64,000 nucleotides of DNA from positions 62,001-126,000 of the forward strand of contig NZ_VOOR01000001.1 in the NCBI RefSeq assembly GCF_007993045.1, in the 5' to 3' direction. The notes beneath the pieces are model-generated. The model made no database searches and had not been told where the DNA came from. It was given only the letters and a program-made list of their open reading frames with translations. The DNA is from Phaeodactylibacter luteus (GTDB lineage: Bacteria; Bacteroidota; Bacteroidia; Chitinophagales; Saprospiraceae). Shown piece by piece: positions 1 to 64,000 of this stretch. The stretch's first letter is position 1. Every line of letters begins with the position of its first letter. The position numbers and the translations under genes were made by a program.

Positions 1-1425
1 CCGGCTTCGGGTCACATCAAATACTTTGCCGCCGTAGCTGAGCTCTTTGGAAAAAGTTTTACCCCGGCTGACACTCGTGTTGTAGCCTACCCGCCCGGTA
101 AGGGTCAGCCCTTCTGCCGGCGTATAATCGAGGCTCACCTGCCCGTTGAGCTTGTTCAGGTCATAATCGTTGAAAGTATTGGCAATTTGCGCGAGGGGGT
201 TGATCACCTCGATGCCCAGCCCCGGAGTATTGGGCACAAGCGTAAACTCGCCGCTGTCGTCGCGGACCTGCAGGGTGGGCGGAGCATTGAGCCCGTTGAA
301 CAGCACGGAGCCAAGCCCGCTCTCGTTCAGGGCATCCCGGTCTATGTAGGTGTAAATGTTGTTGACCTGCAGCTTGAGGTTGTCTGCCAGATCAATGCCA
401 AGGTTGAGGCGGGCAGTATTCCGGCGGAATGCAGACTTCCTGCCGCCAATGATCCCTTCCTGATCGAGATGAGAGCCACTGAAAGAGTAGGTCACGCGGT
501 CAGAGCCCCCGCTAATGGTCACATCGTGGCTCGACATAGGTGCGGTGCCAAACACCTCAGCCTGCCAGTCTGTGCCCGTGCCCAGGCCGGAAGCGTTGGG
601 GTACGGCAGGTCTTGCCCACCTGCAGCATAACTTTCATTCAGCAACAGGGCGTACTCTGTAGCATTTAAGAGCGGCAGGAGGCGGCTGCTTTCCTGCAAG
701 CCCAGATAGGCGTTGTAGCTGACTTGCGGGGCTTGGTTTTTCCGGCCAGATTTCGTTGTGACCAATATGACCCCGTTGGCGCCAATGGTACCATAAACCG
801 CCGCCTGAGCATCTTTCAGGACGGTGATGGTTTCGATATCGCTAGGGTTAAGGGTGTTGAGGTCGCTCTGATAGCCATCGATAATGACTAAGGGCGCGTT
901 CTGCCCGTTGGTCGATACGCCCCGGATGCGGATATCCAGCCCTGCGCCGGGCGAGCCGGACTGCTGTGTGACATTCACACCTGGGGTGGTCCCTTGCAAT
1001 GCTTGCTCAATCTTTATCGGCTTGAGCTCTTCAATGGTCTCTGAGCCAACGAGAGAGACCGCGCCGGTTAGGTCGCGCTTGCGCTGCGTGCCATAGCCAA
1101 TGACCACGACTTCTTCCAGAGATTCCGCATCGGCCAGCATTTCAACAATGATTGGGCCGCCCGTTTCAATAACGGCTTCTTTACGCTGGTAACCGATGTA
1201 AGAGAACTGAAGGCTAGCCCCTTTGGGCACATCGGCCAGCTCAAAGCGCCCTTCAAAATCGGTGATCGTCCCTTGGACGGTGCCGTCTGCGGCGGGCAGT
1301 ACCACATTTACCCCAATCAGGGGGTCACCGTTGGCAGCATCCTGTACCACGCCCGTGACGGTAAAGTTTTGCCCCCAGGCAGTCGATGCCAGAAGCAATA
1401 AAGCGAATAAGGTAATCTGTTTCAT
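1..1425 (-). CDS. SusC/RagA-family TonB-dependent outer-membrane transporter, N-terminal 475 residues
   Basis: The gene runs off the left edge, so only the N-terminal half is present. The ATG at 1425 is followed by a short signal peptide ending in WGQ. Next comes a carboxypeptidase-regulatory-like beta domain (about residues 20-95; GVVQDAANGDPLIGVNV, TDFEGRFEL) and then a plug domain with the family hallmarks EEVVVIGYGTQRKRDLTGAV, IRIRGVSTNGQNAPLVIIDG and VLKDAQAAVYGTIGANGVIL. Barrel strands follow. SusC proteins form the outer-membrane channel that imports oligosaccharides or peptides with a SusD lid lipoprotein, powered by TonB. A susD gene would be expected just left of the window. The large regulator gene 1774-4638 lies upstream on the same strand and is the natural controller. 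The substrate cannot be inferred. Confidence 0.95.
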   Translation of the reverse strand, partial: MKQITLFALLLLASTAWGQNFTVTGVVQDAANGDPLIGVNVVLPAADGTVQGTITDFEGRFELADVPKGASLQFSYIGYQRKEAVIETGGPIIVEMLADAESLEEVVVIGYGTQRKRDLTGAVSLVGSETIEELKPIKIEQALQGTTPGVNVTQQSGSPGAGLDIRIRGVSTNGQNAPLVIIDGYQSDLNTLNPSDIETITVLKDAQAAVYGTIGANGVILVTTKSGRKNQAPQVSYNAYLGLQESSRLLPLLNATEYALLLNESYAAGGQDLPYPNASGLGTGTDWQAEVFGTAPMSSHDVTISGGSDRVTYSFSGSHLDQEGIIGGRKSAFRRNTARLNLGIDLADNLKLQVNNIYTYIDRDALNESGLGSVLFNGLNAPPTLQVRDDSGEFTLVPNTPGLGIEVINPLAQIANTFNDYDLNKLNGQVSLDYTPAEGLTLTGRVGYNTSVSRGKTFSKELSYGGKVFDVTRSR

Positions 1426-1773
1426 ACACTAATGAGTTTACAGCTGGCTCGTTCTGCCTGCCATTGGGTTGAATCAGGTACGCCAGGAGCAGGAGGGCTG
1501 CGCACATCCTTGTCCCTGCTGAATGGTATTGTCTACCGGATACAATATTAAAGATGCCAACCGGCAGGCTTGAAAAATCAACCACAACAAAAAACATACA
1601 AGACCAAATAAGTTTCGGAAAGCCCAGCAACTGATTATAAAACCTGACAGATTACAGCCCCCCTAGCCCTAAATGTCGATTATTGGCTAGCAGCAGGCTG
1701 TAGGCGGAAAGCGTGGGCATACCTGTGTTGTTGTGGTAATGTTGTGGTAAAATCAGGACGTGTTGTAGGCTGG
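1426..1773. promoter_or_regulatory. Region between the regulator gene and susC, with a tandem 11-bp repeat
   Basis: This 348-base stretch has no convincing gene. At 1730-1751 there are two adjacent copies of GTTGTGGTAAT/A, and an inverted copy of the core (ACCACAAC) sits at 1581-1588, nearer the susC start. In the direction of susC transcription the tandem copies lie about 305-325 bases upstream of the ATG and directly behind the regulator stop. Repeated short sites of this kind are typical of activator binding, so the LuxR-type protein encoded next door is a candidate ligand. That is inference; no clear -33/-7 promoter was found for susC. Confidence 0.4.
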
Positions 1774-4638
1774 TCAGATGCCTAAGATGTACTCAACAAG
1801 CCCTTCATCATGCTCTAGTTCCATTTTCTTGCGCAGGCGGTAGCGTTTCACCTCTACGCTGCGGACAGAAATGTTGAGCAGGGGGGCAATCTCCTTGGAG
1901 CTGAGATTGAGGCGCAGATAGGCGCATAGCTTAAGGTCGTTGGGGGTCAGTGCAGGGTGCCTTTCCTTTATCTTTTTAAAAAACTCCTGATCTGCATTTT
2001 CAAAAGCCTCCTTGAAAAGGTTCCAGGTATCTTCTTCGTTGGTATTTCGGTTGATGGTCTTCACCACCGCCCGGATGTTGCGGTTGGCATCCTCACTAGC
2101 TTTCAGCTCGTCTTTAATTTGGTTGAGCAGCTCATTCTTCTTGACCAGGCTCATGGTGGAGATGGCCAGCTCCCTGTTCTTGTTTTCGATGTCTTTTTGC
2201 AGCTGCTCATTGCGCAGGCGGACCAGCTGCAGTTCATTTTCTTTTTGTTGGCCCTCTAAGCGTTTTTGAGCCTCCTTTTTCAGTTGGGCCTGCTGCCGCT
2301 TGTAGTACCCCGTATACGCCCGGTGCGTAAAGAAGGCCAACAAAGACAAAAGTACGAAGTAGCAGCCAAGGGCAGGGTAAGACCAATACCACGGGCGGCT
2401 GATGTAGAAAGGGAACGAGAGCTCAGCAGCAGGCTTGCCGCCCCCAAGCCTGCTGCGCACACGGAGCGTGTACTTCCCGAATGGCAAATTTTTAAACTGG
2501 GCCTGAGCCTCCTCTGACCATTCGCTCCATCCTACATACCCTTCCAGCTGGTACTGAAACTCTGGCAAATCATATTTTTGAAAAGCAGGCACTGCGAAGC
2601 CGAAATTCAGGCTATTGAGACCATAGGGCACCTTTTGCCCAGGCTCCAACAGTAGCCGTACCGGCGCTTTGTCCAACGTATTGGCGCTTACCTCTGTGAG
2701 GGTCAGTTGATATGCCGATGGGGACAAGGCTCCGAGGTTGAGCAGCAGGTAGCCATCTGCCGTGCCAATCAGCAGTTGGCCAGGCTGCAAGATGGCAATG
2801 TTCTCGTACCCGGGCATGGCATTGATCAGGGACGAGGCGATAGGGATCTGATGAAGCTTTGGGGTAGGCAGCAGAGAGCTGTTGCTGAAATAATTGATGT
2901 ACTGCCGGGTAAACAGCCATAACCGGCCAGCCGCATCCGCAATCATTTTGCCAGAATGATAATTGCCTTGCTGAATGGGCACACTAAGGCTAGAGTCGCG
3001 GACAAACCCAGCCGCCCAATCCTGCATCCGGAAAACGCCGTCCCGTGAGCAGTACAATATTGCCCCATCAAAGCGCTCTAAACTGGAATGCTTCCCTTTT
3101 TTGGGCTCAGGGTAAGTTTTCACCTCCACTGCGCGCTGATAGGCTTCGTCTATACGGATACCGAACACCCCTTTGTACTCATGGCTGACCACCAGCTCGG
3201 CAGGGCTTTGCCATTCAAAGAAACGGGCCGAATAATCAAACCCTTGCAGGCTGTTGCGGTAGGCCCACCCTCCTCCATTTTTTTCCAAAAAGGCAAGCCC
3301 CCGGTACGTGCCCACTGCCATGAGCTGCCCCTTGCCGCCAGGCACCGGCTCAAATTTCCAGGCTCCCACCTCGGGCCCAATCTTGCGGGCCTCCTCCCCT
3401 TCAAGCAGGAAGACCCCTTTGTCGTGCCCACACAACAAATCCTCCCCAAACCGGTACAGTGCCCAAACTTGGCCTTTCGTGCCGGGGATCAACCGGAACG
3501 GTGCCTGCCCGTACACTGCCCGCTTAAACAGCCCCTGATTGGTGCCCAGATAGAGCTGCCCATTATGGACTTCTGCCGCATACACCGTACCCAGCCGCCC
3601 GCTCTCATCGGCAAACCGGCGGATAGGTGATTCCAGATTGATGCAGTTGATGCCATTGTCAGTCCCAGCCCAAAGGTTGTGTTCGTCGTCTTCAAAAAGG
3701 GAAAGTACTGTGTTGTTGGCCAGCCCCTCCGATTGCGAAAAATGATAACGCAGCTGCCCATCCGGCCTAAAGAGGAATACCCCGTTTGAGATCGTGCCCA
3801 CAGCCAGCTGCCCCCCGCTCAGGTGCCGGGCACTGTAGATGCTTTTCCCTTCAAGAGCAACAGCCGCTGCAGACCAGGCGGGGGCCAACGGAGCGGGCCA
3901 GCCCTGTACACCTTCACTGGCATCGAGCAAAAACAGCTGCCCGCCCTCCGCCTGTATGTCAATCCAGCGGGTTGAAGGCAGGGCACCAGGCGGGACCAGC
4001 AACTGCTGCTCCCCTTTTATCAGCTCATACACCGCTTGCCGGGGGTCTGTGAAGATCAGCCGCCCATCCGTCAGAAATAGCTTATCGACCCCGTGCTCAG
4101 GCCGGATGACTTCCATGCCGCCTGTGCCCGGGGTGTAGATGTAAAGCTGGTCAAGCGACTGGAACACAATCCGGCCTTCATATTCCAATATATTCCAAAT
4201 GTGCTCGTCGGGCACCAGGGCATCTTGGTTTTCTGCACTGACAGAGCGATAAGACAGCTGGCCTTTTGCCCCCCGCTCCCAATAGCCAAACTCCATATAG
4301 CAGCCTGTATATACCCGGCCGCCAGCCGGGCGTACAGCCCTGATGATGGTCTCGTTTGGAGAAGGGTAGAGCGTCCACGCCGTACCATTGAACTCCAGCA
4401 AGCCTGCATTATTGGCTACATAAAGGAAACGGTCCTGCCCCTGCCCGATCATCCAATTTTGATTGCCCCCCAGGTAGATTTCGGGCTTGAAGCTGCGCAC
4501 GGGTGGCAGCTCCTGAGCAGCCAATGGGCAGAGAGCAGACAAGGCCCACCACAGCAGCAAGCTGCGGAGAAGGCACCGCCCTTCATCCGTTTGGCGATAA
4601 GCCATGTTCAGTCCTCTTAGCATCTTCATCGCATCCAA
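1774..4638 (-). CDS. Membrane sensor-regulator: two-component-type propeller, Y_Y_Y domain, TM helix, coiled coil, LuxR-type HTH
   Basis: The 954-residue protein has an N-terminal signal or anchor segment (about residues 20-42) and then a long repeat region with beta-propeller motifs such as SLFEDDEHNLWAGTDNGINC. A Y_Y_Y-like domain follows (about 670-750, YQLEGYVGWSEW...LPFGKYTLRVRS), then one membrane helix (about 753-772), a charged coiled coil (775-850) and a C-terminal helix-turn-helix (about 890-945, LTPNDLKLCAYLRLNLSSKEIA...VEVKRYRLRKKM). There is no kinase or receiver domain: a periplasmic ligand signal would pass directly to the DNA-binding tail. Such proteins usually sit beside susCD loci, as here, where susC lies immediately downstream on the same strand. 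Several Met codons at the N-terminus (residues 1, 4, 6, 13) make the exact start uncertain. Confidence 0.88.
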   Translation of the reverse strand: MDAMKMLRGLNMAYRQTDEGRCLLRSLLLWWALSALCPLAAQELPPVRSFKPEIYLGGNQNWMIGQGQDRFLYVANNAGLLEFNGTAWTLYPSPNETIIRAVRPAGGRVYTGCYMEFGYWERGAKGQLSYRSVSAENQDALVPDEHIWNILEYEGRIVFQSLDQLYIYTPGTGGMEVIRPEHGVDKLFLTDGRLIFTDPRQAVYELIKGEQQLLVPPGALPSTRWIDIQAEGGQLFLLDASEGVQGWPAPLAPAWSAAAVALEGKSIYSARHLSGGQLAVGTISNGVFLFRPDGQLRYHFSQSEGLANNTVLSLFEDDEHNLWAGTDNGINCINLESPIRRFADESGRLGTVYAAEVHNGQLYLGTNQGLFKRAVYGQAPFRLIPGTKGQVWALYRFGEDLLCGHDKGVFLLEGEEARKIGPEVGAWKFEPVPGGKGQLMAVGTYRGLAFLEKNGGGWAYRNSLQGFDYSARFFEWQSPAELVVSHEYKGVFGIRIDEAYQRAVEVKTYPEPKKGKHSSLERFDGAILYCSRDGVFRMQDWAAGFVRDSSLSVPIQQGNYHSGKMIADAAGRLWLFTRQYINYFSNSSLLPTPKLHQIPIASSLINAMPGYENIAILQPGQLLIGTADGYLLLNLGALSPSAYQLTLTEVSANTLDKAPVRLLLEPGQKVPYGLNSLNFGFAVPAFQKYDLPEFQYQLEGYVGWSEWSEEAQAQFKNLPFGKYTLRVRSRLGGGKPAAELSFPFYISRPWYWSYPALGCYFVLLSLLAFFTHRAYTGYYKRQQAQLKKEAQKRLEGQQKENELQLVRLRNEQLQKDIENKNRELAISTMSLVKKNELLNQIKDELKASEDANRNIRAVVKTINRNTNEEDTWNLFKEAFENADQEFFKKIKERHPALTPNDLKLCAYLRLNLSSKEIAPLLNISVRSVEVKRYRLRKKMELEHDEGLVEYILGI

Positions 4639-4705
4639 AGTTACAAACTGGCATGCAAAGAAAGGGTTTCCATTGAATTGCCTGCCCGAGCTGGCATAAG
4701 CTTTT

Positions 4706-4713
4706 TATCTTTG
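4706..4713 (+). promoter_or_regulatory. Bacteroidota -7 box TATCTTTG before the glycosyltransferase gene
   Basis: TATCTTTG matches the Bacteroidota -7 consensus TAnnTTTG exactly and lies 33 bases before the ATG at 4746, in the short divergent gap with the regulator gene. TTG triplets occur at 4673 and 4678, but the spacing (25-30) is longer than usual, so only the -7 part is well supported. Confidence 0.5.
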
Positions 4714-4745
4714 CCCCCCTCAAAAGGTATTCACCAAAACAACAC

Positions 4746-6422
4746 ATGGCTCAACCAACTCCTCCTAATTGGCAATATCCCGCAGGCTTTTTCCTGCTCG
4801 GGGCGCTGTTTTTCCTGCCATTCCTTGGCGGGGTGCATTTGTTTGACTGGGACGAGGTGAACTTCGCCGAAATTGCCCGGGAAATGCTGATCACGGGCGA
4901 GTTTACGCGCGTGTATGTCAACTTTGAGCCTTTTTTCCAGAAGCCGCCACTGTTCTTGTGGCTGCAAGCCGGGGCTATGGCACTGTTGGGCGTAGGCGAG
5001 TATGCCGCCCGCTTCCCCAACGCTATTTGCGGGATGATTACCCTCCCGCTGCTCTACCGCCTGGGGCTCAAGCTCCGGGGGCAGCAGTTCGGGCTGTTGT
5101 GGGCGGGGGCTTATTTCGGGGCAGTGCTCCCCTTCCTCTATTTCAAATCCGGCATCATCGACCCCTGGTTCAACCTGTTCATTTTTTTGGGGCTTTACCA
5201 CTTTATCCTGGCCTACTGGCAAAAAAGCAGCCCGGGGCAGGCTGGGCTGAGCAAGAGCCCTCTCTGGTACTTTTTCTGGGGCGGGTTCTGGATTGGGATG
5301 GGCATTCTCACCAAAGGGCCAGTTGCCTACCTGATCGCGGTATTGACAATGGGCGTGTATTGGGCAGCGCAGCGTTTCCGGCTATACATCAGTATCCCAC
5401 AATTCTTATTTTTTTCTTTTGCTGCCAGCCTGGTCACTTTAGGCTGGCTGGGTGTAGAGACTTTGAAGAATGGGCCGGAGTTTGTGCGGGAATTCACCGT
5501 TTACCAATACCGGCTGTTCAGTACGCCCGATGCCGGGCACAAAGGGTTCCCTGGTTACCACCTGGCTGTGCTGCTCTTAGGCTGTTTCCCGGTATCAATC
5601 TTTGCCATCCGGGCATTTGGCAAAATGCCGGCTGAGGAGCACGCCTACCAGGCCGACTTCAGGAGATGGATGAAATACCTGTTCTGGACCGTGCTCATAT
5701 TGTTCAGCATCGTGCAGTCCAAGATTGTCCACTACAGCTCTATGTGCTATTTCCCATTGACGTACCTGGCCGCACTGACCCTGGAAGGGATATTGTCTGG
5801 CCGCCTCTCCTACAGCAAATGGATGCGCAACCTCCTCTTTGGCATTGGCGGGCTATACGTAGCCGCCACCCTGGCCCTTCCCTTTGTGGGGATGCAGGCA
5901 GAAGTGCTCGCCCCACTGTTCAATGACCCGTTTGCTCAGGGCAACCTACAGGCTGAGGTATATTGGAGCGGATGGGAAGTAGTGCCCGGGCTTTTCCTGC
6001 TGGCCCTGCTACTGCTGAGCCACCGCCTGCTCATGAGGGCCCCGGCCAAAGGGGTGCGGCTGCTGCTGGGCGGGACTGGGCTGTTTGTCATGCTGGCCCT
6101 TGTTTTTTTCATCAAACGCATTGAAGGCTACTCGCAGCGGGCGGCTGTTTCCTTCTTTCAGGAGCATGCAGCCGAAGACGCCCACTACCTGGTCAGCGGG
6201 TACAAATCCTATGTGCATTTATTCTATACTCAAGTAGAAGAAGCCGGGCTGGCTTGTTTCCAGGATGAGGTATGCCAACAAGCGCTGTTGGAAGGGCCCA
6301 TACAGCGGCCGGTCTACCTTGCGGTAAAAGTCCACCGGGCAAAGCCCTATCTTGAGCACCCCAACCTAGAACTGATCCGTGAAAAGAACGGGTTTGTCTT
6401 TTTTAGGCGAATGCCAAAGTAA
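4746..6422 (+). CDS. Multi-spanning glycosyltransferase, PMT/ArnT (GT39-like) family
   Basis: This 558-residue hydrophobic protein has about 11-13 membrane segments. Its first loop carries the family signature FDWDEVNFAEIAREM, where the acidic pair is the catalytic/metal site of ArnT and PMT enzymes. Later motifs include FQKPPLFLWLQAG, YAARFPNAICG and GMGILTKGPVAY. Members transfer sugars from a polyprenyl-phosphate donor to lipid A or proteins on the outer face of the inner membrane. The acceptor here is unknown. The gene is monocistronic in appearance: a regulator diverges upstream, and a sigma-factor gene with its own -7 box starts 38 bases downstream. A second GT39-type enzyme is encoded at 51581-52999. 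Confidence 0.88.
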   Translation: MAQPTPPNWQYPAGFFLLGALFFLPFLGGVHLFDWDEVNFAEIAREMLITGEFTRVYVNFEPFFQKPPLFLWLQAGAMALLGVGEYAARFPNAICGMITLPLLYRLGLKLRGQQFGLLWAGAYFGAVLPFLYFKSGIIDPWFNLFIFLGLYHFILAYWQKSSPGQAGLSKSPLWYFFWGGFWIGMGILTKGPVAYLIAVLTMGVYWAAQRFRLYISIPQFLFFSFAASLVTLGWLGVETLKNGPEFVREFTVYQYRLFSTPDAGHKGFPGYHLAVLLLGCFPVSIFAIRAFGKMPAEEHAYQADFRRWMKYLFWTVLILFSIVQSKIVHYSSMCYFPLTYLAALTLEGILSGRLSYSKWMRNLLFGIGGLYVAATLALPFVGMQAEVLAPLFNDPFAQGNLQAEVYWSGWEVVPGLFLLALLLLSHRLLMRAPAKGVRLLLGGTGLFVMLALVFFIKRIEGYSQRAAVSFFQEHAAEDAHYLVSGYKSYVHLFYTQVEEAGLACFQDEVCQQALLEGPIQRPVYLAVKVHRAKPYLEHPNLELIREKNGFVFFRRMPK

Positions 6423-6428
6423 ATTTTT

Positions 6429-6436
6429 TACTTTTG
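6429..6436 (+). promoter_or_regulatory. -7 box TACTTTTG of the first sigma-factor gene
   Basis: A perfect TAnnTTTG element lies 24 bases before the ATG at 6461. It settles the start: an in-frame TTG at 6434 falls inside the -7 element itself and so cannot be in the message. No good -33 TTG was seen at the expected distance. Confidence 0.55.
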
Positions 6437-6460
6437 GCTAGGAAACATTCCCCCTTCCCT

Positions 6461-7051
6461 ATGCTGAAGTTTTTCAAAAGCGAACCGTTCAAACACCTCA
6501 CCGATGAGGAGCTCTTGGCGCGTTACCGCCAAAGAGGGGGGAACCGTGTGCTCAATGCGCTCATAGACCGGTACCTGCACATTGTATACGGTGCTGCGCT
6601 GCAATACCTCAAAAACCAAGCTGATGCAGAAGATGCTACCATGGAGATCATGGGCAGCCTGGGCCCTAAACTCCGTAAATACGACATTCAGAACTTCTCC
6701 TCTTGGCTTTACGCTGTCGTCAACAATCATTGCTATAAAACAGTAAAAAAGCGGGCAGCCAGCCGCACAGAAGATATCGATGAAAATAATGAGCCCGGGT
6801 TTATGGAATTCATGCAGCACAACGCTCTATTGGAAAGAGAAGCCCAATTTGATAAACTGAGCGACGCCATTGACGAACTCAACCCGGAGCAACGTCAATG
6901 TATCACCGCTTTTTACTTGCAACAGAAAACCTATAAACAGATCGCAAGCGAGCTTGGCTATACCGAAAACCAAGTCAAGAGTTATATCCAAAACGGCAAA
7001 CGCAACCTCAGAACCCAAATCGCCAAATGGTATGAAAGCCAAACAAAATAA
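6461..7051 (+). CDS. ECF-type RNA polymerase sigma factor
   Basis: The 196-residue protein has a region-2 segment (LNALIDRYLHIVYGAALQYL, then NQADAEDATMEIM and the promoter-melting stretch NFSSWLYAVVNNHCYK) and a region-4 helix-turn-helix (LNPEQRQCITAFYLQQ, YKQIASELGYTENQVKSYIQ, GKRNLRTQI). It is the usual length of an ECF factor. The start was placed at ATG 6461 because the -7 promoter box covers the only upstream alternative. The next gene overlaps it by 20 bases and encodes a membrane protein with TPR-like repeats, the usual place for an anti-sigma partner. The regulon is unknown; the convergent TPR-CHAT gene and the similar locus at 23145-28138 suggest a shared theme. Confidence 0.9.
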   Translation: MLKFFKSEPFKHLTDEELLARYRQRGGNRVLNALIDRYLHIVYGAALQYLKNQADAEDATMEIMGSLGPKLRKYDIQNFSSWLYAVVNNHCYKTVKKRAASRTEDIDENNEPGFMEFMQHNALLEREAQFDKLSDAIDELNPEQRQCITAFYLQQKTYKQIASELGYTENQVKSYIQNGKRNLRTQIAKWYESQTK

Positions 7052-7766
7052 ACAGCCGGAAATCAGCAGAGAAGAGCTCTTACAGCAATTTGAAAAGCAT
7101 CCGGGCGCTACTGCACAAAAAAAATTCAGCGCTTTTTCTCAGCGGGCCCTCAATGGCATGAAATACCAAGAAGGAGACCTCCGCCAATCCTTAAAACGGC
7201 TCGACGGGAAAATCAAGCGCAATAACCGGCCGGCTATCCTCCCTAAGCTCGCCGCAGCTGCCAGTATTGCCCTGCTGCTCGCGCTCAGCTATATCTACTT
7301 GCCCTACGCTCAGGAAGCGGGCGCAGGGCAAGGCTACACCGCCTATTTCGACTACCCTGTCTTAGTGCTTTCCAATGTAGAGCGGGGCAAAGCCGAAGCT
7401 CCACAAAGCAGCACGGCCTCCTTGCTGAGCCGTGCCGCGCAAACTTACCAAGCCGGATCTTATTCAGACGCAGAGGGCCTGCTAAGGGCATATATCAGCC
7501 AAGTGCCTGATGATGGGGAAGCCCAATTCTACTTTGCAGTCGTACTGCTCGGGCAGGACAAAGCTAGCGGGGCAAAGCCAATTTTAGAACGGCTGAAAAA
7601 CAACCTGCCGGCCCCCAATTACAAAAGGCCAGTAGATTGGTACCTCGCCCTGTCCTACATAGCCGAAGGAGAACCTGAACAGGCCCGGGGGCTTTTGCTG
7701 TCGCTCAGCCAAGGGGATGACCGGTACGCAAGGCTCGCAAGGCTTGCCATCAACCAGCTTTTCTAA
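7032..7766 (+). CDS. Membrane-anchored TPR-like protein, probable partner of the sigma factor
   Basis: The ATG at 7032 lies inside the end of the sigma gene (20-base overlap, so translation is probably coupled). The 244-residue product has a polar cytoplasmic N-terminus of about 65 residues (EISREELLQQFEKHPG...LRQSLKRLDGKIKRN), one membrane helix (about 70-90, LAAAASIALLLALSYIYL) and an outer C-terminal part with TPR-like helices (LLSRAAQTYQAGSYSDAEGL, AQFYFAVVLLGQDKASGAKP, DWYLALSYIAEGEPEQARGL). The topology fits an anti-sigma factor, but no named anti-sigma fold was recognised. Its last 17 bases overlap the end of the convergent CHAT gene. Confidence 0.75.
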   Translation: MKAKQNKQPEISREELLQQFEKHPGATAQKKFSAFSQRALNGMKYQEGDLRQSLKRLDGKIKRNNRPAILPKLAAAASIALLLALSYIYLPYAQEAGAGQGYTAYFDYPVLVLSNVERGKAEAPQSSTASLLSRAAQTYQAGSYSDAEGLLRAYISQVPDDGEAQFYFAVVLLGQDKASGAKPILERLKNNLPAPNYKRPVDWYLALSYIAEGEPEQARGLLLSLSQGDDRYARLARLAINQLF

Positions 7767-10656
7767 AGCGGGCGTACAGCCCGATGCTTGCCAATATTGC
7801 GGCCGCTGCTGCAAACAGCCCGAGCAGGGGCCAAGTGGGCCGCTTCCCTGAAATAGTTATGGGCTCTCTATTGCCCTGATAAACGAAGCCGCTCCAATAA
7901 TAAGGATGGGCCAGCAAAGGCTCCTCCCTGATTACCTCCATTTTGGCTTCCCGCAAGGCCTCCGCCTTGTCTAGCCCGCGATTGATGTTGCGGTAAAACG
8001 CAGCTACCAAATGTGGGGCAGCCACATCGCCCAATGGCCACAGCGTCATAATGATGTTAGAGCAGCCTGCGTAAGCAAAGGCATGAGACAGGCTGATATT
8101 CCCTTCTCCAGCTTGTACTTCCCCTACTCCTGTGTTGCAGCCGCTCAGGAAGGCCAGGTCGGCCACTAGAGGCCAAGCGTATAGCTCATACGCATGAAGG
8201 GCTCCGTCTTCCCCCCCGCCGGCGTTCAACACCAGCTTGGAAACAGAAGGGGAACGGGGGTTGATCTCGGTGTGTGTCGCCAAATGCAGTGCGGCTGCCT
8301 GACTGCTCCTTCTGTACCATTCCGCTTCACGAGCTGCTGCCCTCCTAAGGAAAATGCCTTTATACCAACCAGAAAGAGAATCTAGCTCAGCCTGCGCTCC
8401 GGGCAGGGGCGGAAGCTGTTTTTCTGTACCATCAAACTCAGGAGCAAGGGCAAGGATATGCCCGTTGTGCTTTGATTGGGCAGCCTGCTGCTGCAAGGCG
8501 GCACTACCGGATAATAGCTGGCGGAAACTGAAACGCTCCAATAGGAAGGCCGGGCGCCCGCCCGCCAGATCGTAGACCAGCTGATCAAAAGGCACTTGGA
8601 ACAGGGCTCCGTCCGGGATGATAATGACCTTCTCATGCCCGGCAAGCAATGGCTCCAAAGGTGCAAAAACCTGATGATACAACCTATGGCTCAATTCGTA
8701 CACTTTGGGTGAGCGGGACCTCAAGGCCTCCGCTAGCGCTTTGGCTTGCAGCCCCCAATCATTGGCCGGTATAGCTCGCATTGCTATCTGCCCCCGGGTA
8801 AGGGCTACGGCTAACAAAGTATCGGCCGTGGCAAAATAGCTCACCATCGCTTCCCCCTCATACAATACCTTCTGCTGCAGGTCTTTCAGGCCGGCCTCCT
8901 CAATGCTAAGCCTGGCTTTGTAATACCGCGGGTAATCTTCTGCTATCCTGTTTAGCACAGCTTTGTGCTGTCTGATCAGCCGATTGAGCTGGGAAAGGAC
9001 CTCTTCCCTGACCTCTTCTGCATCGGCCAGGTCTGCCTGCGCTTCGTAAAAGCGTATTTCAGCTCTAAGGTTGCGCTCCTCTTCCACCACATTGTCGGGT
9101 ATATCATGGAAGGAACGGGCGTAAAGCTCATTAAGGTTTTCAAGGATGGACAGGGACCGGCTCTTTTCCATATACCGCAGGGCAAGGGCGGCGTACCGTT
9201 GCTCCCCGGTGCCCTGGTACAGCGCGTACAGGGTTTTGACCAGCTCTTCGTAAATATCTCTTGCCTCTACCGCAAACGCTTCCCGTGCACTTTGCCCCTG
9301 CATGTCGAGGCGGTTGTCCTGAATGAGAGAGTCCGCCTGCTGAAGTGCCAAAAGAGACAGCTGCCCATAAGCCAGCGCCCCAGATTGCCGATATGCCGTG
9401 CGCAGCGCCCTTCCCTTTAGCCCCCAAAGGGTAATGCCGTAGGGGACCGACTCCAGGTTGGGCCAGGCAGGGTTGGCATAATCGTCTGCCGGCTCATAGC
9501 CCTCTACCAAAAAGCGGAATGCCACCTGTATGGCCGCCAGTGCCTCGTCGAGGTCATTGCCCTCAAGTGCAATTTCGGCGCGTACCATTTGTGTGCTGGC
9601 ATTGACGTCTATTGGTGCAGCCCCCACCGCCGCCGCTTTTTCAATTGCCTTTCGCGCGCACGCAAAGTCTCCAGATTGCAGACATTGCTTAGCCCGGTAG
9701 TTGTAAGCGATCTGAAGTGCTGCAGAGCCCTCCCCCACGATAGCCTCCAAGTCCGAGATCAATTGATCAAGGCTGGCTACCGCCTCCTCTGACTGCTCGG
9801 CGTCCATCTGTGCCCGGATGATGTTGAGGGTAGTGCGAAAAACGTAATAGTCCAGGCCGCCCGCCAGCCTTTTCCGGATTTCCAGCGCCTTGCCCAGGTA
9901 CATTAGGGCTACAGTAGGCTCATCAAGATCGATGTAAAAAGAGCCGAGGTTGTTATAGCATTGAGCCATCAGCGCTTCATCTTCCAGCAGGCCAATCGCT
10001 TCCTCCAGCTGTATTACCGCTTGCTCCAAGTCACCGGTTTCTGCAAAAGCCTGAGACAGGTGCATGTGGGCAATAGCTTCTGTGCGGGGCAGGCCAGCCC
10101 TCTTTGCGATAATCAACGCAGTGTCTGCAAAGGAACGGCAGGTCTCCCATAAGCCACGCCGCCCATACGCTACTGCCACATTGCAGTAGGCATCTGCAGC
10201 AAAAGACGAGTAGAGGCCTCCGGTGGCTACGGCTACTCGCTGGCCCTCCTGATAATAATGCAGCTGCGCATTATAATTGCCCCGGCGGCCCTCACATATG
10301 CCTAGGTTCATTAAGGTGGTAGAATAAACAGCAGAGGTGTCAGGCTTCAGGAAGCGGTGGAAGGTCTCGCAAGCCAAGGTAGCCTCTGACATGGCCTGCG
10401 GGTAGGCCATGTCGTAAATAGACAGCTCGCTGAGCCAGGTAGCCGCCGCCGCATATAGGTAAGGGGAGCTTGATGGAGAGGACAAGGAGAGCACCTCTTC
10501 ATATACAACACGGGCTTCGGTATAATCGCCTTCCTGCCGCAGAGAGTCTGCTGTCCTTAAGAGCAAGGCTTGCCCGCTGAGCACAGGCTGAGCATTGCTC
10601 TGAAGCGATGCAGCAATAACAATTGCCCATAAAGCTACTTTCTTGTGTTTCCCCAT
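7750..10656 (-). CDS. TPR-CHAT caspase-like protease with C-terminal membrane helix
   Basis: The 968-residue protein starts with a short signal-like segment and continues with many TPR helices (about residues 40-560; for example CYNNLGSFYIDLDEPTVALM and EEALMAQ-type repeats). A CHAT domain occupies about 640-930. The catalytic dyad of the caspase/CHAT fold can be seen as His795 in LHLATHTEI and Cys840 in LAFLSGCNTG, followed by the conserved HAFAYAGCSNIIMTLWPLGD. A C-terminal membrane helix (about 942-961) ends in RFRKAG, so the protease domain is probably tethered to the membrane. CHAT proteases in bacteria cleave specific partner proteins, some in defence or cell-death systems. The target here is unknown. 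It converges on the sigma/TPR pair. Confidence 0.9.
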   Translation of the reverse strand: MGKHKKVALWAIVIAASLQSNAQPVLSGQALLLRTADSLRQEGDYTEARVVYEEVLSLSSPSSSPYLYAAAATWLSELSIYDMAYPQAMSEATLACETFHRFLKPDTSAVYSTTLMNLGICEGRRGNYNAQLHYYQEGQRVAVATGGLYSSFAADAYCNVAVAYGRRGLWETCRSFADTALIIAKRAGLPRTEAIAHMHLSQAFAETGDLEQAVIQLEEAIGLLEDEALMAQCYNNLGSFYIDLDEPTVALMYLGKALEIRKRLAGGLDYYVFRTTLNIIRAQMDAEQSEEAVASLDQLISDLEAIVGEGSAALQIAYNYRAKQCLQSGDFACARKAIEKAAAVGAAPIDVNASTQMVRAEIALEGNDLDEALAAIQVAFRFLVEGYEPADDYANPAWPNLESVPYGITLWGLKGRALRTAYRQSGALAYGQLSLLALQQADSLIQDNRLDMQGQSAREAFAVEARDIYEELVKTLYALYQGTGEQRYAALALRYMEKSRSLSILENLNELYARSFHDIPDNVVEEERNLRAEIRFYEAQADLADAEEVREEVLSQLNRLIRQHKAVLNRIAEDYPRYYKARLSIEEAGLKDLQQKVLYEGEAMVSYFATADTLLAVALTRGQIAMRAIPANDWGLQAKALAEALRSRSPKVYELSHRLYHQVFAPLEPLLAGHEKVIIIPDGALFQVPFDQLVYDLAGGRPAFLLERFSFRQLLSGSAALQQQAAQSKHNGHILALAPEFDGTEKQLPPLPGAQAELDSLSGWYKGIFLRRAAAREAEWYRRSSQAAALHLATHTEINPRSPSVSKLVLNAGGGEDGALHAYELYAWPLVADLAFLSGCNTGVGEVQAGEGNISLSHAFAYAGCSNIIMTLWPLGDVAAPHLVAAFYRNINRGLDKAEALREAKMEVIREEPLLAHPYYWSGFVYQGNREPITISGKRPTWPLLGLFAAAAAILASIGLYARFRKAG

Positions 10657-11107
10657 TTTCCCAATTCAAAGGTGCACTGCAGGAGCACCATTCTGTAGGG
10701 GAAGGTAGGAAAAATATCTTGCCTGTTGGGCCCGCCATCAAGGCATTGTACAAATGCTTGCCCTAACTGTGCCAAATCTATGCCCGAAGTACAAAAATGC
10801 AGCCCGAAGCCCAAAAATTTGCCCCCCCTTGAACAGGGCGTAAACCAAAAAGCCGCAGGCGTTGATGCTTTTCGGGCTTTATCGCCTGGAACTGGCCTAG
10901 CGCTGCGAAGGGGTGGCAAGCCCGATAGGGCCGAGCGGACAGCGAGCCCCGTAGCATAGCGGCACCTGCCATCGGGCAGGGGCAGGCCCTAAAAAATGAC
11001 AATCTGGGTTGCCCCCCTTGAACATTATGCCAAGGCTGTAGTTACACTTGGCGTAATAGGTTTTAGTTTATTTGGGGTTGCACACGGTCCATCTGTGTGC
11101 AACTTTT
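10657..11107. other. Gene-free stretch holding repeat copy A and two hairpins
   Basis: This 451-base gap separates the start of the CHAT gene from the end of the spermidine-synthase gene. It contains repeat copy A (10894-10989) and a hairpin with stem TTATGCCAAG/CTTGGCGTAA (11025-11034 with 11047-11056, one G-T pair). A second hairpin at 11077-11103 continues over the end of the speE-like gene. The open frames here translate the repeat and are not convincing genes. Confidence 0.7.
10894..10989 (+). repeat. Interspersed 96-bp structured repeat, copy A
   Basis: The copy begins GGCCTAGCGCTGCG and ends GGGGCAGGCCC. Two small hairpins are visible: GCCC-GATA-GGGC and CCTGCC-ATCG-GGCAGG (the second lies in the last third). 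The same sequence recurs at 21534, 28375 (inverted), 34016, 56462 and 62860 (inverted) with only scattered changes. This copy lies downstream of the speE-like gene. Confidence 0.95.
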
Positions 11108-11109
11108 TT
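11077..11109 (+). terminator. Perfect hairpin with T-run on the plus strand
   Basis: GTTGCACAC (11077-11085) pairs with GTGTGCAAC (11095-11103), and TTTTTTA follows. This is the form of a plus-strand intrinsic terminator. It overlaps the stop codon of the minus-strand speE-like gene, while no plus-strand protein gene ends here. The only candidate source of a plus-strand transcript is the gap with repeat copy A. On the minus strand the stem could still act as a 3' stabiliser. Confidence 0.6.
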
Positions 11110-12655
11110 ATTGCCCTTCGAGCTGTTCGCGGCTCCACTTTTCCCACTCTTCCAGGTAGTACGCCAAAAGCGCGGGCTGATCGAGACGATTGGGCTGCAG
11201 CCCGGGCAAAGGGGCAGTGTCCTTTGGGAAGTGCATCATAGCCGCCACCACTTCTTCAGACAAGTACCTAACTGGCAAGTGGGTAGAAAATGGAAGTAGG
11301 GCGGGCAACTTCCGGCCTGCAAGCACAAACCCCCAATCCCCGAAAGAAGGCACATAAGTGTGGTACGGCTGCACCTCGCCAAAGCCAGAAGCTTTGAGGG
11401 TCTCTACGATGCACCAAAAAGCCTTGCGGGTGTGGAACGGGCTCGTAGCCTGCGTCGCCAGTAAGCCGTTGGGCGTAAGCCGCTGCCGGGCCAGGTCAAA
11501 AAACCAAGTGCTGTACAGCCGTGCGACAGCCTCATTGGAAGGGTCGGGCAGGTCTACCAAGATGAGGTCGTAATAGCTCTTGGCCGCTCCAAGAAAGCGG
11601 GAAGCGTCTTGTGCGACGGTTTTCACCCTGGGGTCGAAAAGGGCCCCCTCGTTGAGTGCTTTGAGCCTGGAGTTCTGCCGGGCCAGCTTAAAGACAGCGG
11701 TATCCAGGTCCACAATGGTCAACTGTTTTACCCGCTTGCTTTTCAGGACTTCCCGCGCCAGCAGCCCCTCCCCTCCTCCTAATATGAGGACGTTCTCAGC
11801 GTAGGGCGCTACGGACACGGGCAGCACGCCAAGGGCTTCATGGTAGCGGTATTCATCCGTTGAAGAAAACTGTATGATCCGGTTGATGTACAAACGCAGG
11901 TCGTCCCGGTTGAGAGTAAGGGCCAGGTTTTGATAAGGGGTCTGCTCGCTGTAAATGATACGGTGCGGGTACGCCCGGCTGTCCCAGCGTTCCAGCAGAT
12001 GGCCTGATTGCCAGAGCAGGGCAGTGAAACAAAGCCCTACCCCAAACGCAAGGGCCGCCAGCCTGCGGGCAAAACGCTTGGATAGATGCCCTACAAAGTA
12101 ATACAGCACCCCTATGCCCAGCACGATGTTCAGCAGCCCAAAAGCCACTGCACTGCGGAACAGCCCAAAAAATGGCAACAGCAAAAATGGGAAAAGCAGG
12201 GTGGCCGCTAAAGCGCCAAAGTAATCTAGCGCCATGACATTGGCCAGGTTGGTGCGCAGGGGGTAGTACTTCTTCATGATCCTGGCCAGCAGAGGGATTT
12301 CAAAGCCGGTCAGCACCCCAACCCCCAGCGTAACCCCCAAGGTGAGGGCCTGAAACCCCTCTGCGCTCAGCTGCGGGAAGGAAAAGTAGAGCAAGGGCAC
12401 GCTGCAGCCTCCTAGCAAGCCCAACAGGGTCTCCACTCCTATAAACCAGGCAGGCAGGTGGGCGTCGCCCAGCCATTTGCTGAAATAAGACCCTAGCCCC
12501 ATAGCCGCCATGTAAATGCCGATGATAAGCGAAAACTGGGTAATGCTGTCCCCAAGAAAATAGGAAGCAGTAGTACTGATGAGCAGCTCATAAACGATAG
12601 AGCACAGCCCGGCAATGAATATCGCGCCCCCAAGGGCTGCTTTTTCTGAGACCAT
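11108..12655 (-). CDS. speE: Membrane-fused spermidine synthase-like protein (polyamine aminopropyltransferase)
   Basis: The first 200 or so residues hold about six to seven membrane helices (GAIFIAGLCSIVYELLIST, LIIGIYMAAMGLGSYFSKW). The C-terminal half is an aminopropyltransferase fold: LILGGGEGLLAREVLK (AdoMet-type nucleotide loop), LTIVDLDTAVFKLA, DASRFL, and YDLILVDLPDPSNEAVARLY, which carries the catalytic acidic residue. Such long forms occur in many bacteria and use decarboxylated AdoMet. The gene diverges from an operon encoding a lipoprotein, a glutathionylspermidine-synthase-like ligase and AdoMet decarboxylase (SpeD), which would supply the decarboxylated AdoMet. The polyamine acceptor is not provable from sequence. 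Confidence 0.88.
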   Translation of the reverse strand: MVSEKAALGGAIFIAGLCSIVYELLISTTASYFLGDSITQFSLIIGIYMAAMGLGSYFSKWLGDAHLPAWFIGVETLLGLLGGCSVPLLYFSFPQLSAEGFQALTLGVTLGVGVLTGFEIPLLARIMKKYYPLRTNLANVMALDYFGALAATLLFPFLLLPFFGLFRSAVAFGLLNIVLGIGVLYYFVGHLSKRFARRLAALAFGVGLCFTALLWQSGHLLERWDSRAYPHRIIYSEQTPYQNLALTLNRDDLRLYINRIIQFSSTDEYRYHEALGVLPVSVAPYAENVLILGGGEGLLAREVLKSKRVKQLTIVDLDTAVFKLARQNSRLKALNEGALFDPRVKTVAQDASRFLGAAKSYYDLILVDLPDPSNEAVARLYSTWFFDLARQRLTPNGLLATQATSPFHTRKAFWCIVETLKASGFGEVQPYHTYVPSFGDWGFVLAGRKLPALLPFSTHLPVRYLSEEVVAAMMHFPKDTAPLPGLQPNRLDQPALLAYYLEEWEKWSREQLEGQ

Positions 12656-12833
12656 CCGTTAGCGTTGTGTTTTAGCAGGCTTGCAAACTAAGTGAAAAAT
12701 CTGCAATCCCCAGTGTCCGCCCAATCGGCCTCTTTGTCTATCTTTCCTAGCCTTTGAGCTCATTATTTTGGACAGCCGTGCAGTTTTCTTACATTGAGAC
12801 AGATATGCTTCAGCCACCATCAATTCTCCGAAT

Positions 12834-13388
12834 ATGAAAATTTATTGGAATATGCTTGCCGGAGCGCTCATCGCCTTGCTGGCCCTGAGCAGCTGCGGTG
12901 GGGCAGAACGGGTCGGGCCTACCAGTTATGAGGACGGGCTCGTGACCACCGTAAGGGAAACCAGCGACGGCACCTTCAAAATCGAGGATGAAAAGCCCGT
13001 CAGCCAGAAAAGCGCCAGTGCCATTATCGCCAAATATGCTGATAATACCGTAGACACCATCCCGCTGAGCGAAGCTCAGCAGATCATGGCTGATTCTACG
13101 GCTCAGGCAAAAAACGACTCGACCAGCAGGCACCACAACAGCCATTACCGCCGCCGGAGCTCGCTTGTGTCTGTCGCCTACTATGGCTATATGGGCTATA
13201 TGCTAGGCCGGAGCCGTTCTTACGGCCCCAGCCCGGGTGTGTACATGGACCAGCGTACTTATCAGCGGGTCAATAATACAACCGGCAGCCGATTCCGCAA
13301 TGCCACATCAAGGAGTACGACTTCGAAGCCGAGCAAGTCCAAATCAGGCTATGGCAGTTCCCGCTCAACCCGTTCCTATGGTGGATAG
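12834..13388 (+). CDS. Small lipoprotein, YgiB/DUF1190-like companion of the ligase
   Basis: The 184-residue product has a lipoprotein signal: a hydrophobic stretch followed by the lipobox LSSC (Cys22). The middle is acidic (SYEDGLVTTVRETSDGTFKI). The C-terminal third is rich in Ser, Tyr, Gly and Arg, with the segment YYGYMGYMLGRSRSYG. A small lipoprotein with a YM-GR type Gly-rich tail next to a glutathionylspermidine-synthase-like gene recalls E. coli ygiB-ygiC and the UPF0323 lipoproteins. That link is inference from gene order and composition. The next gene overlaps its end by 11 bases, so the two are translated together. Confidence 0.75.
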   Translation: MKIYWNMLAGALIALLALSSCGGAERVGPTSYEDGLVTTVRETSDGTFKIEDEKPVSQKSASAIIAKYADNTVDTIPLSEAQQIMADSTAQAKNDSTSRHHNSHYRRRSSLVSVAYYGYMGYMLGRSRSYGPSPGVYMDQRTYQRVNNTTGSRFRNATSRSTTSKPSKSKSGYGSSRSTRSYGG

Positions 13389-14565
13389 CAGACTCGAAAG
13401 CCTGAAGGAGCTCCCGCACAGCGCTTTAGCCAAGCGCGGGCTGGAATGGTTTGCCCAAGGCGACAACCATGATTATCTGGCTCAAGAAGCGATCGGTGTA
13501 TCCGCCCGAGAAGTCAGTGCATATAGCCAAGCCGCAGCAGCGCTCTACAACCTGCTCCTGCGCACCGCTCAGGCTGTTCATGCCCAAGCGCTTTGGAAAA
13601 ATGCCGGGGTGCCTGAAAATGCAGTCGAAGCCGTAGCATGGTCTATGCGGCGGGAATGGGGCAACCACCTGATCGGGCGTTTTGACTTTGCGGGAGGGCT
13701 AGAAGGGCTCCCCCTTCGGCTCATTGAGTTCAATGCCGATACCCTTTCCCTTATGCCGGAGACGGAGACCATCCAATCCCTATGTACGGGGCAGCTCAGG
13801 GGCAGCCGGCCAACATGGGCTGCTCTCCGGGAAGCTATGGCCCGCAAGTGGGCGCAGATTTTGCGGCAGCACCCCGGGCGCGAACCCGCCTTGCTCCTTA
13901 TTGGGCTTGGGCACGAGGAAGACTGGCTGAACCTTGACGTGGTGGAAATGGCAGCCCGGCAGGCTGGCTTCACGGAAGTACACCGGGCACCACTGGAAGA
14001 GGTGATCTTCTCACCGGACGAAGGGGTTTTCCTGGAAATCGAACAGGACGCCTACCTGCGCTACGATTTTGTCTTCAAAATGGTGCCTTGGGACTTCATT
14101 GCCCACGAAGAGCCTGAGCTCATGGACATCCTGACACAGATCATCACCCGGGAGCTGTGCGTAGTGTTCAACCCTGCTTATAGCCTACTGCTACAGTCTA
14201 AAGCACTGCTCACCCTACCGGCCGAGTTGGGGCTGCAGCACCCTGCTTTGCTGAGGTGCAGCTGGGACAAAGGTGCATTTACCGGCCAACGGTTTGCCGC
14301 AAAGCCAATTTTCGGCAGGACGGGCGATAACGTCAGCCTTTTCGATGGCAGCCCTCAGCCTATAGCGCAGAATGCTGGCGACTTCCCGTCTGGCCCCTTT
14401 GTTTATCAAGAGCTGGCCCCTTTCAATACCGACAGCGATGGCGCCCGTTATCAGCCCAGTGTTTTCATGAGCGGGGAGGAAGCTTGCGGGCTCGGCATCA
14501 GGCGGCAGGAAGGGCTTATTGTAGACGACGACGCTGAGTTCATCAGCCATTTTATAACCGACTAA
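13378..14565 (+). CDS. Glutathionylspermidine synthase-like ATP-grasp ligase (YgiC-type)
   Basis: The 395-residue protein matches the synthetase half of glutathionylspermidine synthase. Visible motifs are GNHLIGRFDF, LRLIEFNADTLSLMPET, the metal/ATP region AKPIFGRTGDNVSLFDG and FVYQELAPF near the end. There is no N-terminal amidase (CHAP) domain, as in E. coli YgiC/YjfC. The family joins a carboxylate to an amine using ATP. SpeD starts 14 bases downstream and a spermidine synthase diverges upstream, so a polyamine is a likely amine substrate. The ATG at 13378 overlaps the lipoprotein gene; a GTG one codon later is also possible. Whether glutathione is the acid partner is unknown. Confidence 0.85.
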   Translation: MVDSRLESLKELPHSALAKRGLEWFAQGDNHDYLAQEAIGVSAREVSAYSQAAAALYNLLLRTAQAVHAQALWKNAGVPENAVEAVAWSMRREWGNHLIGRFDFAGGLEGLPLRLIEFNADTLSLMPETETIQSLCTGQLRGSRPTWAALREAMARKWAQILRQHPGREPALLLIGLGHEEDWLNLDVVEMAARQAGFTEVHRAPLEEVIFSPDEGVFLEIEQDAYLRYDFVFKMVPWDFIAHEEPELMDILTQIITRELCVVFNPAYSLLLQSKALLTLPAELGLQHPALLRCSWDKGAFTGQRFAAKPIFGRTGDNVSLFDGSPQPIAQNAGDFPSGPFVYQELAPFNTDSDGARYQPSVFMSGEEACGLGIRRQEGLIVDDDAEFISHFITD

Positions 14566-14579
14566 CCCTGAACGACGGC

Positions 14580-14951
14580 ATGGCCAGCCCTATCTTTATC
14601 CCTAAACGCACTGCCCTGGGGCAGCACGTACTCTTGGAGCTCAGTCAGTGCCCACCTGGGCTGCTTTCGGATACCGGCCGGCTGGAAGAGGCCATGCAGG
14701 AGGCCGCTGAGCGTATGGGGGCCACTATCGTCAGCAGCCACTTCCATAAGTTTTCGCCCTATGGCGCCTCCGGTGTGGTCATCATTCAGGAAAGCCACCT
14801 CACTTTGCACACTTGGCCAGAGCACGGCTATGCTGCCGTGGACATTTTCACTTGCGGGGACATCGACCTGGGCACCGGGGCCAATTTCCTGGCCAAAGCG
14901 TTGCAAGCGGGCCAATGGGAATGGGCTGCCCACGACCGCGGGCCTTCCTGA
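14580..14951 (+). CDS. speD: S-adenosylmethionine decarboxylase proenzyme, prokaryotic class 1
   Basis: The 123-residue proenzyme has the self-cleavage and pyruvoyl-forming site QESHLTLHTWPE, with processing expected between Glu71 and Ser72. It also has the catalytic His77 and Cys92 (VDIFTCGDIDLG). The length is normal for this class. The enzyme makes decarboxylated AdoMet, the aminopropyl donor for spermidine synthase, which is encoded divergently at 11108-12655. It is the last gene of the lipoprotein-ligase-speD operon and ends only 5 bases before the end of the convergent cysteine desulfurase gene. Confidence 0.95.
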   Translation: MASPIFIPKRTALGQHVLLELSQCPPGLLSDTGRLEEAMQEAAERMGATIVSSHFHKFSPYGASGVVIIQESHLTLHTWPEHGYAAVDIFTCGDIDLGTGANFLAKALQAGQWEWAAHDRGPS

Positions 14952-14956
14952 AGTAC

Positions 14957-16129
14957 TTACTTCTCCTGGTACATTTCCCAAGCGGGGCTGGCCTGCCGCA
15001 CCTTGGCAACGGCCTCCCTGACCAATGCTACAGCACGTGCCACCTCTTCTGTTTGAGTAAACCGCCCCAAGCTGAACCGCAAGGAACTGTGGGCTTCGTC
15101 GGCTGAGAGCCCCATAGCTGTCAGGACGTGGCTCGGCTCCACCGAAGCGGAAGTGCAGGCTGAGCCTGAAGAAAGCGCAAGTTGCTGCCCGAAACGCATC
15201 ATTACTGCTTCAGACTCCGCATAAGGGAAGCAGATGTTAGTAGTATGAGGCAAGCGGTGGGCGGAGTGCCCGTTGAGCCGGGCAAGGGGCACCTTCAACA
15301 GCTCAGCCTCCAAGCTGGAGCGCAAACCGTTCAGGCGCTCAGCGGTAGCAGCCATTTCTTCCAAAGCGATAGCAGCTGCCTGCCCGAACCCCACAATGCC
15401 AGGCACGTTGAGGGTGCCAGAGCGCAGCCCCTGCTCATGCCCACCTCCGTACTGTTGTGCTACGAGCCCTACCTTCGGCTGCCGCCGGCTGACGTAAAGC
15501 GCGCCAATGCCTTTGGGGCCATACATTTTATGAGCGGTAAATGCCATGAGGTGGACGCCTGCCTCACGGGGGCTGCAAGGCAGCTTCCCAGCCATCTGTG
15601 TGCCATCGCTCATCAAAATCAAGCCATGCCGTTCGCAAATATTGCCAATAGCCTGCATTGGCTGAAGGACGCCAGTCTCGTTATTGGCCCACATAATAGC
15701 AACCAATATGGTATCTGGGCGGATGGCCGCTTCCAGCGCTTCCAAGTCTACCTGCCCATCCGGGCGGGGCAAGAGCCGGGTCACGGTAGCGCCCAGCTGC
15801 TCCGCCCGGGCGCAAGCGTCGAGCACCGCCTTGTGCTCCGTTGCGAGCGTGATCAAATGAGCACCTTTGCGGCGGTACTGCTCGAGCACGCCCAAAATGG
15901 CCAGGTTGTCTGCTTCGGTAGCCCCGGAGGTAAAGATGATTTCTTTAGGATCGGCACCGATGAGGTTTGCGACTTGCCGGCGGGCCTTTTTGACCGCATC
16001 TTCCGCCATCCATCCCCAGGCATGGTTGCGGCTGGAAGCATTGCCGGGCTGATCGTAGAAAAAAGGCAGCATGGTTTCAACCACACGGGGGTCGCAGGGG
16101 GTCGTAGCGTTATTGTCCAGGTATATCAT
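14957..16129 (-). CDS. iscS: Cysteine desulfurase (IscS/NifS class)
   Basis: This is a 390-residue PLP enzyme of normal length. Motifs are YLDNNATTPCDPRV at the N-terminus, FTSGATEADNLAI, the substrate-contacting TEHKAVLD, the PLP-lysine site FTAHKMYGPKGIGALY, and the active-site cysteine loop LSSGSACTSASVEPSHVL near residue 325. It releases sulfur from cysteine for Fe-S clusters and thiolated tRNA. No iscU or suf genes are nearby, so it may serve as a general sulfur donor. The gene stands alone: convergent with speD and divergent from the AhpD-like gene. Confidence 0.95.
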   Translation of the reverse strand: MIYLDNNATTPCDPRVVETMLPFFYDQPGNASSRNHAWGWMAEDAVKKARRQVANLIGADPKEIIFTSGATEADNLAILGVLEQYRRKGAHLITLATEHKAVLDACARAEQLGATVTRLLPRPDGQVDLEALEAAIRPDTILVAIMWANNETGVLQPMQAIGNICERHGLILMSDGTQMAGKLPCSPREAGVHLMAFTAHKMYGPKGIGALYVSRRQPKVGLVAQQYGGGHEQGLRSGTLNVPGIVGFGQAAAIALEEMAATAERLNGLRSSLEAELLKVPLARLNGHSAHRLPHTTNICFPYAESEAVMMRFGQQLALSSGSACTSASVEPSHVLTAMGLSADEAHSSLRFSLGRFTQTEEVARAVALVREAVAKVRQASPAWEMYQEK

Positions 16130-16238
16130 ATGGCGTTTGGCTTAGGTTTTTGGCCAGGGGCAACAGCCCTTTGAACAAAACAACCAAATTTAAGGATTTT
16201 CGTTGCCTCGCCCCTTCGTACCACCGGTTCAGTTTTCC

Positions 16239-16246
16239 TACTTTTG
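16239..16246 (+). promoter_or_regulatory. -7 box TACTTTTG before the AhpD-like gene
   Basis: A perfect TAnnTTTG element lies 66 bases upstream of the chosen ATG (16312). A TTC rather than TTG lies about 21 bases further upstream, so the -33 part is weak. Confidence 0.45.
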
Positions 16247-16311
16247 CCCTTCTGCAATCTTAATCCATTCAGGCAGTGGGCCTTTTCCCGCCTGGCAAAC
16301 CAAATGCTGCT

Positions 16312-16662
16312 ATGTCTATCGTAAACGAATTTAACGACTACCGCGCCCGGATGAACGAAAAAATCCTGGCAGAAGACAACAAGGTGCTGAAGCGCTTCTT
16401 CAACCTTGACACCAATGCTTATCAGGATGGTGCGCTGCCCTCGAAAACCAAAGAGCTGCTCGGGCTGATCGCCTCTATGGTGCTGCGCTGCGATGACTGC
16501 ATCCGCTACCACTTGGGCAAGTGCTTTGAGCAGGGCGTGTCCAAAGCGGAAGTGTATGAGGTGTTCGCTATCGCCAACCTTGTGGGGGGCTCTATCTGCA
16601 TACCGCACACGCGCAGGGCTGTAGAGTATTGGGAAGCCTTAGAGGCAGAAACACAATCGTAG
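16312..16662 (+). CDS. AhpD-like / carboxymuconolactone decarboxylase-family protein
   Basis: The 116-residue all-helical protein has the family redox motif CxxC followed by His (VLRCDDCIRYHLGKCFEQG) and the downstream segment VSKAEVYEVFAIANLVGG. AhpD-type proteins use the CxxC pair in peroxide or disulfide chemistry; carboxymuconolactone decarboxylases lack it. The ATG at 16312 was chosen over one 12 codons upstream because conserved sequence begins there and the extension is Pro-rich and unlike the family. It is not obviously in an operon. Confidence 0.85.
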   Translation: MSIVNEFNDYRARMNEKILAEDNKVLKRFFNLDTNAYQDGALPSKTKELLGLIASMVLRCDDCIRYHLGKCFEQGVSKAEVYEVFAIANLVGGSICIPHTRRAVEYWEALEAETQS

Positions 16663-16722
16663 CCGCCATCACTTTTTTGGTTTCAAACCACCTTCTCAGT
16701 TCTTGAAGTAAGCAATAAAGTG

Positions 16723-16730
16723 TAACTTTA
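16723..16730 (+). promoter_or_regulatory. Probable -7 element TAACTTTA of the helicase gene
   Basis: TAACTTTA differs from TAnnTTTG only in its last base. A TTG at 16703-16705 lies 17 bases upstream, slightly short for the Bacteroidota spacing. The helicase start is at 16771. Confidence 0.35.
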
Positions 16731-16770
16731 GGTACCTAAAGCCCTTTCTTTCTGTCAAACTAAACGATGT

Positions 16771-19068
16771 ATGAGCAATTACCTGGACGGCCTGAACGAT
16801 GTACAATACAAAGCAGTAACACATACCGACGGGCCGGTCTTAGTGGTGGCGGGCCCAGGCTCGGGGAAAACCCGGGTACTCACTTACCGGATTGCCCACC
16901 TGATTGAGAAAGGGGTTGCCCCTTGGGAAATACTGGCCCTGACCTTTACCAATAAGGCCGCCCGCGAAATGAAAGAGCGGATTGGGAAAGTGGTAGGGCA
17001 GCGCGCCAACCGGGTCTGGGCGGGGACTTTCCACTCCATTTTTGCCCGTATCCTCCGCTCGGAGGCGGAAAAAATCGGCTACCCTTCCAGCTTCACCATA
17101 TACGACTCCGATGACTCCAAGAGCGTAATCAGCTCTATCATTCAGGAGATGAACCTCAACAAAGAGCACTACAACCCCAATGCAGTCCTCTCCCGCATTT
17201 CCTCTGCCAAAAGCAACCTCATCACGCCCAAGCTGTATGAAAAAGATGCCGAGCTAAGAGATCAGGACCGGCAGGCCAAGCGGCCGCATATCTATGCCAT
17301 TTACGCCAAGTATACTGCTAAGTGCAAGCGCTCTGGTGCAATGGACTTTGACGACCTTCTGTACCGCCTTTATGAACTGTTCCAGAAAAACCCTGACAAC
17401 GTACTCGACAAATACCGGCAGAAGTTTAAATACCTCCTCGTGGATGAGTTTCAAGATACCAACCACCTGCAATACTCCATCATCCGAAAGTTTGTGCAGT
17501 ACCCTGGCAGTGCCCACAACATCTGTGTCGTAGGCGACGATGCGCAGAGTATCTATGCCTTCCGTGGGGCAACGATTCAGAATATCCTCGACTTTGAAAG
17601 CGACTTCAAGAAGCATGACATACAGGTATTCAAGCTGGAGCAGAATTACCGTTCTACAGAGCATATCGTGCAAACGGCCAATGAGATCATCGGCTACAAC
17701 CGCCGGCAGATCAAAAAGACCATCTGGTCGGACAAAGGCGAAGGGCACCGGATAAAGCTCATCAAAGCCATGACGGATACTGAGGAAGGGCAGCGCATTG
17801 CGGATACCATACTCGAACAAAAAAACCGCTACCACCTGAGCAACGGGGAGATTGCCATACTTTACCGGACCAATGCGCAATCTCGGGTTTTTGAAGAATA
17901 CCTGCGACGGTACAATATTGCGTACAAAATCTTCGGCGGGCTGTCTTTCTATCAGCGCAAGGAGGTGAAAGACATGGTCGCTTACCTTCGCCTGGCGGTC
18001 AACCCACAGGACGAAGAGGCGCTACGGCGCATCATCAACTACCCCAAACGGGGCATAGGCAAAACTACGCTCGATAAGATAGCAACTGTAGCCAGTCAGC
18101 TGGACAAGCCCATGTGGGAGTGCCTGGGCAAAGTGCAGATAGGCAAGCGGGCAGATGCAGCTATCGCCGACTTTATAAGCATGGCTAAGACTTTTCAAGT
18201 CAAAGCACAGCAGGGCGATGCCCACGAAGTAGCGACCTACATTGCCAAACGCTCCGGCATCCTTGATGAGCTCAAGGGGGACAACTCCGTGGAAGGCATG
18301 AACCGCCTGGAAAACTTCAACGCCCTGCTTGATGGGGTGAAAGCTTTTGTAGAAGAGGACACCGTCATTGACACAGAAAACATCGAGGACAAGTCCTTGA
18401 GCAGCTACCTACAGAATATTGCCCTGCTTACCGATTTGGACACAAAGGAGGAGGAAAATGGCGATTATGTCACCCTCATGTCGGTCCATGCGGCTAAAGG
18501 GCTGGAGTTCAAGTCTGTTTTCGTGGTAGGCATGGAGGAAAAGCTCTTCCCGTCATTTATGGCCATGGAGAGCATGGATGGCATTGATGAGGAGCGGCGC
18601 CTGTTTTACGTGGCCATCACACGGGCCGAACAATTCCTGACCCTATCGTACGCCAACAGCCGCTACCGTTACGGGCAGATGCGCTACAATGAGCCCAGCC
18701 GTTTCCTGCAGGAGATACCCCTTGAGCGGCTCGAAGAGGTCAGCGGCTCGCGCAACCCTACTGTCAGGCCGGGGTTCAGCACTAGCGAGCAGGCTGGCTC
18801 CGGTGGGGCCAAGGTTTCGGGGCATTTCCGAAAGCCAGGCCGCCCTGCTGTAGCACCGGGCATCGACCCCAAAACTTTCAAAGCCGATAACCCCGCAGAC
18901 ATACAAGCTGGCATGAAGGTCCTCCACCTGAAATTTGGCGAGGGCAAAGTCCTTGCGGTAGACGGCGCGGCCAGCAGCCGCATCGCCACCATTTTCTTCA
19001 AGGATGCAGAAGACCCGCAACAGCGGAAGATCATGCTCAAGTTCGCCAAACTCAAAATCATTGGCTGA
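16771..19068 (+). CDS. pcrA: ATP-dependent 3'-5' DNA helicase, UvrD/PcrA family
   Basis: The 765-residue superfamily-1A helicase has all expected motifs: LNDVQYKAVTH (Q motif), VVAGPGSGKT (Walker A, Lys33), LTFTNKAAREMKERI, GTFHSIFARILR, LLVDEFQDTNHLQY (Walker B), VVGDDAQSIYAFRGA, FKLEQNYRST, TLMSVHAAKGLEFKSVFVVG and RRLFYVAITRAE. The C-terminal tail (about 680-765) includes a small beta domain (GMKVLHLKFGEGKVLAVDG) typical of PcrA/UvrD. The enzyme unwinds DNA in excision and mismatch repair and removes RecA filaments. A small gene starts within its stop codon (TGATG). Confidence 0.95.
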   Translation: MSNYLDGLNDVQYKAVTHTDGPVLVVAGPGSGKTRVLTYRIAHLIEKGVAPWEILALTFTNKAAREMKERIGKVVGQRANRVWAGTFHSIFARILRSEAEKIGYPSSFTIYDSDDSKSVISSIIQEMNLNKEHYNPNAVLSRISSAKSNLITPKLYEKDAELRDQDRQAKRPHIYAIYAKYTAKCKRSGAMDFDDLLYRLYELFQKNPDNVLDKYRQKFKYLLVDEFQDTNHLQYSIIRKFVQYPGSAHNICVVGDDAQSIYAFRGATIQNILDFESDFKKHDIQVFKLEQNYRSTEHIVQTANEIIGYNRRQIKKTIWSDKGEGHRIKLIKAMTDTEEGQRIADTILEQKNRYHLSNGEIAILYRTNAQSRVFEEYLRRYNIAYKIFGGLSFYQRKEVKDMVAYLRLAVNPQDEEALRRIINYPKRGIGKTTLDKIATVASQLDKPMWECLGKVQIGKRADAAIADFISMAKTFQVKAQQGDAHEVATYIAKRSGILDELKGDNSVEGMNRLENFNALLDGVKAFVEEDTVIDTENIEDKSLSSYLQNIALLTDLDTKEEENGDYVTLMSVHAAKGLEFKSVFVVGMEEKLFPSFMAMESMDGIDEERRLFYVAITRAEQFLTLSYANSRYRYGQMRYNEPSRFLQEIPLERLEEVSGSRNPTVRPGFSTSEQAGSGGAKVSGHFRKPGRPAVAPGIDPKTFKADNPADIQAGMKVLHLKFGEGKVLAVDGAASSRIATIFFKDAEDPQQRKIMLKFAKLKIIG

Positions 19069-19313
19069 TGAATGCGACCCCACTAAGCGGGCTGATTGAG
19101 GAAGCTCAGCACCTGAAGCGGCAGTGGTTCAAACAGCTACAGGCGCTGGAAGGCACCCCGGCATGGCGGGAAGGCTGGGCGCGGTACGACCACCTTCGCA
19201 GCCTGCTCGCCCGTGCGCAAAGTGCACAGGGGGAGGAAGAAAAGGAGCTTGCAGCAAACCTCCTCCGCACCGCCCTACAGCTGCCCAAAGATTTGCTAGG
19301 CCCGTCTTCCTAA
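19068..19313 (+). CDS. Small helical protein translationally coupled to the helicase, unknown function
   Basis: The ATG shares a base with the helicase stop (TGATG at 19066-19070), a strong sign of coupled translation. The 81-residue product is charged and helical (GLIEEAQHLKRQWFKQLQ, then WARYDHLRSLLARAQSAQGE). It has no signal peptide, membrane segment or known motif. Its position suggests a helper of the helicase or simply a co-expressed protein. Conservation in relatives has not been tested. Confidence 0.6.
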   Translation: MNATPLSGLIEEAQHLKRQWFKQLQALEGTPAWREGWARYDHLRSLLARAQSAQGEEEKELAANLLRTALQLPKDLLGPSS

Positions 19314-19331
19314 CGCTGCTTGTTGATGGCT

Positions 19332-19378
19332 GTTCAAAGGCAGCAGCCCGGGGATGCCCCAAGCCACTGCTTTTGAAC
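19332..19378. terminator. Hairpin between convergent genes
   Basis: GTTCAAAGGCAG (19332-19343) pairs with CTGCTTTTGAAC (19367-19378) with one G-T pair, and an inner GGGG/CCCC stem sits in the loop. It lies between the small gene coupled to the helicase and the end of the T9SS gene and could stop transcription from both sides. No long T-run follows. Confidence 0.5.
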
Positions 19379-19395
19379 GGCTTTGCACCCCACGG

Positions 19396-21399
19396 CTAAC
19401 GGTGCAGTAAAATTTTGCCTGCGCCCAGCAGCTCCGCTTTTTGGCTGGCAATCCGGTAAAGGTACAGCCCGCCGCTCAGCGCGAAAGGCAAAATAACTTG
19501 GGACCGCCCACCTTCAATGGCCTGCTCATAAGCCAACTGGCCGGAAAGGCTGTACACCTGAAGGATGGCAGGCCCGCTGCTGTCGGCCCGCTCCACCCAG
19601 AAAGTACCTTCTGTAACTGGATTGGGGTAAACTGTAGACCTCACCTTGTCCGGCGTTTCTACCGTGCTGATGACATCAACTACTTCTGCCGCGCTGATGA
19701 CTGGCCGGCTCAGATTGCTGCTGTTCACATTGATCAGCGCACCTGCGGCACGGATGTTCGCCATATCGAAATCCTGCGGAATGGCGTAAGAGAACGTCTG
19801 TGTATACACCTCTCCCGGGCTGACAGCCCCGGGGATGGCACCAGGCACCCCAAATGGCCCGGAAGGCAGCGCACGGAGGACGTTGTCGTGCACATAGCCT
19901 ACAATTGGGCTCACCCCTCCGTATTCGTCAGAAAAATTGACCTGATCGTAGCCACTTCCCGTACCGGTCACCCCATCTTCCAGCACCATAGGCACCATAC
20001 GGAAATCGCCCGCTCCGTAGTCGGTGAAAGTAGTTTGCAAGGCTATATCAAGGGTCCGAGCGCTCTCGTTGACCTGATAAGAAACGGCTACCTGCGCTGG
20101 GGAAGGCACCTGCCGGGCGGCCTCTACCGCGCTGCCCCAGCTATCCCTTTGTAGAGGGATGGCCCCATCGTAAGGGCGCCGGTTGATGATGGCCTGGGGG
20201 AAAGCAAAGATATTGTAGGCTACCCTCAGCCCTTCCGGAAAATCCATGGCATCTGCATGGTGCACACTAATGATCTCTACCTGATCGCCAAAGCTGGTAC
20301 GTATGTCATCCAGAATAAGCTTCCCGAATATACAAGCGCCGCACCAGGCACCGGAGAACTCTTCGATCAATACTTTGGGCACCTGGCCTGAGCCCTGCCC
20401 CACGGCCACATTGAGGCTGGCCTCATTGTTGCAGCTCTGGCCATCCGCCTGGGCCATGCCGTTGACTTTTTCTATATGCGCAACTACCGTTTTATGCCCT
20501 GCAGCCCCTGTCTCGAGCAGCTGTCCGGGGGCAAACGCCATACTTCCCAAAGCCGGCAAGTTGATGCCCTCCACTATAGCCGTTTGGACCGGGCCGCCCT
20601 CAAAGCCATAGTGGAGCTCAAAGGATTGGATTGCGCTCTGCCCTTGATTCTTGAGCAGGAAACTGGCTTGCTGCTGCGCCTCACTGAGGTAAAGCGGCAG
20701 GTTTATCCCCTGTAGGGAAAGGTCTAGCTCCAGCCCAGCCGGCTGGAAGCCAAACAAGCGGTCGTCCCCTTGGAGGAAAATATCGCTGGAGCCAAAACTG
20801 GCCATCCCACTGCCAGCAGCCACCACTGCTTCAGTGCCCTGCCCATTTTCGACCCCGATCACTCCGTCAGCATTATTGCCCTGGTAAAGCCCTACCTCTA
20901 TACCGCCGCACTCGTACAGCCTCAAGGAGAAGTAGTAGGAGCCGGAAGTCTGATAACTAGCTACAGAGCGCCAAGTAACGGCATGCACACGGTTGGGGGC
21001 TTTGCCCCAAGTGCTGGCATACACCACATCTTGGGCAGAGGAATTGCCATTGAGGTAGAAATCGTGCCAGAATGCATAGACTGCAAGGTTGGGGCCTGCA
21101 GCTTGTGGAAGGGCAGAGGGGGCGTTATAACTCACTGTAGCACTGGGGTCGAAGGTGATGTAGCCGTTATCGCTGGCAAAGTAGCCGCTGACTGGCTCAC
21201 CGAAAAAGTTGAATTCGAAAGGAAGGGGCTGCCAGTCGGACAGCACATCATCTTGGCTGCCGGTCAGCAATATGGCATCGAACTGGCCTTGGAAATTATC
21301 GGTTTGGCTGCTGCCTGTCCGCTGCACCAGATCGTAAGACTGGGCAAAGGCCGGGGCAAAAGCAAGCACACCCCCTAAAACTAGCAGGAAAGTTTTCAT
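19396..21399 (-). CDS. T9SS-exported protein with thioredoxin-like Omp28 domain
   Basis: The 667-residue protein starts at ATG 21399 with a clear signal peptide (LLVLGGVLAFAPAFAQ); 37 further in-frame codons upstream are less likely to be used. The first 220 residues form a beta domain (FNFFGEPVSGYFASDNGYIT, YAFWHDFYLNG). The middle (about 370-600) is an Omp28-related thioredoxin-like domain with CxxC in EEFSGAWCGACIFGKL and the cis-Pro-like FAFPQAIINRRPYDG. The C-terminal 75 residues are a type A T9SS sorting domain (VYPNPVTEGTFWV, LSGGLYLYRI). The protein is therefore expected on the cell surface or secreted, possibly with thiol-disulfide activity, which is inference. Confidence 0.9.
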   Translation of the reverse strand: MKTFLLVLGGVLAFAPAFAQSYDLVQRTGSSQTDNFQGQFDAILLTGSQDDVLSDWQPLPFEFNFFGEPVSGYFASDNGYITFDPSATVSYNAPSALPQAAGPNLAVYAFWHDFYLNGNSSAQDVVYASTWGKAPNRVHAVTWRSVASYQTSGSYYFSLRLYECGGIEVGLYQGNNADGVIGVENGQGTEAVVAAGSGMASFGSSDIFLQGDDRLFGFQPAGLELDLSLQGINLPLYLSEAQQQASFLLKNQGQSAIQSFELHYGFEGGPVQTAIVEGINLPALGSMAFAPGQLLETGAAGHKTVVAHIEKVNGMAQADGQSCNNEASLNVAVGQGSGQVPKVLIEEFSGAWCGACIFGKLILDDIRTSFGDQVEIISVHHADAMDFPEGLRVAYNIFAFPQAIINRRPYDGAIPLQRDSWGSAVEAARQVPSPAQVAVSYQVNESARTLDIALQTTFTDYGAGDFRMVPMVLEDGVTGTGSGYDQVNFSDEYGGVSPIVGYVHDNVLRALPSGPFGVPGAIPGAVSPGEVYTQTFSYAIPQDFDMANIRAAGALINVNSSNLSRPVISAAEVVDVISTVETPDKVRSTVYPNPVTEGTFWVERADSSGPAILQVYSLSGQLAYEQAIEGGRSQVILPFALSGGLYLYRIASQKAELLGAGKILLHR

Positions 21400-21533
21400 G
21401 GCTAAATTTTTTAAAAAAGCGAGCCCCACCCTGGAGCGGTGTGCGCTGAGGCCCAGAACAGGAAAAGGAATAAAAGCTAATAGCTGGGCGCAAACCAAAA
21501 ATGCCGCCATCTTTTAGGCACTATCATGGCACC

Positions 21534-21629
21534 GGCCTAGCGCTGCGAAGGGGTGGCAAGCCCGACAGGGCCGAGCGGATAGCGAGCCCCGGAGCATAGC
21601 GGCACCTGCCCTTTGGCAGGGGCAGGCCC
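21534..21629 (+). repeat. Interspersed 96-bp structured repeat, copy B, with partial 3' duplication
   Basis: The copy is full length (GGCCTAGCGCTGCG to GGGGCAGGCCC) with stems GCCC-GACA-GGGC and CCTGCC-CTTT-GGCAGG. The 3' end GCAGGGGCAGGCC occurs again at 21641-21653 and is followed by AAAAAATGA. The same run follows copy A two bases after its end, so the true element probably extends a little beyond 96 bp. It is flanked by the starts and ends of the two T9SS genes. Confidence 0.95.
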
Positions 21630-21739
21630 CCATCTTTACAGCAGGGGCAGGCCAAAAAATGAGGCTTTGGTTTTCGCCCAACCGTATAATGCGCTAGAGC
21701 GCCCCGTTGCAAGTGGCGCAATAGGACAGCAAAGCTCAG

Positions 21740-21778
21740 GCTTGTTTGGAGCTCGTTACAAAGCCACTCCAAACAAGC
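21740..21778. terminator. Strong hairpin downstream of the second T9SS gene
   Basis: GCTTGTTTGGAG (21740-21751) pairs perfectly with CTCCAAACAAGC (21767-21778), giving a 12-bp stem and a 15-base loop, 12 bases past the end of the minus-strand gene 21791-22969. Flanking bases (CAGG/CCTG) could extend it. There is no T-run, so it is a terminator-like or 3' protective structure. Confidence 0.55.
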
Positions 21779-21790
21779 GCTAAGCCTGGG

Positions 21791-22969
21791 CTACTGCCGC
21801 AGCGCAATTTTGCCTGAGCCGACAGTTTGGCCAGCAGCATTGGTAAGCTGGTAAAAGTAGCTGCCGGCAGTCAGCTGGGCAGGGAGGGAAATGCGCTCCA
21901 ATGGCCCCACAACAATCTGCTGATGAGCCAGGCGCCCGGCAGTATCAAACACGCTAAGGCCCCACTCTTCTGTACTGTTTTTATCCAGCTGCAGCTCAAA
22001 TTGATGCCCGGCTACAGGATTGGGGAATACCTTGTGCGCGACCTGCGGCACCTGCTGCCAGCGGGTGCTGACTACAGGAGTGCCGTTTTGGAATAAGTCC
22101 TTGTTCTGCAGTGCAGTTTCCAGTTCGCCATCTGCCGAGAAGAAGTAGACGCCAAAATAGTCCAGCCCTGGCATGTAAAAATAATAATGAGTGGCATTGC
22201 TCTCACTGCCCTGCGTCAAGCCGAGGGGGGCGAGCAGCGCAGCCGGCAATGGGTTGTTAGCGGCATCCAAGAAGCTGTCCCTGCGGGTATTCTGCTCCGT
22301 CACCAGCAAGGTTTCAAACTCCAGGACTTCCTCCGTGTCAGGATCACGCAGCAGTATCGTCCCCCAGCCATTTACGGTAGTAGAAACGGTGCGGTCTATT
22401 TGTTGCCTTACCGCAAACCCAGCCAGCCCGAAGGTTGGTGCATTGACGACAAAGTTGATGTTGCTCCTGCTGTCCATTCCCCACTCATCTTCATAAGCCA
22501 TAGGCAGCTGATAGATGGCCCGTGCAACCGACTCGGCCCGCTCGCCACCAACTATGATCAGGGTATCTGCAGGGTTGCCCGTAGCAGCTTGCAACGGCAG
22601 CTCAAGCGATAGGTCTACGAAGCCATCGATAGAAAAACCATCATCGGTAAGGGTAAAATACCGGTTGATGAGTACAGGTACACCTGCATATACAGATTCA
22701 ATGGGCGCATACAAATTGGAGGACGGGAAAAACTCTGTATCGTTGGCAGAAAAGACGCCGATCTGGCTGCCATTGAAGGTAATATTGGAATAATCCCAAA
22801 CTTTGTCTTCTCCGCCTTCCGGCAAAAGCACCTCGTTAATCGCCAATCTGGTGTAGTGGATGGTATCCCCATTGGGGCTCATGGTGATGTCGCCAGGCTG
22901 AAGGCTGATCTGGGCAAAAGCAGGGAGCGCCAAAGCTAAAAGGAGCATGCTAAGTACTAATGATTTCAT
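21791..22969 (-). CDS. T9SS cargo protein, paralogue of the secreted protein in the downstream sigma operon
   Basis: The 392-residue product has a signal peptide (LLLALALPAFAQ), a roughly 290-residue beta-rich domain and a type A T9SS sorting tail (HKVFPNPVAGHQFEL, LTAGSYFYQLTNAAG). The main domain matches the product of 24687-25610 by eye: LPEGGEDKVWDYS with LPQGGTGQVWDFS, YEDEWGMDS...NAPTFGL with YGKQWATES...DAPSINI, and ATHYYFYMPG with EAYKFYIREH. That paralogue lacks the sorting tail. This gene is divergent from the sigma-CHAT operon, separated by 175 bases. No enzymatic motif is recognised. Confidence 0.85.
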   Translation of the reverse strand: MKSLVLSMLLLALALPAFAQISLQPGDITMSPNGDTIHYTRLAINEVLLPEGGEDKVWDYSNITFNGSQIGVFSANDTEFFPSSNLYAPIESVYAGVPVLINRYFTLTDDGFSIDGFVDLSLELPLQAATGNPADTLIIVGGERAESVARAIYQLPMAYEDEWGMDSRSNINFVVNAPTFGLAGFAVRQQIDRTVSTTVNGWGTILLRDPDTEEVLEFETLLVTEQNTRRDSFLDAANNPLPAALLAPLGLTQGSESNATHYYFYMPGLDYFGVYFFSADGELETALQNKDLFQNGTPVVSTRWQQVPQVAHKVFPNPVAGHQFELQLDKNSTEEWGLSVFDTAGRLAHQQIVVGPLERISLPAQLTAGSYFYQLTNAAGQTVGSGKIALRQ

Positions 22970-23091
22970 GTTTGCTGAGTTTTTAAGTTGTAATGAATGC
23001 CTACATATGGGATGGGCAGGCAGGATGTGACACTTGGGGTCAACTTTTTTCTCCTTCCCTTCTTTTTGGGCAAAAAAGCTTAATTTTTAGC

Positions 23092-23099
23092 TGCATTTG
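23092..23099 (+). promoter_or_regulatory. Probable -7 element TGCATTTG of the second sigma operon
   Basis: TGCATTTG differs from TAnnTTTG at one position, and a TTTG lies at 23065-23068. The element sits 46 bases before the ATG at 23145. It overlaps the alternative TTG start at 23097, which argues for the ATG. Confidence 0.35.
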
Positions 23100-23144
23100 T
23101 CACGAAGTGCTATTTCAATTCATAAGTGGGCATTGAGCGATACA

Positions 23145-23786
23145 ATGGAAGAACAGGCGAAGCATGCATTCCCCTCCTACTGCGATCGGCTCCGGGCAAA
23201 AGACCCGGCAGCCTGGCAGTGGCTGATGGGGCATTTTGAAGAAAGGGTGAAGCCCTGGCTTTTCCAGAAGGTTGGGGCACTGCCCAAAGGCTATAATATG
23301 GCCAGGCAAGACTTTGTAGAGGAAGTGTTCGCCCAGGCTACTTATAAGTTCTACGACCTTTTCCAAAATGGGCACTTTGAAACCCTGGCGGATTTACGGG
23401 GCCTGATGTTCCGCGTAACGGAATTTGCCGTCAAGGAAGGCTACCAAAAAGTAAAAAGAGACCAGAAACTTTATTTCAGCGATGAGATTGCCCCTGAATC
23501 TATGAACGATATGAACGCAGAAGCCCAAGCTGAGAAACGCAAACAAGAAGCCCTTGAAATCGTCAGGGCATTCATCCGGCAGCTCCCCCGCAAAGACCAG
23601 GACATCCTAGGGCTTTATCTCGACGGGCTCTCTTTCCAAACCATCGCGCTGCGCACCGGGCTGACAGAATCCAACTGTAGAAAACGAAAACAACGGGCAC
23701 TGGAACAAGTCAAGCATTTGTTCTTCAGCCGCTTGCATTGGATAGCAGCCCTAGTGCATGCCCTTGGGGGGCTCCCCTTACAATAA
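23145..23786 (+). CDS. ECF-like RNA polymerase sigma factor, first gene of the CHAT operon
   Basis: The 213-residue protein resembles a divergent ECF factor. Its region-2 part is AAWQWLMGHFEERVKPWLFQ, DFVEEVFAQATYKFYD and LADLRGLMFRVTEFAVKEGY; the region-4 HTH is LPRKDQDILGLYLDGLSFQT, IALRTGLTESNCRKRKQRAL. It is followed after 10 bases by an anti-sigma-like gene, after 14 more by a secreted-protein gene, and then with a 4-base overlap by a TPR-CHAT gene. A similar sigma gene sits at 6461-7051 beside another TPR-CHAT gene. The ATG at 23145 was preferred to an in-frame TTG at 23097 that lies in the promoter. Confidence 0.85.
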   Translation: MEEQAKHAFPSYCDRLRAKDPAAWQWLMGHFEERVKPWLFQKVGALPKGYNMARQDFVEEVFAQATYKFYDLFQNGHFETLADLRGLMFRVTEFAVKEGYQKVKRDQKLYFSDEIAPESMNDMNAEAQAEKRKQEALEIVRAFIRQLPRKDQDILGLYLDGLSFQTIALRTGLTESNCRKRKQRALEQVKHLFFSRLHWIAALVHALGGLPLQ

Positions 23787-23796
23787 CTTTGCTGCT

Positions 23797-24672
23797 ATGG
23801 ACAGAAACTACATCGACCGCAATAACATTATCGAGCGCTACCTCTTGCACCAGCTCACTGACGAAGAGCGGCACCGCTTTCGGACCGCCCTCTTGTTTGA
23901 CCCCAAGCTCAGGGAGGAGGTGGAACATACCCGCCTCCTTCACCGTCAGATAAAAGCGAGCATTGCCCGTCAGCAGCCAAGGGCTTGGTACCAAAACCGC
24001 AGTTACCTGGGGCTGGGGCTTTTCGCCTTGCTGATGGCTGCCGTGCTCATTTGGCTGGCCCTGCCCGAGCCATCAGCTCCCTCTCCCTCTTCGCCCAGCG
24101 CACCCGCCATCCCCAAGAGCACAACAGCTCTGCCCAAACAGCCGGCAGCAGGGGCTGAACAAACAGCAGTGCCCAAACAGCCGGCAGGCCAGGCAGATGT
24201 TGAGCAACGAACAATACCCCGGACTAAAAGACAGCTCCCCCCCCCTATGCCTGAAAAGCCACAGCCCATCGCCCAATTGGAGCCGAGCTATGCGCCCCAC
24301 CCTTACCTCGATCAGTTCACAGATAGCTACAACCGCAATAGCCAGTCTATAGCCAGCTTAACGCGCACCCCCGACAGCTTGTACCGCATCGGAGAGGATG
24401 ACAGCCTGCTGTTCCAGCTTGGCGGGCGGCTCCGCGTAGAAGGGGCGGTGCCGGCCGAACGGTTTGTTGTACGGATTTTCAGCAATAAGCTGGAGGACTT
24501 CGAAAGTTTCCGCCCCCTGTACAACCTTTCTCCCGCCATCAGCATGGGTGAAGGCGAGCCCACATTCTCCGCTGCCGCCAAGCTGCAGCTACAGCCTGGG
24601 CTATACTACTACCTGCTAGAAGATAACGAGGCAGAAGACCTCATCTATACAGGCAAATTCATTGTAGAATAA
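23797..24672 (+). CDS. Anti-sigma-like membrane protein with Pro-rich linker and outer beta domain
   Basis: The 291-residue protein has a cytoplasmic N-terminus with the helical anti-sigma pattern IIERYLLHQLTDEERHRF and LFDPKLREEVEHTRLL (about residues 11-48). One membrane helix follows (about 71-89, LGLGLFALLMAAVLIWLAL), then a long Pro/Ala/Gln linker with a repeated PKQPA segment (DNA repeat GCCCAAACAGCCGGCA at 24132 and 24172). A C-terminal domain of about 110 residues ends in LQPGLYYYLLEDNEAEDLIY. The arrangement suggests that the outer domain senses a signal and the N-terminus holds the sigma factor. A TAACTTTG box at 23784-23791 lies just 6 bases before the ATG and may be chance. Confidence 0.8.
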   Translation: MDRNYIDRNNIIERYLLHQLTDEERHRFRTALLFDPKLREEVEHTRLLHRQIKASIARQQPRAWYQNRSYLGLGLFALLMAAVLIWLALPEPSAPSPSSPSAPAIPKSTTALPKQPAAGAEQTAVPKQPAGQADVEQRTIPRTKRQLPPPMPEKPQPIAQLEPSYAPHPYLDQFTDSYNRNSQSIASLTRTPDSLYRIGEDDSLLFQLGGRLRVEGAVPAERFVVRIFSNKLEDFESFRPLYNLSPAISMGEGEPTFSAAAKLQLQPGLYYYLLEDNEAEDLIYTGKFIVE

Positions 24673-24686
24673 ATACCGCTTAACCT

Positions 24687-25610
24687 ATGAAAAAAACACT
24701 CTTCCTCTTGGCCAGTTTATGCACGGCTGCAGTTGCCAGTTCTGCACAAATTGAGATCACCGGTGAACAAGGCAGCCCCCCCTTAGGCCAGCCGGTCCCT
24801 TACACTTACATCAAAAATCCTGGCACCGGCCTGCCACAGGGCGGTACTGGCCAAGTTTGGGATTTTAGCCATTTTCTACCGTGTGACGATTGCTTGGACG
24901 CTTCCCTATACCTGCCTGCCAACGAGCAGGAAGGGCTGCCAGAAGGAACATACCAAACGAAAACCAAGGTCTATACGCTCGGCCATATCACGCCATACAC
25001 CATCTTCTACCATCAAAATGAAGAAGGGGACATTTACCAAGTAGGCGCCTCTTTCCCAGAGTCCATCCTATCCATGCAAGCCGTTTCGGGCCACCCCATG
25101 GACCAGCTCACGCTCACAGCCCAAAGCAAACAAACAGCTATCCTAGAAATGGACTATCCGCTCCATTATGGCAAACAATGGGCTACGGAGTCGAAAGACA
25201 CCTTTATTTTTTATATCGATGCCCCTTCCATTAACATCAAAAGGCTCCCGCTGCACCAGTGGTCTTCTTACACTACACAATACGAAATCATTGGCAGCGG
25301 CCAGCTCACCCTGCCTTATTGGGAAGATGGGCAAAAAAGCACGCATACCTATGAAGCCCTGCTCTTAAAATATGACCCCGTGAGCCGTTTACGGTTTACA
25401 AGCCCCGCTATACCTGACGAAGAGCTGGCCCAGCTCCTGAGCCTGGCCGGGGTAAGCCTTGAATCAGAAAACCGGTGCGAGGCTTACAAATTCTACATAC
25501 GCGAACACCCTCTACCTGTATTGATCTTCAGAGCGTGCAGCGGCAGGGGCACCACAGAAAGAGCCAGCTTACAAACCAGCCTTAGCCAATTCCCACCATT
25601 TGCCAAATGA
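24687..25610 (+). CDS. Secreted/periplasmic protein, tail-less paralogue of the divergent T9SS protein
   Basis: The 307-residue protein begins with a signal peptide (FLLASLCTAAVASSAQ). Its body aligns along most of its length with the 21791-22969 product: the shared blocks are listed there, together with a DAPS/NAPT step before the second half. It has no T9SS sorting tail and ends in a Ser/Gln-rich segment. Several Cys residues (for example LPCDDC and RACSGRG) are absent from the paralogue. It sits between the anti-sigma-like gene and the TPR-CHAT gene, overlapping the latter by 4 bases (ATGA). A role as ligand, sensor or protease substrate in the system is possible but unproven. Confidence 0.8.
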   Translation: MKKTLFLLASLCTAAVASSAQIEITGEQGSPPLGQPVPYTYIKNPGTGLPQGGTGQVWDFSHFLPCDDCLDASLYLPANEQEGLPEGTYQTKTKVYTLGHITPYTIFYHQNEEGDIYQVGASFPESILSMQAVSGHPMDQLTLTAQSKQTAILEMDYPLHYGKQWATESKDTFIFYIDAPSINIKRLPLHQWSSYTTQYEIIGSGQLTLPYWEDGQKSTHTYEALLLKYDPVSRLRFTSPAIPDEELAQLLSLAGVSLESENRCEAYKFYIREHPLPVLIFRACSGRGTTERASLQTSLSQFPPFAK

Positions 25611-28138
25611 GGAAGACCCTGACTTGCGCTGCCGTTTGCCTGCTGCTGGCCGGGCTTTGCGCACCCTGCACAGGCGCCGCCCAAAGCGAAATCCTGCAAG
25701 GCCATGCCTATGCACAGCGGGCCCAGGGGTATATGGCTTACCTGAATTTCCGAGAAGCCATTGACTATTACGAGCAGGCTATTGATATTTTCTTGGACCA
25801 CCTCGACAGCCAACACCCGCTGATTGCTGCCAATTATGCTGCAATGGGGCAGGCCTACCTGGCTGCTGGCTTTGATGAGCAGGCACGCCTGTACTGTGAG
25901 ACCGGGCTCAACCGCATCATGGGCAGGTACCCTTCCGGAGCCATCGCCGCCAATTGCCTGGCCTGCCTGGCCGAGGTCAGTGCTCAGGCAGGAGAACCCG
26001 CCATTGCCCTGGCCTATTTCAAAAAGGCGCTGGCCATTCATGAAGACCTATGGGGGCCGCTGCACTTAGCCTCCACAGGCTTGTACCTTCAGCTTGGCTA
26101 TTTCCATATCAGGCAGCAACAGTACCCGGAAGCCATGGGCTTCTTCAGCCAGGCCGCCCAACTGGGGATGGAGGAAAATGCCGCGGGGGTACTGGGGCAG
26201 GCTTACCTGGGCATGGGGCAGGCTCTGTTGCTCCAAGAGGAGGTCGGAAAGGGCCTTGGGCAGTTGCAGCGAAGCCTTGAAGCCTTAAAAGAAGTGCATG
26301 GGGAAAGCCACCCCGATATTTCCCGTGCCTTTCTAGCTTTGGCGGAGGGGCAGGCTCAAGCCGGAGATACCACCCTCGCACTGTCTACCCTAGACAAAGC
26401 AGAACAGCACTTTAGGCAAACTGGCCAACAAACCCTGCTGATAGTAGGCTATGACAGCTGCTCGTGCAACCCTATATTCCTAAAAACAGCAGCCCTCAGA
26501 GGAGCGTATACAGAAAAAGCCAACCCTGCCGTAGCCTTTGCCCATTACGAAGAGGCCGTTTCCCGCACGCTGCGCCTTATCAAATATACCGCTAAAAGTG
26601 CTGCCCACCGGCAGGCTGTGCTACAAAAGCATAAAGCTACCTTTGTCGATGGCATCCGGCTGGCACACCAGCTTTTTAAGCAGACCAAAGACCAAGGCTA
26701 TTTTTCAAAAGCTTTTGAAATGGCCAATGCCTATCAAGGGCTCACCCTTCAGATCGCACGGAAAGAAGCCGTTGCCTTTCAGGCCCTGCTGCCCGATACA
26801 GATTGGCCACAAAGAAGGCAGCAGATCAGGCAGGGGCTGTCCCTGGCAGAGCAGCGCCTGTACGAGGCCAGGCAAGACAGCACCTCCTCCCTAAACGAGC
26901 TAAGGAAAAACTATACTGGCCTGCAGAACGAGTATGCGCTTTGGCGAAATGACTTCCGCCGTACCTACCGCTTTGTAGAAGACGAGGTCTTTGCAGGCAA
27001 AAACAACCTGCTCAGCCAGGTACAGGCCGAACTCAAGCCCAATGAAGCCCTGCTCAACTATGTGCTCGACCTGGAGCACCGTGCCGCTTACCTCTTTGCT
27101 GTAAAGCCCGGCCGGCAGGCCTTCCTGCGCATACCATTGGATGATGGCTTCTCCGAAAGCGTGAAACAGCTTTACCGCCTTGCCCAAAGCGCGCTGTTGC
27201 CCAGAGCTGATAAAAAACAAAAATTCGTCCAAAAGAGCCAGCAGCTCTACCTTCAGCTGCTTGCCCCCCTTTCCGGCCTGACTTCAACCGGGGACCGGCT
27301 GATCATCATCCGTGACGATGAGCTGCATTACCTCCCTTTTGAAGTCTTGCTCCCCGAGGCCTTGCCCAGCCTGCCTTTTGCTGAAATGCCCTTCGCTATC
27401 CGCAAGCACGAAATGGTGTACCACTACGCTGCTGGCCTTTGGCTGCTTGGCCGGCAAGCCCCAGAAACCCATCAAAATGGGAAACTGCTCGCTTTTGCAC
27501 CGGTATTCGAAACCGATGAGAATGGCACATCGGCCTTGGCTGACCACAGCCGTTGCTATACCCCGGGCCTGCCCCAAAGCCCCCTGCCCTACTCTGCTGT
27601 TGAAGTGCAGGCCATAGCCCGTCACCTGGGGCCAGCAGAAGGCAGCCAGATCTTATTGCGCCAGAATGCTACCGCCAATCAGCTCCTGGAAGCTTTGCAA
27701 CAACCTTTCCAATTCGTCCATATCGCTTCCCATAGCTTTGCCAATACAGAACAGCCCGGCTTTTCCGGCATCGCCTGCGCGCCAGAGGAAGGATTATCCG
27801 ACTGCCTGTTGTACCTGACTACCATTGAAAATTTAACCCTGAAGGCCGACCTCGTAGCGCTGAGCAGCTGCGAAAGCGGTATCGGCAAAAGCGTACGCGG
27901 GGAGGGCGTCATGGGGCTGAACCGTAGCTTCATGCACGCAGGAGTGCCCAATGCCCTCTTCTCGCTCTGGAAAGTCAACGATCAGCATTCCTGCCAGATC
28001 ATGCAGCACTGCTACCGCTATATCAGCGAGGGGATGGGCTATGCACGTGCACTACAGCAAACGAAAATCGACCTGATCACGGACGGCTCCTATTCAACCC
28101 CCAATACCTGGGCCAGTTTTATCCTGATGGGCCGGTAA
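25607..28138 (+). CDS. TPR-CHAT caspase-like protease, last gene of the sigma operon
   Basis: The 843-residue protein has a signal-like N-terminus (AVCLLLAGLCAPCTGAAQ) and TPR helices (about 30-290; FREAIDYYEQAIDIFLDH, AIALAYFKKALAIHED). A helical spacer is followed by a CHAT domain (about 480-843). The expected catalytic pair is His709 in VHIASHSFA and Cys755 in VALSSCESGIG, followed by GEGVMGLNRSFMHAGVPNAL and FSLWKVND. Unlike the first TPR-CHAT protein it has no C-terminal membrane helix, so with a cleaved signal it would be periplasmic. Its start overlaps the preceding stop (ATGA), showing coupled translation. CHAT proteases are activated by partners and cut specific proteins; the operon neighbours are natural candidates. 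Confidence 0.9.
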   Translation: MRKTLTCAAVCLLLAGLCAPCTGAAQSEILQGHAYAQRAQGYMAYLNFREAIDYYEQAIDIFLDHLDSQHPLIAANYAAMGQAYLAAGFDEQARLYCETGLNRIMGRYPSGAIAANCLACLAEVSAQAGEPAIALAYFKKALAIHEDLWGPLHLASTGLYLQLGYFHIRQQQYPEAMGFFSQAAQLGMEENAAGVLGQAYLGMGQALLLQEEVGKGLGQLQRSLEALKEVHGESHPDISRAFLALAEGQAQAGDTTLALSTLDKAEQHFRQTGQQTLLIVGYDSCSCNPIFLKTAALRGAYTEKANPAVAFAHYEEAVSRTLRLIKYTAKSAAHRQAVLQKHKATFVDGIRLAHQLFKQTKDQGYFSKAFEMANAYQGLTLQIARKEAVAFQALLPDTDWPQRRQQIRQGLSLAEQRLYEARQDSTSSLNELRKNYTGLQNEYALWRNDFRRTYRFVEDEVFAGKNNLLSQVQAELKPNEALLNYVLDLEHRAAYLFAVKPGRQAFLRIPLDDGFSESVKQLYRLAQSALLPRADKKQKFVQKSQQLYLQLLAPLSGLTSTGDRLIIIRDDELHYLPFEVLLPEALPSLPFAEMPFAIRKHEMVYHYAAGLWLLGRQAPETHQNGKLLAFAPVFETDENGTSALADHSRCYTPGLPQSPLPYSAVEVQAIARHLGPAEGSQILLRQNATANQLLEALQQPFQFVHIASHSFANTEQPGFSGIACAPEEGLSDCLLYLTTIENLTLKADLVALSSCESGIGKSVRGEGVMGLNRSFMHAGVPNALFSLWKVNDQHSCQIMQHCYRYISEGMGYARALQQTKIDLITDGSYSTPNTWASFILMGR

Positions 28139-28174
28139 CCGTTGCTACAGTCCGAAGCAGTAAGCCAAAACCTA

Positions 28175-28341
28175 TAGTGGTCTGTCATGGCTAAAACTAG
28201 GGGTTGCCTGCGGCGACTTTTGAGGCTACTCTTCGTTGGACAACCCCTTACGTAGCGCTGCTATGCGCGGGAACATCCGCCTTGATTAGCCTCAAAATCC
28301 GCTCCCACTCAACCCATAAATTAACACTTGACAGACCACTA
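28175..28341. mobile_element. MITE-like element, 167 bp with terminal inverted repeats
   Basis: The ends TAGTGGTCTGTCA (28175-28187) and TGACAGACCACTA (28329-28341) are perfect 13-bp inverted repeats, and a looser match continues to about 32 bases per end. Inside, TTTTGAGGCTA and TAGCCTCAAAA form another perfect 11-bp inverted pair. There is no transposase frame. The outer TA at both ends could be a target duplication, as for IS630/Tc1-type transposons, but the family cannot be named from this copy alone. Confidence 0.7.
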
Positions 28342-28374
28342 GCGCCCAAACCAGATTGCCCCTACGGTATGTAT

Positions 28375-28470
28375 GGGCCTGCCCCTGCCCGATGGCAGGT
28401 GCCGCTATGCTGCGGGGCTCGCTGCCCGCTCGGCCCTAACGGGCTTACCACCCCTCCGCAGCGCTAGGCC
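28375..28470 (-). repeat. Interspersed 96-bp structured repeat, copy C (inverted)
   Basis: Read on the minus strand it runs from GGCCTAGCGCTGCG to GGGGCAGGCCC. The stems are GCCC-GTTA-GGGC and CCTGCC-ATCG-GGCAGG. It sits 33 bases from the MITE-like element, between the ends of two convergent genes. Confidence 0.95.
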
Positions 28471-28592
28471 GGTCCCTGCCTATTGCCGATAAGGCCTAAC
28501 CCCATGCGGCATCTTGGCCTCGCCCAACTGGTTTGCAGTAGTCACCGCGCATGGGCCAATGCATTGGCTCGAAGCAACAGCCCTAAAGAAAC

Positions 28593-28623
28593 GCCCCCTT
28601 CCGGAAGCTAACCGAGAGGGGGC
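28593..28623. terminator. Hairpin downstream of the TonB-like gene
   Basis: GCCCCCT (28593-28599) pairs with AGGGGGC (28617-28623), 21 bases past the stop of the minus-strand TonB-like gene. There is no T-run, so this is a moderate call. Confidence 0.4.
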
Positions 28624-28644
28624 CGTTGGCAAGGGCGGATAGGG

Positions 28645-29736
28645 CTACCGCCGCCCACAGATGATAGGCAGGACCGCGTCGTACCAAGTCACCAGAGAGA
28701 TGGCACGGGCGGTGCGCAAGTCCGTACAAGCTTCGCTATACATCTGCTGATCTAGGTAAGCCTGCCCGCGCATCAGCAGGAACTCCGCGTTGTTGGGGAA
28801 AGCTTCGATCGCTTCCGTTAATTTTGCCATGCCCGCCTCGGTTTCTCCATCAGCAAAGAGCTGTGCCCCTTCCTGAGCCCTTTCGTTGGCTTGCTTGTAG
28901 CGGGACACCTCCTCCTTGCAGCTGCCGTAGTCGGGCAGGAAGGGCAGGCTGAGGTCGAATGCAGCATTTACCTCCCGCCCTTCGAAGGTAGCCGGCTCCC
29001 ACCTTCCATAGGTAGATGTGGCCGCGGCTACGGCTTCATACCAAAAGTCGAAGCCCAAATCATTATAGTCGACCAAATCGAGGATGCGGACTTCGCCGCT
29101 TGGCCTGACCAGTAGCTGCAGCTCAATGCGGCCCATAATGCAGGTATCTTCGGGCACAGCCGGGTAGCCCAGCTCCGTTTCCAGATACGCGCGCAGGGCA
29201 TCATCCCCACCTTTGAAATTCAAGGGCGTATCATAGGTGGTATAGATGGTATCCCTGCCATTGAGCACATAGGGCAGCGCTTCTTCCAGCTTAAAACGGA
29301 TGGGCAGGGTGTACTGATAGCGCACGGGCTTGCCGTCTTTACGGCCAGGCACCCACTTTATGCCGGCTGAATTGATGGCGCCCGCCACCCGTAGCACTTC
29401 AAGCCCAGCTCCGCCGCCTATATCTTTCAACACAGCAAAATTGGACAGGCTGCCGTCTTTTTCTACTACGAAAGAGACAACCACCTGCCCTTCCAGGTTC
29501 TGCTCGCGGGCTTCTTGAGGGTACCGGATATTATCGTACATAAACTCTAGCAAGGCCTGCTCTGCACACTTCGCCTTAGCGGCCAGAGTCGTATCCAGCT
29601 GCTCGCAGGCGGGGAAGCGTGCGGGCTCCTCGAGCGCTTTGTAAATCGTGGTATCGCTCTGCGCTTCCTGAGCCGATAAGGTTGCAGAAAGAGAGAGCCC
29701 CAATGACCAATAAATAACCGACCGTATCACCTTCAT
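28645..29736 (-). CDS. TonB-family protein with two TonB C-terminal-type domains and TPR tail
   Basis: The 363-residue protein starts at ATG 29736 with a signal peptide (SLGLSLSATLSAQ). The first TonB-type domain covers about residues 55-150 (FMYDNIRYPQEAREQNLEGQ, VVSFVVEKDGSLSNFAVLKD). A second, more divergent one covers about 170-270 (GRIELQLLVRPSGEVRILD). A TPR-like tail follows (GMAKLTEAIEAFPNNAEFLL, YLDQQMYSEACTDLRTA). There is no long Pro-rich spanning region or N-terminal anchor as in true TonB, so it is probably a periplasmic TonB-domain protein rather than the energy transducer. It stands alone, followed on its left by repeat copy C. Confidence 0.85.
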   Translation of the reverse strand: MKVIRSVIYWSLGLSLSATLSAQEAQSDTTIYKALEEPARFPACEQLDTTLAAKAKCAEQALLEFMYDNIRYPQEAREQNLEGQVVVSFVVEKDGSLSNFAVLKDIGGGAGLEVLRVAGAINSAGIKWVPGRKDGKPVRYQYTLPIRFKLEEALPYVLNGRDTIYTTYDTPLNFKGGDDALRAYLETELGYPAVPEDTCIMGRIELQLLVRPSGEVRILDLVDYNDLGFDFWYEAVAAATSTYGRWEPATFEGREVNAAFDLSLPFLPDYGSCKEEVSRYKQANERAQEGAQLFADGETEAGMAKLTEAIEAFPNNAEFLLMRGQAYLDQQMYSEACTDLRTARAISLVTWYDAVLPIICGRR

Positions 29737-29792
29737 TTTCTTGGTATTATTTGCGTGGTAAAGATGGCGGCTTACTGCCGAAGCCCCACCGT

Positions 29793-31070
29793 TTATTTTT
29801 TCTCCATCCATCCTTCCAACGTACTGAGCAGGTGCTGACGCTGCTCCTCCGTCATATTCCGGATACGGGCACTGCCGTGGTCTTTGCCCTCCATAACGAA
29901 CCAAAGGGCATCCACTTTATCAGAAACAGGCACCCCTGTCGCCGTCCAGGTATCGATAGCCCCATAAATGTAGATCATCTTGTCCGCACCGCGTTGTGTC
30001 CAGTCATAAACTGCTTTCACCAGATCTGGCTTAAAGCCCATAGGGGCTTTGCCTGGCATGAAAATAGCCGTGGGCTCATCCTCCTTGATTTCCTTGAGCA
30101 GGCCTTTGAAGGGTGCCGTATCAAAGCCGTAGTAGCCCATTTCGCTCCCAGCTTGCCAGTAGTGAGATGCATAAGCCTCCATGGCGCCGTCTGCATAAAA
30201 ATCGAGCCCTACCACACCGATGAAATGTTCCAAAAGGGCTTCTATACCGGCAGCCTTTCCAGGGATGTCAGCAAAGTCGTGGCCCAACTGCCAAAAAGAA
30301 AAAGGATATTCCAGCACGGCATACTCAAAAGCCCGTTCAATAGACATATAAGAAAACTTCAGCCCTGCCCCTTTGGCATGCCACCGCAGGAGCGGCAGCA
30401 CCTCGTCCCGGCTGCGCAGCATGCGCAGCTGCACCTCCCGGATGGCAGCCCTGATGGCCGGGGTGCCTACCTGGCCCAGAAACTCATAAATGCGGTCGTC
30501 CGTCAGGTCCAAGTTGAGCGGGGCAACGTAGGGGACGGAAGCGGCAACGTCATCCGGATAGAAATAGCGGTAAAAAATGGTAGTCTGCCCGCCTTTGCTG
30601 ATGCCTGTGCTGACCCATGGCTGCTCGTAAATGGCCCCAAGCAGTTCACGGATGTGGTGCAGGTCGGCAGTGGCCTGCCGGAGGTTGAGATAGGTATAAT
30701 CCAAGCTATCGGGCACCGACTGCCCGAAGAAACGGTGCTCCACGTCCACCTGATTTGCACTGAGGTACCCTGTCAGCTCGTACATCCGGTTAGAAGGGCG
30801 GTTGTAGCCTTCAGTGGCCATGACCATAGGCGCGCCAAAGCTCCGGTGGGTAAGGTAAGCGCGCTGATAGAAGTAGCCCCGCTCAGGGTTTTCATGATCC
30901 AAAGGCTGCTTGATGCGCAACTCGTAAGCCGCAGCATACCCTTCCGGCGCTTTGATGGCTTCGAAGGCAACATCTGGCAATTCAAAAAGCCGCTGTTCCA
31001 GTTCGCTGGCCTGAGCAGAGCCGGCAAACGGCAGCAATAAGATGAGACAGCATACGAATAGGTTCCGCAT
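29793..31070 (-). CDS. Secreted serine peptidase, S37/S28-type prolyl tripeptidyl aminopeptidase
   Basis: The 425-residue protein has a signal peptide (CCLILLLPFAGSAQ) and an alpha/beta-hydrolase fold. The nucleophile elbow is GISKGGQT (Ser flanked by Gly), the acid is in YGAIDTWTATG, and the His is in EGKDHGSARI. Other matching blocks are QPLDHENPERGYFYQR and VDVEHRFFGQS. Family members release tripeptides or residues after proline from peptides. It lies upstream of the TonB-like gene on the same strand (56 bases apart) and could be co-transcribed. The ATG at 31070 is preferred because the signal peptide starts there; 26 upstream codons add nothing recognisable. Confidence 0.88.
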   Translation of the reverse strand: MRNLFVCCLILLLPFAGSAQASELEQRLFELPDVAFEAIKAPEGYAAAYELRIKQPLDHENPERGYFYQRAYLTHRSFGAPMVMATEGYNRPSNRMYELTGYLSANQVDVEHRFFGQSVPDSLDYTYLNLRQATADLHHIRELLGAIYEQPWVSTGISKGGQTTIFYRYFYPDDVAASVPYVAPLNLDLTDDRIYEFLGQVGTPAIRAAIREVQLRMLRSRDEVLPLLRWHAKGAGLKFSYMSIERAFEYAVLEYPFSFWQLGHDFADIPGKAAGIEALLEHFIGVVGLDFYADGAMEAYASHYWQAGSEMGYYGFDTAPFKGLLKEIKEDEPTAIFMPGKAPMGFKPDLVKAVYDWTQRGADKMIYIYGAIDTWTATGVPVSDKVDALWFVMEGKDHGSARIRNMTEEQRQHLLSTLEGWMEKK

Positions 31071-31255
31071 AGGGTGAATATTTGGTGTAATGGTTAGGAA
31101 TAGCCCCGGCATGCAAGAGCGCAGGAAAGGCCGGGCTCCGGCAAACATATAGCTTTTGGTTAAAATTCACCCCGCTTTTCGCTCCCTTTCCCCTCATCCC
31201 ATCCTGTATTGAGCAGCTCACCGCAATTGCTTACCTTCATGCAAACCATCAGCCG

Positions 31256-32005
31256 ATGCAACCACAATCTATCCCCGAAGTCCTGAACGCGCTTGACCTC
31301 ATCATAGCAAGAGCCCTAGCAGAAGAGGATGCAGGGGGGCTTTTTGCCTACCTCTACCGCCGCACTACTGCCGAAATCGCCCGGGGGATAGCCCGGGGCG
31401 ATTTTGAAGACGGCCCGCGGATGGAGGCTTTCGATGTCGTTTTTGCCAACCTTTATCTTGATGCTCATGCCCAATGGAAATCCGGCCGGGCAGTGCCCGG
31501 CTGCTGGGCGCTTGCTTTCGGGCAGGCCGCCCAGCACTTGGCGCTGGCACAGCATCTGCTATTAGGCATGAACGCACACATCAATTATGACCTCGCACTG
31601 GCCGGCAGCACCTTCATGAAAGGCAAGCCCCTCTCTTCTCTAAAGACTGACTTTGACCGGGTCAACCTTATACTAGCCAGCCTTGTAAACGAGATTCAGG
31701 AGCGGCTGGGCCGGGTATCGCCCCTGCTATTTTTGCTGGACTGGCTTGCCGATGACAAAGACGAGGCTATCGTCAATTTCAGCATGGCCAAGGCGCGCGC
31801 TTTTTCCTGGCAGCTCGCTGTTGAGCTCTGGCCCCTGCAGGGGGCCGCGTTGGAGCAGCGCCTTCAACAAGCTGACCGTACTGTCGTAAGCATAGGCAGG
31901 GGCATTGCCCACCCAAAAGGCTTCCTGCTCCGAAAAGCCCTTTGGCTCGTCCGCTCTTTTGAAAACCAACCTATGAGCCAGGCCATCGCCCAGATCAAAG
32001 CCTGA
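31256..32005 (+). CDS. DUF5995-family protein
   Basis: This 249-residue helical, soluble protein has no signal peptide. The block LLLGMNAHINYDLALAGS is the signature of the DUF5995 family, whose function is not established. Other conserved-looking parts are RMEAFDVVFANLYLDAHAQW and LLDWLADDKDEAIVNFSM. The conserved Asn-His with nearby acidic residues could bind a metal, which is speculation. It diverges from the S37 peptidase gene and ends 8 bases before the end of the convergent dipeptidase gene. Confidence 0.85.
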   Translation: MQPQSIPEVLNALDLIIARALAEEDAGGLFAYLYRRTTAEIARGIARGDFEDGPRMEAFDVVFANLYLDAHAQWKSGRAVPGCWALAFGQAAQHLALAQHLLLGMNAHINYDLALAGSTFMKGKPLSSLKTDFDRVNLILASLVNEIQERLGRVSPLLFLLDWLADDKDEAIVNFSMAKARAFSWQLAVELWPLQGAALEQRLQQADRTVVSIGRGIAHPKGFLLRKALWLVRSFENQPMSQAIAQIKA

Positions 32006-32013
32006 ACATCAGC

Positions 32014-33237
32014 CTACCTGCCTGCCGCAGCCTCCACCGCATTCCATACCCGCCAGACATTGCCGTAGCAGATTTTTTCTATATCCGCTTCCGAATACCC
32101 CCGGCTCAGCAGCTCGTAAATCAAATTGGGGTACTGGGAGACGTCCTTCAGGCCAGTGGGCAGGGTATCCCCTACCCCGTCAAAATCTGAGCCAAAACCT
32201 ACGTGGCCAACTCCAACAAGCGCTACGACGTGGTCGATGTGGTCAGCGACAGTTTTTACGTCGGCCAATAGCACCTCATTTTCTTCTTGGAATTTTTGAA
32301 TGACGGCCTCGGCTTCCTCGTCCTCATAGCTCAGCCCTTTCTCCTTGAGCAGGGCATCGAGCTGTGCCCGCTTCTCATCAAAGGCCTTTCGTACCTCCCC
32401 GTCGAGAAAAGTAGAGCCAAAGTTGATTTGAATGACCCCGCCGTTCGCTGCCAGCCGCCGGATCATATCGTCGTTCATATTGCGCTCAAAGCCAGGAGTA
32501 AACTTCCGGCAGGAAGAATGGGAGGCGATACAGGGCACTTCGGTCAGCTCCATGACCTGCCAAAAAGTGCTGTCAGATACATGCGAGATGTCTACCATGA
32601 TCCCTACCCGGTTCATCTCCCGGACGACTTCCCGCCCAAAAGGGCTGAGCCCGTTCCAAGTACCTGTGGTATCATAGGAAGAGTCGCAAATGTGGTTGTC
32701 CTTGCTGTGAGTGAGGGTGATATAGCGGATGCCACGATCGTACCAATATTGTACATTCTCCAGCTTGCGCTCAATGGGGGAACCATTCTCCATGCCCATA
32801 GGAAGGGAGATCAGCCCTTTTTCAAAATTGGCAGCCGCCTCTTGAGGTGTGCCAGCGAGCGCGAACTTATCCGGGTGTGCACGGGCAATGCCTTCCACCA
32901 TATCGATGAGGGAGTCTGCCAAAAGCTTCGCTCCATTGTCTTCATAAGAAGCGGGGATATAAATGGACATAAAAGGGGCGTCCAGCCCGCCGGCTTTGGA
33001 GCGTACATAATCGAAGTCCCCATCTGCAGTCTCCACAGGTATGCCCAAATATTCCCGCTCAAGGCGGAAATTGCGCACTTTCAGGCGGTATGGCAAGTCC
33101 ACGTGCCCGTCCGTGATCAAGTATTCTTTTGCAAGTTGCCGGGCCTTTTCCCGCATGTCGCTATCCTGTGCAGTCAGGGTGCCTGCCAATGGGGCAGCGC
33201 ACAGCAGAAAGAGCACAACGTACACAATCCTATTCAT
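32014..33237 (-). CDS. Secreted membrane-type dipeptidase, M19 family
   Basis: The 407-residue protein has a signal peptide (VVLFLLCAAPLAGTLTAQ) and the M19 zinc-site motifs in order: ITDGHVDLP (His-x-Asp), PMGMENGSPI (bridging Glu), VDISHVSDSTFWQV (His), PCIASHSSCRKF (His) and GFGSDFDGVGD (Asp). M19 enzymes cut dipeptides, including D-amino-acid types, using two zinc ions. With the S37 peptidase nearby it may serve peptide scavenging in the periplasm. The adjacent genes are on the other strand, so it is probably a single-gene unit. Confidence 0.93.
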   Translation of the reverse strand: MNRIVYVVLFLLCAAPLAGTLTAQDSDMREKARQLAKEYLITDGHVDLPYRLKVRNFRLEREYLGIPVETADGDFDYVRSKAGGLDAPFMSIYIPASYEDNGAKLLADSLIDMVEGIARAHPDKFALAGTPQEAAANFEKGLISLPMGMENGSPIERKLENVQYWYDRGIRYITLTHSKDNHICDSSYDTTGTWNGLSPFGREVVREMNRVGIMVDISHVSDSTFWQVMELTEVPCIASHSSCRKFTPGFERNMNDDMIRRLAANGGVIQINFGSTFLDGEVRKAFDEKRAQLDALLKEKGLSYEDEEAEAVIQKFQEENEVLLADVKTVADHIDHVVALVGVGHVGFGSDFDGVGDTLPTGLKDVSQYPNLIYELLSRGYSEADIEKICYGNVWRVWNAVEAAAGR

Positions 33238-33355
33238 GGCTTATTGATTTACAGGCTTTTAAAAGCACCACCCCCTTTTTTTTACACAGGCATTGGCGGT
33301 GCAGCGCTGACAATATACAAATTTTGGCGCCCCAGCCAGACTGACAAATAGACCT

Positions 33356-33371
33356 ATATATTTGTTTATAT
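33356..33371. promoter_or_regulatory. AT-rich inverted repeat in the ArsR-like promoter, candidate operator
   Basis: ATATA-TTTGTT-TATAT is an inverted repeat just upstream of the -7 box. On the minus strand it reads GATATAAACAAATATATAG, and GATATAAACA recurs upstream of acs (41872-41881). Autoregulation by the ArsR-like protein is a reasonable guess. Confidence 0.4.
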
Positions 33372-33392
33372 CCTTAGTCTTGATTATATTTA

Positions 33393-33400
33393 TATCTTTG
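33393..33400 (+). promoter_or_regulatory. -7 box TATCTTTG of the ArsR-like gene
   Basis: This is a perfect TAnnTTTG, 50 bases before the ATG at 33450, in a very AT-rich patch within otherwise GC-rich DNA. No clear -33 TTG was found at the usual spacing. Confidence 0.55.
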
Positions 33401-33449
33401 CGCCTTGCTTGGCGCTAAAGCCGCCCTGACTACCCAATGCAGTATTTCG

Positions 33450-33740
33450 ATGAAGACTCACTTTAATGTCCACTTCTTGGAAGACTCTACTGAGACCTTA
33501 AGGGCGATTGCTCATCCCATCCGCATTGCTATCATTGACCTGCTCAGCAATAATGGCCAGATGACGGTCACGGATATCTACCAGCACCTGCAGATTGAGC
33601 AGGCCATCGCTTCCCACCACCTGCGCATCCTCAAAAACAAGGATGTGGTGGTTGTAGAACGGGACGGCAAGAACTCCCTTTACTCCCTCACCCGGCCAGA
33701 GTTCCACGAGATCATCAAGACGTTGATCAAGGTGCTTTAA
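33450..33740 (+). CDS. ArsR-type winged-helix transcriptional regulator
   Basis: The 96-residue protein is close to a minimal ArsR wHTH: LRAIAHPIRIAIIDLLSNNG, then the recognition region IYQHLQIEQAIASHHLRILK and the wing VVVVERDGKNSLYSL. It has no cysteine and no ELCVCDL-type metal motif, so it is not a classical metal sensor. The start is ATG 33450, after a perfect -7 box. It stands before the porin, symporter and acyl-CoA synthetase genes. Similar AT-rich palindromes in its own promoter and in the porin and acs promoters make it the candidate regulator of carboxylate use. It could equally act on other targets. Confidence 0.85.
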   Translation: MKTHFNVHFLEDSTETLRAIAHPIRIAIIDLLSNNGQMTVTDIYQHLQIEQAIASHHLRILKNKDVVVVERDGKNSLYSLTRPEFHEIIKTLIKVL

Positions 33741-34015
33741 GGCTTGACTTTCCTTCCCCCGCGCTGCACAGCCCCTTGCGCCAAGCGCCCCCATATTGGC
33801 ACTGTCCGCCAGCTACCTACCGGCATGCCATGCCCGCGGTGCATCCGGTTGGGCATAGCCCTAGCCCAGGCTTGCCGCATGTGGCCAGGCTCGCACCACA
33901 TGCTGTACCTATAGCAGAGCAAATGCCCCTCGGCCCATTTTATGCCCACACACTGTGCTCTTAACGGTATCATGAACAGCCCAAATGCCGGAAGCATTGG
34001 CTTCAGGTGGGCAGC

Positions 34016-34110
34016 GGACTAGCGCTGCGGAGGGGTGGCAGCCCGTCAGGGCCGAGCGGATAGCGAGCCCCGCAGCATAGCGGCGCCTGCTTTCAAGCAG
34101 GGGCAGGCCC
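34016..34110 (+). repeat. Interspersed structured repeat, copy D (95 bp, one-base deletion)
   Basis: It begins GGACTAGCGCTGCG and ends GGGGCAGGCCC, with one base lost in the GGCA-GCCC region. The stem GCCC-GTCA-GGGC is kept. The 3' stem reads CCTGCT-TTCA-AGCAGG: the C-G pair of other copies is replaced by T-A on both sides, a compensatory change. Confidence 0.95.
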
Positions 34111-34295
34111 CATAAGAAACGATCATCAGAGCCTGTTCCCGCTAATCGTGCCGTGCCCTCTCCCCCACCTTGCTTAGTGTGTTTTCCACACCAAAGCAGA
34201 TTTGCCGCCCTCGGCCCTACCGAAAGAAATATTGGTATAGCGCGCTTGGTTTGAAGTAAAATTCTGATGCTGCTGAAAAAAAACAAGCCAAAAAG

Positions 34296-34326
34296 TTGTA
34301 GACATATACATATCTATATACTTTAG
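34296..34326 (+). promoter_or_regulatory. Porin promoter with embedded AT-rich inverted repeat
   Basis: TTG at 34296-34298 and TACTTTAG at 34319-34326 are spaced by 20 bases, close to the Bacteroidota pattern; the tRNA promoter uses the same spacing. The spacer contains CATATACATATCTATATA, so a bound repressor would block the promoter. The ATG is at 34372. Confidence 0.5.
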
Positions 34327-34371
34327 CAGAAGTTTCGTTGATTGATTACTTTACAAAACACATCCACAGTT

Positions 34372-35646
34372 ATGAAACGACTGACAAAACTAACTGCACT
34401 TTTGCTGCTGCTCATCGGATTTTCAGGGCAGGCACAGGCGCAGGACAAGCCGGAGGTGGACCATTCCTACAAGCCACTGAAGATTGACTTCAGCGAAGAC
34501 GGGTCCAAGTACCTGCGGTTCATCATTTGGCATCAGCACTGGTCACAGACGAACAACCTGGCGGTTGAGGACTCCAAAACCCAGCTGACCCATTTTGTAC
34601 GGCGCTCGCGCATGCTGGCGTACGCGCAGATCTCGCCCCGGTTCCTCATACTGACCCACTTTGGACTGAACAACCTCACGCCGGGCAACCTTTCGAGCCT
34701 GGGCAATAACGCGGATGCGCCACAGCTGTTCTTGCACGATGCCTGGACGGAGTTCAAGGTGAGCAACGACAACAGCCTCTACCTGGGCGGCGGGCTTCAC
34801 TATTGGAAGGGGCTCACGCGCATGGCCAATGCCAGTACGCTGAACTTCATGACCATGGACAATACCCGTCCTTTTGTGCACTGGCACTCTTTGGCCGTGA
34901 CCGATCAGTTTGCGCGCCACTTGGGCATATACGCCAAAGGCCAGCTGGGCAAGTTCGACTACCGCCTGGCCCTGAACAACCCTGGCCGCAACGGGCTGCA
35001 GGCCGACCGCAGCAGCAATGGCGTTGGGCTGGAGTACAATGGTTTTGCGGTACCGGATGAGAACGGAGACCCTGTGGGCAATTCTATCATAGAGGGCTAC
35101 TTCCGTTACAATTTCTGGGATACGGAATCGACTAAGCTCCCCTATGCTGTAGGCACCTACCTGGGCAAGAAAAAAGTATTTGCAGTAGGCGCTGGCTTTT
35201 TTGCCCACCCCAACGGCATGTACAATACCACCTCCCAAGAGCACGAAAGCGTGAGCCACTTCGCGGTGGACGCCTTCTTGGATATGCCCTTGGGCGAGGG
35301 CGACTGCCTGAACGCCTATGCCTCTTTCATGAGCTTCAATTATGGCGAGAACTACGTCAGCCGTTGGGCGGGCACAGGCTCTGTATTTTATGGCCATGTA
35401 GGCTACAAGCTGCCCAACTCCCGCTTCATGCCTTATATAGCATTCCAGACTGGCAGCTACGAAGGGTATGAGGAGAACACACAGGCACTGGATATCGGCC
35501 TCAACTACTTCATCAACGGGCACAATGCTAAGCTGACGCTCGAGTACCATACCATCAGCAACGACATCCGCGAGGGCGGCCTGGACGCCAATGGGGAGAT
35601 ACAGGACGTACGGCAGATCCGCCTACAGGCCCATATCTTCTTATAG
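34372..35646 (+). CDS. Outer-membrane porin-like beta-barrel protein
   Basis: The 424-residue protein has a signal peptide (LLLLIGFSGQAQAQ) and many amphipathic beta strands (YLRFIIWHQHWSQTNN, SLYLGGGLHYWKGLTR, FMPYIAFQTGSYEGYE). It ends in IRLQAHIFL with the C-terminal aromatic/hydrophobic pattern of barrels. It resembles the porins found next to DUF4212/Na+-solute symporter genes in Bacteroidota. Its position, 83 bases before the symporter small subunit, suggests passage of small carboxylates across the outer membrane. A GC-rich hairpin follows the stop. Substrate specificity is inferred only from context. Confidence 0.8.
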   Translation: MKRLTKLTALLLLLIGFSGQAQAQDKPEVDHSYKPLKIDFSEDGSKYLRFIIWHQHWSQTNNLAVEDSKTQLTHFVRRSRMLAYAQISPRFLILTHFGLNNLTPGNLSSLGNNADAPQLFLHDAWTEFKVSNDNSLYLGGGLHYWKGLTRMANASTLNFMTMDNTRPFVHWHSLAVTDQFARHLGIYAKGQLGKFDYRLALNNPGRNGLQADRSSNGVGLEYNGFAVPDENGDPVGNSIIEGYFRYNFWDTESTKLPYAVGTYLGKKKVFAVGAGFFAHPNGMYNTTSQEHESVSHFAVDAFLDMPLGEGDCLNAYASFMSFNYGENYVSRWAGTGSVFYGHVGYKLPNSRFMPYIAFQTGSYEGYEENTQALDIGLNYFINGHNAKLTLEYHTISNDIREGGLDANGEIQDVRQIRLQAHIFL

Positions 35647-35647
35647 G

Positions 35648-35678
35648 CCCGCGGCCTTCAACCACGTTTAGCCGCGGG
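35648..35678 (+). terminator. GC-rich hairpin between porin and symporter genes
   Basis: CCCGCGGC (35648-35655) pairs perfectly with GCCGCGGG (35671-35678), directly after the porin stop. There is no T-run, so it may reduce read-through or protect the porin message rather than stop transcription fully. Confidence 0.45.
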
Positions 35679-35729
35679 AAAGGCCTGTGGCACGACCATA
35701 TCATTCATCACATTTAAAATTCGAGGCTT

Positions 35730-35987
35730 ATGTCTACCGACAACAAAGCGCAAAAGTACTGGAAGGAGAACTTGGGCTACCTGTTCATCCTGCTGGCCAT
35801 TTGGTTCGTCGCTTCCTATGTACTGGGCATCTTCCTGGCCGAGCCGCTCAACAGCGTGCGCATCGGCGGCGCCAAGCTGGGCTTCTGGTTCGCGCAGCAA
35901 GGTTCTATTTATGTGTTTGTCATCCTGATTTTCGTCTATGTACGCTTGATGAACAAACTGGACAAGAAATATGGGTACGACGAATAG
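35730..35987 (+). CDS. DUF4212 small subunit of a Na+/solute symporter
   Basis: The 85-residue protein has two membrane helices (LFILLAIWFVASYVLGIFLA and SIYVFVILIFVYVRLM) and the family-typical N-terminus AQKYWKENLGYL and C-terminus LDKKYGYDE. DUF4212 proteins are encoded immediately before large VC_2705-type Na+:solute symporters, as here (52 bases), and are taken to be their small subunit. The pair is analogous to YjcH-ActP for acetate uptake. Confidence 0.93.
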   Translation: MSTDNKAQKYWKENLGYLFILLAIWFVASYVLGIFLAEPLNSVRIGGAKLGFWFAQQGSIYVFVILIFVYVRLMNKLDKKYGYDE

Positions 35988-36039
35988 CCTTCGGCTTTCC
36001 CTTGCCCCGGTATTACCTTAAACATTAAAAATTAGCGAT

Positions 36040-37734
36040 ATGAGTGTTCAAACCTGGACTTTCATCATAGTTGGCCTGACCTTTGCCCTCTACATCGGCA
36101 TTGCGATTTGGTCACGCGCAGGCTCCACACAGGAGTTCTACGTAGCTGGCGGGGGCATCCCGCCCATTGCCAATGGCATGGCAACCGCAGCAGACTGGAT
36201 GTCTGCCGCTTCTTTCATCTCCATGGCGGGCCTGATCTCTTTTATGGGCTACGATGGCGGTGTATTCCTTATGGGCTGGACCGGCGGTTACGTCCTACTG
36301 GCGTTAACCTTAGCCCCGTACTTAAGGAAATTCGGGAAGTTTACGGTCCCGGATTTTATCGGGGACCGGTATTACTCCAACGTAGCCCGGACCGTAGCCG
36401 TCATTTGTGCACTGATTGTTTCCTTCACCTACGTAGCCGGGCAGATGCGCGGTGTAGGGCTGGTATTCTCCCGCTTTCTCGAGGTGAACATCAACACCGG
36501 CGTATACATCGGCATGGCGATCGTCTTTTTCTACGCTGTGCTTGGCGGCATGAAAGGCATCACTTACACACAGGTAGCACAGTACTGTGTCCTCATCTTT
36601 GCCTTTATGGTGCCGGCCATTTTCATCAGCATAAATATGACCGGCAACCCTATCCCTCAGCTGGGCCTCATCGGCAATATGACAGACGGCAGCAATATGG
36701 CTTTGCTCGACAAGCTCGATCAGCTGCACCGCGACCTAGGCTTTGCGGAGTACACTAGCGGCACCAAGAGCATGATTGACGTATTCGCCATCACCTTTGC
36801 CCTGATGGTCGGCACGGCAGGGCTGCCGCACGTGATCGTCCGCTTCTTTACCGTTCCTAATGTAAAAGGCGCACGGATTTCTGCAGGCTATGCCCTGATT
36901 TTCATTGCCATCTTATACACCACTGCGCCAGCTATCGCAGCCTTTGCCCGTACCAACCTCATCACTACGGTGAGCGAGCAGCAGTATGCTGGCATGCCAG
37001 AGTGGTTCAAAAAGTGGGAAGAGACTGGGCTCATCAAATTCGAGGACAAAAACAACGATGGCCTCATTCAGTATGTAGCAGACAAATCAGCCAATGAGCT
37101 GACTATTGACCGGGACATCATGGTTTTGGCCAACCCTGAAATCGCAGACCTTCCGGCTTGGGTCATCGCCCTCGTTGCTGCGGGCGGCCTTGCCGCTGCC
37201 TTGTCTACCGCTGCTGGCTTGCTGCTTGTCATCTCCACGTCCATTTCCCGAGACTTGATCAAAATGCAGATCAACCCTAACATCTCAGAGAAGGGAGAGC
37301 TGCTGTCTGCACGTATCGGGGCCGTCTTCGCAGTTATAGTAGCCGGCTACTTCGGCATCCACCCGCCGGGGTTTGTGGCTGCGGTGGTCGCACTCGCTTT
37401 TGGGCTAGCAGCCGCTTCTTTTTTCCCGGCCATCATCCTCGGCATCTTCGACAAGCGCATGAACAGGCAAGGCGCTGTAGCGGGCATGATCGTGGGCATC
37501 ACGCTGATGCTGTTTTACATGATCAAGTACAAGCTCGGTGGCTTTGGCGGCGGCACCGCAGAAGACTGGTGGTTCGGCATATCGCCGGAAGGCTTCGGCA
37601 CAATTGCCATGGCAGTCAACTTCGTTGTGTCTTTCGCTGTGTCCAGAATGACCCCTCCACCTCCGCAGGAAGTACAGGACATCGTTGAGGATATCCGCCT
37701 GCCAAGTGGTGCTGGCGAAGCACATGCCCACTAA
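36040..37734 (+). CDS. Na+:solute symporter large subunit (VC_2705/ActP-like), probable acetate or short-chain carboxylate uptake
   Basis: The 564-residue protein has about 13 membrane helices and SSS-family motifs: EFYVAGGGIPPIANGMATAADWMSAASF-type core (about residues 30-57), GYVLLALTLAPYLRKFGKF, VPDFIGDRYYS, GTAGLPHVIVRFF and AAALSTAAGLLLVISTSISRD. A loop near 320-360 is charged (FEDKNNDGLIQYVADKS). With the DUF4212 subunit it forms the inner-membrane transporter. Two acyl-CoA synthetase genes downstream point to acetate and propionate as substrates. The C-terminal tail is soluble (QEVQDIVEDIRLPSG). A strong hairpin follows the gene. Confidence 0.92.
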   Translation: MSVQTWTFIIVGLTFALYIGIAIWSRAGSTQEFYVAGGGIPPIANGMATAADWMSAASFISMAGLISFMGYDGGVFLMGWTGGYVLLALTLAPYLRKFGKFTVPDFIGDRYYSNVARTVAVICALIVSFTYVAGQMRGVGLVFSRFLEVNINTGVYIGMAIVFFYAVLGGMKGITYTQVAQYCVLIFAFMVPAIFISINMTGNPIPQLGLIGNMTDGSNMALLDKLDQLHRDLGFAEYTSGTKSMIDVFAITFALMVGTAGLPHVIVRFFTVPNVKGARISAGYALIFIAILYTTAPAIAAFARTNLITTVSEQQYAGMPEWFKKWEETGLIKFEDKNNDGLIQYVADKSANELTIDRDIMVLANPEIADLPAWVIALVAAGGLAAALSTAAGLLLVISTSISRDLIKMQINPNISEKGELLSARIGAVFAVIVAGYFGIHPPGFVAAVVALAFGLAAASFFPAIILGIFDKRMNRQGAVAGMIVGITLMLFYMIKYKLGGFGGGTAEDWWFGISPEGFGTIAMAVNFVVSFAVSRMTPPPPQEVQDIVEDIRLPSGAGEAHAH

Positions 37735-37748
37735 CACAGATCTCTTTT

Positions 37749-37788
37749 TAGATAGCCAGGCAGGTGGACAGCCTGCCTGGCTAAATCT
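37749..37788 (+). terminator. Perfect hairpin after the symporter gene
   Basis: TAGCCAGGCAGG (37753-37764) pairs with CCTGCCTGGCTA (37772-37783), and AGA/TCT extend the flanks loosely. It lies 15 bases after the symporter stop. It lacks a T-run but is strong enough to end or protect the message. Confidence 0.55.
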
Positions 37789-37808
37789 ATTCAGTAAACT
37801 CATCCCTC

Positions 37809-38042
37809 ATGAAAATCCGTATCGGCCGCAAGGCATCCGACTTTATTGTTTCGTTTTACATCATCGGCACGCTTGGGCTAAGGCTATACCTTGAGCCGCA
37901 GCTGCATGGCCACTTCCTTGTATCCGTCAGCCTTGGCGCCTTCGGCCTGTTGTTCCTCTGGGCCCTTATCAAAAGCGGCTTCCTCAACCCTGGCTTTTTC
38001 GGTATGTGGCCTGGGGAGGAAGAAGAGCAGGCAGCCGCCTGA
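37809..38042 (+). CDS. Small two-helix membrane protein, unknown
   Basis: The 77-residue product has two hydrophobic segments (FIVSFYIIGTLGLRLYL and FLVSVSLGAFGLLFLWALIK) and an acidic tail (PGEEEEQAAA). The start ATG at 37809 is preceded by a purine-poor leader. It sits between the symporter and the sensor-kinase genes, so it may belong to the same uptake unit. No family was recognised. Confidence 0.65.
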   Translation: MKIRIGRKASDFIVSFYIIGTLGLRLYLEPQLHGHFLVSVSLGAFGLLFLWALIKSGFLNPGFFGMWPGEEEEQAAA

Positions 38043-38431
38043 GAGGCTTACGTAGGCAGCTTGTGCTTTTAGGGGCCATGAAATGCTTACTGCGGCCTAG
38101 GCCAAAGCCGGGCCTTTTCAGATCCAGCTATATCCGCTTTGTCCTTTTTATAGCTATTAAAGCAGGCCGTTCAGTTTTTGGGCACGTCGGGGCACCTTAG
38201 TTCAGCCCCCCTGCCAACAACACAAGCCACTGCCTTGCACCCGCCGAGCCAGAATAAAAAGCACCTCATTGGAGCTTTGAGCTAAGCACTAGTGCGGCTA
38301 GACCGGATTATTTGATAGTATTTCCACGCTTAAGCCTCTAATGCGTGGCCTTTAATTGTCAAAAAATTACGGCTCAATCCACTAGCCAGCCAAAATTGCT
38401 ATATTAGCCAGCACAGCCAACCCACAGCGCT
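38043..38431. other. Gene-free stretch before the sensor-kinase unit
   Basis: These 389 bases hold no convincing gene. A weak hairpin CCACGC (38324-38329) with GCGTGG (38343-38348) is present, and an AT-richer part (38310-38400) probably contains the promoter of the small gene and kinase. No confident -33/-7 pair was found. Confidence 0.5.
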
Positions 38432-38641
38432 ATGACTGAGCAAGACCGGAGCACCAAACTGCTGGGGCTGTTCGCCTTGGCTTTCCTGCTATTCAACTTT
38501 CCGATCATCAGCCTGTTCAGCAACCAAAAATTGTGGAGCGGGCTCCCTGCTTTGTACTGGTATGTTTTTGTGTGCTGGCTCGCCCTGATCGGGCTTACCG
38601 CACTAATTGTCAAGCCCCACTCTGCCAAGAACAAGCTCTGA
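38432..38641 (+). CDS. Small two-helix membrane protein preceding the sensor kinase
   Basis: The 69-residue product has two membrane helices (LLGLFALAFLLFNFPIISLF and YWYVFVCWLALIGLTALIV) and a basic C-terminus (KPHSAKNKL), so both ends are probably cytoplasmic. It stops 4 bases before the ATG of the symporter-kinase, indicating one operon. The layout recalls the small subunits that accompany SSS transporters, here next to an SSS-domain kinase. That analogy is inference. Confidence 0.75.
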   Translation: MTEQDRSTKLLGLFALAFLLFNFPIISLFSNQKLWSGLPALYWYVFVCWLALIGLTALIVKPHSAKNKL

Positions 38642-38645
38642 GCCT

Positions 38646-41381
38646 ATGTCAGCTGCCCTCATCGTAATCTGCTCGCTGGCTTATATGGGCCTGCTCTTCC
38701 TAATCGCCTGGTGGGCCGAGCAGCGGGAGAAATCGGGCAAAAGCCTGGTGTCCAACTCAGGCATATACGCCCTCTCGCTGGCCGTCTACTGTACCGCCTG
38801 GACTTATTACGGGAGCGTGGGCCGTGCAGCGACTAGCGGGCTCGGTTTTCTGCCCACCTATCTGGGGCCTGCTATTACCGCGCCGTTGTGGTGGTTATTG
38901 CTGCGCAAAATCATCCTCATCAGCAAGTCGCAGCGCATTACCTCCATTGCTGATTTCATCTCATCCCGTTATGGCAAAAGCGCCTGGCTGGGCATCATGG
39001 CTACCCTGATCGCTGTACTGGGCATCATCCCTTACATTTCCATACAGCTCAAAGCCATATCCACCAGCTTCGACCTGCTCGTCTATCAGGGGCAGAGCGG
39101 CAGCATATCCCACCACGACACCCCCTTTTTCGCCGACTCTACCCTCTATATCGCTATAGCGCTGGCCATTTTCACCATACTGTTCGGCACCCGCCACCTA
39201 GACCCCAACGAACGGCACGGGGGGCTCGTTGCAGCGATTGCGTTTGAATCCGTCCTCAAACTGATCGCTTTTCTGGCTATAGGCGTATTTGTCACGTTCG
39301 GGGTCTATGATGGTTTTGGCGACCTTTTTGCAAAAGCAGCTGAAGTGCCGCGCATAAGCAGGCTGTTCACCTTAGAAGCAGTAGGCTTAAATGGGTGGGA
39401 ATGGTTTTGGCTCATCTTCCTGTCCATGTCCGCCATCATGCTCTTACCCCGTCAGTTTCATGTAGGGGTTGTAGAAAACACCAATGCGGACCAAGTCGCC
39501 AAAGCATCTTGGCTGTTCCCGCTCTACCTGCTGCTCATCAACATTTTTGTGCTGCCGATTGCCTTGGCCGGGCTGCTCCTGTTCCCAGAAGGGGGCGTAG
39601 AGCCAGACAGCTACGTCCTGAGCATCCCTTTGTCTATGGGGCATGAAGCCTTTGCCCTTTTCATTAGCCTCGGCGGGTTTTCGGCTGCTACCAGCATGGT
39701 CATCGTTGCGGTAATCGCGCTGAGCATCATGATAGGCAACAACCTCGTCCTGCCTATCCTGCTCCGGGATATGAGCTTCCGCGAAAGCGGGAATACCGAC
39801 CTCAACCACCGCTTGCTGGGCATCCGCAGGGTGAGCATCGTCGTTGTGCTGTTGCTGGCCTATGCCTACTTCAAGGCTGTCGGGGAGCAGTACTCCCTCG
39901 TTTCGGTAGGGCTGATCTCCTTTACTGCGGTAGCCCAGTTTGCACCTATCCTGATTGGCGGGGTTTATTGGAAGCGGGCTACTAAAAAAGGGGCGATCTG
40001 GGGGCTGGCCACCGGTTTCCTCATCTGGGCTTACACCCTTCCCCTGCCTACCCTTACAGAGGCCGGGCTGATAAGCCCTGGCTTCGTAGCAGACGGGCTG
40101 GGCGGTATCGCCCTGCTCAGGCCGCATGCTTTATTTGGGCTCGATACTTCGAGCCCTATTGCTAATGCGGCATTCTGGAGCTTACTGCTGAACACCTCCG
40201 TTTTCATCATCGTTTCCCTAAATACCAGGCAGAGCCCACTTGAAGCTTCACAAGCAGACCTCTTTGTCAATATCAATAAATACGTGTTCCGCTCTGCTGA
40301 TTACGAGCTCGTCAAACGGCGCGCCAAAGTGAGGGATCTGCGCATCCTGCTCAACCGCTTCCTTGGCCCTACCCGCGCACAAAGCCTCCTGACCGCCTAC
40401 GAAAACAGGAAGCGGGTCAACCTCAGTAAACAGGAAACCGCTGGGGCAGACCTTATCAACTATGCGGAAACCCACCTGGCAGGCTCTATAGGGGCCGCTT
40501 CCGCTAAAATCATCATCAGCTCTATTGCCAAAGATGACCCCATCAGCCTGGAGGAAATGTTCCGGGTACTGGAGCAGACCCGGGAGGCTGTGCAGTACAG
40601 CAAAGCCCTGGAGAAAAAATCTGCCGAACTGGAAAAAACCACAGCCAAGCTCAAGGCCGCCAATGAACAGCTTCAGGAATTGGACCGGCTCAAAGCCGAC
40701 TTCATCACCACCGTCACTCATGAACTCCGCACCCCCATAACTTCTATCAAAGCCCTCTCTAAAATCATGCTCGAAACCCCAGGGCTGTCGCAGGAGCAGC
40801 GGGCGGAATTCCTGGATATTGTAGTGAGCGAAAGCGAACGCCTGACCCGGCTCATCAATCAAGTGCTCGACCTAGAAAAAATCCAGTCCAGCCGGCTGGT
40901 TTTCGAGCCGCGCCCCATCCACCTCAATGCCCTGGCAGAGAAAGCGTTCCAAGGGCTGCAAGGGCTGATGAAAGAACAACAGCTGAACGGCCGGCTTTTC
41001 CTTCCAGAGCATGAGATCGCTATTGCAGGGCACCACGACCGGCTCACACAGGCCGTGATCAACCTTTTGTCTAATGCCATTAAGTTTGCTCGCTCTGAAG
41101 TGCAGCTGCACATCCATATGCTGAACGGGGGCAGCGCAGTCATCGAAGTGACAGACGATGGCAAGGGGATACCCGAAAAGGAGCAGCAACTGATCTTCGA
41201 CCGCTTCACACAGATCAGCGACCACAAGCATGGCAAGCCCCAAGGCAGTGGCCTGGGGCTCTTCATCACCAAAACCATTGTAGAGCAGCACCACGGCAGT
41301 ATCAGCGTAGATAGCCAGCCCGGGAGGCACACCACTTTCCGGGTAATCCTGCCCCTTGCCAAAGCGGCTGATATTCGCTGA
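38646..41381 (+). CDS. Sensor histidine kinase fused to an SSS-type transporter domain (CbrA-like)
   Basis: The 911-residue protein has an N-terminal sodium:solute-symporter domain of about 12-13 helices (to about residue 530; YCTAWTYYGSVGRAATSG, LGFLPTYLGPAITAPLWW). A linker with a coiled coil follows (LEKTTAKLKAANEQLQELD) and then an intact kinase core: H-box VTHELRTPITS (His692), N-box INLLSNAIKFARSE, G1 VTDDGKGIPEKE, F-box FDRFTQ and G2 GSGLGLFITKT. The response regulator gene follows 85 bases downstream. CbrA-like proteins couple substrate transport or sensing to gene control. The acs genes beyond suggest carboxylate sensing. The ATG at 38646 is the first in the SSS domain. Confidence 0.92.
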   Translation: MSAALIVICSLAYMGLLFLIAWWAEQREKSGKSLVSNSGIYALSLAVYCTAWTYYGSVGRAATSGLGFLPTYLGPAITAPLWWLLLRKIILISKSQRITSIADFISSRYGKSAWLGIMATLIAVLGIIPYISIQLKAISTSFDLLVYQGQSGSISHHDTPFFADSTLYIAIALAIFTILFGTRHLDPNERHGGLVAAIAFESVLKLIAFLAIGVFVTFGVYDGFGDLFAKAAEVPRISRLFTLEAVGLNGWEWFWLIFLSMSAIMLLPRQFHVGVVENTNADQVAKASWLFPLYLLLINIFVLPIALAGLLLFPEGGVEPDSYVLSIPLSMGHEAFALFISLGGFSAATSMVIVAVIALSIMIGNNLVLPILLRDMSFRESGNTDLNHRLLGIRRVSIVVVLLLAYAYFKAVGEQYSLVSVGLISFTAVAQFAPILIGGVYWKRATKKGAIWGLATGFLIWAYTLPLPTLTEAGLISPGFVADGLGGIALLRPHALFGLDTSSPIANAAFWSLLLNTSVFIIVSLNTRQSPLEASQADLFVNINKYVFRSADYELVKRRAKVRDLRILLNRFLGPTRAQSLLTAYENRKRVNLSKQETAGADLINYAETHLAGSIGAASAKIIISSIAKDDPISLEEMFRVLEQTREAVQYSKALEKKSAELEKTTAKLKAANEQLQELDRLKADFITTVTHELRTPITSIKALSKIMLETPGLSQEQRAEFLDIVVSESERLTRLINQVLDLEKIQSSRLVFEPRPIHLNALAEKAFQGLQGLMKEQQLNGRLFLPEHEIAIAGHHDRLTQAVINLLSNAIKFARSEVQLHIHMLNGGSAVIEVTDDGKGIPEKEQQLIFDRFTQISDHKHGKPQGSGLGLFITKTIVEQHHGSISVDSQPGRHTTFRVILPLAKAADIR

Positions 41382-41391
41382 ATTATTTTTT

Positions 41392-41416
41392 AATTACAGA
41401 AAAAACTGTAATTTTA
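41392..41416 (+). promoter_or_regulatory. Inverted repeat and probable -7 element before the response regulator
   Basis: AATTACAG (41392-41399) and CTGTAATT (41406-41413) are a perfect 8-bp inverted repeat separated by AAAAAA. The right arm runs into TAATTTTA (41409-41416), one base off TAnnTTTG. This could be an operator over a promoter for the regulator gene (ATG 41467) or a weak terminator of the kinase gene. Confidence 0.4.
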
Positions 41417-41466
41417 GCTGCTAACCCTGGCACCAGGCAAAGAATATTTTATCCAGGCATTAAGTT

Positions 41467-41847
41467 ATGGACAAACAGAAAACCAAAGTATTACTGGTAG
41501 ATGATGAGCCTAACATCCTTGTAGCGCTCGAATTCCTGGTCAAACAAGCCGGTTACCAAGTGTTTAAAGCTTCCAATGGAGAAGAAGCCCTGCTCGCTGC
41601 ACAGCAGCAGGCTCCCCACATCATCATCCTCGATGTCATGATGCCTGGCATGGACGGCTTCGAAGTGGCCCGAAAAGTGCGCAGCCTGCCCGAGCTCGAG
41701 AACGCCCGTATCATATTCCTCACTGCAAAAGGGACCCCGGAAGACAAATCCAACGGATATGCCAACGGGGGCGAAGTGTACCTGACCAAACCTTTCGACA
41801 ACAATGAGCTCATCAATACAATAAATGAGGTCGTAGAATTTGGATAA
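41467..41847 (+). CDS. Single-domain response regulator (CheY-like)
   Basis: The 126-residue receiver domain has the acidic pair in LLVDDEPN, the phosphorylated Asp in IIILDVMMPGMDG, Thr in IIFLTAKG, and Lys in YLTKPFDNNEL. There is no output domain. It directly follows the SSS-domain kinase gene and precedes acs, so it is the likely phosphate acceptor of that kinase and may pass the signal on by protein contact. Confidence 0.92.
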   Translation: MDKQKTKVLLVDDEPNILVALEFLVKQAGYQVFKASNGEEALLAAQQQAPHIIILDVMMPGMDGFEVARKVRSLPELENARIIFLTAKGTPEDKSNGYANGGEVYLTKPFDNNELINTINEVVEFG

Positions 41848-41871
41848 CCGAATCTAATTTTTTTTCTTTAC

Positions 41872-41903
41872 AGATATAAACATCTAAATATCTAGATATT
41901 TAC
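41872..41903. promoter_or_regulatory. AT-rich palindromes upstream of acs, candidate operator
   Basis: The patch reads GATATAAACATCT, then AAATATCTAGATATTT, whose centre ATATCTAGATAT is a perfect 12-bp palindrome. The GATATAAACA part also occurs (minus strand) in the ArsR-like promoter at 33371-33362. It sits about 20-50 bases before the acs ATG (41922), a good place for a repressor. Confidence 0.4.
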
Positions 41904-41921
41904 TAAGCAAAGCCTTTCAAT

Positions 41922-43865
41922 ATGGCCCGACCAAATACAAAGGCTTACCAAAAAACAGATCGCATGACACTTCAGATCAATTCCTTTGACGAATACAAAG
42001 AGGTCTATAAGCGCAGCGTGGAAGACCCGGAGGGGTTCTGGGCTGAGCAGGCTTCATCCTTCACCTGGAAGAAAAAGTGGGACAAAGTCCTGGATTGGAA
42101 CTTTAAAGAGCCCAACGTCAAGTGGTTTGTCGGCGGACAAATGAACATCACAGAAAACTGCCTGGACCGCCACCTCGAAGAGCGAGGCGATCAGGTAGCC
42201 ATCCTCTTTGAGCCCAACGACCCTGATGCGCCCAATAAGACCTATACATACAAGGAGCTGCATGCCGAGGTAGGCAAAACAGCCAACGCGTTAAAAGCCA
42301 ATGGCATAGGGAAAGGCGACCGGGTCTGTTTCTATATGCCTATGGTGCCCGAACTGGCTATCGGCGTGCTCGCCTGCGCCCGGATCGGGGCCATCCACTC
42401 GGTCGTATTCGCTGGCTTCAGCGCTCAAGCTCTCGCAGACCGCATCAAAGATGCTACCTGCAAAGCGGTCATCTGTTCGGATTATAACGCCCGTGGGGCC
42501 AAAAATATCCCGGTCAAGAAAGTCGTTGACGATGCCCTTGCTATGGGCTGTGACAGTATCGAGACCGTTTTAGTACATCAGAACACCGGCGGGGAGGTCC
42601 AAATGGAAACTGGCCGGGACAAATGGTGGCACGAAGAGGTGGATGGACAGCCCACAGACTGCCCGGCAGAGCCTATGGACAGCGAGGATATGCTCTTTAT
42701 CCTCTACACCTCCGGCTCTACTGGGAAACCTAAGGGCGTGGTACATACCTGCGGGGGCTATATGGTTTACACCGCCTACTCTTTCCAGAACGTATTCCAA
42801 TACAAGCCCGGCGACATTTATTGGTGCACTGCCGATATCGGCTGGATCACCGGCCACAGCTATATTGTCTACGGCCCGCTCTTGTCAGGAGCAACTACGG
42901 TCATGTTCGAAGGCGTACCGACTTACCCTGACGCCGGCCGCTTCTGGCAGGTATGCGAAAAACTAAAGGTCAATCAGTTTTACACTGCCCCTACGGCCAT
43001 CCGTGCCCTTATGGCACAGGGTGATGAATATGTAGAGCAGTACGACCTCAGCTCCCTTTCTGTACTAGGCAGCGTCGGCGAGCCTATCAATGAAGAAGCT
43101 TGGGAGTGGTACCACGAAAAAATCGGGAAGAAGAACTGTCCTATTGTAGATACTTGGTGGCAAACCGAAACCGGCGGCATCATGATCGGTGGCCTGGGCA
43201 GCCATAGCCCTATGAAGCCCGCCCACGCCGGCTACCCATTGCCGGGCATTCAGCCCTGCCTGTTGGATGCCGACGGGAATGAGCTAGAAGGCAACGGCAT
43301 AGAAGGCCTGCTGTGCATCAAATACCCTTGGCCCTCTATTCTGCGCACGACCTACGGCGACCATGAACGCTGCCGGCAGACTTACTTCTCTGCTTTTCCG
43401 GACAAATACTTTACGGGAGACGGCGCCCGCCGCGACAAAGACGGCATGTACCGTATCATTGGCCGGGTGGATGATGTGATCAATGTGTCTGGGCACCGGA
43501 TGGGCACTGCGGAGGTAGAAAATGCCATCAATGAGCACCCAATGGTCGTTGAGTCCGCTGTAGTAGGGTACCCGCACGACATCAAAGGGCAAGGCATTTA
43601 TGCCTACATCATTACTGCCGGCCCGGTCGAAGACGAAGAGGCATTCCGCAAGGAGGTACTGGCTGTGGTCACCAAAGAAATTGGCCCTATTGCCAAGCCT
43701 GACAAGATACAGGTGGTCTCTGGCCTGCCCAAGACGAGGTCGGGCAAGATCATGCGCCGCATCCTTCGCAAAGTAGCTTCTGGCGATACTTCCAACCTAG
43801 GCGACACCTCTACCCTGCTCAACCCTGAGGTGGTGGATGAAATCAAAAACAACGCCCTGGTTTAA
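41922..43865 (+). CDS. acs: Acetyl-CoA synthetase (AMP-forming)
   Basis: The 647-residue enzyme is full length. The AMP-binding motif is LFILYTSGSTGKPKGVVHT, with the acetate-pocket and core motifs IGWITGHSYIVYGPL, VDTWWQTETGG, YFTGDGARRDKDG and GRVDDVINVSGHRMGTAEVE. The regulatory Lys that is acetylated in Acs proteins is in LPKTRSGKIMRRILRK near the end. The enzyme converts acetate, ATP and CoA to acetyl-CoA. It follows the sensor/regulator genes and the symporter unit, consistent with acetate scavenging. A strong intrinsic terminator separates it from the next synthetase. The leader holds AT-rich palindromes. Confidence 0.95.
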   Translation: MARPNTKAYQKTDRMTLQINSFDEYKEVYKRSVEDPEGFWAEQASSFTWKKKWDKVLDWNFKEPNVKWFVGGQMNITENCLDRHLEERGDQVAILFEPNDPDAPNKTYTYKELHAEVGKTANALKANGIGKGDRVCFYMPMVPELAIGVLACARIGAIHSVVFAGFSAQALADRIKDATCKAVICSDYNARGAKNIPVKKVVDDALAMGCDSIETVLVHQNTGGEVQMETGRDKWWHEEVDGQPTDCPAEPMDSEDMLFILYTSGSTGKPKGVVHTCGGYMVYTAYSFQNVFQYKPGDIYWCTADIGWITGHSYIVYGPLLSGATTVMFEGVPTYPDAGRFWQVCEKLKVNQFYTAPTAIRALMAQGDEYVEQYDLSSLSVLGSVGEPINEEAWEWYHEKIGKKNCPIVDTWWQTETGGIMIGGLGSHSPMKPAHAGYPLPGIQPCLLDADGNELEGNGIEGLLCIKYPWPSILRTTYGDHERCRQTYFSAFPDKYFTGDGARRDKDGMYRIIGRVDDVINVSGHRMGTAEVENAINEHPMVVESAVVGYPHDIKGQGIYAYIITAGPVEDEEAFRKEVLAVVTKEIGPIAKPDKIQVVSGLPKTRSGKIMRRILRKVASGDTSNLGDTSTLLNPEVVDEIKNNALV

Positions 43866-43899
43866 TCATGGAAAAACATAACTAATGCATTGTTGATCG

Positions 43900-43941
43900 G
43901 CAGGCAGGCAGCTCGAATAAAGCTGGCCTGCCTGCTTTTTT
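43900..43941 (+). terminator. Intrinsic terminator after acs
   Basis: GCAGGCAGGCAGCT (43900-43913) pairs with AGCTGGCCTGCCTGC (43921-43935) with one bulged base, and a run of six T follows at 43936-43941. The classical form shows that acs and the next synthetase gene are mostly separate transcripts. Confidence 0.88.
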
Positions 43942-43973
43942 GACGCAACCTGCATGCCCCTAAAGCATAAACT

Positions 43974-45851
43974 ATGACCTATCAAGCATTCTACGACCGA
44001 AGCATGGCCGATCCGGAATCTTTCTGGATGGAACAGGCGCAGGGCATTGACTGGATCACCCCACCTGCCAAAGCGCTTTACAAAGATGGCAACAACCTCT
44101 ACCGCTGGTACGAAGGCGGGCAGCTGAATACGGCTTACCTGGCTCTCGACTACCACGTGGAAAATGGCAGGGCCGATCAGCCCGCTGTGTTCTACGATTC
44201 CCCCGTCACAGGGGTGAAGCGCAGCATCACCTACCGGGAGCTTAGAGATGAGGTGGCGGTGTTCGCGGGCGTGCTCAAAGCACAGGGGGTTGAAAAAGGC
44301 GATACGGTCATCATCTATATGCCGATGATCCCCCAAACGGTGGTCGCTATGCTGGCTTGCGCGCGCATTGGGGCCATCCACTCCGTCGTCTTTGGCGGCT
44401 TTGCCCCGCATGAGCTCGCTATACGCATCAACGATGCCAAGCCCAAACTTATCCTGGCGGCAAGCGCAGGCAAAGAGATCGACCGGGTCATTGACTACAT
44501 GAAGATTGTCAATGCTGCTGTAGCTGAAGCAGAACACCAAATAGAAGGCTGCATCGTGTATCAGCGCGATTTCCATCAGGCAGACTTGGTGGAAGGCAGG
44601 GACATCGACTGGGAAAAGGCTGCCGCAAAAGCAGAACCGGCCGCTTGTGTGCCCGTTGATGCTGCAGACCCCCTCTATATCCTTTACACTTCCGGCACTA
44701 CAGGCAAGCCTAAAGGCATCGTACGGGACAATGGCGGCCATGCCGTGGCGATGAAGTTCAGCATGAAGTACGTGTACGGTGTCGAGCCTGGCGAAGTGTA
44801 TTGGGCTGCCTCTGATGTTGGCTGGGTCGTTGGCCATTCCTACATCGTTTATGCTCCGCTCATACATGGCTGCACTACAGTGGTTTACGAAGGCAAGCCG
44901 GTCCGAACACCCGATGCAGGCGCGTTCTGGCGGGTGATCGAAGAGTATAAGGTAAAAGTGTTCTTTACTGCCCCTACGGCCTTCCGGGCCATCAAGAAAG
45001 AAGACGCCTCCGCCAGCCTAAAAGCTCAGTACGACACGAGCCACCTCCGCTATCTCTTCCTCGCTGGGGAGCGCTGTGACGTAGCTACCCTGGAATGGTG
45101 CCAAGCAGTCCTTCAGGTCCCGGTCATAGATCATTGGTGGCAGACGGAGTCCGGCTGGCCCATGCTCGCCAACATGGCAGGGGTAGAGCTGCTGCCGGTC
45201 AAGCCGGGATCGGCCTGCAAGCCGGTATGCGGGTACGACCTCAAGGTGGTAGGCCCGGACGGAGAGCCGGTGCCCCCCAATACAGAAGGGGCGGTAGTGA
45301 TCCGCCTGCCGCTCGCACCGGGCACACTGCCCAACCTCTGGCAGGATACGACCCGCTTTATTGAATCTTACCTGAGCCCTTACCCGGGCTATTACTTTAC
45401 CGGCGACGGCGGGTATATAGACGAAGAGGGCTATGTGTTCATCACAGGGCGGATTGACGACATCATCAATGTGGCTGGGCACCGCCTCTCCACTGCTGAA
45501 ATGGAGGAAGTCGTAGCCGCACACCCTGCAGTAGCCGAATGTGCGGTCATCGGTATTCACGACGACCTCAAAGGGCAGATCCCCGTAGGGTTTGTTGTGC
45601 TTAAAGCCGGTGCAGATACCGAAGAAGCTCAGCTCGAAAAAGAGCTGGTCCAAATGGTCCGCGACCGGGTCGGGCCAGTGGCTTCCTTCAAAAAGGCAAC
45701 GGTGGTACAACGGCTGCCCAAAACCAGGTCGGGCAAGATCCTGCGCCGCATTATGCGGCATATTGTGGACGGGAAGCCCTACAGCCCTCCTTCTACCATA
45801 GAGGACATGAGCGTACTGCCTGAGCTGGAGGAAAAAGTCAAGAACCTTTGA
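43974..45851 (+). CDS. prpE: Propionyl-CoA synthetase-type acyl-CoA synthetase (AMP-forming)
   Basis: The 625-residue enzyme belongs to the PrpE branch. The N-terminus reads RSMADPESFWMEQAQGIDW, WYEGGQLNTAYLALDYHVEN; the ATP motif is LYILYTSGTTGKPKGIVRDN, then VGWVVGHSYIVYAPL, DHWWQTESGWPM, YFTGDGGYIDEEG and the reactive Lys in LPKTRSGKILRRIMRH. PrpE enzymes activate propionate, often with activity on acetate or acrylate. The WWQTESGWP step, in place of WWQTETGG of Acs, supports the assignment. It has its own transcript after the acs terminator. No methylcitrate or methylmalonyl genes are in view. Confidence 0.9.
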   Translation: MTYQAFYDRSMADPESFWMEQAQGIDWITPPAKALYKDGNNLYRWYEGGQLNTAYLALDYHVENGRADQPAVFYDSPVTGVKRSITYRELRDEVAVFAGVLKAQGVEKGDTVIIYMPMIPQTVVAMLACARIGAIHSVVFGGFAPHELAIRINDAKPKLILAASAGKEIDRVIDYMKIVNAAVAEAEHQIEGCIVYQRDFHQADLVEGRDIDWEKAAAKAEPAACVPVDAADPLYILYTSGTTGKPKGIVRDNGGHAVAMKFSMKYVYGVEPGEVYWAASDVGWVVGHSYIVYAPLIHGCTTVVYEGKPVRTPDAGAFWRVIEEYKVKVFFTAPTAFRAIKKEDASASLKAQYDTSHLRYLFLAGERCDVATLEWCQAVLQVPVIDHWWQTESGWPMLANMAGVELLPVKPGSACKPVCGYDLKVVGPDGEPVPPNTEGAVVIRLPLAPGTLPNLWQDTTRFIESYLSPYPGYYFTGDGGYIDEEGYVFITGRIDDIINVAGHRLSTAEMEEVVAAHPAVAECAVIGIHDDLKGQIPVGFVVLKAGADTEEAQLEKELVQMVRDRVGPVASFKKATVVQRLPKTRSGKILRRIMRHIVDGKPYSPPSTIEDMSVLPELEEKVKNL

Positions 45852-45861
45852 AGCAAGCGAA

Positions 45862-45893
45862 CCGCAGGGGAGGCTTTTTCAGCCCCCCTGCGG
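45862..45893. terminator. Hairpin between convergent prpE and prenyl synthase genes
   Basis: CCGCAGGGG...GGCT (45862-45875) pairs with AGCCCCCCTGCGG (45881-45893) with one mismatch, and the loop carries TTTTT. It sits between two converging genes and can serve both. Confidence 0.6.
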
Positions 45894-45920
45894 CAGCCAA
45901 AGCAATCAGCAGGAAACAGG

Positions 45921-46898
45921 CTAGGACTGCCGCTGCATTAGGCTTTCTGAAAGCCCCCAAAGCACCTTTTTGACGGCCTCATCCCCTTTCACTCGCTGCA
46001 GGGCTTCGTAAGCTTGGGCCTGGTACTTTGCTTTTAGCGCTTCCGCCCACTGTGGGATATCCAGCTGCCGGAGCAGGGCCGTCACCTCTTTTATTTTGCC
46101 GGCCTCATCTTCTGGGTAAGAAGACATCAGCTCAGCCAGGCGCTCCCGGTCTTTGCCCTGCGCAAGCTGCATGGCTTTCAGGATGAGGAAGGTCTTTTTG
46201 TTTTGGGCGATATCGCCGCCCACTTTCTTGCCGAATTTGGCAGGGTCGCCAAAAGTATCGAGTATGTCATCTTGCAGTTGGAAAGCAATGCCGATACTGC
46301 GGCCAAAAGAGCAGAGCGCGCTCACGCTTTCTGCATCTCCCTGTGCCGCCACGCCACCCATTTGCAGGGCGCCGCCAATCAGGGCAGCTGTTTTCAGCTC
46401 TATCATACGGATGTACTCAGGAATGGCCACATCTTCCCTAGTCTCAAAATCCACATCATATTGCTGCCCTTCGCACACCTCTATGGCCACACCATTGAAG
46501 ATTTCGACCAGCTTGGCAGCCACCTCCGGCTTACCGGCCTCCAAGAGGAATTTGTATGCGTAAATGAGCATAACATCACCCGAGAGGATGCCTGCATTTA
46601 AGCCATATACGGTATGCACCGCAGGCTTGCCCCGGCGCAGAGGGGCTTCGTCCATGATATCATCATGCACTAGCGAAAAGTTGTGGAAGACCTCCACGGC
46701 CAGCCCTACGGCCATGCCCTTTTCCAAATCGCCCCCAAAAATCTGGCAACCCAGCATAGCCAGCACCGGGCGGACCCGTTTGCCGGTGCTTTTCATGATA
46801 TAGTCAGCTGGCCCGTACAGCCCTTGGGGCTCCTGATTGAAAGCGCGCGCCTGCAGGTATTTCTCAAAGGCCTGCTGAAGGGAAGCAATCTGCTGCAT
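45921..46898 (-). CDS. Polyprenyl (trans-isoprenyl) diphosphate synthase
   Basis: The 325-residue enzyme has both aspartate-rich motifs: FSLVHDDIMDEAPLRRGKP (first, about residue 80-98) and AFQLQDDILDTFGDPAKFG (second, about 210). It also has GKRVRPVLAMLGC and GGDIAQNKKTFLIL. These bind diphosphates through magnesium and join isopentenyl units into linear prenyl chains such as geranylgeranyl or octaprenyl diphosphate. Product length cannot be read with certainty. The gene stands alone. Confidence 0.92.
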   Translation of the reverse strand: MQQIASLQQAFEKYLQARAFNQEPQGLYGPADYIMKSTGKRVRPVLAMLGCQIFGGDLEKGMAVGLAVEVFHNFSLVHDDIMDEAPLRRGKPAVHTVYGLNAGILSGDVMLIYAYKFLLEAGKPEVAAKLVEIFNGVAIEVCEGQQYDVDFETREDVAIPEYIRMIELKTAALIGGALQMGGVAAQGDAESVSALCSFGRSIGIAFQLQDDILDTFGDPAKFGKKVGGDIAQNKKTFLILKAMQLAQGKDRERLAELMSSYPEDEAGKIKEVTALLRQLDIPQWAEALKAKYQAQAYEALQRVKGDEAVKKVLWGLSESLMQRQS

Positions 46899-47208
46899 AA
46901 ACGATTGGTAGTTTTGCCAAAGATAGGCAAGCCCTTACGTTTTGCCAACCCAACGCCGTGATGCACTGCAAATTGGCAACGCTTTCTTCCACTGCTGCTA
47001 AATAAACCTTACATTTGGAACGGAATCTTCAACACTGCTCCTTTTGCTGGCGTTGACAGATCCCCCATTTACCCTCAGGGCCAAACTGCCCCAGCCATCC
47101 CAAAAACAAAATCATTCACGAAGTTCGGCTTTAGAGACGGCCTTGCCTAACTTGCATGGCTTTGCCATTTTCGAAAGCCCGGACCCTGTTCAACTATTTA
47201 GGTGACTT
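46899..47208. other. Divergent gap with a -7 box
   Basis: This 310-base region contains TACATTTG (47010-47017), a perfect Bacteroidota -7 box facing right. It would give the response-regulator gene an untranslated leader of about 185 bases. No gene, repeat or strong hairpin was found in it. Confidence 0.45.
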
Positions 47209-47655
47209 ATGATCAACCAAGCCAGCATTCATCATATCTTGCTTATCGAGGACAACCCCGGGGACGTCCGGCTCACACAAGAGGCCTTCAAAGAGAGCAA
47301 GAACAAAATCCAGCTCGAAGTCGTTACAGACGGCGTAGAGGCCATCAACTATCTCCGTAAAGAGCCGCCTTTTGAGCAAATGCCAACACCTGACCTCATC
47401 CTCTTAGACCTCAATATCCCAAAGTGGGACGGAAAGGAGGTGCTCAGCGTCATTAAAGCCGATGATATGCTCAAGCGCATCCCGGTAGTCGTACTGACAA
47501 CCTCCAATGCAGGGGTAGATGTTTTAAAAAGCTACGACCTGCATGCCAACTGCTTTATTAACAAGCCAATAGACTACGATAAGTTCTTCGATATTATCCA
47601 TAAAATTGAGGAATTCTGGTTATCTACAGCCATTGTGCCCGGCAAAATCGCCTAA
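47209..47655 (+). CDS. Response regulator, Rcp1-like (phytochrome-type) receiver protein
   Basis: The 148-residue receiver-only protein has ILLIEDNPGDVRLTQEAFKE (acidic pair), PDLILLDLNIPKWDGKE (phosphorylated Asp), VVVLTTSNAGVDV and FINKPIDYDKF. The NPGD and LNIPKWDG variants and the extended alpha-4 are typical of Rcp1-like regulators that pair with bacteriophytochrome kinases. No phytochrome gene is in the window. The next gene (79 bases later) encodes a receiver-PAS-receiver protein and may be part of the same signalling route. Confidence 0.9.
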   Translation: MINQASIHHILLIEDNPGDVRLTQEAFKESKNKIQLEVVTDGVEAINYLRKEPPFEQMPTPDLILLDLNIPKWDGKEVLSVIKADDMLKRIPVVVLTTSNAGVDVLKSYDLHANCFINKPIDYDKFFDIIHKIEEFWLSTAIVPGKIA

Positions 47656-47733
47656 CGAGAACAAACACTAGGAATATCGCTAAGATGATTATTCCCTCAA
47701 AGGGCCAACCCTTAAAGCGCTAAAGCGGCAGCA

Positions 47734-49692
47734 ATGATCAGCAACCAGACAAAAATCTTAATCATTGAAGACAACCCGGCAGACATTACCCTGATCCGGG
47801 CTTACCTCGACGAAGCACGGTTCAAGTACCTGCTCTATGCCTCCGACTCCTTGGGCGAAGGCATAGACCTCTTGTGGGAGCACAACCCGGACCTCGTCCT
47901 GCTCGACCTCAACCTACTGGACGTAGAAGGCTTCAAGACTTTACAGCTTTTTAGGGAAAAAGCCCCGGATGTGCCTGTCATTGTAATGACTGGCTTCAAA
48001 AATGAAATCATGGGCATCCAATCGGTCAGGGCTGGCGCTCAGGATTTCCTCGTCAAAGGCGACTTTGACTCGAGGAGCCTTGTCAGGACGATCCGCTACT
48101 CCCTCCAACGGTTCGAAGCACAGGCCCGGCTACAGGAAAAAGCAGAGGAGCTGATACAGAAAGAGCGCCGGAACCGGCTGGCACACCAAATCGCAAGGTT
48201 CGGCCGTTGGGAAATGAACATTATAGACAACTCGATGAAGTGGGAAGATGACATTTTCGATTTCTTCGGGTTCCCGCCCAATAGCTTCTCCCCTTCCCTC
48301 TCGGAATACCTCAAGTACGTCCACGTGGAAGACAAAGCCGCTGTAGAACAATTTTTCGAAACAGCTATCAAAGACGGGGAGTCTCACAACATCAGGCACC
48401 GCATTGTCATCAATAATACCAAAATCAAGCATCTCCTGGTCAGTGCTCAGGTCAGCTATGTAGAGAAGGACAACAGCGTTGTATTGATGGGCAGCATTCA
48501 GGACGTCAGCGGGCAACAGCCGGCAGCACCGCCAAAAGCCAAACAGCCCCTGGCAGAAGAGAAGAAGCCGGAGGTCATCCCCCCCTCCCCTAAGGAGGGC
48601 AGCACTGCGCCCGCTCCCCAAAACTTCAACTTCGCTTCCTCCCTGCTCACCCCGGTCTCTGGCGTCATGAACTACCTTCACCTTTTAGGGGACACCCCCC
48701 TTAATGAAAGGCAGCAAGAGCTGCTGCAGGGGGCAACCGGCGCGCTCGAAAACCTTACTTTTGCCCTCCACAACTGGACCGCCTTGCATTCCTTTGGCCA
48801 GCAAGGCCTCAATGCACGAGTGGAAGCAGCCACATTGCAGGAAATCCTGTCCGCAGTGGAGTTTATCCGAGCTGCTCGGGCTTCGCAAATCAACGCCCCT
48901 GTCAAATGGTCGGTTTCTCAAAAATTGCCGGAGTACATCAAAGCGGACAAAGAAAAGCTCGGCCAGATTTTATTCAATCTCGTTGAGATCGGGACCGACT
49001 TCGGGCTAGCCGATAAAGAAGTGACTATCAATATCGGTGTTAAAGGCAGCCGGGATGCAGACCTCAAAATACTGCTCAAAGCACCGTTCAATTCCATGGC
49101 TTTCCCGCTCAGCCGCCTGCAAGAAATGCAGTGCAGCCTGGCCGCCAATGAAGCAGTAGCCCTGCAGGGCGAAAAGGAAATGCCTTTTGCTGCCATCTTT
49201 CAGATTACAGCCGCACTGAAAGGGAAGGTTGAGCTGCTGCGGAAAACCAGCCGCAAGGCGGAAGTACGGCTCGAAGTGCCTATCCTGACTGCAACAACAA
49301 CTGCCCCAAAGGCGCTTTATCCCCCTTCTTCCCCTACCCGCATCCTTCTGGCGGAAGACCATGAATTATCCCGGCTGACCACGAGGGAAGTCCTGAGCCA
49401 GTGGTCTCCGCTCATCAACGTAGATACAGCTAAAGATGGGCAGGAAGCAGTGGAAGCTGCCCAAAGCCAGCTCTATCACCTCATATTGATGGACTTGCAG
49501 ATGCCTGCCCTCAGCGGCATCGAAGCGGCCATCCAAATCCGGAAACAATCTGACACGCCTATCCTCGCCCTGACGGCTACCGCCTCACAAGAGGAGAGGG
49601 ACCGCTGCCGTATGGTGGGCATCAACAGCTATCTGGCCAAACCGGTCCGGCCAGAGCACCTGCTGCAAGAAGTCTCCCAGCTTTTAGCCTAG
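47734..49692 (+). CDS. Receiver-PAS-degenerate kinase-receiver signalling protein
   Basis: The 652-residue protein has an N-terminal receiver (about 1-125: IEDNPAD, Asp58 in LVLLDLN, Thr86, Lys108) and a PAS domain (about 145-260; RFGRWEMNIIDNSMKWEDDI). A Pro-rich linker and a kinase-like core follow (about 298-520), then a C-terminal receiver (about 535-652: AEDHEL, Asp587 in LILMDLQMP, Thr614, Lys636). The kinase core keeps the overall pattern, including DTPLNERQQELL. The H-box position reads ASSLLTPVSG with no His, the N-box reads FNLVEIGTDF with the second Asn missing, and no G1 or G2 loops are visible. It is probably a non-catalytic scaffold that receives phosphate at two sites. Confidence 0.88.
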   Translation: MISNQTKILIIEDNPADITLIRAYLDEARFKYLLYASDSLGEGIDLLWEHNPDLVLLDLNLLDVEGFKTLQLFREKAPDVPVIVMTGFKNEIMGIQSVRAGAQDFLVKGDFDSRSLVRTIRYSLQRFEAQARLQEKAEELIQKERRNRLAHQIARFGRWEMNIIDNSMKWEDDIFDFFGFPPNSFSPSLSEYLKYVHVEDKAAVEQFFETAIKDGESHNIRHRIVINNTKIKHLLVSAQVSYVEKDNSVVLMGSIQDVSGQQPAAPPKAKQPLAEEKKPEVIPPSPKEGSTAPAPQNFNFASSLLTPVSGVMNYLHLLGDTPLNERQQELLQGATGALENLTFALHNWTALHSFGQQGLNARVEAATLQEILSAVEFIRAARASQINAPVKWSVSQKLPEYIKADKEKLGQILFNLVEIGTDFGLADKEVTINIGVKGSRDADLKILLKAPFNSMAFPLSRLQEMQCSLAANEAVALQGEKEMPFAAIFQITAALKGKVELLRKTSRKAEVRLEVPILTATTTAPKALYPPSSPTRILLAEDHELSRLTTREVLSQWSPLINVDTAKDGQEAVEAAQSQLYHLILMDLQMPALSGIEAAIQIRKQSDTPILALTATASQEERDRCRMVGINSYLAKPVRPEHLLQEVSQLLA

Positions 49693-49782
49693 GCGGGCAG
49701 AACTCCGCAGCCTTTTGCCTGTTCCATTATAGGCAAGTTTCTAGCAAGGCTTCTTTTTTTTGCATCAAACCCGCTCAGATAC

Positions 49783-50769
49783 ATGCAGCAGTACGACCTC
49801 GTTATCATTGGTGGAGGCCCTACAGGGCTCAACTGTGCCATTGCCGCTGCCCGTGAAGGCCTCAACTATATCGTCTTGGAGAAAGGGATGCTGGCCAATT
49901 CCATCTACCATTTCCCTGACAACATGACTTTCTTTTCCACCTCTAAAAAGCTGGAAATCGGCGGCGTCCCCTTTATCTCTCATACCGATAAACCTACCCG
50001 GCGGGAAGCGCTGGAGTATTACCGCCGCATTCAGCAGACATGGGGCATCCCCGTCCGCACTTATGAACCTGTTGTCCGGATGGAACAGCACCCAGATGGC
50101 GGCTACCTCATCCACAGCTCCCGGCAACAGTACCGTGCGCACAGCGTGGTTGTCTCTACCGGTTTTTACGATACCCCCAACCTCATGCAAGTGCCTGGAG
50201 AAGAGCTGCCTAAGGTCAAACATTATTATGATGACGCACACCCTTATATCGGGCAACGGGTGCTTGTGGTCGGTGCTGCCAATTCGGCCTGCCAAACCGC
50301 TCTTGAGCTTTGGAGGAAAGGGGCTGAGGTGAGTATGGCCATTCGGGGCAATGACATCTACAAGGGCGTCAAATACTGGATCAAGCCAGATATAGAGAAC
50401 CGGATCAAAGAAGGCAGCATCTCGGCTTACTTCAATACCCGGGTGAAGGCTATCCATACAGACGATGTAGTCCTTGAGGGCCCCGAAGGAGCCTTCCGGA
50501 TCGCCAACGACTGGGTAATGGCGATGACCGGGTATCAGCCCAACTATGGGCTGCTCCAAAAGCTGGGGCTGGAGGTTTCCCCTGGCAAAGAGCGCATACC
50601 CGCACACGATGCAGCTAACCTCGAATCGGCCAACCTGCCCAATGTATATCTCGCGGGGGTCCTTTGTGCTGGCATGGAGACCAACCGCCTATTTATCGAA
50701 AATACACGGGGCCACGGAGAGATCATTGCCCGTCAAATTGCCAGCCGGGCAGGGCTGCAGCCTGCCTAA
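49783..50769 (+). CDS. ypdA: YpdA-family FAD/NADPH thiol-disulfide reductase (bacillithiol disulfide reductase-like)
   Basis: The 328-residue flavoprotein has two dinucleotide folds: FAD at DLVIIGGGPTGLNCAIAAAR and NADPH at VLVVGAANSACQTALELWR. The blocks YHFPDNMTFFSTSKKLEIGG and VYLAGVLCAGMETNRLFIEN match YpdA. Unlike thioredoxin reductase it lacks the CxxC pair between the folds. YpdA reduces oxidised bacillithiol in Firmicutes, and homologues occur in Bacteroidota that make bacillithiol. The downstream gene begins on the last base of its stop codon, so the two products are made together. Confidence 0.9.
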   Translation: MQQYDLVIIGGGPTGLNCAIAAAREGLNYIVLEKGMLANSIYHFPDNMTFFSTSKKLEIGGVPFISHTDKPTRREALEYYRRIQQTWGIPVRTYEPVVRMEQHPDGGYLIHSSRQQYRAHSVVVSTGFYDTPNLMQVPGEELPKVKHYYDDAHPYIGQRVLVVGAANSACQTALELWRKGAEVSMAIRGNDIYKGVKYWIKPDIENRIKEGSISAYFNTRVKAIHTDDVVLEGPEGAFRIANDWVMAMTGYQPNYGLLQKLGLEVSPGKERIPAHDAANLESANLPNVYLAGVLCAGMETNRLFIENTRGHGEIIARQIASRAGLQPA

Positions 50770-51374
50770 TGGCTTTCGCACTACATTACCAAGGGGCGCT
50801 GACAGACAAGCGGCAGCTTTCTGCTTTCCTTGAAGAAGTTGAGGACATCGCTGCTTCGCTGGGCTGGGGTGTGCAGTGGTACGATGCCCCCTGGAACACC
50901 CGCCCTTCCGCACATATTCAGCTCAGCACTTCTGGCCAGCCTGAAGTAGTTGGCAACCTCGGCCTCAAGGGTATAGCCCTAAAAATTGCCAGCGCACGGC
51001 AGCCCCTCCTGTTCTGCTTTGGGGCCTCAGGCGTGCTTACCTCCCCCGTGCAGGTCGCGCTCAGTGCCGCCCACAACTATGAGGTCACCCCGACTTGGAT
51101 CGCAGCACCTACTACAGAGCTGCCGCCCGACAACCACATCGCTATCGTCCACCTCCTGCGCTACCTCCAATCCAAATACCTACACGACTTAGAAGTGGCT
51201 GATGAGAGCGGATACTGGAACCATGGCGACGCAGCAGCTGTCTTCGCAGGCCAGCCCGGGCTGGAAGGCTTGGCACACCTCGCACGTCAGGCCAGCTATT
51301 TGCGAAAGCGCGACAATTTGGATATTGTAGAGCAGATCGCACTGATTCTGCGCAAGCGCGCTGACTTAGAGTAG
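50769..51374 (+). CDS. Unknown soluble protein coupled to ypdA
   Basis: The 201-residue product starts at ATG 50769, sharing one base with the ypdA stop (TAATG). It has no signal or membrane segment. Segments that look structured include QLSAFLEEVEDIAASLGWGV, GNLGLKGIALKIASARQPLL and VHLLRYLQSKYLHDLEVADE. It ends in a charged helix (YLRKRDNLDIVEQIALIL). The family was not recognised. Coupling to a bacillithiol-type reductase suggests a linked redox or sensing role, but that rests on position only. Confidence 0.75.
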   Translation: MAFALHYQGALTDKRQLSAFLEEVEDIAASLGWGVQWYDAPWNTRPSAHIQLSTSGQPEVVGNLGLKGIALKIASARQPLLFCFGASGVLTSPVQVALSAAHNYEVTPTWIAAPTTELPPDNHIAIVHLLRYLQSKYLHDLEVADESGYWNHGDAAAVFAGQPGLEGLAHLARQASYLRKRDNLDIVEQIALILRKRADLE

Positions 51375-51580
51375 CTGAGAAGCAGTTCGCAGCCCATGGC
51401 TGGATAACCCCTACAAGCACCGATAGGGCTTGCCTTTGCAAAGGGCCTTCTCCATACCGCCGCCCGTCTGGGCACTTCGTATCCTCCTCTCCCTTTCTTT
51501 TTCAAAAATATCTGCGACCTTTACACCCTGAAACCGCCCTCCTGCGGATCAAGCCAGGAAATGACTTGCCAACTTTAGAT

Positions 51581-52999
51581 ATGACACAACAACAGAAAGC
51601 CTTCCTCATTCTGCTCTTACTGCCAGTCGTCGTAAGGCTGTTGTCTTTTTTCCCTTCGGTCATTGACCACGACGAGTCGACCTACCTCGTTATTGCAGAT
51701 GCCATCAGCAAAGGGCATACCTATCAGGTAGACTACATAGACACCAAGCCCATTGGGATATTCCTGATCTTCGCTGCCCTCAAACCGCTGCTTGGGCACA
51801 GCATATTCGGATATCGGCTCGTAGCAGCCCTTACCCTTGGCCTGACGTCGTTCTTCCTCTACCGGGCCAAGCGGAGCATGGGCAGTACGCATGCGGCCGG
51901 TCTGGCTGCCGGCATCCTTTACATTCTGCTCAACTCCATTTATACCCGCTACGGGGTATCTCCGAATACAGAGACCTACTTCAACCTGTTCACCGCGCTA
52001 TCTCTTTGGATATTCCTTAGCAAGCCCCCGGTATGGGGGTATTTCCTGGCCGGCATAGGCTTGGGGGCCGGCTTCGTCATCAAGTATGTCGTGCTGTTTG
52101 ACGGGCTAGCCTGGGGGCTTTTCCTCGTGGTTTTGGCGCTTACACGGGAAGGCAATGTAGTCAAAGCCTTAGCCCGTGCATTTGTCATGGCCATTGGCGC
52201 AGCCCTGCCCTTCGCCCTAGTCATTTCCTGGTACCTCAAGCAGGGCCACTTCGATACGTTCTGGTTCCACTCCTTCACGGTTGCGGGCCGGTATCCGTCC
52301 TCTCGCGGGCTAGGGCATTACCTGGGTTTCTTTTTCCAATTTTTTGCCCGTTTCCTGCCGGCCACCTTACTCTATGTCATCGCCTTACGGCAAAAAGAGC
52401 TGCCGGGCGATACCCGCCTATTCGGCATCATCTGGTCAATAGCGACCCTTTGTTCTGTGCTTATCCCGGGCAATGCGTTCGGGCATTACTACATTCAGTT
52501 TATGCTTCCGTTCAGCTTCCTTGCCGGGGAGTTTTTCAGCCTGCCTGCCCAACAAACCCCTTCCTGGCTCCGCTGGGCCCGCCGGCCGCGTATCGGGTAC
52601 CCTCTCTTAGGCCTGCTGCTCATCGGCCATCTGCTGCTGCAGAAAAAGGACTATCTCGACCGCCCCGATAATGTCAGAGCTGCCGCAGCGTATATTGACG
52701 CACGCCTGCAACCTGGGGAAGCCATCTACACCCAAGAAGATCAGGCCATCTATTACCTGACCGACCGCCTGCCACTGACCCGCTACGTCCACCCTTCCCT
52801 TTTCTGGCTCGACAAGCACATCGAAGCTATGGAAATCCCCCTTGACAACGAAATCCGAAAAATCACAGCCGCCAACCCCCGCTTCATGGTTTTCCGGGTG
52901 CCGGTTGAAGATGAGCGCTTTGCTGCCTACCGCACTAAATATTACGAACCGGTAGCAGACATAGGCGGCTACGTACAGATCTTTGAACGCAAAAAATAA
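51581..52999 (+). CDS. Multi-spanning glycosyltransferase, PMT/ArnT (GT39-like) family
   Basis: The 472-residue protein has about 10-12 membrane helices. The first loop has the acidic catalytic motif VIDHDESTYLVIADAISKG, followed by YQVDYIDTKPIGIFLIFAAL and YRLVAALTLGLTSFFLY, as in undecaprenyl-phosphate-sugar transferases. It is shorter than the related enzyme at 4746-6422, with little soluble tail. The start is ATG 51581; a TTG 15 bases upstream is possible but less likely. The acceptor (lipid A, glycan or protein) is unknown. Confidence 0.88.
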   Translation: MTQQQKAFLILLLLPVVVRLLSFFPSVIDHDESTYLVIADAISKGHTYQVDYIDTKPIGIFLIFAALKPLLGHSIFGYRLVAALTLGLTSFFLYRAKRSMGSTHAAGLAAGILYILLNSIYTRYGVSPNTETYFNLFTALSLWIFLSKPPVWGYFLAGIGLGAGFVIKYVVLFDGLAWGLFLVVLALTREGNVVKALARAFVMAIGAALPFALVISWYLKQGHFDTFWFHSFTVAGRYPSSRGLGHYLGFFFQFFARFLPATLLYVIALRQKELPGDTRLFGIIWSIATLCSVLIPGNAFGHYYIQFMLPFSFLAGEFFSLPAQQTPSWLRWARRPRIGYPLLGLLLIGHLLLQKKDYLDRPDNVRAAAAYIDARLQPGEAIYTQEDQAIYYLTDRLPLTRYVHPSLFWLDKHIEAMEIPLDNEIRKITAANPRFMVFRVPVEDERFAAYRTKYYEPVADIGGYVQIFERKK

Positions 53000-53026
53000 T
53001 TTTTATCATTTGTCTGCCGTAGAGGC

Positions 53027-53057
53027 TTGCACCTTTCAGCAGAAGGTTTTACTTTTG
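53027..53057 (+). promoter_or_regulatory. Promoter of the tRNA-Ala gene
   Basis: TTG at 53027-53029 and TACTTTTG at 53050-53057, spaced by 20 bases, fit the Bacteroidota sigma-A pattern. The mature tRNA begins 34 bases after the -7 box. This is the clearest promoter in the window and supports the spacing used for other calls. Confidence 0.75.
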
Positions 53058-53090
53058 CCATCGCTTTATAAGAAAGGCGTGATTTACTCA

Positions 53091-53164
<74 letters not shown>

Positions 53165-53176
53165 CTGAATATCCTG

Positions 53177-53203
53177 AAAGGGCACCAATAGGTGCCCTTT
53201 TTT
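53177..53203 (+). terminator. Intrinsic terminator after tRNA-Ala
   Basis: AAAGGGCACC (53177-53186) pairs perfectly with GGTGCCCTTT (53191-53200) around the loop AATA and continues into a T-run. It ends the tRNA transcript 12 bases past the mature 3' end. Confidence 0.93.
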
Positions 53204-53348
53204 GTTGCCCCTCCTCCTCAAAAAGCCACAAGCCCACCTTGAAAACCAAGCGGCAAGCTTCAGATGGCTTTTGTACAGCCCTAACCGCACTTCCTTTGTT
53301 TATCCACAATGAGTTCGTAATTTCCGAGCGTACCAAAATGACGTACGA

Positions 53349-55256
53349 TTGAGCAGGGCACCCATTGAGATTTTGCGGCAATACTGGGGGTACGAGCAGT
53401 TCCGCCCCATGCAGGAAGACATCATACAGTCTGCCCTCGAAGGGAAAGATACACTAGCCCTTTTGCCTACAGGAGGGGGCAAGTCCATTTGCTTTCAGGT
53501 GCCTGCCCTGGCCAAAGAAGGCATCTGCATTGTCGTTTCCCCTTTGATTGCCCTCATGAAAGATCAGGTAGAAAACCTGCGCAAGCGGGGCATCAAAGCC
53601 GAAGCCATATACAGCGGTATGCGGCACAAGGATATTGACCGCATCCTGGATAACTGTGTGTATGGGGACATCAAGTTTTTGTATCTGTCGCCCGAGCGCC
53701 TGAAGACCGATTTAGCGCAGGCCCGCATCAGCCGTATGCAGGTCAACCTTTTAGCTGTGGACGAAGCCCACTGCATTTCCCAATGGGGGTACGATTTCCG
53801 CCCGCCTTATCTCGAGATCGCCCAGATCAGAGAGCTCCTGCCCAAGGGGGTGCCTGTGCTGGCCCTGACCGCTACTGCCACCCCCGAAGTGGTGGCCGAT
53901 ATACAGGAGAAGCTGGGCTTCCCCGAAGAGCAGGTATTCCAAAAAAGCTTTTCCCGAAGCAACCTGTCCTATTCCGTGCTGTACGAAGAAGGCAAAGCCC
54001 AGAAAATGGTGGATATTTTCAAAAGGGTAAAAGGCAGCGGTATCGTCTATGTGCGCAACCGGCGGAAGACCAAGGAAGTGGCCATGCTGCTGCGCCGCCA
54101 CGGCATTGCAGCTGATTATTACCACGCTGGCCTCTCTAGCGAAGGGCGCACAGCCAAACAGGAAGCCTGGATGAAAGGGGCCTGCAGGGTGATGGCCTGT
54201 ACCAATGCATTTGGGATGGGCATAGACAAACCGGACGTGCGGGCCGTCGTCCATCTAGAACTACCGGACAGCTTAGAGGCTTACTTCCAAGAAGCTGGGC
54301 GGGCTGGGCGCGATGGGCAGAAATCCTACGCAGTGCTGCTTTATCAGCCCACTGACGGGGAGCGCCTCCTACGGCAGTTTGAGCAGTCCTTCCCTCCCTT
54401 GTCAGAAGTGAGGCGGGTATACCGGGCACTGGGCAGCTACCTGCAGCTGGCAGTAGGCAGCGGTGAGGGGCAGAGCTTCGACTTTGACCTGATCGCTTTC
54501 GCTCAAAACTTCCAGCTGGATATTTTCCAGGTTTACAGTGCCCTGCGCATTCTGGAGCAATCTGGCTGGATAGCCCTGACTGAGTCCGTCTTTGTCCCTT
54601 CCTCCCTCTTCATCAAGGTGGGCAAGGAGGTCCTTTACGATTATCAGCTGCGCAACCCAAAATTGGACAAACTGCTGAAGCTCATCCTGCGCACTTATCA
54701 GGGAGCTTTCAACTTTACCATCCGTATTCGGGAAGGGCAGCTCGCTGCAGCGCTGAAACTGCCCAAGGGGGAGCTGATCAAGATGCTGCGCAAATTGCAT
54801 CAAGACGGGATTGTGGTGTACGAAGAACAGAAAGATTCCCCTCAGCTGCTTTTCCTTAAGGAGCGGGTAGATGCCGACAACCTCTTGCTCGATCATCAGC
54901 TGCACAACTTCCGTAAAAACCGGCAGTACGAGCGCATCCAACAAGCTATCCGGTACGCAGAGCTGCCACAGTGCAGGCCCCAACAACTGCTGGCTTATTT
55001 TGGCGAAACTTCAAGCGAGCGCTGTGGCATCTGTGATGTGTGCACCGGCCGCAACAAAGCAGCATTGAGCCAGGAAGACTACAAGCGCTATCAGGCGAAG
55101 ATAGAAATGGTCCTCGTAAGGGAGCCCTTGAACGTGAATCAGCTTATGGAGTCTTTTCCGCCCAACCGGCACGAGCAGGTGCTGCGTGCCCTAGAGTACT
55201 TGCTGGATGAAGGCTACATAGATAAAACAGAAGATAAGCTGCATTGGAAAAAATAA
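53349..55256 (+). CDS. recQ: ATP-dependent DNA helicase RecQ
   Basis: The 635-residue helicase has the aromatic Q-motif YWGYEQFRPMQEDII and Walker A LLPTGGGKSICFQ (Lys45). It also has IVVSPLIALMKDQV, DEAH at 138-141 (LLAVDEAHCISQWGYDFRP), LTATATPEV, and MGIDKPDVRAVVHL with EAYFQEAGRAGRDG. The four-cysteine zinc site is in CRPQQLLAYFGE with RCGICDVC. No HRDC domain is seen; the C-terminus ends with a winged-helix-like segment (LNVNQLMESFPPNRHEQVL). The start is TTG 53349; the nearest upstream ATG (53338) is out of frame and stops after four codons. It unwinds recombination intermediates and stalled forks. Confidence 0.93.
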   Translation: MSRAPIEILRQYWGYEQFRPMQEDIIQSALEGKDTLALLPTGGGKSICFQVPALAKEGICIVVSPLIALMKDQVENLRKRGIKAEAIYSGMRHKDIDRILDNCVYGDIKFLYLSPERLKTDLAQARISRMQVNLLAVDEAHCISQWGYDFRPPYLEIAQIRELLPKGVPVLALTATATPEVVADIQEKLGFPEEQVFQKSFSRSNLSYSVLYEEGKAQKMVDIFKRVKGSGIVYVRNRRKTKEVAMLLRRHGIAADYYHAGLSSEGRTAKQEAWMKGACRVMACTNAFGMGIDKPDVRAVVHLELPDSLEAYFQEAGRAGRDGQKSYAVLLYQPTDGERLLRQFEQSFPPLSEVRRVYRALGSYLQLAVGSGEGQSFDFDLIAFAQNFQLDIFQVYSALRILEQSGWIALTESVFVPSSLFIKVGKEVLYDYQLRNPKLDKLLKLILRTYQGAFNFTIRIREGQLAAALKLPKGELIKMLRKLHQDGIVVYEEQKDSPQLLFLKERVDADNLLLDHQLHNFRKNRQYERIQQAIRYAELPQCRPQQLLAYFGETSSERCGICDVCTGRNKAALSQEDYKRYQAKIEMVLVREPLNVNQLMESFPPNRHEQVLRALEYLLDEGYIDKTEDKLHWKK

Positions 55257-56344
55257 TCTGCACGGTAACCAATGACCTCACCTACGATCAGCGCATGATC
55301 CGCATTTGCAGAAGCCTGAGCCGTAGGGGGTATGAAGTGGTGCTAGTGGGCAGAGTGCGCACAGCCTCCCGCCCGTTGTCTAAAGAGCCCTTTCGGCAAA
55401 TCCGCCTGCGTTGCCGATGGCAATCCGGCAAGCTGTTTTACCTGGAGTACAATATCCGGCTGTTCCTATGGCTGTCCGTACAGCGCTTTGATGCGCTGTG
55501 CGCAGTAGACTTGGACACCTTGCTGCCAGCCTGGCTTTGGTGCGCCCTTAGGCGCAAGCCTTGTATTTACGACGCTCACGAATACTTCACTGAAGTACCG
55601 GAAGTGGTGCGCCGGCCAATAGTACAACGGGTATGGGAAGGCTTGGCCCGGACACTGATCCCCCGTATCCAATATGCCTATACCGTAGGAGGTGAGCTGG
55701 CAAGGGTTTTCCAAGCGCGGTACGGGGTGCCATTTGAAGTGATCCGGAATGTGCCCCTCCCCCGGCCTGTGCCCGCAGTGCTCCCCCGCCCAGAGCCCCG
55801 CATCTTGCTTTACCAGGGGGCCTTAAACGAAGGCAGGGGGCTGGAAGTTGCGATTGCAGCCTTGCCCCACTTGCCAGGCACCACTCTTTGGCTGGCTGGC
55901 GAGGGCGATTGTTCAGATGCCCTCCGTCAGCAGGCCGCTACCATGGGGCTCAGCGGGCGGGTACGCTTTTGGGGCTACCTCACCCCTGATGCCCTAGCTG
56001 AGCTGACCCCTAAAGCGAGCATAGGGCTCAATCTCTTGGAAAATAAAGGGCTCAGCTATTACTTCTCCTTGGCCAACAAGACCTTTGATTATATGCAGGC
56101 GGGCTTGCCAGGACTGCACATGGCTTTCCCCGAGTACAAGGCCCTTTACAAACAGCACCCCGGTTTTGTACTGCTTGAGCAGCTTACCCCTGAGGCCATA
56201 GCTGGTGCAGTACGGCCTTTGCTGGACGACACCGCTTGGTATGAAAAAATACAGGGTGCAGCGCTGCACGCGGCCGAAGCCCTGCACTGGGGCAAGGAAG
56301 AGGAAAAACTATTCCGGTTTTACGATGCCGTCTTCGGGCATTGA
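55244..56344 (+). CDS. Glycosyltransferase, GT4-like
   Basis: The 366-residue soluble GT-B enzyme has N-terminal VTNDLTYDQRMIRICRSLSR and the central KPCIYDAHEYFTEVPEVV. The C-terminal donor half includes LLYQGALNEGRGLEVAIAAL, LWLAGEGDCSDAL and RFWGYLTPDALAELTPKASI. The NLLENKGLSYYFSLANKTFD stretch with GLP corresponds to the nucleotide-sugar E-x7-E-like region. It would add sugars to a surface glycan or small molecule. It starts with TTG at 55244, overlapping recQ by 13 bases, so its expression depends on recQ. The functional link to recQ is probably only positional. Confidence 0.85.
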   Translation: MEKIICTVTNDLTYDQRMIRICRSLSRRGYEVVLVGRVRTASRPLSKEPFRQIRLRCRWQSGKLFYLEYNIRLFLWLSVQRFDALCAVDLDTLLPAWLWCALRRKPCIYDAHEYFTEVPEVVRRPIVQRVWEGLARTLIPRIQYAYTVGGELARVFQARYGVPFEVIRNVPLPRPVPAVLPRPEPRILLYQGALNEGRGLEVAIAALPHLPGTTLWLAGEGDCSDALRQQAATMGLSGRVRFWGYLTPDALAELTPKASIGLNLLENKGLSYYFSLANKTFDYMQAGLPGLHMAFPEYKALYKQHPGFVLLEQLTPEAIAGAVRPLLDDTAWYEKIQGAALHAAEALHWGKEEEKLFRFYDAVFGH

Positions 56345-56461
56345 AGTTGAGCTGCCCCAAAGGCATGAATAGTATGGCTTCGCTTTGAGGCAACGCCTAT
56401 TTGCTGGGCGTAGCCCCCAATACCGAAGGCGCCTAGGACTCATCGGCTATACGATGGGACC

Positions 56462-56557
56462 GGACTAGCGCTGCGGAGGGGTGGCCAGCCCGATAGGGCC
56501 GAGCGAAGAGCGAGCCCCGCAGCATAGCGGCCCCTGCCATCGGGCAGGGGCAGGCCC
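56462..56557 (+). repeat. Interspersed 96-bp structured repeat, copy E
   Basis: It runs from GGACTAGCGCTGCG to GGGGCAGGCCC with stems GCCC-GATA-GGGC and CCTGCC-ATCG-GGCAGG. The upstream flank ATGGGACC resembles the flanks of copies B and F (ATGGCACC, ATGGCATC), so the element may begin about 10-14 bases earlier. It lies between convergent ends of the GT4 and macroglobulin genes. Confidence 0.95.
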
Positions 56558-56593
56558 CAAAGAAACAACGGCCCCATTCCCGCCCATTGGTGG

Positions 56594-59500
56594 CTATTGC
56601 CGTTTCACTTCCAACCGTATGCCTTGAGCATGGCTGCTGAACTCTGGCGCATACAGGCATTGAATTTGTGCGGTACCGTTGGAGAAATTGCCTTCATGGA
56701 CTGCCCTAAGCGCGTATTGGAAAACGTGAGTGCCCTTTGGCAGGTAGTCCATGAAAAAATCCGTAGACGCATCCTTAGTCGTCTCGTAGTACCCTAGCCC
56801 GCCCTGCCATTTGTACTGGCTTAGGACGTTTTCAGGCTCAAGCCCGCTGCTCCGCATATCCTGCAGGTGGACAAACTCCATCGGGCGGTCTACGCGCAGT
56901 TCGATACGGGCCACGACTTTATCCCCAGGCTGTACTGTAGCCCCCTCGGATAATGCTTGCAAGCGCGGCCCTTCATCCGTATTCACCTCTAGGAAAAGCT
57001 GTTTGTTCAGCTTCAGAGGGGTGTCTTTGAACTCCTGAACACGGTCCAGTTCTTCAAAGTACTGATAATAAGCTGCCCCCCAGGCAATACCGGAGTTGGG
57101 GTTGGCCACCTCGATAGTAGCTAGTGATGGCGTGATGTCGGAAGCCGCCCAATTGGCCCGGAAGTAGCCGGTGCCGGCTTCTGTTTCAGCCATAGCCATT
57201 TCAAGAGCCCCCTGCGCCTGCCTTCCCCCTTTCGGGAAACGGATCTCTGCGGGTTGGGATTCAGCGAGCCAGTTGGGGCCAAAGCGGAGCAGCGCATAAA
57301 CCGCATCGGCGGTAGCTTTTCCGGTCTTCCAATGGTTGGTTTGCTTGTGCCGCAGCAGCCAGGTTTTCATTTGGGCTATTGAAACCGTATCTGTAGGCGC
57401 TACCTCAGCAAAGGCCTCCATGAGCATAGCATGGGTAGCGATAGGCAGCTCGTGCCAGTGGTAGCCGCCCTGCTGCTTCCAGTACATTCCAAGCTCTTTA
57501 TCCCACAGGGCCCTTTCCCGCAGGCTGTTCACTATCCCGGCAGCTTCTTTTTGCCAACCTTGGCGTTGGAAAACGAGGGCCAACATCGCTTCTTCGTACA
57601 GCCCCTGCTTCAGCCACTCCCCCTTGGCAAGGTTGAGGTAAGCATCGTAAGCGGTTTGTGCGCCCTTTGCCAGAGGGGCTTCCTCAAAAAAGCCCCGGGT
57701 ATAGAGGTAGTGCACCATAATTGGGGAAAGGGAGAGCTGCTCCTCCTTCAACTGTCGCTCGTAAAAAGCTTCGGCCTGCTCATCCAGGAAGCGCAGGGCC
57801 TGCGGGAGTGCGTCAGAATGGGCAAGGGAGTGTTGGCTGCCCGCACCAAATGCTTGCAGGCGGGCAATGCCTTGAACAAGCGCCTGTGTGATGTACCAAT
57901 TGGAGTAGCCGCCGGCAAACCAAGGGAAGCCGCCGTCGGGGTTCTGCAGCTTTGCAAGCTCCCGTACTGCAGTCTCCTGCTCGTAAGCCATACGGTTGAG
58001 GTCGAACAGAAGCGCAATGCGCTTGCGCTGTTCCGTTCCCCCCTGCGCATCCCTCAACCAAGGCGTCTGTTCGAGCACCAACTGTTTGAGGTCTTCATTG
58101 CGCTCCAGTTCGCTGAGCAGGGCATCACTTGCCCGCCATTGGTCAAAAACCCGCTGCAAGCCCGGGGTCTGTTGTGCGAGCGTACTGGCTAGCGCATTGG
58201 CATAGTAACGGTTGAACAAGAACTCCGTACAGGCATTGCCCTGCTCCATTAGATAAGGCAAAGCTTTAACCGCGTACCAAGCAGGGTTGGGCGTGTACTC
58301 CAGGCTGAATTGATGAGGCGTAGCGGTAGTGGACTGCATGGCGGCCTCCATGCTTTCAAACCGGAAGGAGCGCTCTTCGGAGCCGCCCAAGGGGAGCGGC
58401 ATAGATTCCGTGACGAGCATGCGGTTGGTCAGAACAGGAAGATATTGTTCTTCCCCATCGGTAAACGCCCCAGCCTGAGCGGTTATGCGGTGGACGATGG
58501 CCCCGGCGCTGCCTTTGGGCACAGCCAAGTCCCAGTACAATGTCTGAGAGCCCTCTGCCTCCAGCTGAAAGCCCTTCTGAGGGGCCAGATTGCCCCACTC
58601 CAGGTCTATGGGCTGCATCGTCAGGGCATCGAAGAGCTCCAGCCGGGCCTGGCCTTTTATGGCTTTCCCGGATAAATTGCTGACTTTAGCCGGAAGGCGC
58701 AGGCGGTCGCCCTCGCGCACAAAACGGGGAGGGTTAGGCAGCACCATCAGTTCCTTTTGGGTTACGACCTCCCTTGCTGAAGAAGCATAAGAAAGGTCTT
58801 GGGTATGGGCGAGCACTTGGAATTTCCAGCGGGTGAGCGCCTCGTTCATACGGAACTTCAGGATGACGCGCCCATCCGCATCTGTACGCAGCTCTGGGAA
58901 AAAGAAAACCGTCTCCTTGATGTTGGTGCGGGGCGGGGGCGGCGGCAACGCTTCCTGCCCGGAATAGCCCGTTTCTTCAGGTGGCTGCCCGCCGCCTGTT
59001 GCTTCTGCTTTTTTAGCGCCCGGAGCGAGCATGACAGTAGCGGCCACTTCCTCCATAGCGGCAGCGCTGTCCATCATAGGGGCCATTTCGGGCTGTGGCA
59101 TATTGCGCTGCTGCACAGCCCCCCGGTAATAGTAATTCCCCCAACGGAACCAATTGAGCTGAGGGTAAGTACGGGCACCTGGCCCGGGGGCGATGCCAGG
59201 CTGTTGGTAAGCAATGCCGTAAATGCCGGTAAAAGACTGTGCAGACCAGTAATTGCGGCTATAATTAGAGGGGTAAGGCGATAGCCACCACGAGTTGGGC
59301 CGGAAGACATCGAGAGAGGCATCGTACATGGAGGCCAGCACCTCTGCGGAAACTGCTTCTCCTCCGGGGCCTTCAATGATGAGCGACCATTCTTCTTCAC
59401 TTCCAGGCTGCAGTTTATCCCGGAAGGTGCCGTAGCTGATTTGCAGCTTTTTATTGCTCCAAGGCACCTCTACCCGGTGCTGCCAGGAAAAGGCCCTATT

Positions 59501-62500
59501 GAAGCGAACGGCCTGGAAATGCAGGAAAGCGCCGCCCCGGTCTGCTTCTGTCAGAGGTAAGGTGTATCGGTACCAAGAGGCTCCCTTGAGCCACTCTCCT
59601 ACCTGTTCCCCGCCACTTCTTTCAGATTCTGCCCAGATGTGCCATTGGCCGCCCGCAGAGGCCAGCAGCACGGATGCGGCCTCTCCGGGCTCTAAGGGGT
59701 TCGGGGTTTCGGGAGCCATCCACGCCGCAACAGCTTCGCTGACCTGCCGGGCCTTGGCATCATAGAGATGCACGATAGCCTGCGTGCGGACCGCTTTCCC
59801 GTCAGGGCCGATGAAAGCTGCTTTTATTTTGTAATAACCTGGCGCCCAATCTTGTACAGGAATAGACAGGGAATCACTGCCTTTGGTCTCCATCTCTGTT
59901 TGGTAAGCCAGCTGCCCTTCGGGCCAAAAGGCGGGCTCGGACTCCTGTTCATAAGGAAGGTTAGGGAACTGCTCCGCAAAATCTTCCCGGCTCAGCAGAG
60001 GCAGATCAGGCCGGGGCCAATAGCGGTTGACCATAGGCCGGCCTGGCCCTTGCAAGGCATAAACCTCTACCTGCCCTTGCGCTGCTTGCGGCTGGCCGTC
60101 TAGATTTTGGGTGGCCACCCCAATAGAGAGGCTGCCGGCAGATCGGTCGGCTTGAGCCGCCACCTGTAAGCTGGCCTTCAGGCGTAGGTAAGCCAGGCGT
60201 ACCGTACGGACGGCAGCCTGCGTCTCTCCTGTACCATCAGTAACTTCGGCCTGGACAGCATAGGTAAATTCAGGAAAGGCCGTTGCAGGCACCGTAGGGT
60301 CCGGCAGAGCCGGGAAGGTGATTTCGAATGCTCCATCCACAGTAGTCGCCGTTTCGCCCTGAGCGATTTCCTGTTCCTCTCTCCCGTAAGGCGGCAAAGG
60401 GCGCCACCAATCCCACCACGGGAACCGGGTTTGCCGGACAACCCGGTAGCGTACCGTAGCCTGGCCTACTGCTGGGCCAGCATAATCTTGAGCTTTCCCT
60501 TGTATGGCAACCGTATCGCCCAAGGATGGCGTGCCAGAAAGCGGCAACAGGCTGACTTCAAACTTGGGCCTTTTATAAGACTCCACCGAAAAAGAGATGC
60601 TGCCGCCTACATCAGCTTGCAGTTGCATTTGCCCTTGCAAGCCATTAGAAGGAGCGGTGAAACTGCCCTGTACCGTCCCGTACTCGTTGGCCCTCAAGTT
60701 GAGCTTAGCTGCTTCCTGATAGTTCGCATCTCTCAAGGTGACGACAACAGGTTGTTTCGCGGCGACTTGGGGCAGCCCGTCCTTGTCCCGTTTCATGACA
60801 AGCGCCTTGAAGTATATGGTTTGCCCGGGGCGGTAGATGGCACGGTCCAGGAAAAACCGGGCCTCCAAACCAGACTGATCGGCCTTGGAATTAGGGTAGA
60901 ACGACAAACTGGAGGGCAACAGGATATCCGTCTGCCCTTCCTTCAGCATCAGGTAGGTGCCCCGGCGGCCATAGGCTGTCAGGTCAAGGAACCCGTCGGG
61001 GCCAGATTCTCCCTGCCCGATTTTCTTCCATTCGCTTTGCCGTTTTTGGGGGTTGTACTCCTGCCGGTAAAAAGCAGCCGGTATGCCCCGCAGCGGCTCG
61101 CCAGTCAGGCGGTGGGCAAGAAGGAGCTGCCCTGTGCTCTGCTGGTAAAGGGCGCCGGCTTGGGTGACGGTAAAAAAGAGCGCGCCAGAGAGCGCTTCCT
61201 GCCCTTCAAATCCGGGGTTATCGCTGTAGAGCATAACATAGTGCCCGGCTGCCGGTGCGGGCAGTGCAAACTCCGTACGGTGGTGCTGATAGTCGGCGGG
61301 GCTGGGCAAGGCTATAGCCTTTTCAAATTGTGGCTCCTGCCGAGCCAGCTGCTGCAAGGCTTCACTATTCCGGAAAGACTGCTGTTGTTGCCACTCCATA
61401 GCTGGCAGCACAATCAGCCGGGTGTAGAGCTTGGGCAGGTTTTTGTAATGTAGCCCAATGAGCACAGGCTGCCCGGGCAATACCACTTGTTCGCCGTGTA
61501 CGGTCAGGGAAGGCTGTCGGATCTGGCTGATGAGGCTCTCGCACTGTTTGGCGCCATAGCTCTCTGGGAAATCTGCTATCGCCTGTTGGGCGGTTTTCAG
61601 CGCCAGGGCAGCCTTCCAACGGTAGGCAGTGTCCTGAAAGGGCTCATAAGACAGGCTTTGTTGATAATAAAACCGGGAGAGGGCGTGCAAGGCCATGGCC
61701 TGCTCAGATGTTTCAGGGTAGGCCTGCACTGCCTGGGACAAGGCCTTCTCGTATTGGGCTTCTTTATCCGGGCCGGTATATTGCTGATAGACGAATTGGA
61801 GCCGTTTGAGGTCAAGATCAGCCAAGGCGGAAGGGCTGTTGCCCGATAGCCTTAGCCGGAGCCCTTTCTGGAAGAGCTGTAGGGCCCTAAGGCTCAGCGC
61901 GGAAGTATCCTGAGCAGCCCAAGTGTGGCTGGCAAATGCCCTGGCCGGAGCAAATGCGGCGCTATCCCGGAGGACGAATTGGTAAACCGGCTCAGAAAGG
62001 AAGGACCGGTCATTGGAGAAATAATCTACCGCGCGGTGCAGCAGAAAATCATAAAGCGTAGGGCGCAGCGCGACCGCTTCTTCCTCCAACTGCATAGTGA
62101 TCGGGCGCCACTCGGTGATGGGTATATTGAAAGTGGAGGTATCTTCTACGGATGCAAGGTAGTGAGCAGCAGCAGCATCGAGCAGCTGTGGTATGTCCCA
62201 AAGTTTTATATCATCTGGCCGCTCGCCCGTTACCGGGGTACGGCCGCGCAGCTGCCAATACCGCTCTTGCAGGTAGCGGCTGTAGAGCTCTCCTAACAGG
62301 CTGTGGACGACCGGTTTGAGCGGGGCCGGGGCAGCTGCTGCTTCACCTTCCATCCGTTTGATGGCTTTGGCCATGCCATCTTCTTCCAGCTGGCTCTGGT
62401 ACTTGTTTTCATAAATAATAGCACGGGCAATATGCGGAAGGGCTTGGTCCTCGCGCAAGCGTTCGCGCAATGCTTGCACCTGTTCTAATGCAGATCTTAC

Positions 62501-62689
62501 AAGCCCTTGATTTTCGAGGGAGTCGATGGCCCTCCAAGCTTGCTGATAGCCGGGGTCTTGAGTTGGCATAGGTATGGGGTTGGGGTTGGAGCTAGGCGCT
62601 GTTGTCGGCAGCCCCAAAGCGGCAGTGAGCACAATCGAGATCAGCGCAGAGAAAATATTGGGTAACATAGTATTGATTTTTGGCAGCAT
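56594..62689 (-). CDS. Bacterial alpha-2-macroglobulin-like protein, thioester motif altered
   Basis: The 2031-residue protein has a signal or anchor segment (about 10-35), an N-terminal helical part, and MG-type beta domains with the MG2 signature FLDRAIYRPGQTIYFKALVM. A bait-like variable region follows (about 1200-1270, Met/Pro/Gly-rich), then the A2M domain KETVFFFPELRTDADGRVIL with LPNPPRFVREGDRLRLPAKV. The helical thioester-domain region follows it. At the thioester site the sequence is GNACTEFLFNRYYANAL: Cys1487 is present but the Gln of CxEQ is Phe1490. Macroglobulins trap proteases in the periplasm; this one probably works without a covalent bond. It is usually paired with PBP1c, which is absent here. 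Confidence 0.9.
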   Translation of the reverse strand: MLPKINTMLPNIFSALISIVLTAALGLPTTAPSSNPNPIPMPTQDPGYQQAWRAIDSLENQGLVRSALEQVQALRERLREDQALPHIARAIIYENKYQSQLEEDGMAKAIKRMEGEAAAAPAPLKPVVHSLLGELYSRYLQERYWQLRGRTPVTGERPDDIKLWDIPQLLDAAAAHYLASVEDTSTFNIPITEWRPITMQLEEEAVALRPTLYDFLLHRAVDYFSNDRSFLSEPVYQFVLRDSAAFAPARAFASHTWAAQDTSALSLRALQLFQKGLRLRLSGNSPSALADLDLKRLQFVYQQYTGPDKEAQYEKALSQAVQAYPETSEQAMALHALSRFYYQQSLSYEPFQDTAYRWKAALALKTAQQAIADFPESYGAKQCESLISQIRQPSLTVHGEQVVLPGQPVLIGLHYKNLPKLYTRLIVLPAMEWQQQQSFRNSEALQQLARQEPQFEKAIALPSPADYQHHRTEFALPAPAAGHYVMLYSDNPGFEGQEALSGALFFTVTQAGALYQQSTGQLLLAHRLTGEPLRGIPAAFYRQEYNPQKRQSEWKKIGQGESGPDGFLDLTAYGRRGTYLMLKEGQTDILLPSSLSFYPNSKADQSGLEARFFLDRAIYRPGQTIYFKALVMKRDKDGLPQVAAKQPVVVTLRDANYQEAAKLNLRANEYGTVQGSFTAPSNGLQGQMQLQADVGGSISFSVESYKRPKFEVSLLPLSGTPSLGDTVAIQGKAQDYAGPAVGQATVRYRVVRQTRFPWWDWWRPLPPYGREEQEIAQGETATTVDGAFEITFPALPDPTVPATAFPEFTYAVQAEVTDGTGETQAAVRTVRLAYLRLKASLQVAAQADRSAGSLSIGVATQNLDGQPQAAQGQVEVYALQGPGRPMVNRYWPRPDLPLLSREDFAEQFPNLPYEQESEPAFWPEGQLAYQTEMETKGSDSLSIPVQDWAPGYYKIKAAFIGPDGKAVRTQAIVHLYDAKARQVSEAVAAWMAPETPNPLEPGEAASVLLASAGGQWHIWAESERSGGEQVGEWLKGASWYRYTLPLTEADRGGAFLHFQAVRFNRAFSWQHRVEVPWSNKKLQISYGTFRDKLQPGSEEEWSLIIEGPGGEAVSAEVLASMYDASLDVFRPNSWWLSPYPSNYSRNYWSAQSFTGIYGIAYQQPGIAPGPGARTYPQLNWFRWGNYYYRGAVQQRNMPQPEMAPMMDSAAAMEEVAATVMLAPGAKKAEATGGGQPPEETGYSGQEALPPPPPRTNIKETVFFFPELRTDADGRVILKFRMNEALTRWKFQVLAHTQDLSYASSAREVVTQKELMVLPNPPRFVREGDRLRLPAKVSNLSGKAIKGQARLELFDALTMQPIDLEWGNLAPQKGFQLEAEGSQTLYWDLAVPKGSAGAIVHRITAQAGAFTDGEEQYLPVLTNRMLVTESMPLPLGGSEERSFRFESMEAAMQSTTATPHQFSLEYTPNPAWYAVKALPYLMEQGNACTEFLFNRYYANALASTLAQQTPGLQRVFDQWRASDALLSELERNEDLKQLVLEQTPWLRDAQGGTEQRKRIALLFDLNRMAYEQETAVRELAKLQNPDGGFPWFAGGYSNWYITQALVQGIARLQAFGAGSQHSLAHSDALPQALRFLDEQAEAFYERQLKEEQLSLSPIMVHYLYTRGFFEEAPLAKGAQTAYDAYLNLAKGEWLKQGLYEEAMLALVFQRQGWQKEAAGIVNSLRERALWDKELGMYWKQQGGYHWHELPIATHAMLMEAFAEVAPTDTVSIAQMKTWLLRHKQTNHWKTGKATADAVYALLRFGPNWLAESQPAEIRFPKGGRQAQGALEMAMAETEAGTGYFRANWAASDITPSLATIEVANPNSGIAWGAAYYQYFEELDRVQEFKDTPLKLNKQLFLEVNTDEGPRLQALSEGATVQPGDKVVARIELRVDRPMEFVHLQDMRSSGLEPENVLSQYKWQGGLGYYETTKDASTDFFMDYLPKGTHVFQYALRAVHEGNFSNGTAQIQCLYAPEFSSHAQGIRLEVKRQ

Positions 62690-62859
62690 AAAAGCCCGTT
62701 ATGTCCTAAGACGATGCATCAGCCGGGCGGATTGCACAAACCACAGGTATATTTTCTTCTTTCGGAAAAGATAGGCATTAAGCGTTTGTCTGGAGCGGTT
62801 CTATTATGAAAAACAAGGATTTACGCCTACCTGCAGTGCCAGCATAGCCAGATGGTATG

Positions 62860-62955
62860 GGGCCTGCCCCTGCCTGAGGGCAGGCGCCGCTATGCTGCGG
62901 GGCTCGCTATCCGCTCGGCCCTACCGGGCTTGCCACCCCTCCGCAGCGCTAGGCC
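62860..62955 (-). repeat. Interspersed 96-bp structured repeat, copy F (inverted)
   Basis: On the minus strand it runs from GGCCTAGCGCTGCG to GGGGCAGGCCC with stems GCCC-GGTA-GGGC and CCTGCC-CTCA-GGCAGG. The flank ATGGCATC resembles that of copy B. Confidence 0.95.
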
Positions 62956-62981
62956 GATGCCATCATAAAGCCAATAACGAA

Positions 62982-63022
62982 CTGCCCCCTGCCTGCCATG
63001 ATAGATGACAAACAGGGGGCAG
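62982..63022. terminator. Hairpin after the secreted-protein gene
   Basis: CTGCCCCCTG (62982-62991) pairs perfectly with CAGGGGGCAG (63013-63022), a 10-bp stem with a 21-base loop, about 33 bases beyond the stop of the minus-strand gene at 63055. A short AT hairpin (63025-63042) lies between. Confidence 0.5.
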
Positions 63023-63054
63023 CTAAAGCATAATGCTTTTTTACCGGTAGGGCA

Positions 63055-64000
63055 CTAAGGCAGCTGTTCTCTGAAGGTAAATGTAGCCGCGCCAGCCCCA
63101 TTGGAAGGGTTGAGAAGGACCGCATTAAATATCAGGTCTACCTCGTTGGCTGAACCAGAATACTTGGCGACGCCGTCCATGTTCAAATCAAAGGTCAGAT
63201 AGCCTGGCACTATAGCGCTTTGACTGCCATTTGGATTGGAAGGGTCGTTGACAATGGCAGCATAGACCCCATCGGAAGAGTTGTTCTGCCCAATATAGCT
63301 GACCTGGCCGAGGGTACTGCTGATTTTCCCGCCCCATAGTGCCGCTGAGCCGCCTCCAAGAGGGTAGCGCTCTGCGCCGTCTACATTGGCACTGCGCTCG
63401 TATACATCGAGCCCCGCATCTGTGAAGTCGATAGGGACCGAAACCTCGCTGAGGGAAAGCGGGGATTTAGTCATCACGCCCAGATGGTTTCGGTGCCTCA
63501 CCGCTACCTGGTAACTGCCAGGGCTGACATTGAAAACTACTGGGGAGGCCCCATCCACATCGACAATATCGCCATCGCGCTGCAAGAGCGCAGCCCGGGT
63601 AGCGAGTATGGTGGCGGGGCTGCCGGGGTCCCTGAGCTCAACGAGCACCCAATCCACTATGGCATCATTGCCGGTTTGGGAGAGCACAAGCGGATCGGTG
63701 ATCTCCTCTGCCCCAGAATGGTTCAACCCGGCTATAGCAGCATACGGCTGCGCCAGGGGTATCCTGCCAGCAACGCGCAAGTCGTCTTTCATGAGCACAG
63801 GGTTGCCGGGTGATAAGAGGTTGATGCTGCCCATCAGCAGAGCCTTGGGGCTAACGAGGACCTCATCCGTAGGAGCCTCGATACAAAAAGAAGTAGACTC
63901 CTCCTCATCAAATGCTCCGCCGGCAGCGATGATGGCCCCACTGCCGTCTATGAGCTCATAGGAGCCACTGCCAAAATTACAGCAAATGCCATCGCCAAAG
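63055..64000 (-). CDS. C-terminal part of a large secreted protein (5' end outside the window)
   Basis: The frame is open to the right edge, giving about 315 residues. The visible start has FGDGICCNFGSGSYEL followed by IDGSGAIIAAGGAFDEEE, a Gly/Asp-rich block found in secreted Bacteroidota peptidases and adhesins. A beta-rich part follows (VDWVLVELRDPGSPATILAT, GSYQVAVRHRNHLGVM). The end reads LTFDLNMDGVAKYSGSANEV, DLIFNAVLLNPSNG, FREQLP, a C-terminal pattern common in large Bacteroidota surface proteins and distinct from the usual T9SS type A tail. The N-terminal catalytic or binding domain is off the window, so the function is unknown. Confidence 0.85.
   Translation of the reverse strand, partial: FGDGICCNFGSGSYELIDGSGAIIAAGGAFDEEESTSFCIEAPTDEVLVSPKALLMGSINLLSPGNPVLMKDDLRVAGRIPLAQPYAAIAGLNHSGAEEITDPLVLSQTGNDAIVDWVLVELRDPGSPATILATRAALLQRDGDIVDVDGASPVVFNVSPGSYQVAVRHRNHLGVMTKSPLSLSEVSVPIDFTDAGLDVYERSANVDGAERYPLGGGSAALWGGKISSTLGQVSYIGQNNSSDGVYAAIVNDPSNPNGSQSAIVPGYLTFDLNMDGVAKYSGSANEVDLIFNAVLLNPSNGAGAATFTFREQLP

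Follow-up and report, generated by a model that had tools for sequence, protein, structure and literature searches.

A recurrent sigma factor, anti-sigma and TPR-CHAT protease gene set: a candidate trans-envelope sigma switch in Bacteroidota and other phyla

Results

Gene layout and predicted proteins

The window, that is, the whole stretch of 64,000 nucleotides of Phaeodactylibacter luteus DNA analysed here, contains an operon of four genes and a divergently oriented gene for a T9SS cargo (Table 1). The spacing between the sigma, anti-sigma, secreted-protein and CHAT genes is 10, 14 and -4 bases (a 4-base overlap), and the coordinates and gaps that the initial annotation had given for this operon and its divergent neighbour are correct with ATG 23145 as the sigma start. 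A longer sigma gene starting at TTG 23097 is possible on paper.

Table 1. Features of the operon and of the divergent gene (positions in the window; residue numbers refer to the respective protein)
Feature	Position	Strand	Remarks
T9SS-exported cargo, 392 aa	21791-22969	-	Type A sorting domain at C-terminus, residues 314-383
TGTCAC-N17-CATATG element	23004..23032	-	Directed at T9SS cargo gene
TGTCAC-N17-CATAAG element	23098..23126	+	Directed at sigma operon
ECF-type sigma-70 factor, 213 aa	23145-23786	+	Start ATG 23145
Anti-sigma-like membrane protein, 291 aa	23797-24672	+	Three-helix domain 3-59, TM helix 68-88; outer part with Pro-rich linker (about 97-160) and Ig-like beta-sandwich (186-290)
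Secreted protein, 307 aa	24687-25610	+	Signal-peptide-like N-terminus, no sorting domain
TPR-CHAT cysteine protease (putative), 843 aa	25607-28138	+	TPRs about 33-270, CHAT 543-843; N-terminus signal-peptide-like by hydropathy rule
Codon of catalytic-type His709	27731..27733	+	
Codon of catalytic-type Cys755	27869..27871	+	

The sigma factor matches Sigma70_r4_2 over the cut-off in a Pfam scan and scores 45.5 bits against the ECF sigma-70 profile TIGR02937 (cut-off 42.9; residues 49-191, profile positions 20-163 of 165), while a sequence search of the PDB gave no match for it. The anti-sigma-like protein has no Pfam match; it partially matches the 'anti-sigma factor' model NF052375 (residues 13-58, E 6.5e-4, under the cut-off), a profile search found an antisigma DdvA chain at E 0.066, and zf-HC2 was found by Pfam scan in 8 of 18 members of the anti-sigma family. 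Its gene adjoins the sigma gene and it has one predicted transmembrane helix, the hydropathy peak at residues 71-89 coinciding with a single helix of the predicted model, which separates the three-helix N-terminal domain from a low-confidence linker and the beta-sandwich. A fold search with this protein led to Ig/FN3-like sandwiches (best Z 8.6) and to no specific relative. By eye, a second class of anti-sigmas with TPR-like outer domains can be distinguished, as checked for a second sigma/anti-sigma/CHAT unit of the window.

The CHAT domain (PF12770, E 1.5e-53, 182.5 bits in a Pfam scan, which also found the TPRs) has both His709 and Cys755 in place, the latter under the number given in the initial annotation, and the protein is a putative protease. 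Both residues are retained in 104 of the 105 CHAT domains compared. Searching the PDB by sequence yielded two matches, to the TPR part only. By a crude hydropathy rule, signal-peptide-like N-termini are present in 99 of 105 CHATs examined; in lists compiled by hand, 39 of 40 sigma-linked CHATs (the exception is a short ORF) and 60 of 65 unlinked ones pass the rule, so that export is no mark of the linked proteins. Because nearly all linked CHATs carry such N-termini, the protease and the Ig-like outer domain of the anti-sigma are predicted to share one compartment, the periplasm, in which cleavage of the anti-sigma by CHAT would be possible.

The secreted protein and its exported paralogue

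The divergent cargo scores 29.2 bits against the T9SS sorting-domain model TIGR04183 (cut-off 23) and falls just under the cut-off of the Pfam model Por_Secre_tail, whereas Pfam and TIGR04183-type profile scans found no sorting domain in the secreted protein of the operon. The latter terminates in QFPPFAK, at a position where its relatives have FPNP, the beginning of the sorting domain. Its sole other match in the genome up to E 10 is the cargo gene (E 4.1e-13, 26%), and the identity between the main domain of the cargo and the secreted protein is 24-26%. Since a gene from another genus scores slightly better (E 2.5e-15), the cargo is, judged by sequence, an old and distant paralogue, which upholds the relationship proposed initially, but as a remote one. 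The predicted model of the secreted protein is unusable (mean pLDDT 34.6), and the better matches of its family profile in the PDB are confined to the C-terminal sorting-domain part.

The initial annotation had suggested surveying whether this secreted family co-occurs with CHAT and sigma genes. Such a link exists in 2 of 21 loci, both from the operon's own genus; five loci (L083, L090, L093, L094 and L097) stop near a contig end, and a few links were possibly missed there. The sigma match adjoining the secreted gene in L094 is a LuxR-type response regulator. At locus L084, a CHAT-like ORF lies near and a sigma gene is absent. The secreted family was consequently dropped as a conserved core; the secreted protein, like the cargo, counts as an accessory that varies between loci.

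Recurrence of the sigma/anti-sigma/CHAT trio

The recurring core consists of the sigma factor, the anti-sigma and the TPR-CHAT protein, without the secreted protein. In five genomes, 18 of 67 CHAT genes have sigma/anti-sigma partners within 7 kb, about 6 being expected given the density of PF08281 matches (185 in about 33 Mb). An order-wide draw of anti-sigma loci, hand-picked among the matches listed (16 by the outer part, 21 by the N-terminus; several genomes give more than one locus), has a CHAT partner within 7 kb in 19 of 37 cases, against about 1.3 expected. Among named genomes of several phyla, 32 of 78 CHAT loci are linked (26 of 72 minus the six records used to build the queries), and 25 of 83 CHAT genes lie within 1.2 kb of a partner. 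At looser cut-offs, 23 of 28 pairs within 1.2 kb in this set are on opposite strands, tail to tail. The trio occurs in Bacteroidota, Ignavibacteria, Calditrichia, KSB1 and others; the named strain Aquimarina latercula DSM 2041 (L317), for example, has all three genes, separated by about 3 kb. Linked CHATs are few in some genomes (1 of 13 in G057, 2 of 29 in G126), and anti-sigma homologues usually have an adjoining sigma gene, none being detected at L196, L277, L281, L285 and L288.

Linkage was recounted at stricter cut-offs (sigma E 1e-10, anti-sigma 1e-5; looser counts differ a little) because of the misleading response-regulator match at L094. Excluded were the own-genome loci L209, L222 and L229, locus L064 because it duplicates the window, CHAT anchors below 300 aa and CHAT partners below 200 aa (a 99-aa fragment at L190 is thus uncounted). 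A CHAT gene lies within 7 kb in 4 of the 16 loci chosen by their outer Ig-like match (L191, L201, L202 and L203) and in 15 of the 21 matched at the anti-sigma N-terminus alone; the Ig-like class therefore has no closer tie to CHAT than other anti-sigmas have.

Some of these pairs are co-inherited. CHAT and sigma share their best partner locus in 7 of the 12 loci listed, with L062/L140, L145/L149 and the window's second unit/L144 as mutual best partners; sigma and CHAT of the present operon both point to L067, and those of L067, L141, L061, L143 and L082 point to different loci. Across 62 pairs, sigma identity is correlated with CHAT identity (r 0.29, reached in 0 of 1000 permutations; shared species descent is still included in this value), seven named records identical to earlier loci having been left out.

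Taken together, the initial annotation stands in part: its sigma/anti-sigma/CHAT unit is supported and its secreted family as a conserved component is not. It had named two outcomes that would speak against it, a lack of conserved linkage in relatives and a loss of catalytic residues in CHAT homologues; neither applies to the trio, because linkage recurs well above background and the dyad is kept.

A paired motif between the divergent genes

The motif TGTCAC-N17-CATAWG points at both divergent genes, in the window as well as in another genus (L067). It was defined first on the window; the corresponding gap of L067 then proved to carry it on both strands. The chance of both copies there is about 5.5e-10, the last positions of the motif having been trimmed once L067 had been seen. 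Taken by itself, the window's pair is only moderately surprising, being matched in 6 of 1000 shuffles (107 of 300 under another shape of the search window). In L067, the rightward CATAAG lies one base from ATG 4393 and leaves no room for a leader, a spacing that is a problem for the motif as a promoter. A genome scan at three mismatches gave 53 matches, fewer than the reversed control (124), and six more exact matches in the two pair-bearing genomes (2 in G000, 4 in G103) fall within called ORFs, antisense to them, or where convergent genes end. When 18 gaps preceding sigma genes, mostly divergent ones, were searched de novo for paired inverted elements, little stood out from shuffles; the lowest values were 9/300 (L209), 13/300 (L223), 24/300 (L191) and 12/100 (L143), and the motif-bearing loci gave 107/300 (window) and 79/300 (L067). 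TGTTAC(CC) was noticed near some sigma starts, by eye only.

Discussion

We propose, at nearly even chances, that the operon encodes a trans-envelope ECF sigma switch driven by an exported TPR-CHAT protease. The N-terminal domain of the single-pass anti-sigma would hold the sigma factor at the inner membrane, and its linker and Ig-like domain are predicted to lie in the periplasm alongside the exported TPR-CHAT protein. Through its TPR part, the latter may sense an event in the envelope or at the surface; the signal could be the condition of the T9SS cargo or of the secreted protein from the same operon. Once activated, CHAT would act in the manner of a site-1 protease and cut within the disordered linker of the anti-sigma or within its outer domain, and further proteolysis would then release the sigma factor, which could transcribe its own operon and the divergent cargo gene via the paired motif elements.

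CHAT could instead be an output of the system, which we regard as unlikely though worth serious attention: an ordinary site-1 protease, or a ligand at the outer domain, would free the sigma factor, which then induces an exported CHAT whose task is to process or degrade proteins of the surface, such as the cargo or subtilases. The position of CHAT as last gene of the sigma operon in the window fits this order of events, as do several loci that place CHAT with T9SS subtilases or other exported proteins, and a processing role has been proposed for caspase-like peptidases that belong to exported systems (PMC3482391). The close pairs of the named genomes are mostly tail to tail, however, and CHAT is therefore not simply on the sigma transcript there. 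It is improbable that the anti-sigma outer domains bind CHAT as a ligand or scaffold and exert control without cutting: the TPRs of CHAT and the TPR-like outer domains of the second anti-sigma class would suit such binding, but the almost universal conservation of His and Cys would be needless for it. Very improbable is a loose neighbourhood of an ordinary ECF/anti-sigma pair and one of many functionally unrelated CHATs, in whose favour five sampled genomes of this CHAT-rich family have 7 to 30 CHAT matches each, with 49 of 67 CHAT genes lacking such a sigma or anti-sigma gene within 7 kb, and three listed genus members have no CHAT match at E 1e-50 (three candidates scored per member), but against which stand the enrichment in three draws, its occurrence across phyla and the co-inherited pairs.

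Beyond this operon, the protease-driven switch may exemplify a widespread form of envelope signalling, in which exported TPR-CHAT proteins cut membrane anti-sigmas and thereby control ECF sigma factors. We put this forward tentatively, and with the same reserve we consider that it could be the periplasmic counterpart of the Csx29-Csx30-sigma arm of type III-E CRISPR, and perhaps its ancestor, wired here to T9SS surface proteins through a sigma factor with a two-promoter regulon. To our knowledge, no substrate of exported CHATs has been described. The recurrent neighbourhood supplies a candidate substrate (the anti-sigma), a compartment (the periplasm) and a readout (a sigma-dependent reporter), and the question is therefore directly testable.

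Comparison with known systems

In the RseA/DegS and RsiW systems, a protease starts the destruction of a membrane anti-sigma factor that has a periplasmic part, and the proposed switch resembles them in both elements. It differs from them in that the protease would be a CHAT protein (a clan CD cysteine protease) and not a serine or membrane-embedded one, and in that its gene adjoins the sigma/anti-sigma pair. Both systems are named as cases of regulated proteolysis of membrane anti-sigma factors in the excerpted text of PMC10028731. ECF54 sigma factors have subtilase and CHAT genes among their genomic neighbours, and proteolytic control has been proposed for them (PMC8999054, in part); subtilase-type neighbours likewise occur at L062, L149 and L209; in the portion of that source at hand, ECF54 lacks an anti-sigma (PMC8999054), whereas the sigma gene of our operon precedes an anti-sigma-like gene. 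EACC2-caspase neighbourhoods, as far as the cited part of PMC8195603 describes them, combine an ECF sigma factor with DUF1822, and share with our locus a caspase-like protease adjoining an ECF sigma factor. Here, in contrast, CHAT has a signal-peptide-like N-terminus and is accompanied by a membrane anti-sigma, and the window proteins scanned with Pfam have no DUF1822 or TRADD-N match. Cyanobacterial CHAT/DUF928/DUF1822 clusters are a possible parallel; neither DUF928 nor DUF1822 is among the 25 families listed for 18 anti-sigmas.

The CRISPR protease Csx29 is a partner of the RNA-guided Cas7-11 and is cytosolic, with no signal peptide and no membrane inhibitor. The CHAT of the operon has a hydrophobic N-terminus of the signal-peptide kind, in contrast, and the inhibitor is a predicted single-pass membrane protein with an outer Ig-like domain. 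Cas7-11 (gRAMP) does not accompany the TPR-CHAT gene among the ORFs listed for 15-36 kb of the window, none of which is longer than 843 aa. A CRISPR or defence reading of the locus was rejected, a PADLOC scan of the five proteins having returned no Cas-type match and one weak TPR match only. In type III-E CRISPR systems, according to the sections considered of PMC10028731, the TPR-CHAT protease Csx29 cleaves Csx30, an inhibitor of CASP-sigma. As in our operon, a TPR-CHAT protease, an ECF sigma factor and a sigma inhibitor are encoded together (PMC10028731); cleavage of the inhibitor is demonstrated there and proposed here. This system and the ECF54 context (PMC8999054) qualify the initial view that no described system has this set. 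By analogy, the trio looks like an extracytoplasmic counterpart of the protease-controlled sigma switch of type III-E CRISPR. If this is true, sigma-inhibitor cleavage in type III-E CRISPR joins a wider family of protease-controlled sigma switches.

Results

The reading frames bear out the four-gene plus-strand unit and its divergent gene at the positions noted, with gaps of 10, 14 and -4 bases provided that ATG 23145 is the start of the sigma gene. Against the ECF superfamily model, the sigma protein scores above cut-off. The anti-sigma-like protein has no Pfam match, and its residues 13-58 match an anti-sigma model partially, below cut-off. Hydropathy and a structure model give it one transmembrane (TM) helix; its Pro-rich linker is modelled with low confidence and its outer beta-sandwich confidently, the latter being of the Ig/FN3 kind by fold search. 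The CHAT protein joins TPRs to a strong CHAT domain, retains both catalytic residues, His709 and Cys755, and has a signal-peptide-like N-terminus. A second cysteine, Cys724 (SGIAC), is invariant in seven aligned CHATs adjoining Ig-type anti-sigmas.

The divergently encoded cargo matches a T9SS sorting domain, and its main domain is indeed a distant paralogue (24-26% identity) of the operon's secreted protein. The proposed division into a surface version, the cargo, and a periplasmic version is a fair reading, because the secreted protein stops, in the alignment, where the FPNP sorting domain of its relatives starts. This family occurs in 16/149 genomes of the taxonomic family and in four of the six of the genus, the window's own genome counted. 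Its suggested linkage to sigma and CHAT genes did not hold up, as it adjoins both in 2/21 loci.

Positions of the features discussed (L-numbers denote compared loci)
Feature	Location	Position	Strand
T9SS-exported cargo	window	21791-22969	-
Sigma factor	window operon	23145-23786	+
Anti-sigma-like protein	window operon	23797-24672	+
Secreted protein	window operon	24687-25610	+
TPR-CHAT	window operon	25607-28138	+
Cys724 codon	window operon	27776-27778	
Second unit of the same kind	window	6434-10656	
Sigma factor	second unit	6434-7051	+
TM protein with TPRs	second unit	7032-7766	+
TPR-CHAT with C-terminal TM	second unit	7750-10656	-
Large FG-GAP/SpvB-type protein, divergent from sigma	L067	2-4144	
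Sigma, anti-sigma, T9SS protein, TPR-CHAT in series	L209 with L065 (own genome, contig C179)	683-4412 with 5377-8109	
Sigma/anti-sigma pair with CHAT fragment	L190	9374-11275	

Linkage was surveyed in three draws. In the first, profiles built from sigma and anti-sigma proteins linked to CHAT were used to search the neighbourhoods of full-length CHAT genes in five genomes; at strict cut-offs, a partner lay within 7 kb of 18/67 CHAT genes (own genome, 5/7; G153 of the same genus, 6/9; G062, 4/9; G057, 1/13; G126, 2/29). After extension of two truncated regions, each of the five in the own genome has a sigma gene and also an anti-sigma-like one; in the second window unit the latter was identified by eye and through TPR matches. 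For the second draw, the anti-sigma profile A1, which matches in 180 of 396 genomes of the order, provided 37 loci from among its listed matches, own genome left out; CHAT lay within 7 kb in 19. Arithmetic from 185 PF08281 matches, 67 CHAT genes and ~33 Mb gives a background within 7 kb of ~6/67 and ~1/37, respectively. Because loci picked for a match to the outer Ig-like part had a CHAT gene within 7 kb in only 4/16 cases, against 15/21 for those matched via the N-terminus, the link is a property of sigma/anti-sigma pairs generally and not of the Ig-like class. The third draw, anchored on CHAT in named genomes and queried with an alignment of linked CHATs, gave 32/78 linked loci (26/72 without six query-building records), 24 of the 32 with a sigma as well as an anti-sigma gene. 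Represented among the linked loci are Saprospiraceae, Aquimarina, Calditrichia, Ignavibacteria, Melioribacteraceae and KSB1; one Neomarinimicrobiota bin and one Acidobacteria bin are linked via an anti-sigma-like gene only. A partner lies within 1.2 kb of 25/83 CHAT genes of this set, and at looser cut-offs 23/28 such pairs are tail to tail. L190 holds a 99-aa CHAT fragment by a sigma/anti-sigma pair, adjoined by ORFs that look transposase-like by eye, and seems to have been broken through insertion.

Compared for co-inheritance, CHAT and sigma share their best partner locus in 7/12 loci. L062/L140, L145/L149 and the second window unit/L144 (in G153) are mutual best partners for both sigma and CHAT; in the second unit the TM-TPR gene and CHAT meet tail to tail, overlapping by 17 bases. 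The sigma and the CHAT of the window operon are both best partnered by L067; in L067, L141, L061, L143 and L082 the best partners of sigma and CHAT differ. The operon's CHAT had no match at E 1e-50 among three first-look candidates scored per genome in the genus members G149, G150 and G153. L082 of G150 is a comparable unit, with sigma, anti-sigma, CHAT and a T9SS-type cargo relative in series, an anti-sigma of another class and no motif copy. The closest relative, L067, comes from another genus and encodes sigma, an Ig-type anti-sigma and then CHAT tail to tail, with the FG-GAP/SpvB-type protein replacing the cargo behind the same facing motif.

Two anti-sigma classes were distinguished. The first, with an Ig-like outer domain (window operon, L067, L071, L074, L075, L077, L079, L138 and further named loci), has an invariant Arg, Asn and GLYY..F across 18 members, eight of which match zf-HC2, an anti-sigma zinc-finger family. 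The second, with a TPR-like outer part, was assigned by eye (L061, L065, L082, L140, L141, L145, L149, L156); in the second window unit Pfam matches the TPRs.

The window's divergent gap contains TGTCAC-N17-CATAAG toward sigma and TGTCAC-N17-CATATG toward the cargo, a pair found in 6/1000 shuffles, which is moderately unlikely for a pair chosen post hoc. L067 has the same 6-17-6 element in both directions upstream of its sigma gene, both together being expected ~5.5e-10 times in that gap by base composition with the last pattern positions trimmed after L067 was known. Nine genomes hold 12 exact matches, four being the elements of the window and L067; six further ones, in G000 and G103, are not positioned as promoters of called genes. 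This distribution suits a dedicated ECF sigma that acts at two targets. In L067 only one base lies between the rightward element and ATG 4393, a spacing that counts against a plain promoter; either translation starts downstream of this ATG or the element serves as an operator. Closely upstream of the sigma genes of L317, L318, L319, L321 (Aquimarina), L225 and L227 we found TTTTTGTTACCC or TTTGTTACCC, perhaps a related -35 element (TGTYAC).

Accessory exported proteins vary among loci, the window operon having the secreted/cargo pair. L149, from another genus, has a clear T9SS subtilase between anti-sigma and CHAT; L062 has a divergent one, with an orthologue by eye in L140. The exported protein of L209/L065 has the T9SS domain and matches subtilase models below cut-off; this unit shares the logic of the window operon, with another exported protein replacing the secreted one, and the gene order of L149. 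In L223 and L225 a PKD/DUF7619/DUF7849 protein separates the sigma/anti-sigma pair from a CHAT with a C-terminal TM; L216, L218, L226 and L227 have similar-sized proteins there. Such a C-terminal TM helix occurs in 16/40 linked and 41/65 unlinked CHATs. A basic tail often comes after it, an arrangement that would fit anchorage in the inner membrane with the protease facing outward.

Discussion

The genes of the sigma/anti-sigma/TPR-CHAT trio, their linkage, the catalytic dyad and the motif are established here, and together with the predicted topology of CHAT and anti-sigma they suggest a regulatory switch. The anti-sigma would hold the sigma factor, envelope or surface events would regulate the exported CHAT, which in turn may cut the anti-sigma, and the sigma factor would feed back on its own operon and the T9SS cargo gene. 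The main rival holds that CHAT is an output that processes surface proteins. Our confidence in the proposed switch is slightly lowered because links to CHAT are rarer in the Ig-like class than among the other loci. In the literature searched, outside subscription papers and preprints, we found none that describes an exported TPR-CHAT together with a membrane anti-sigma. Csx29 cuts Csx30 (PMC10028731), and this pair is the closest tested precedent.
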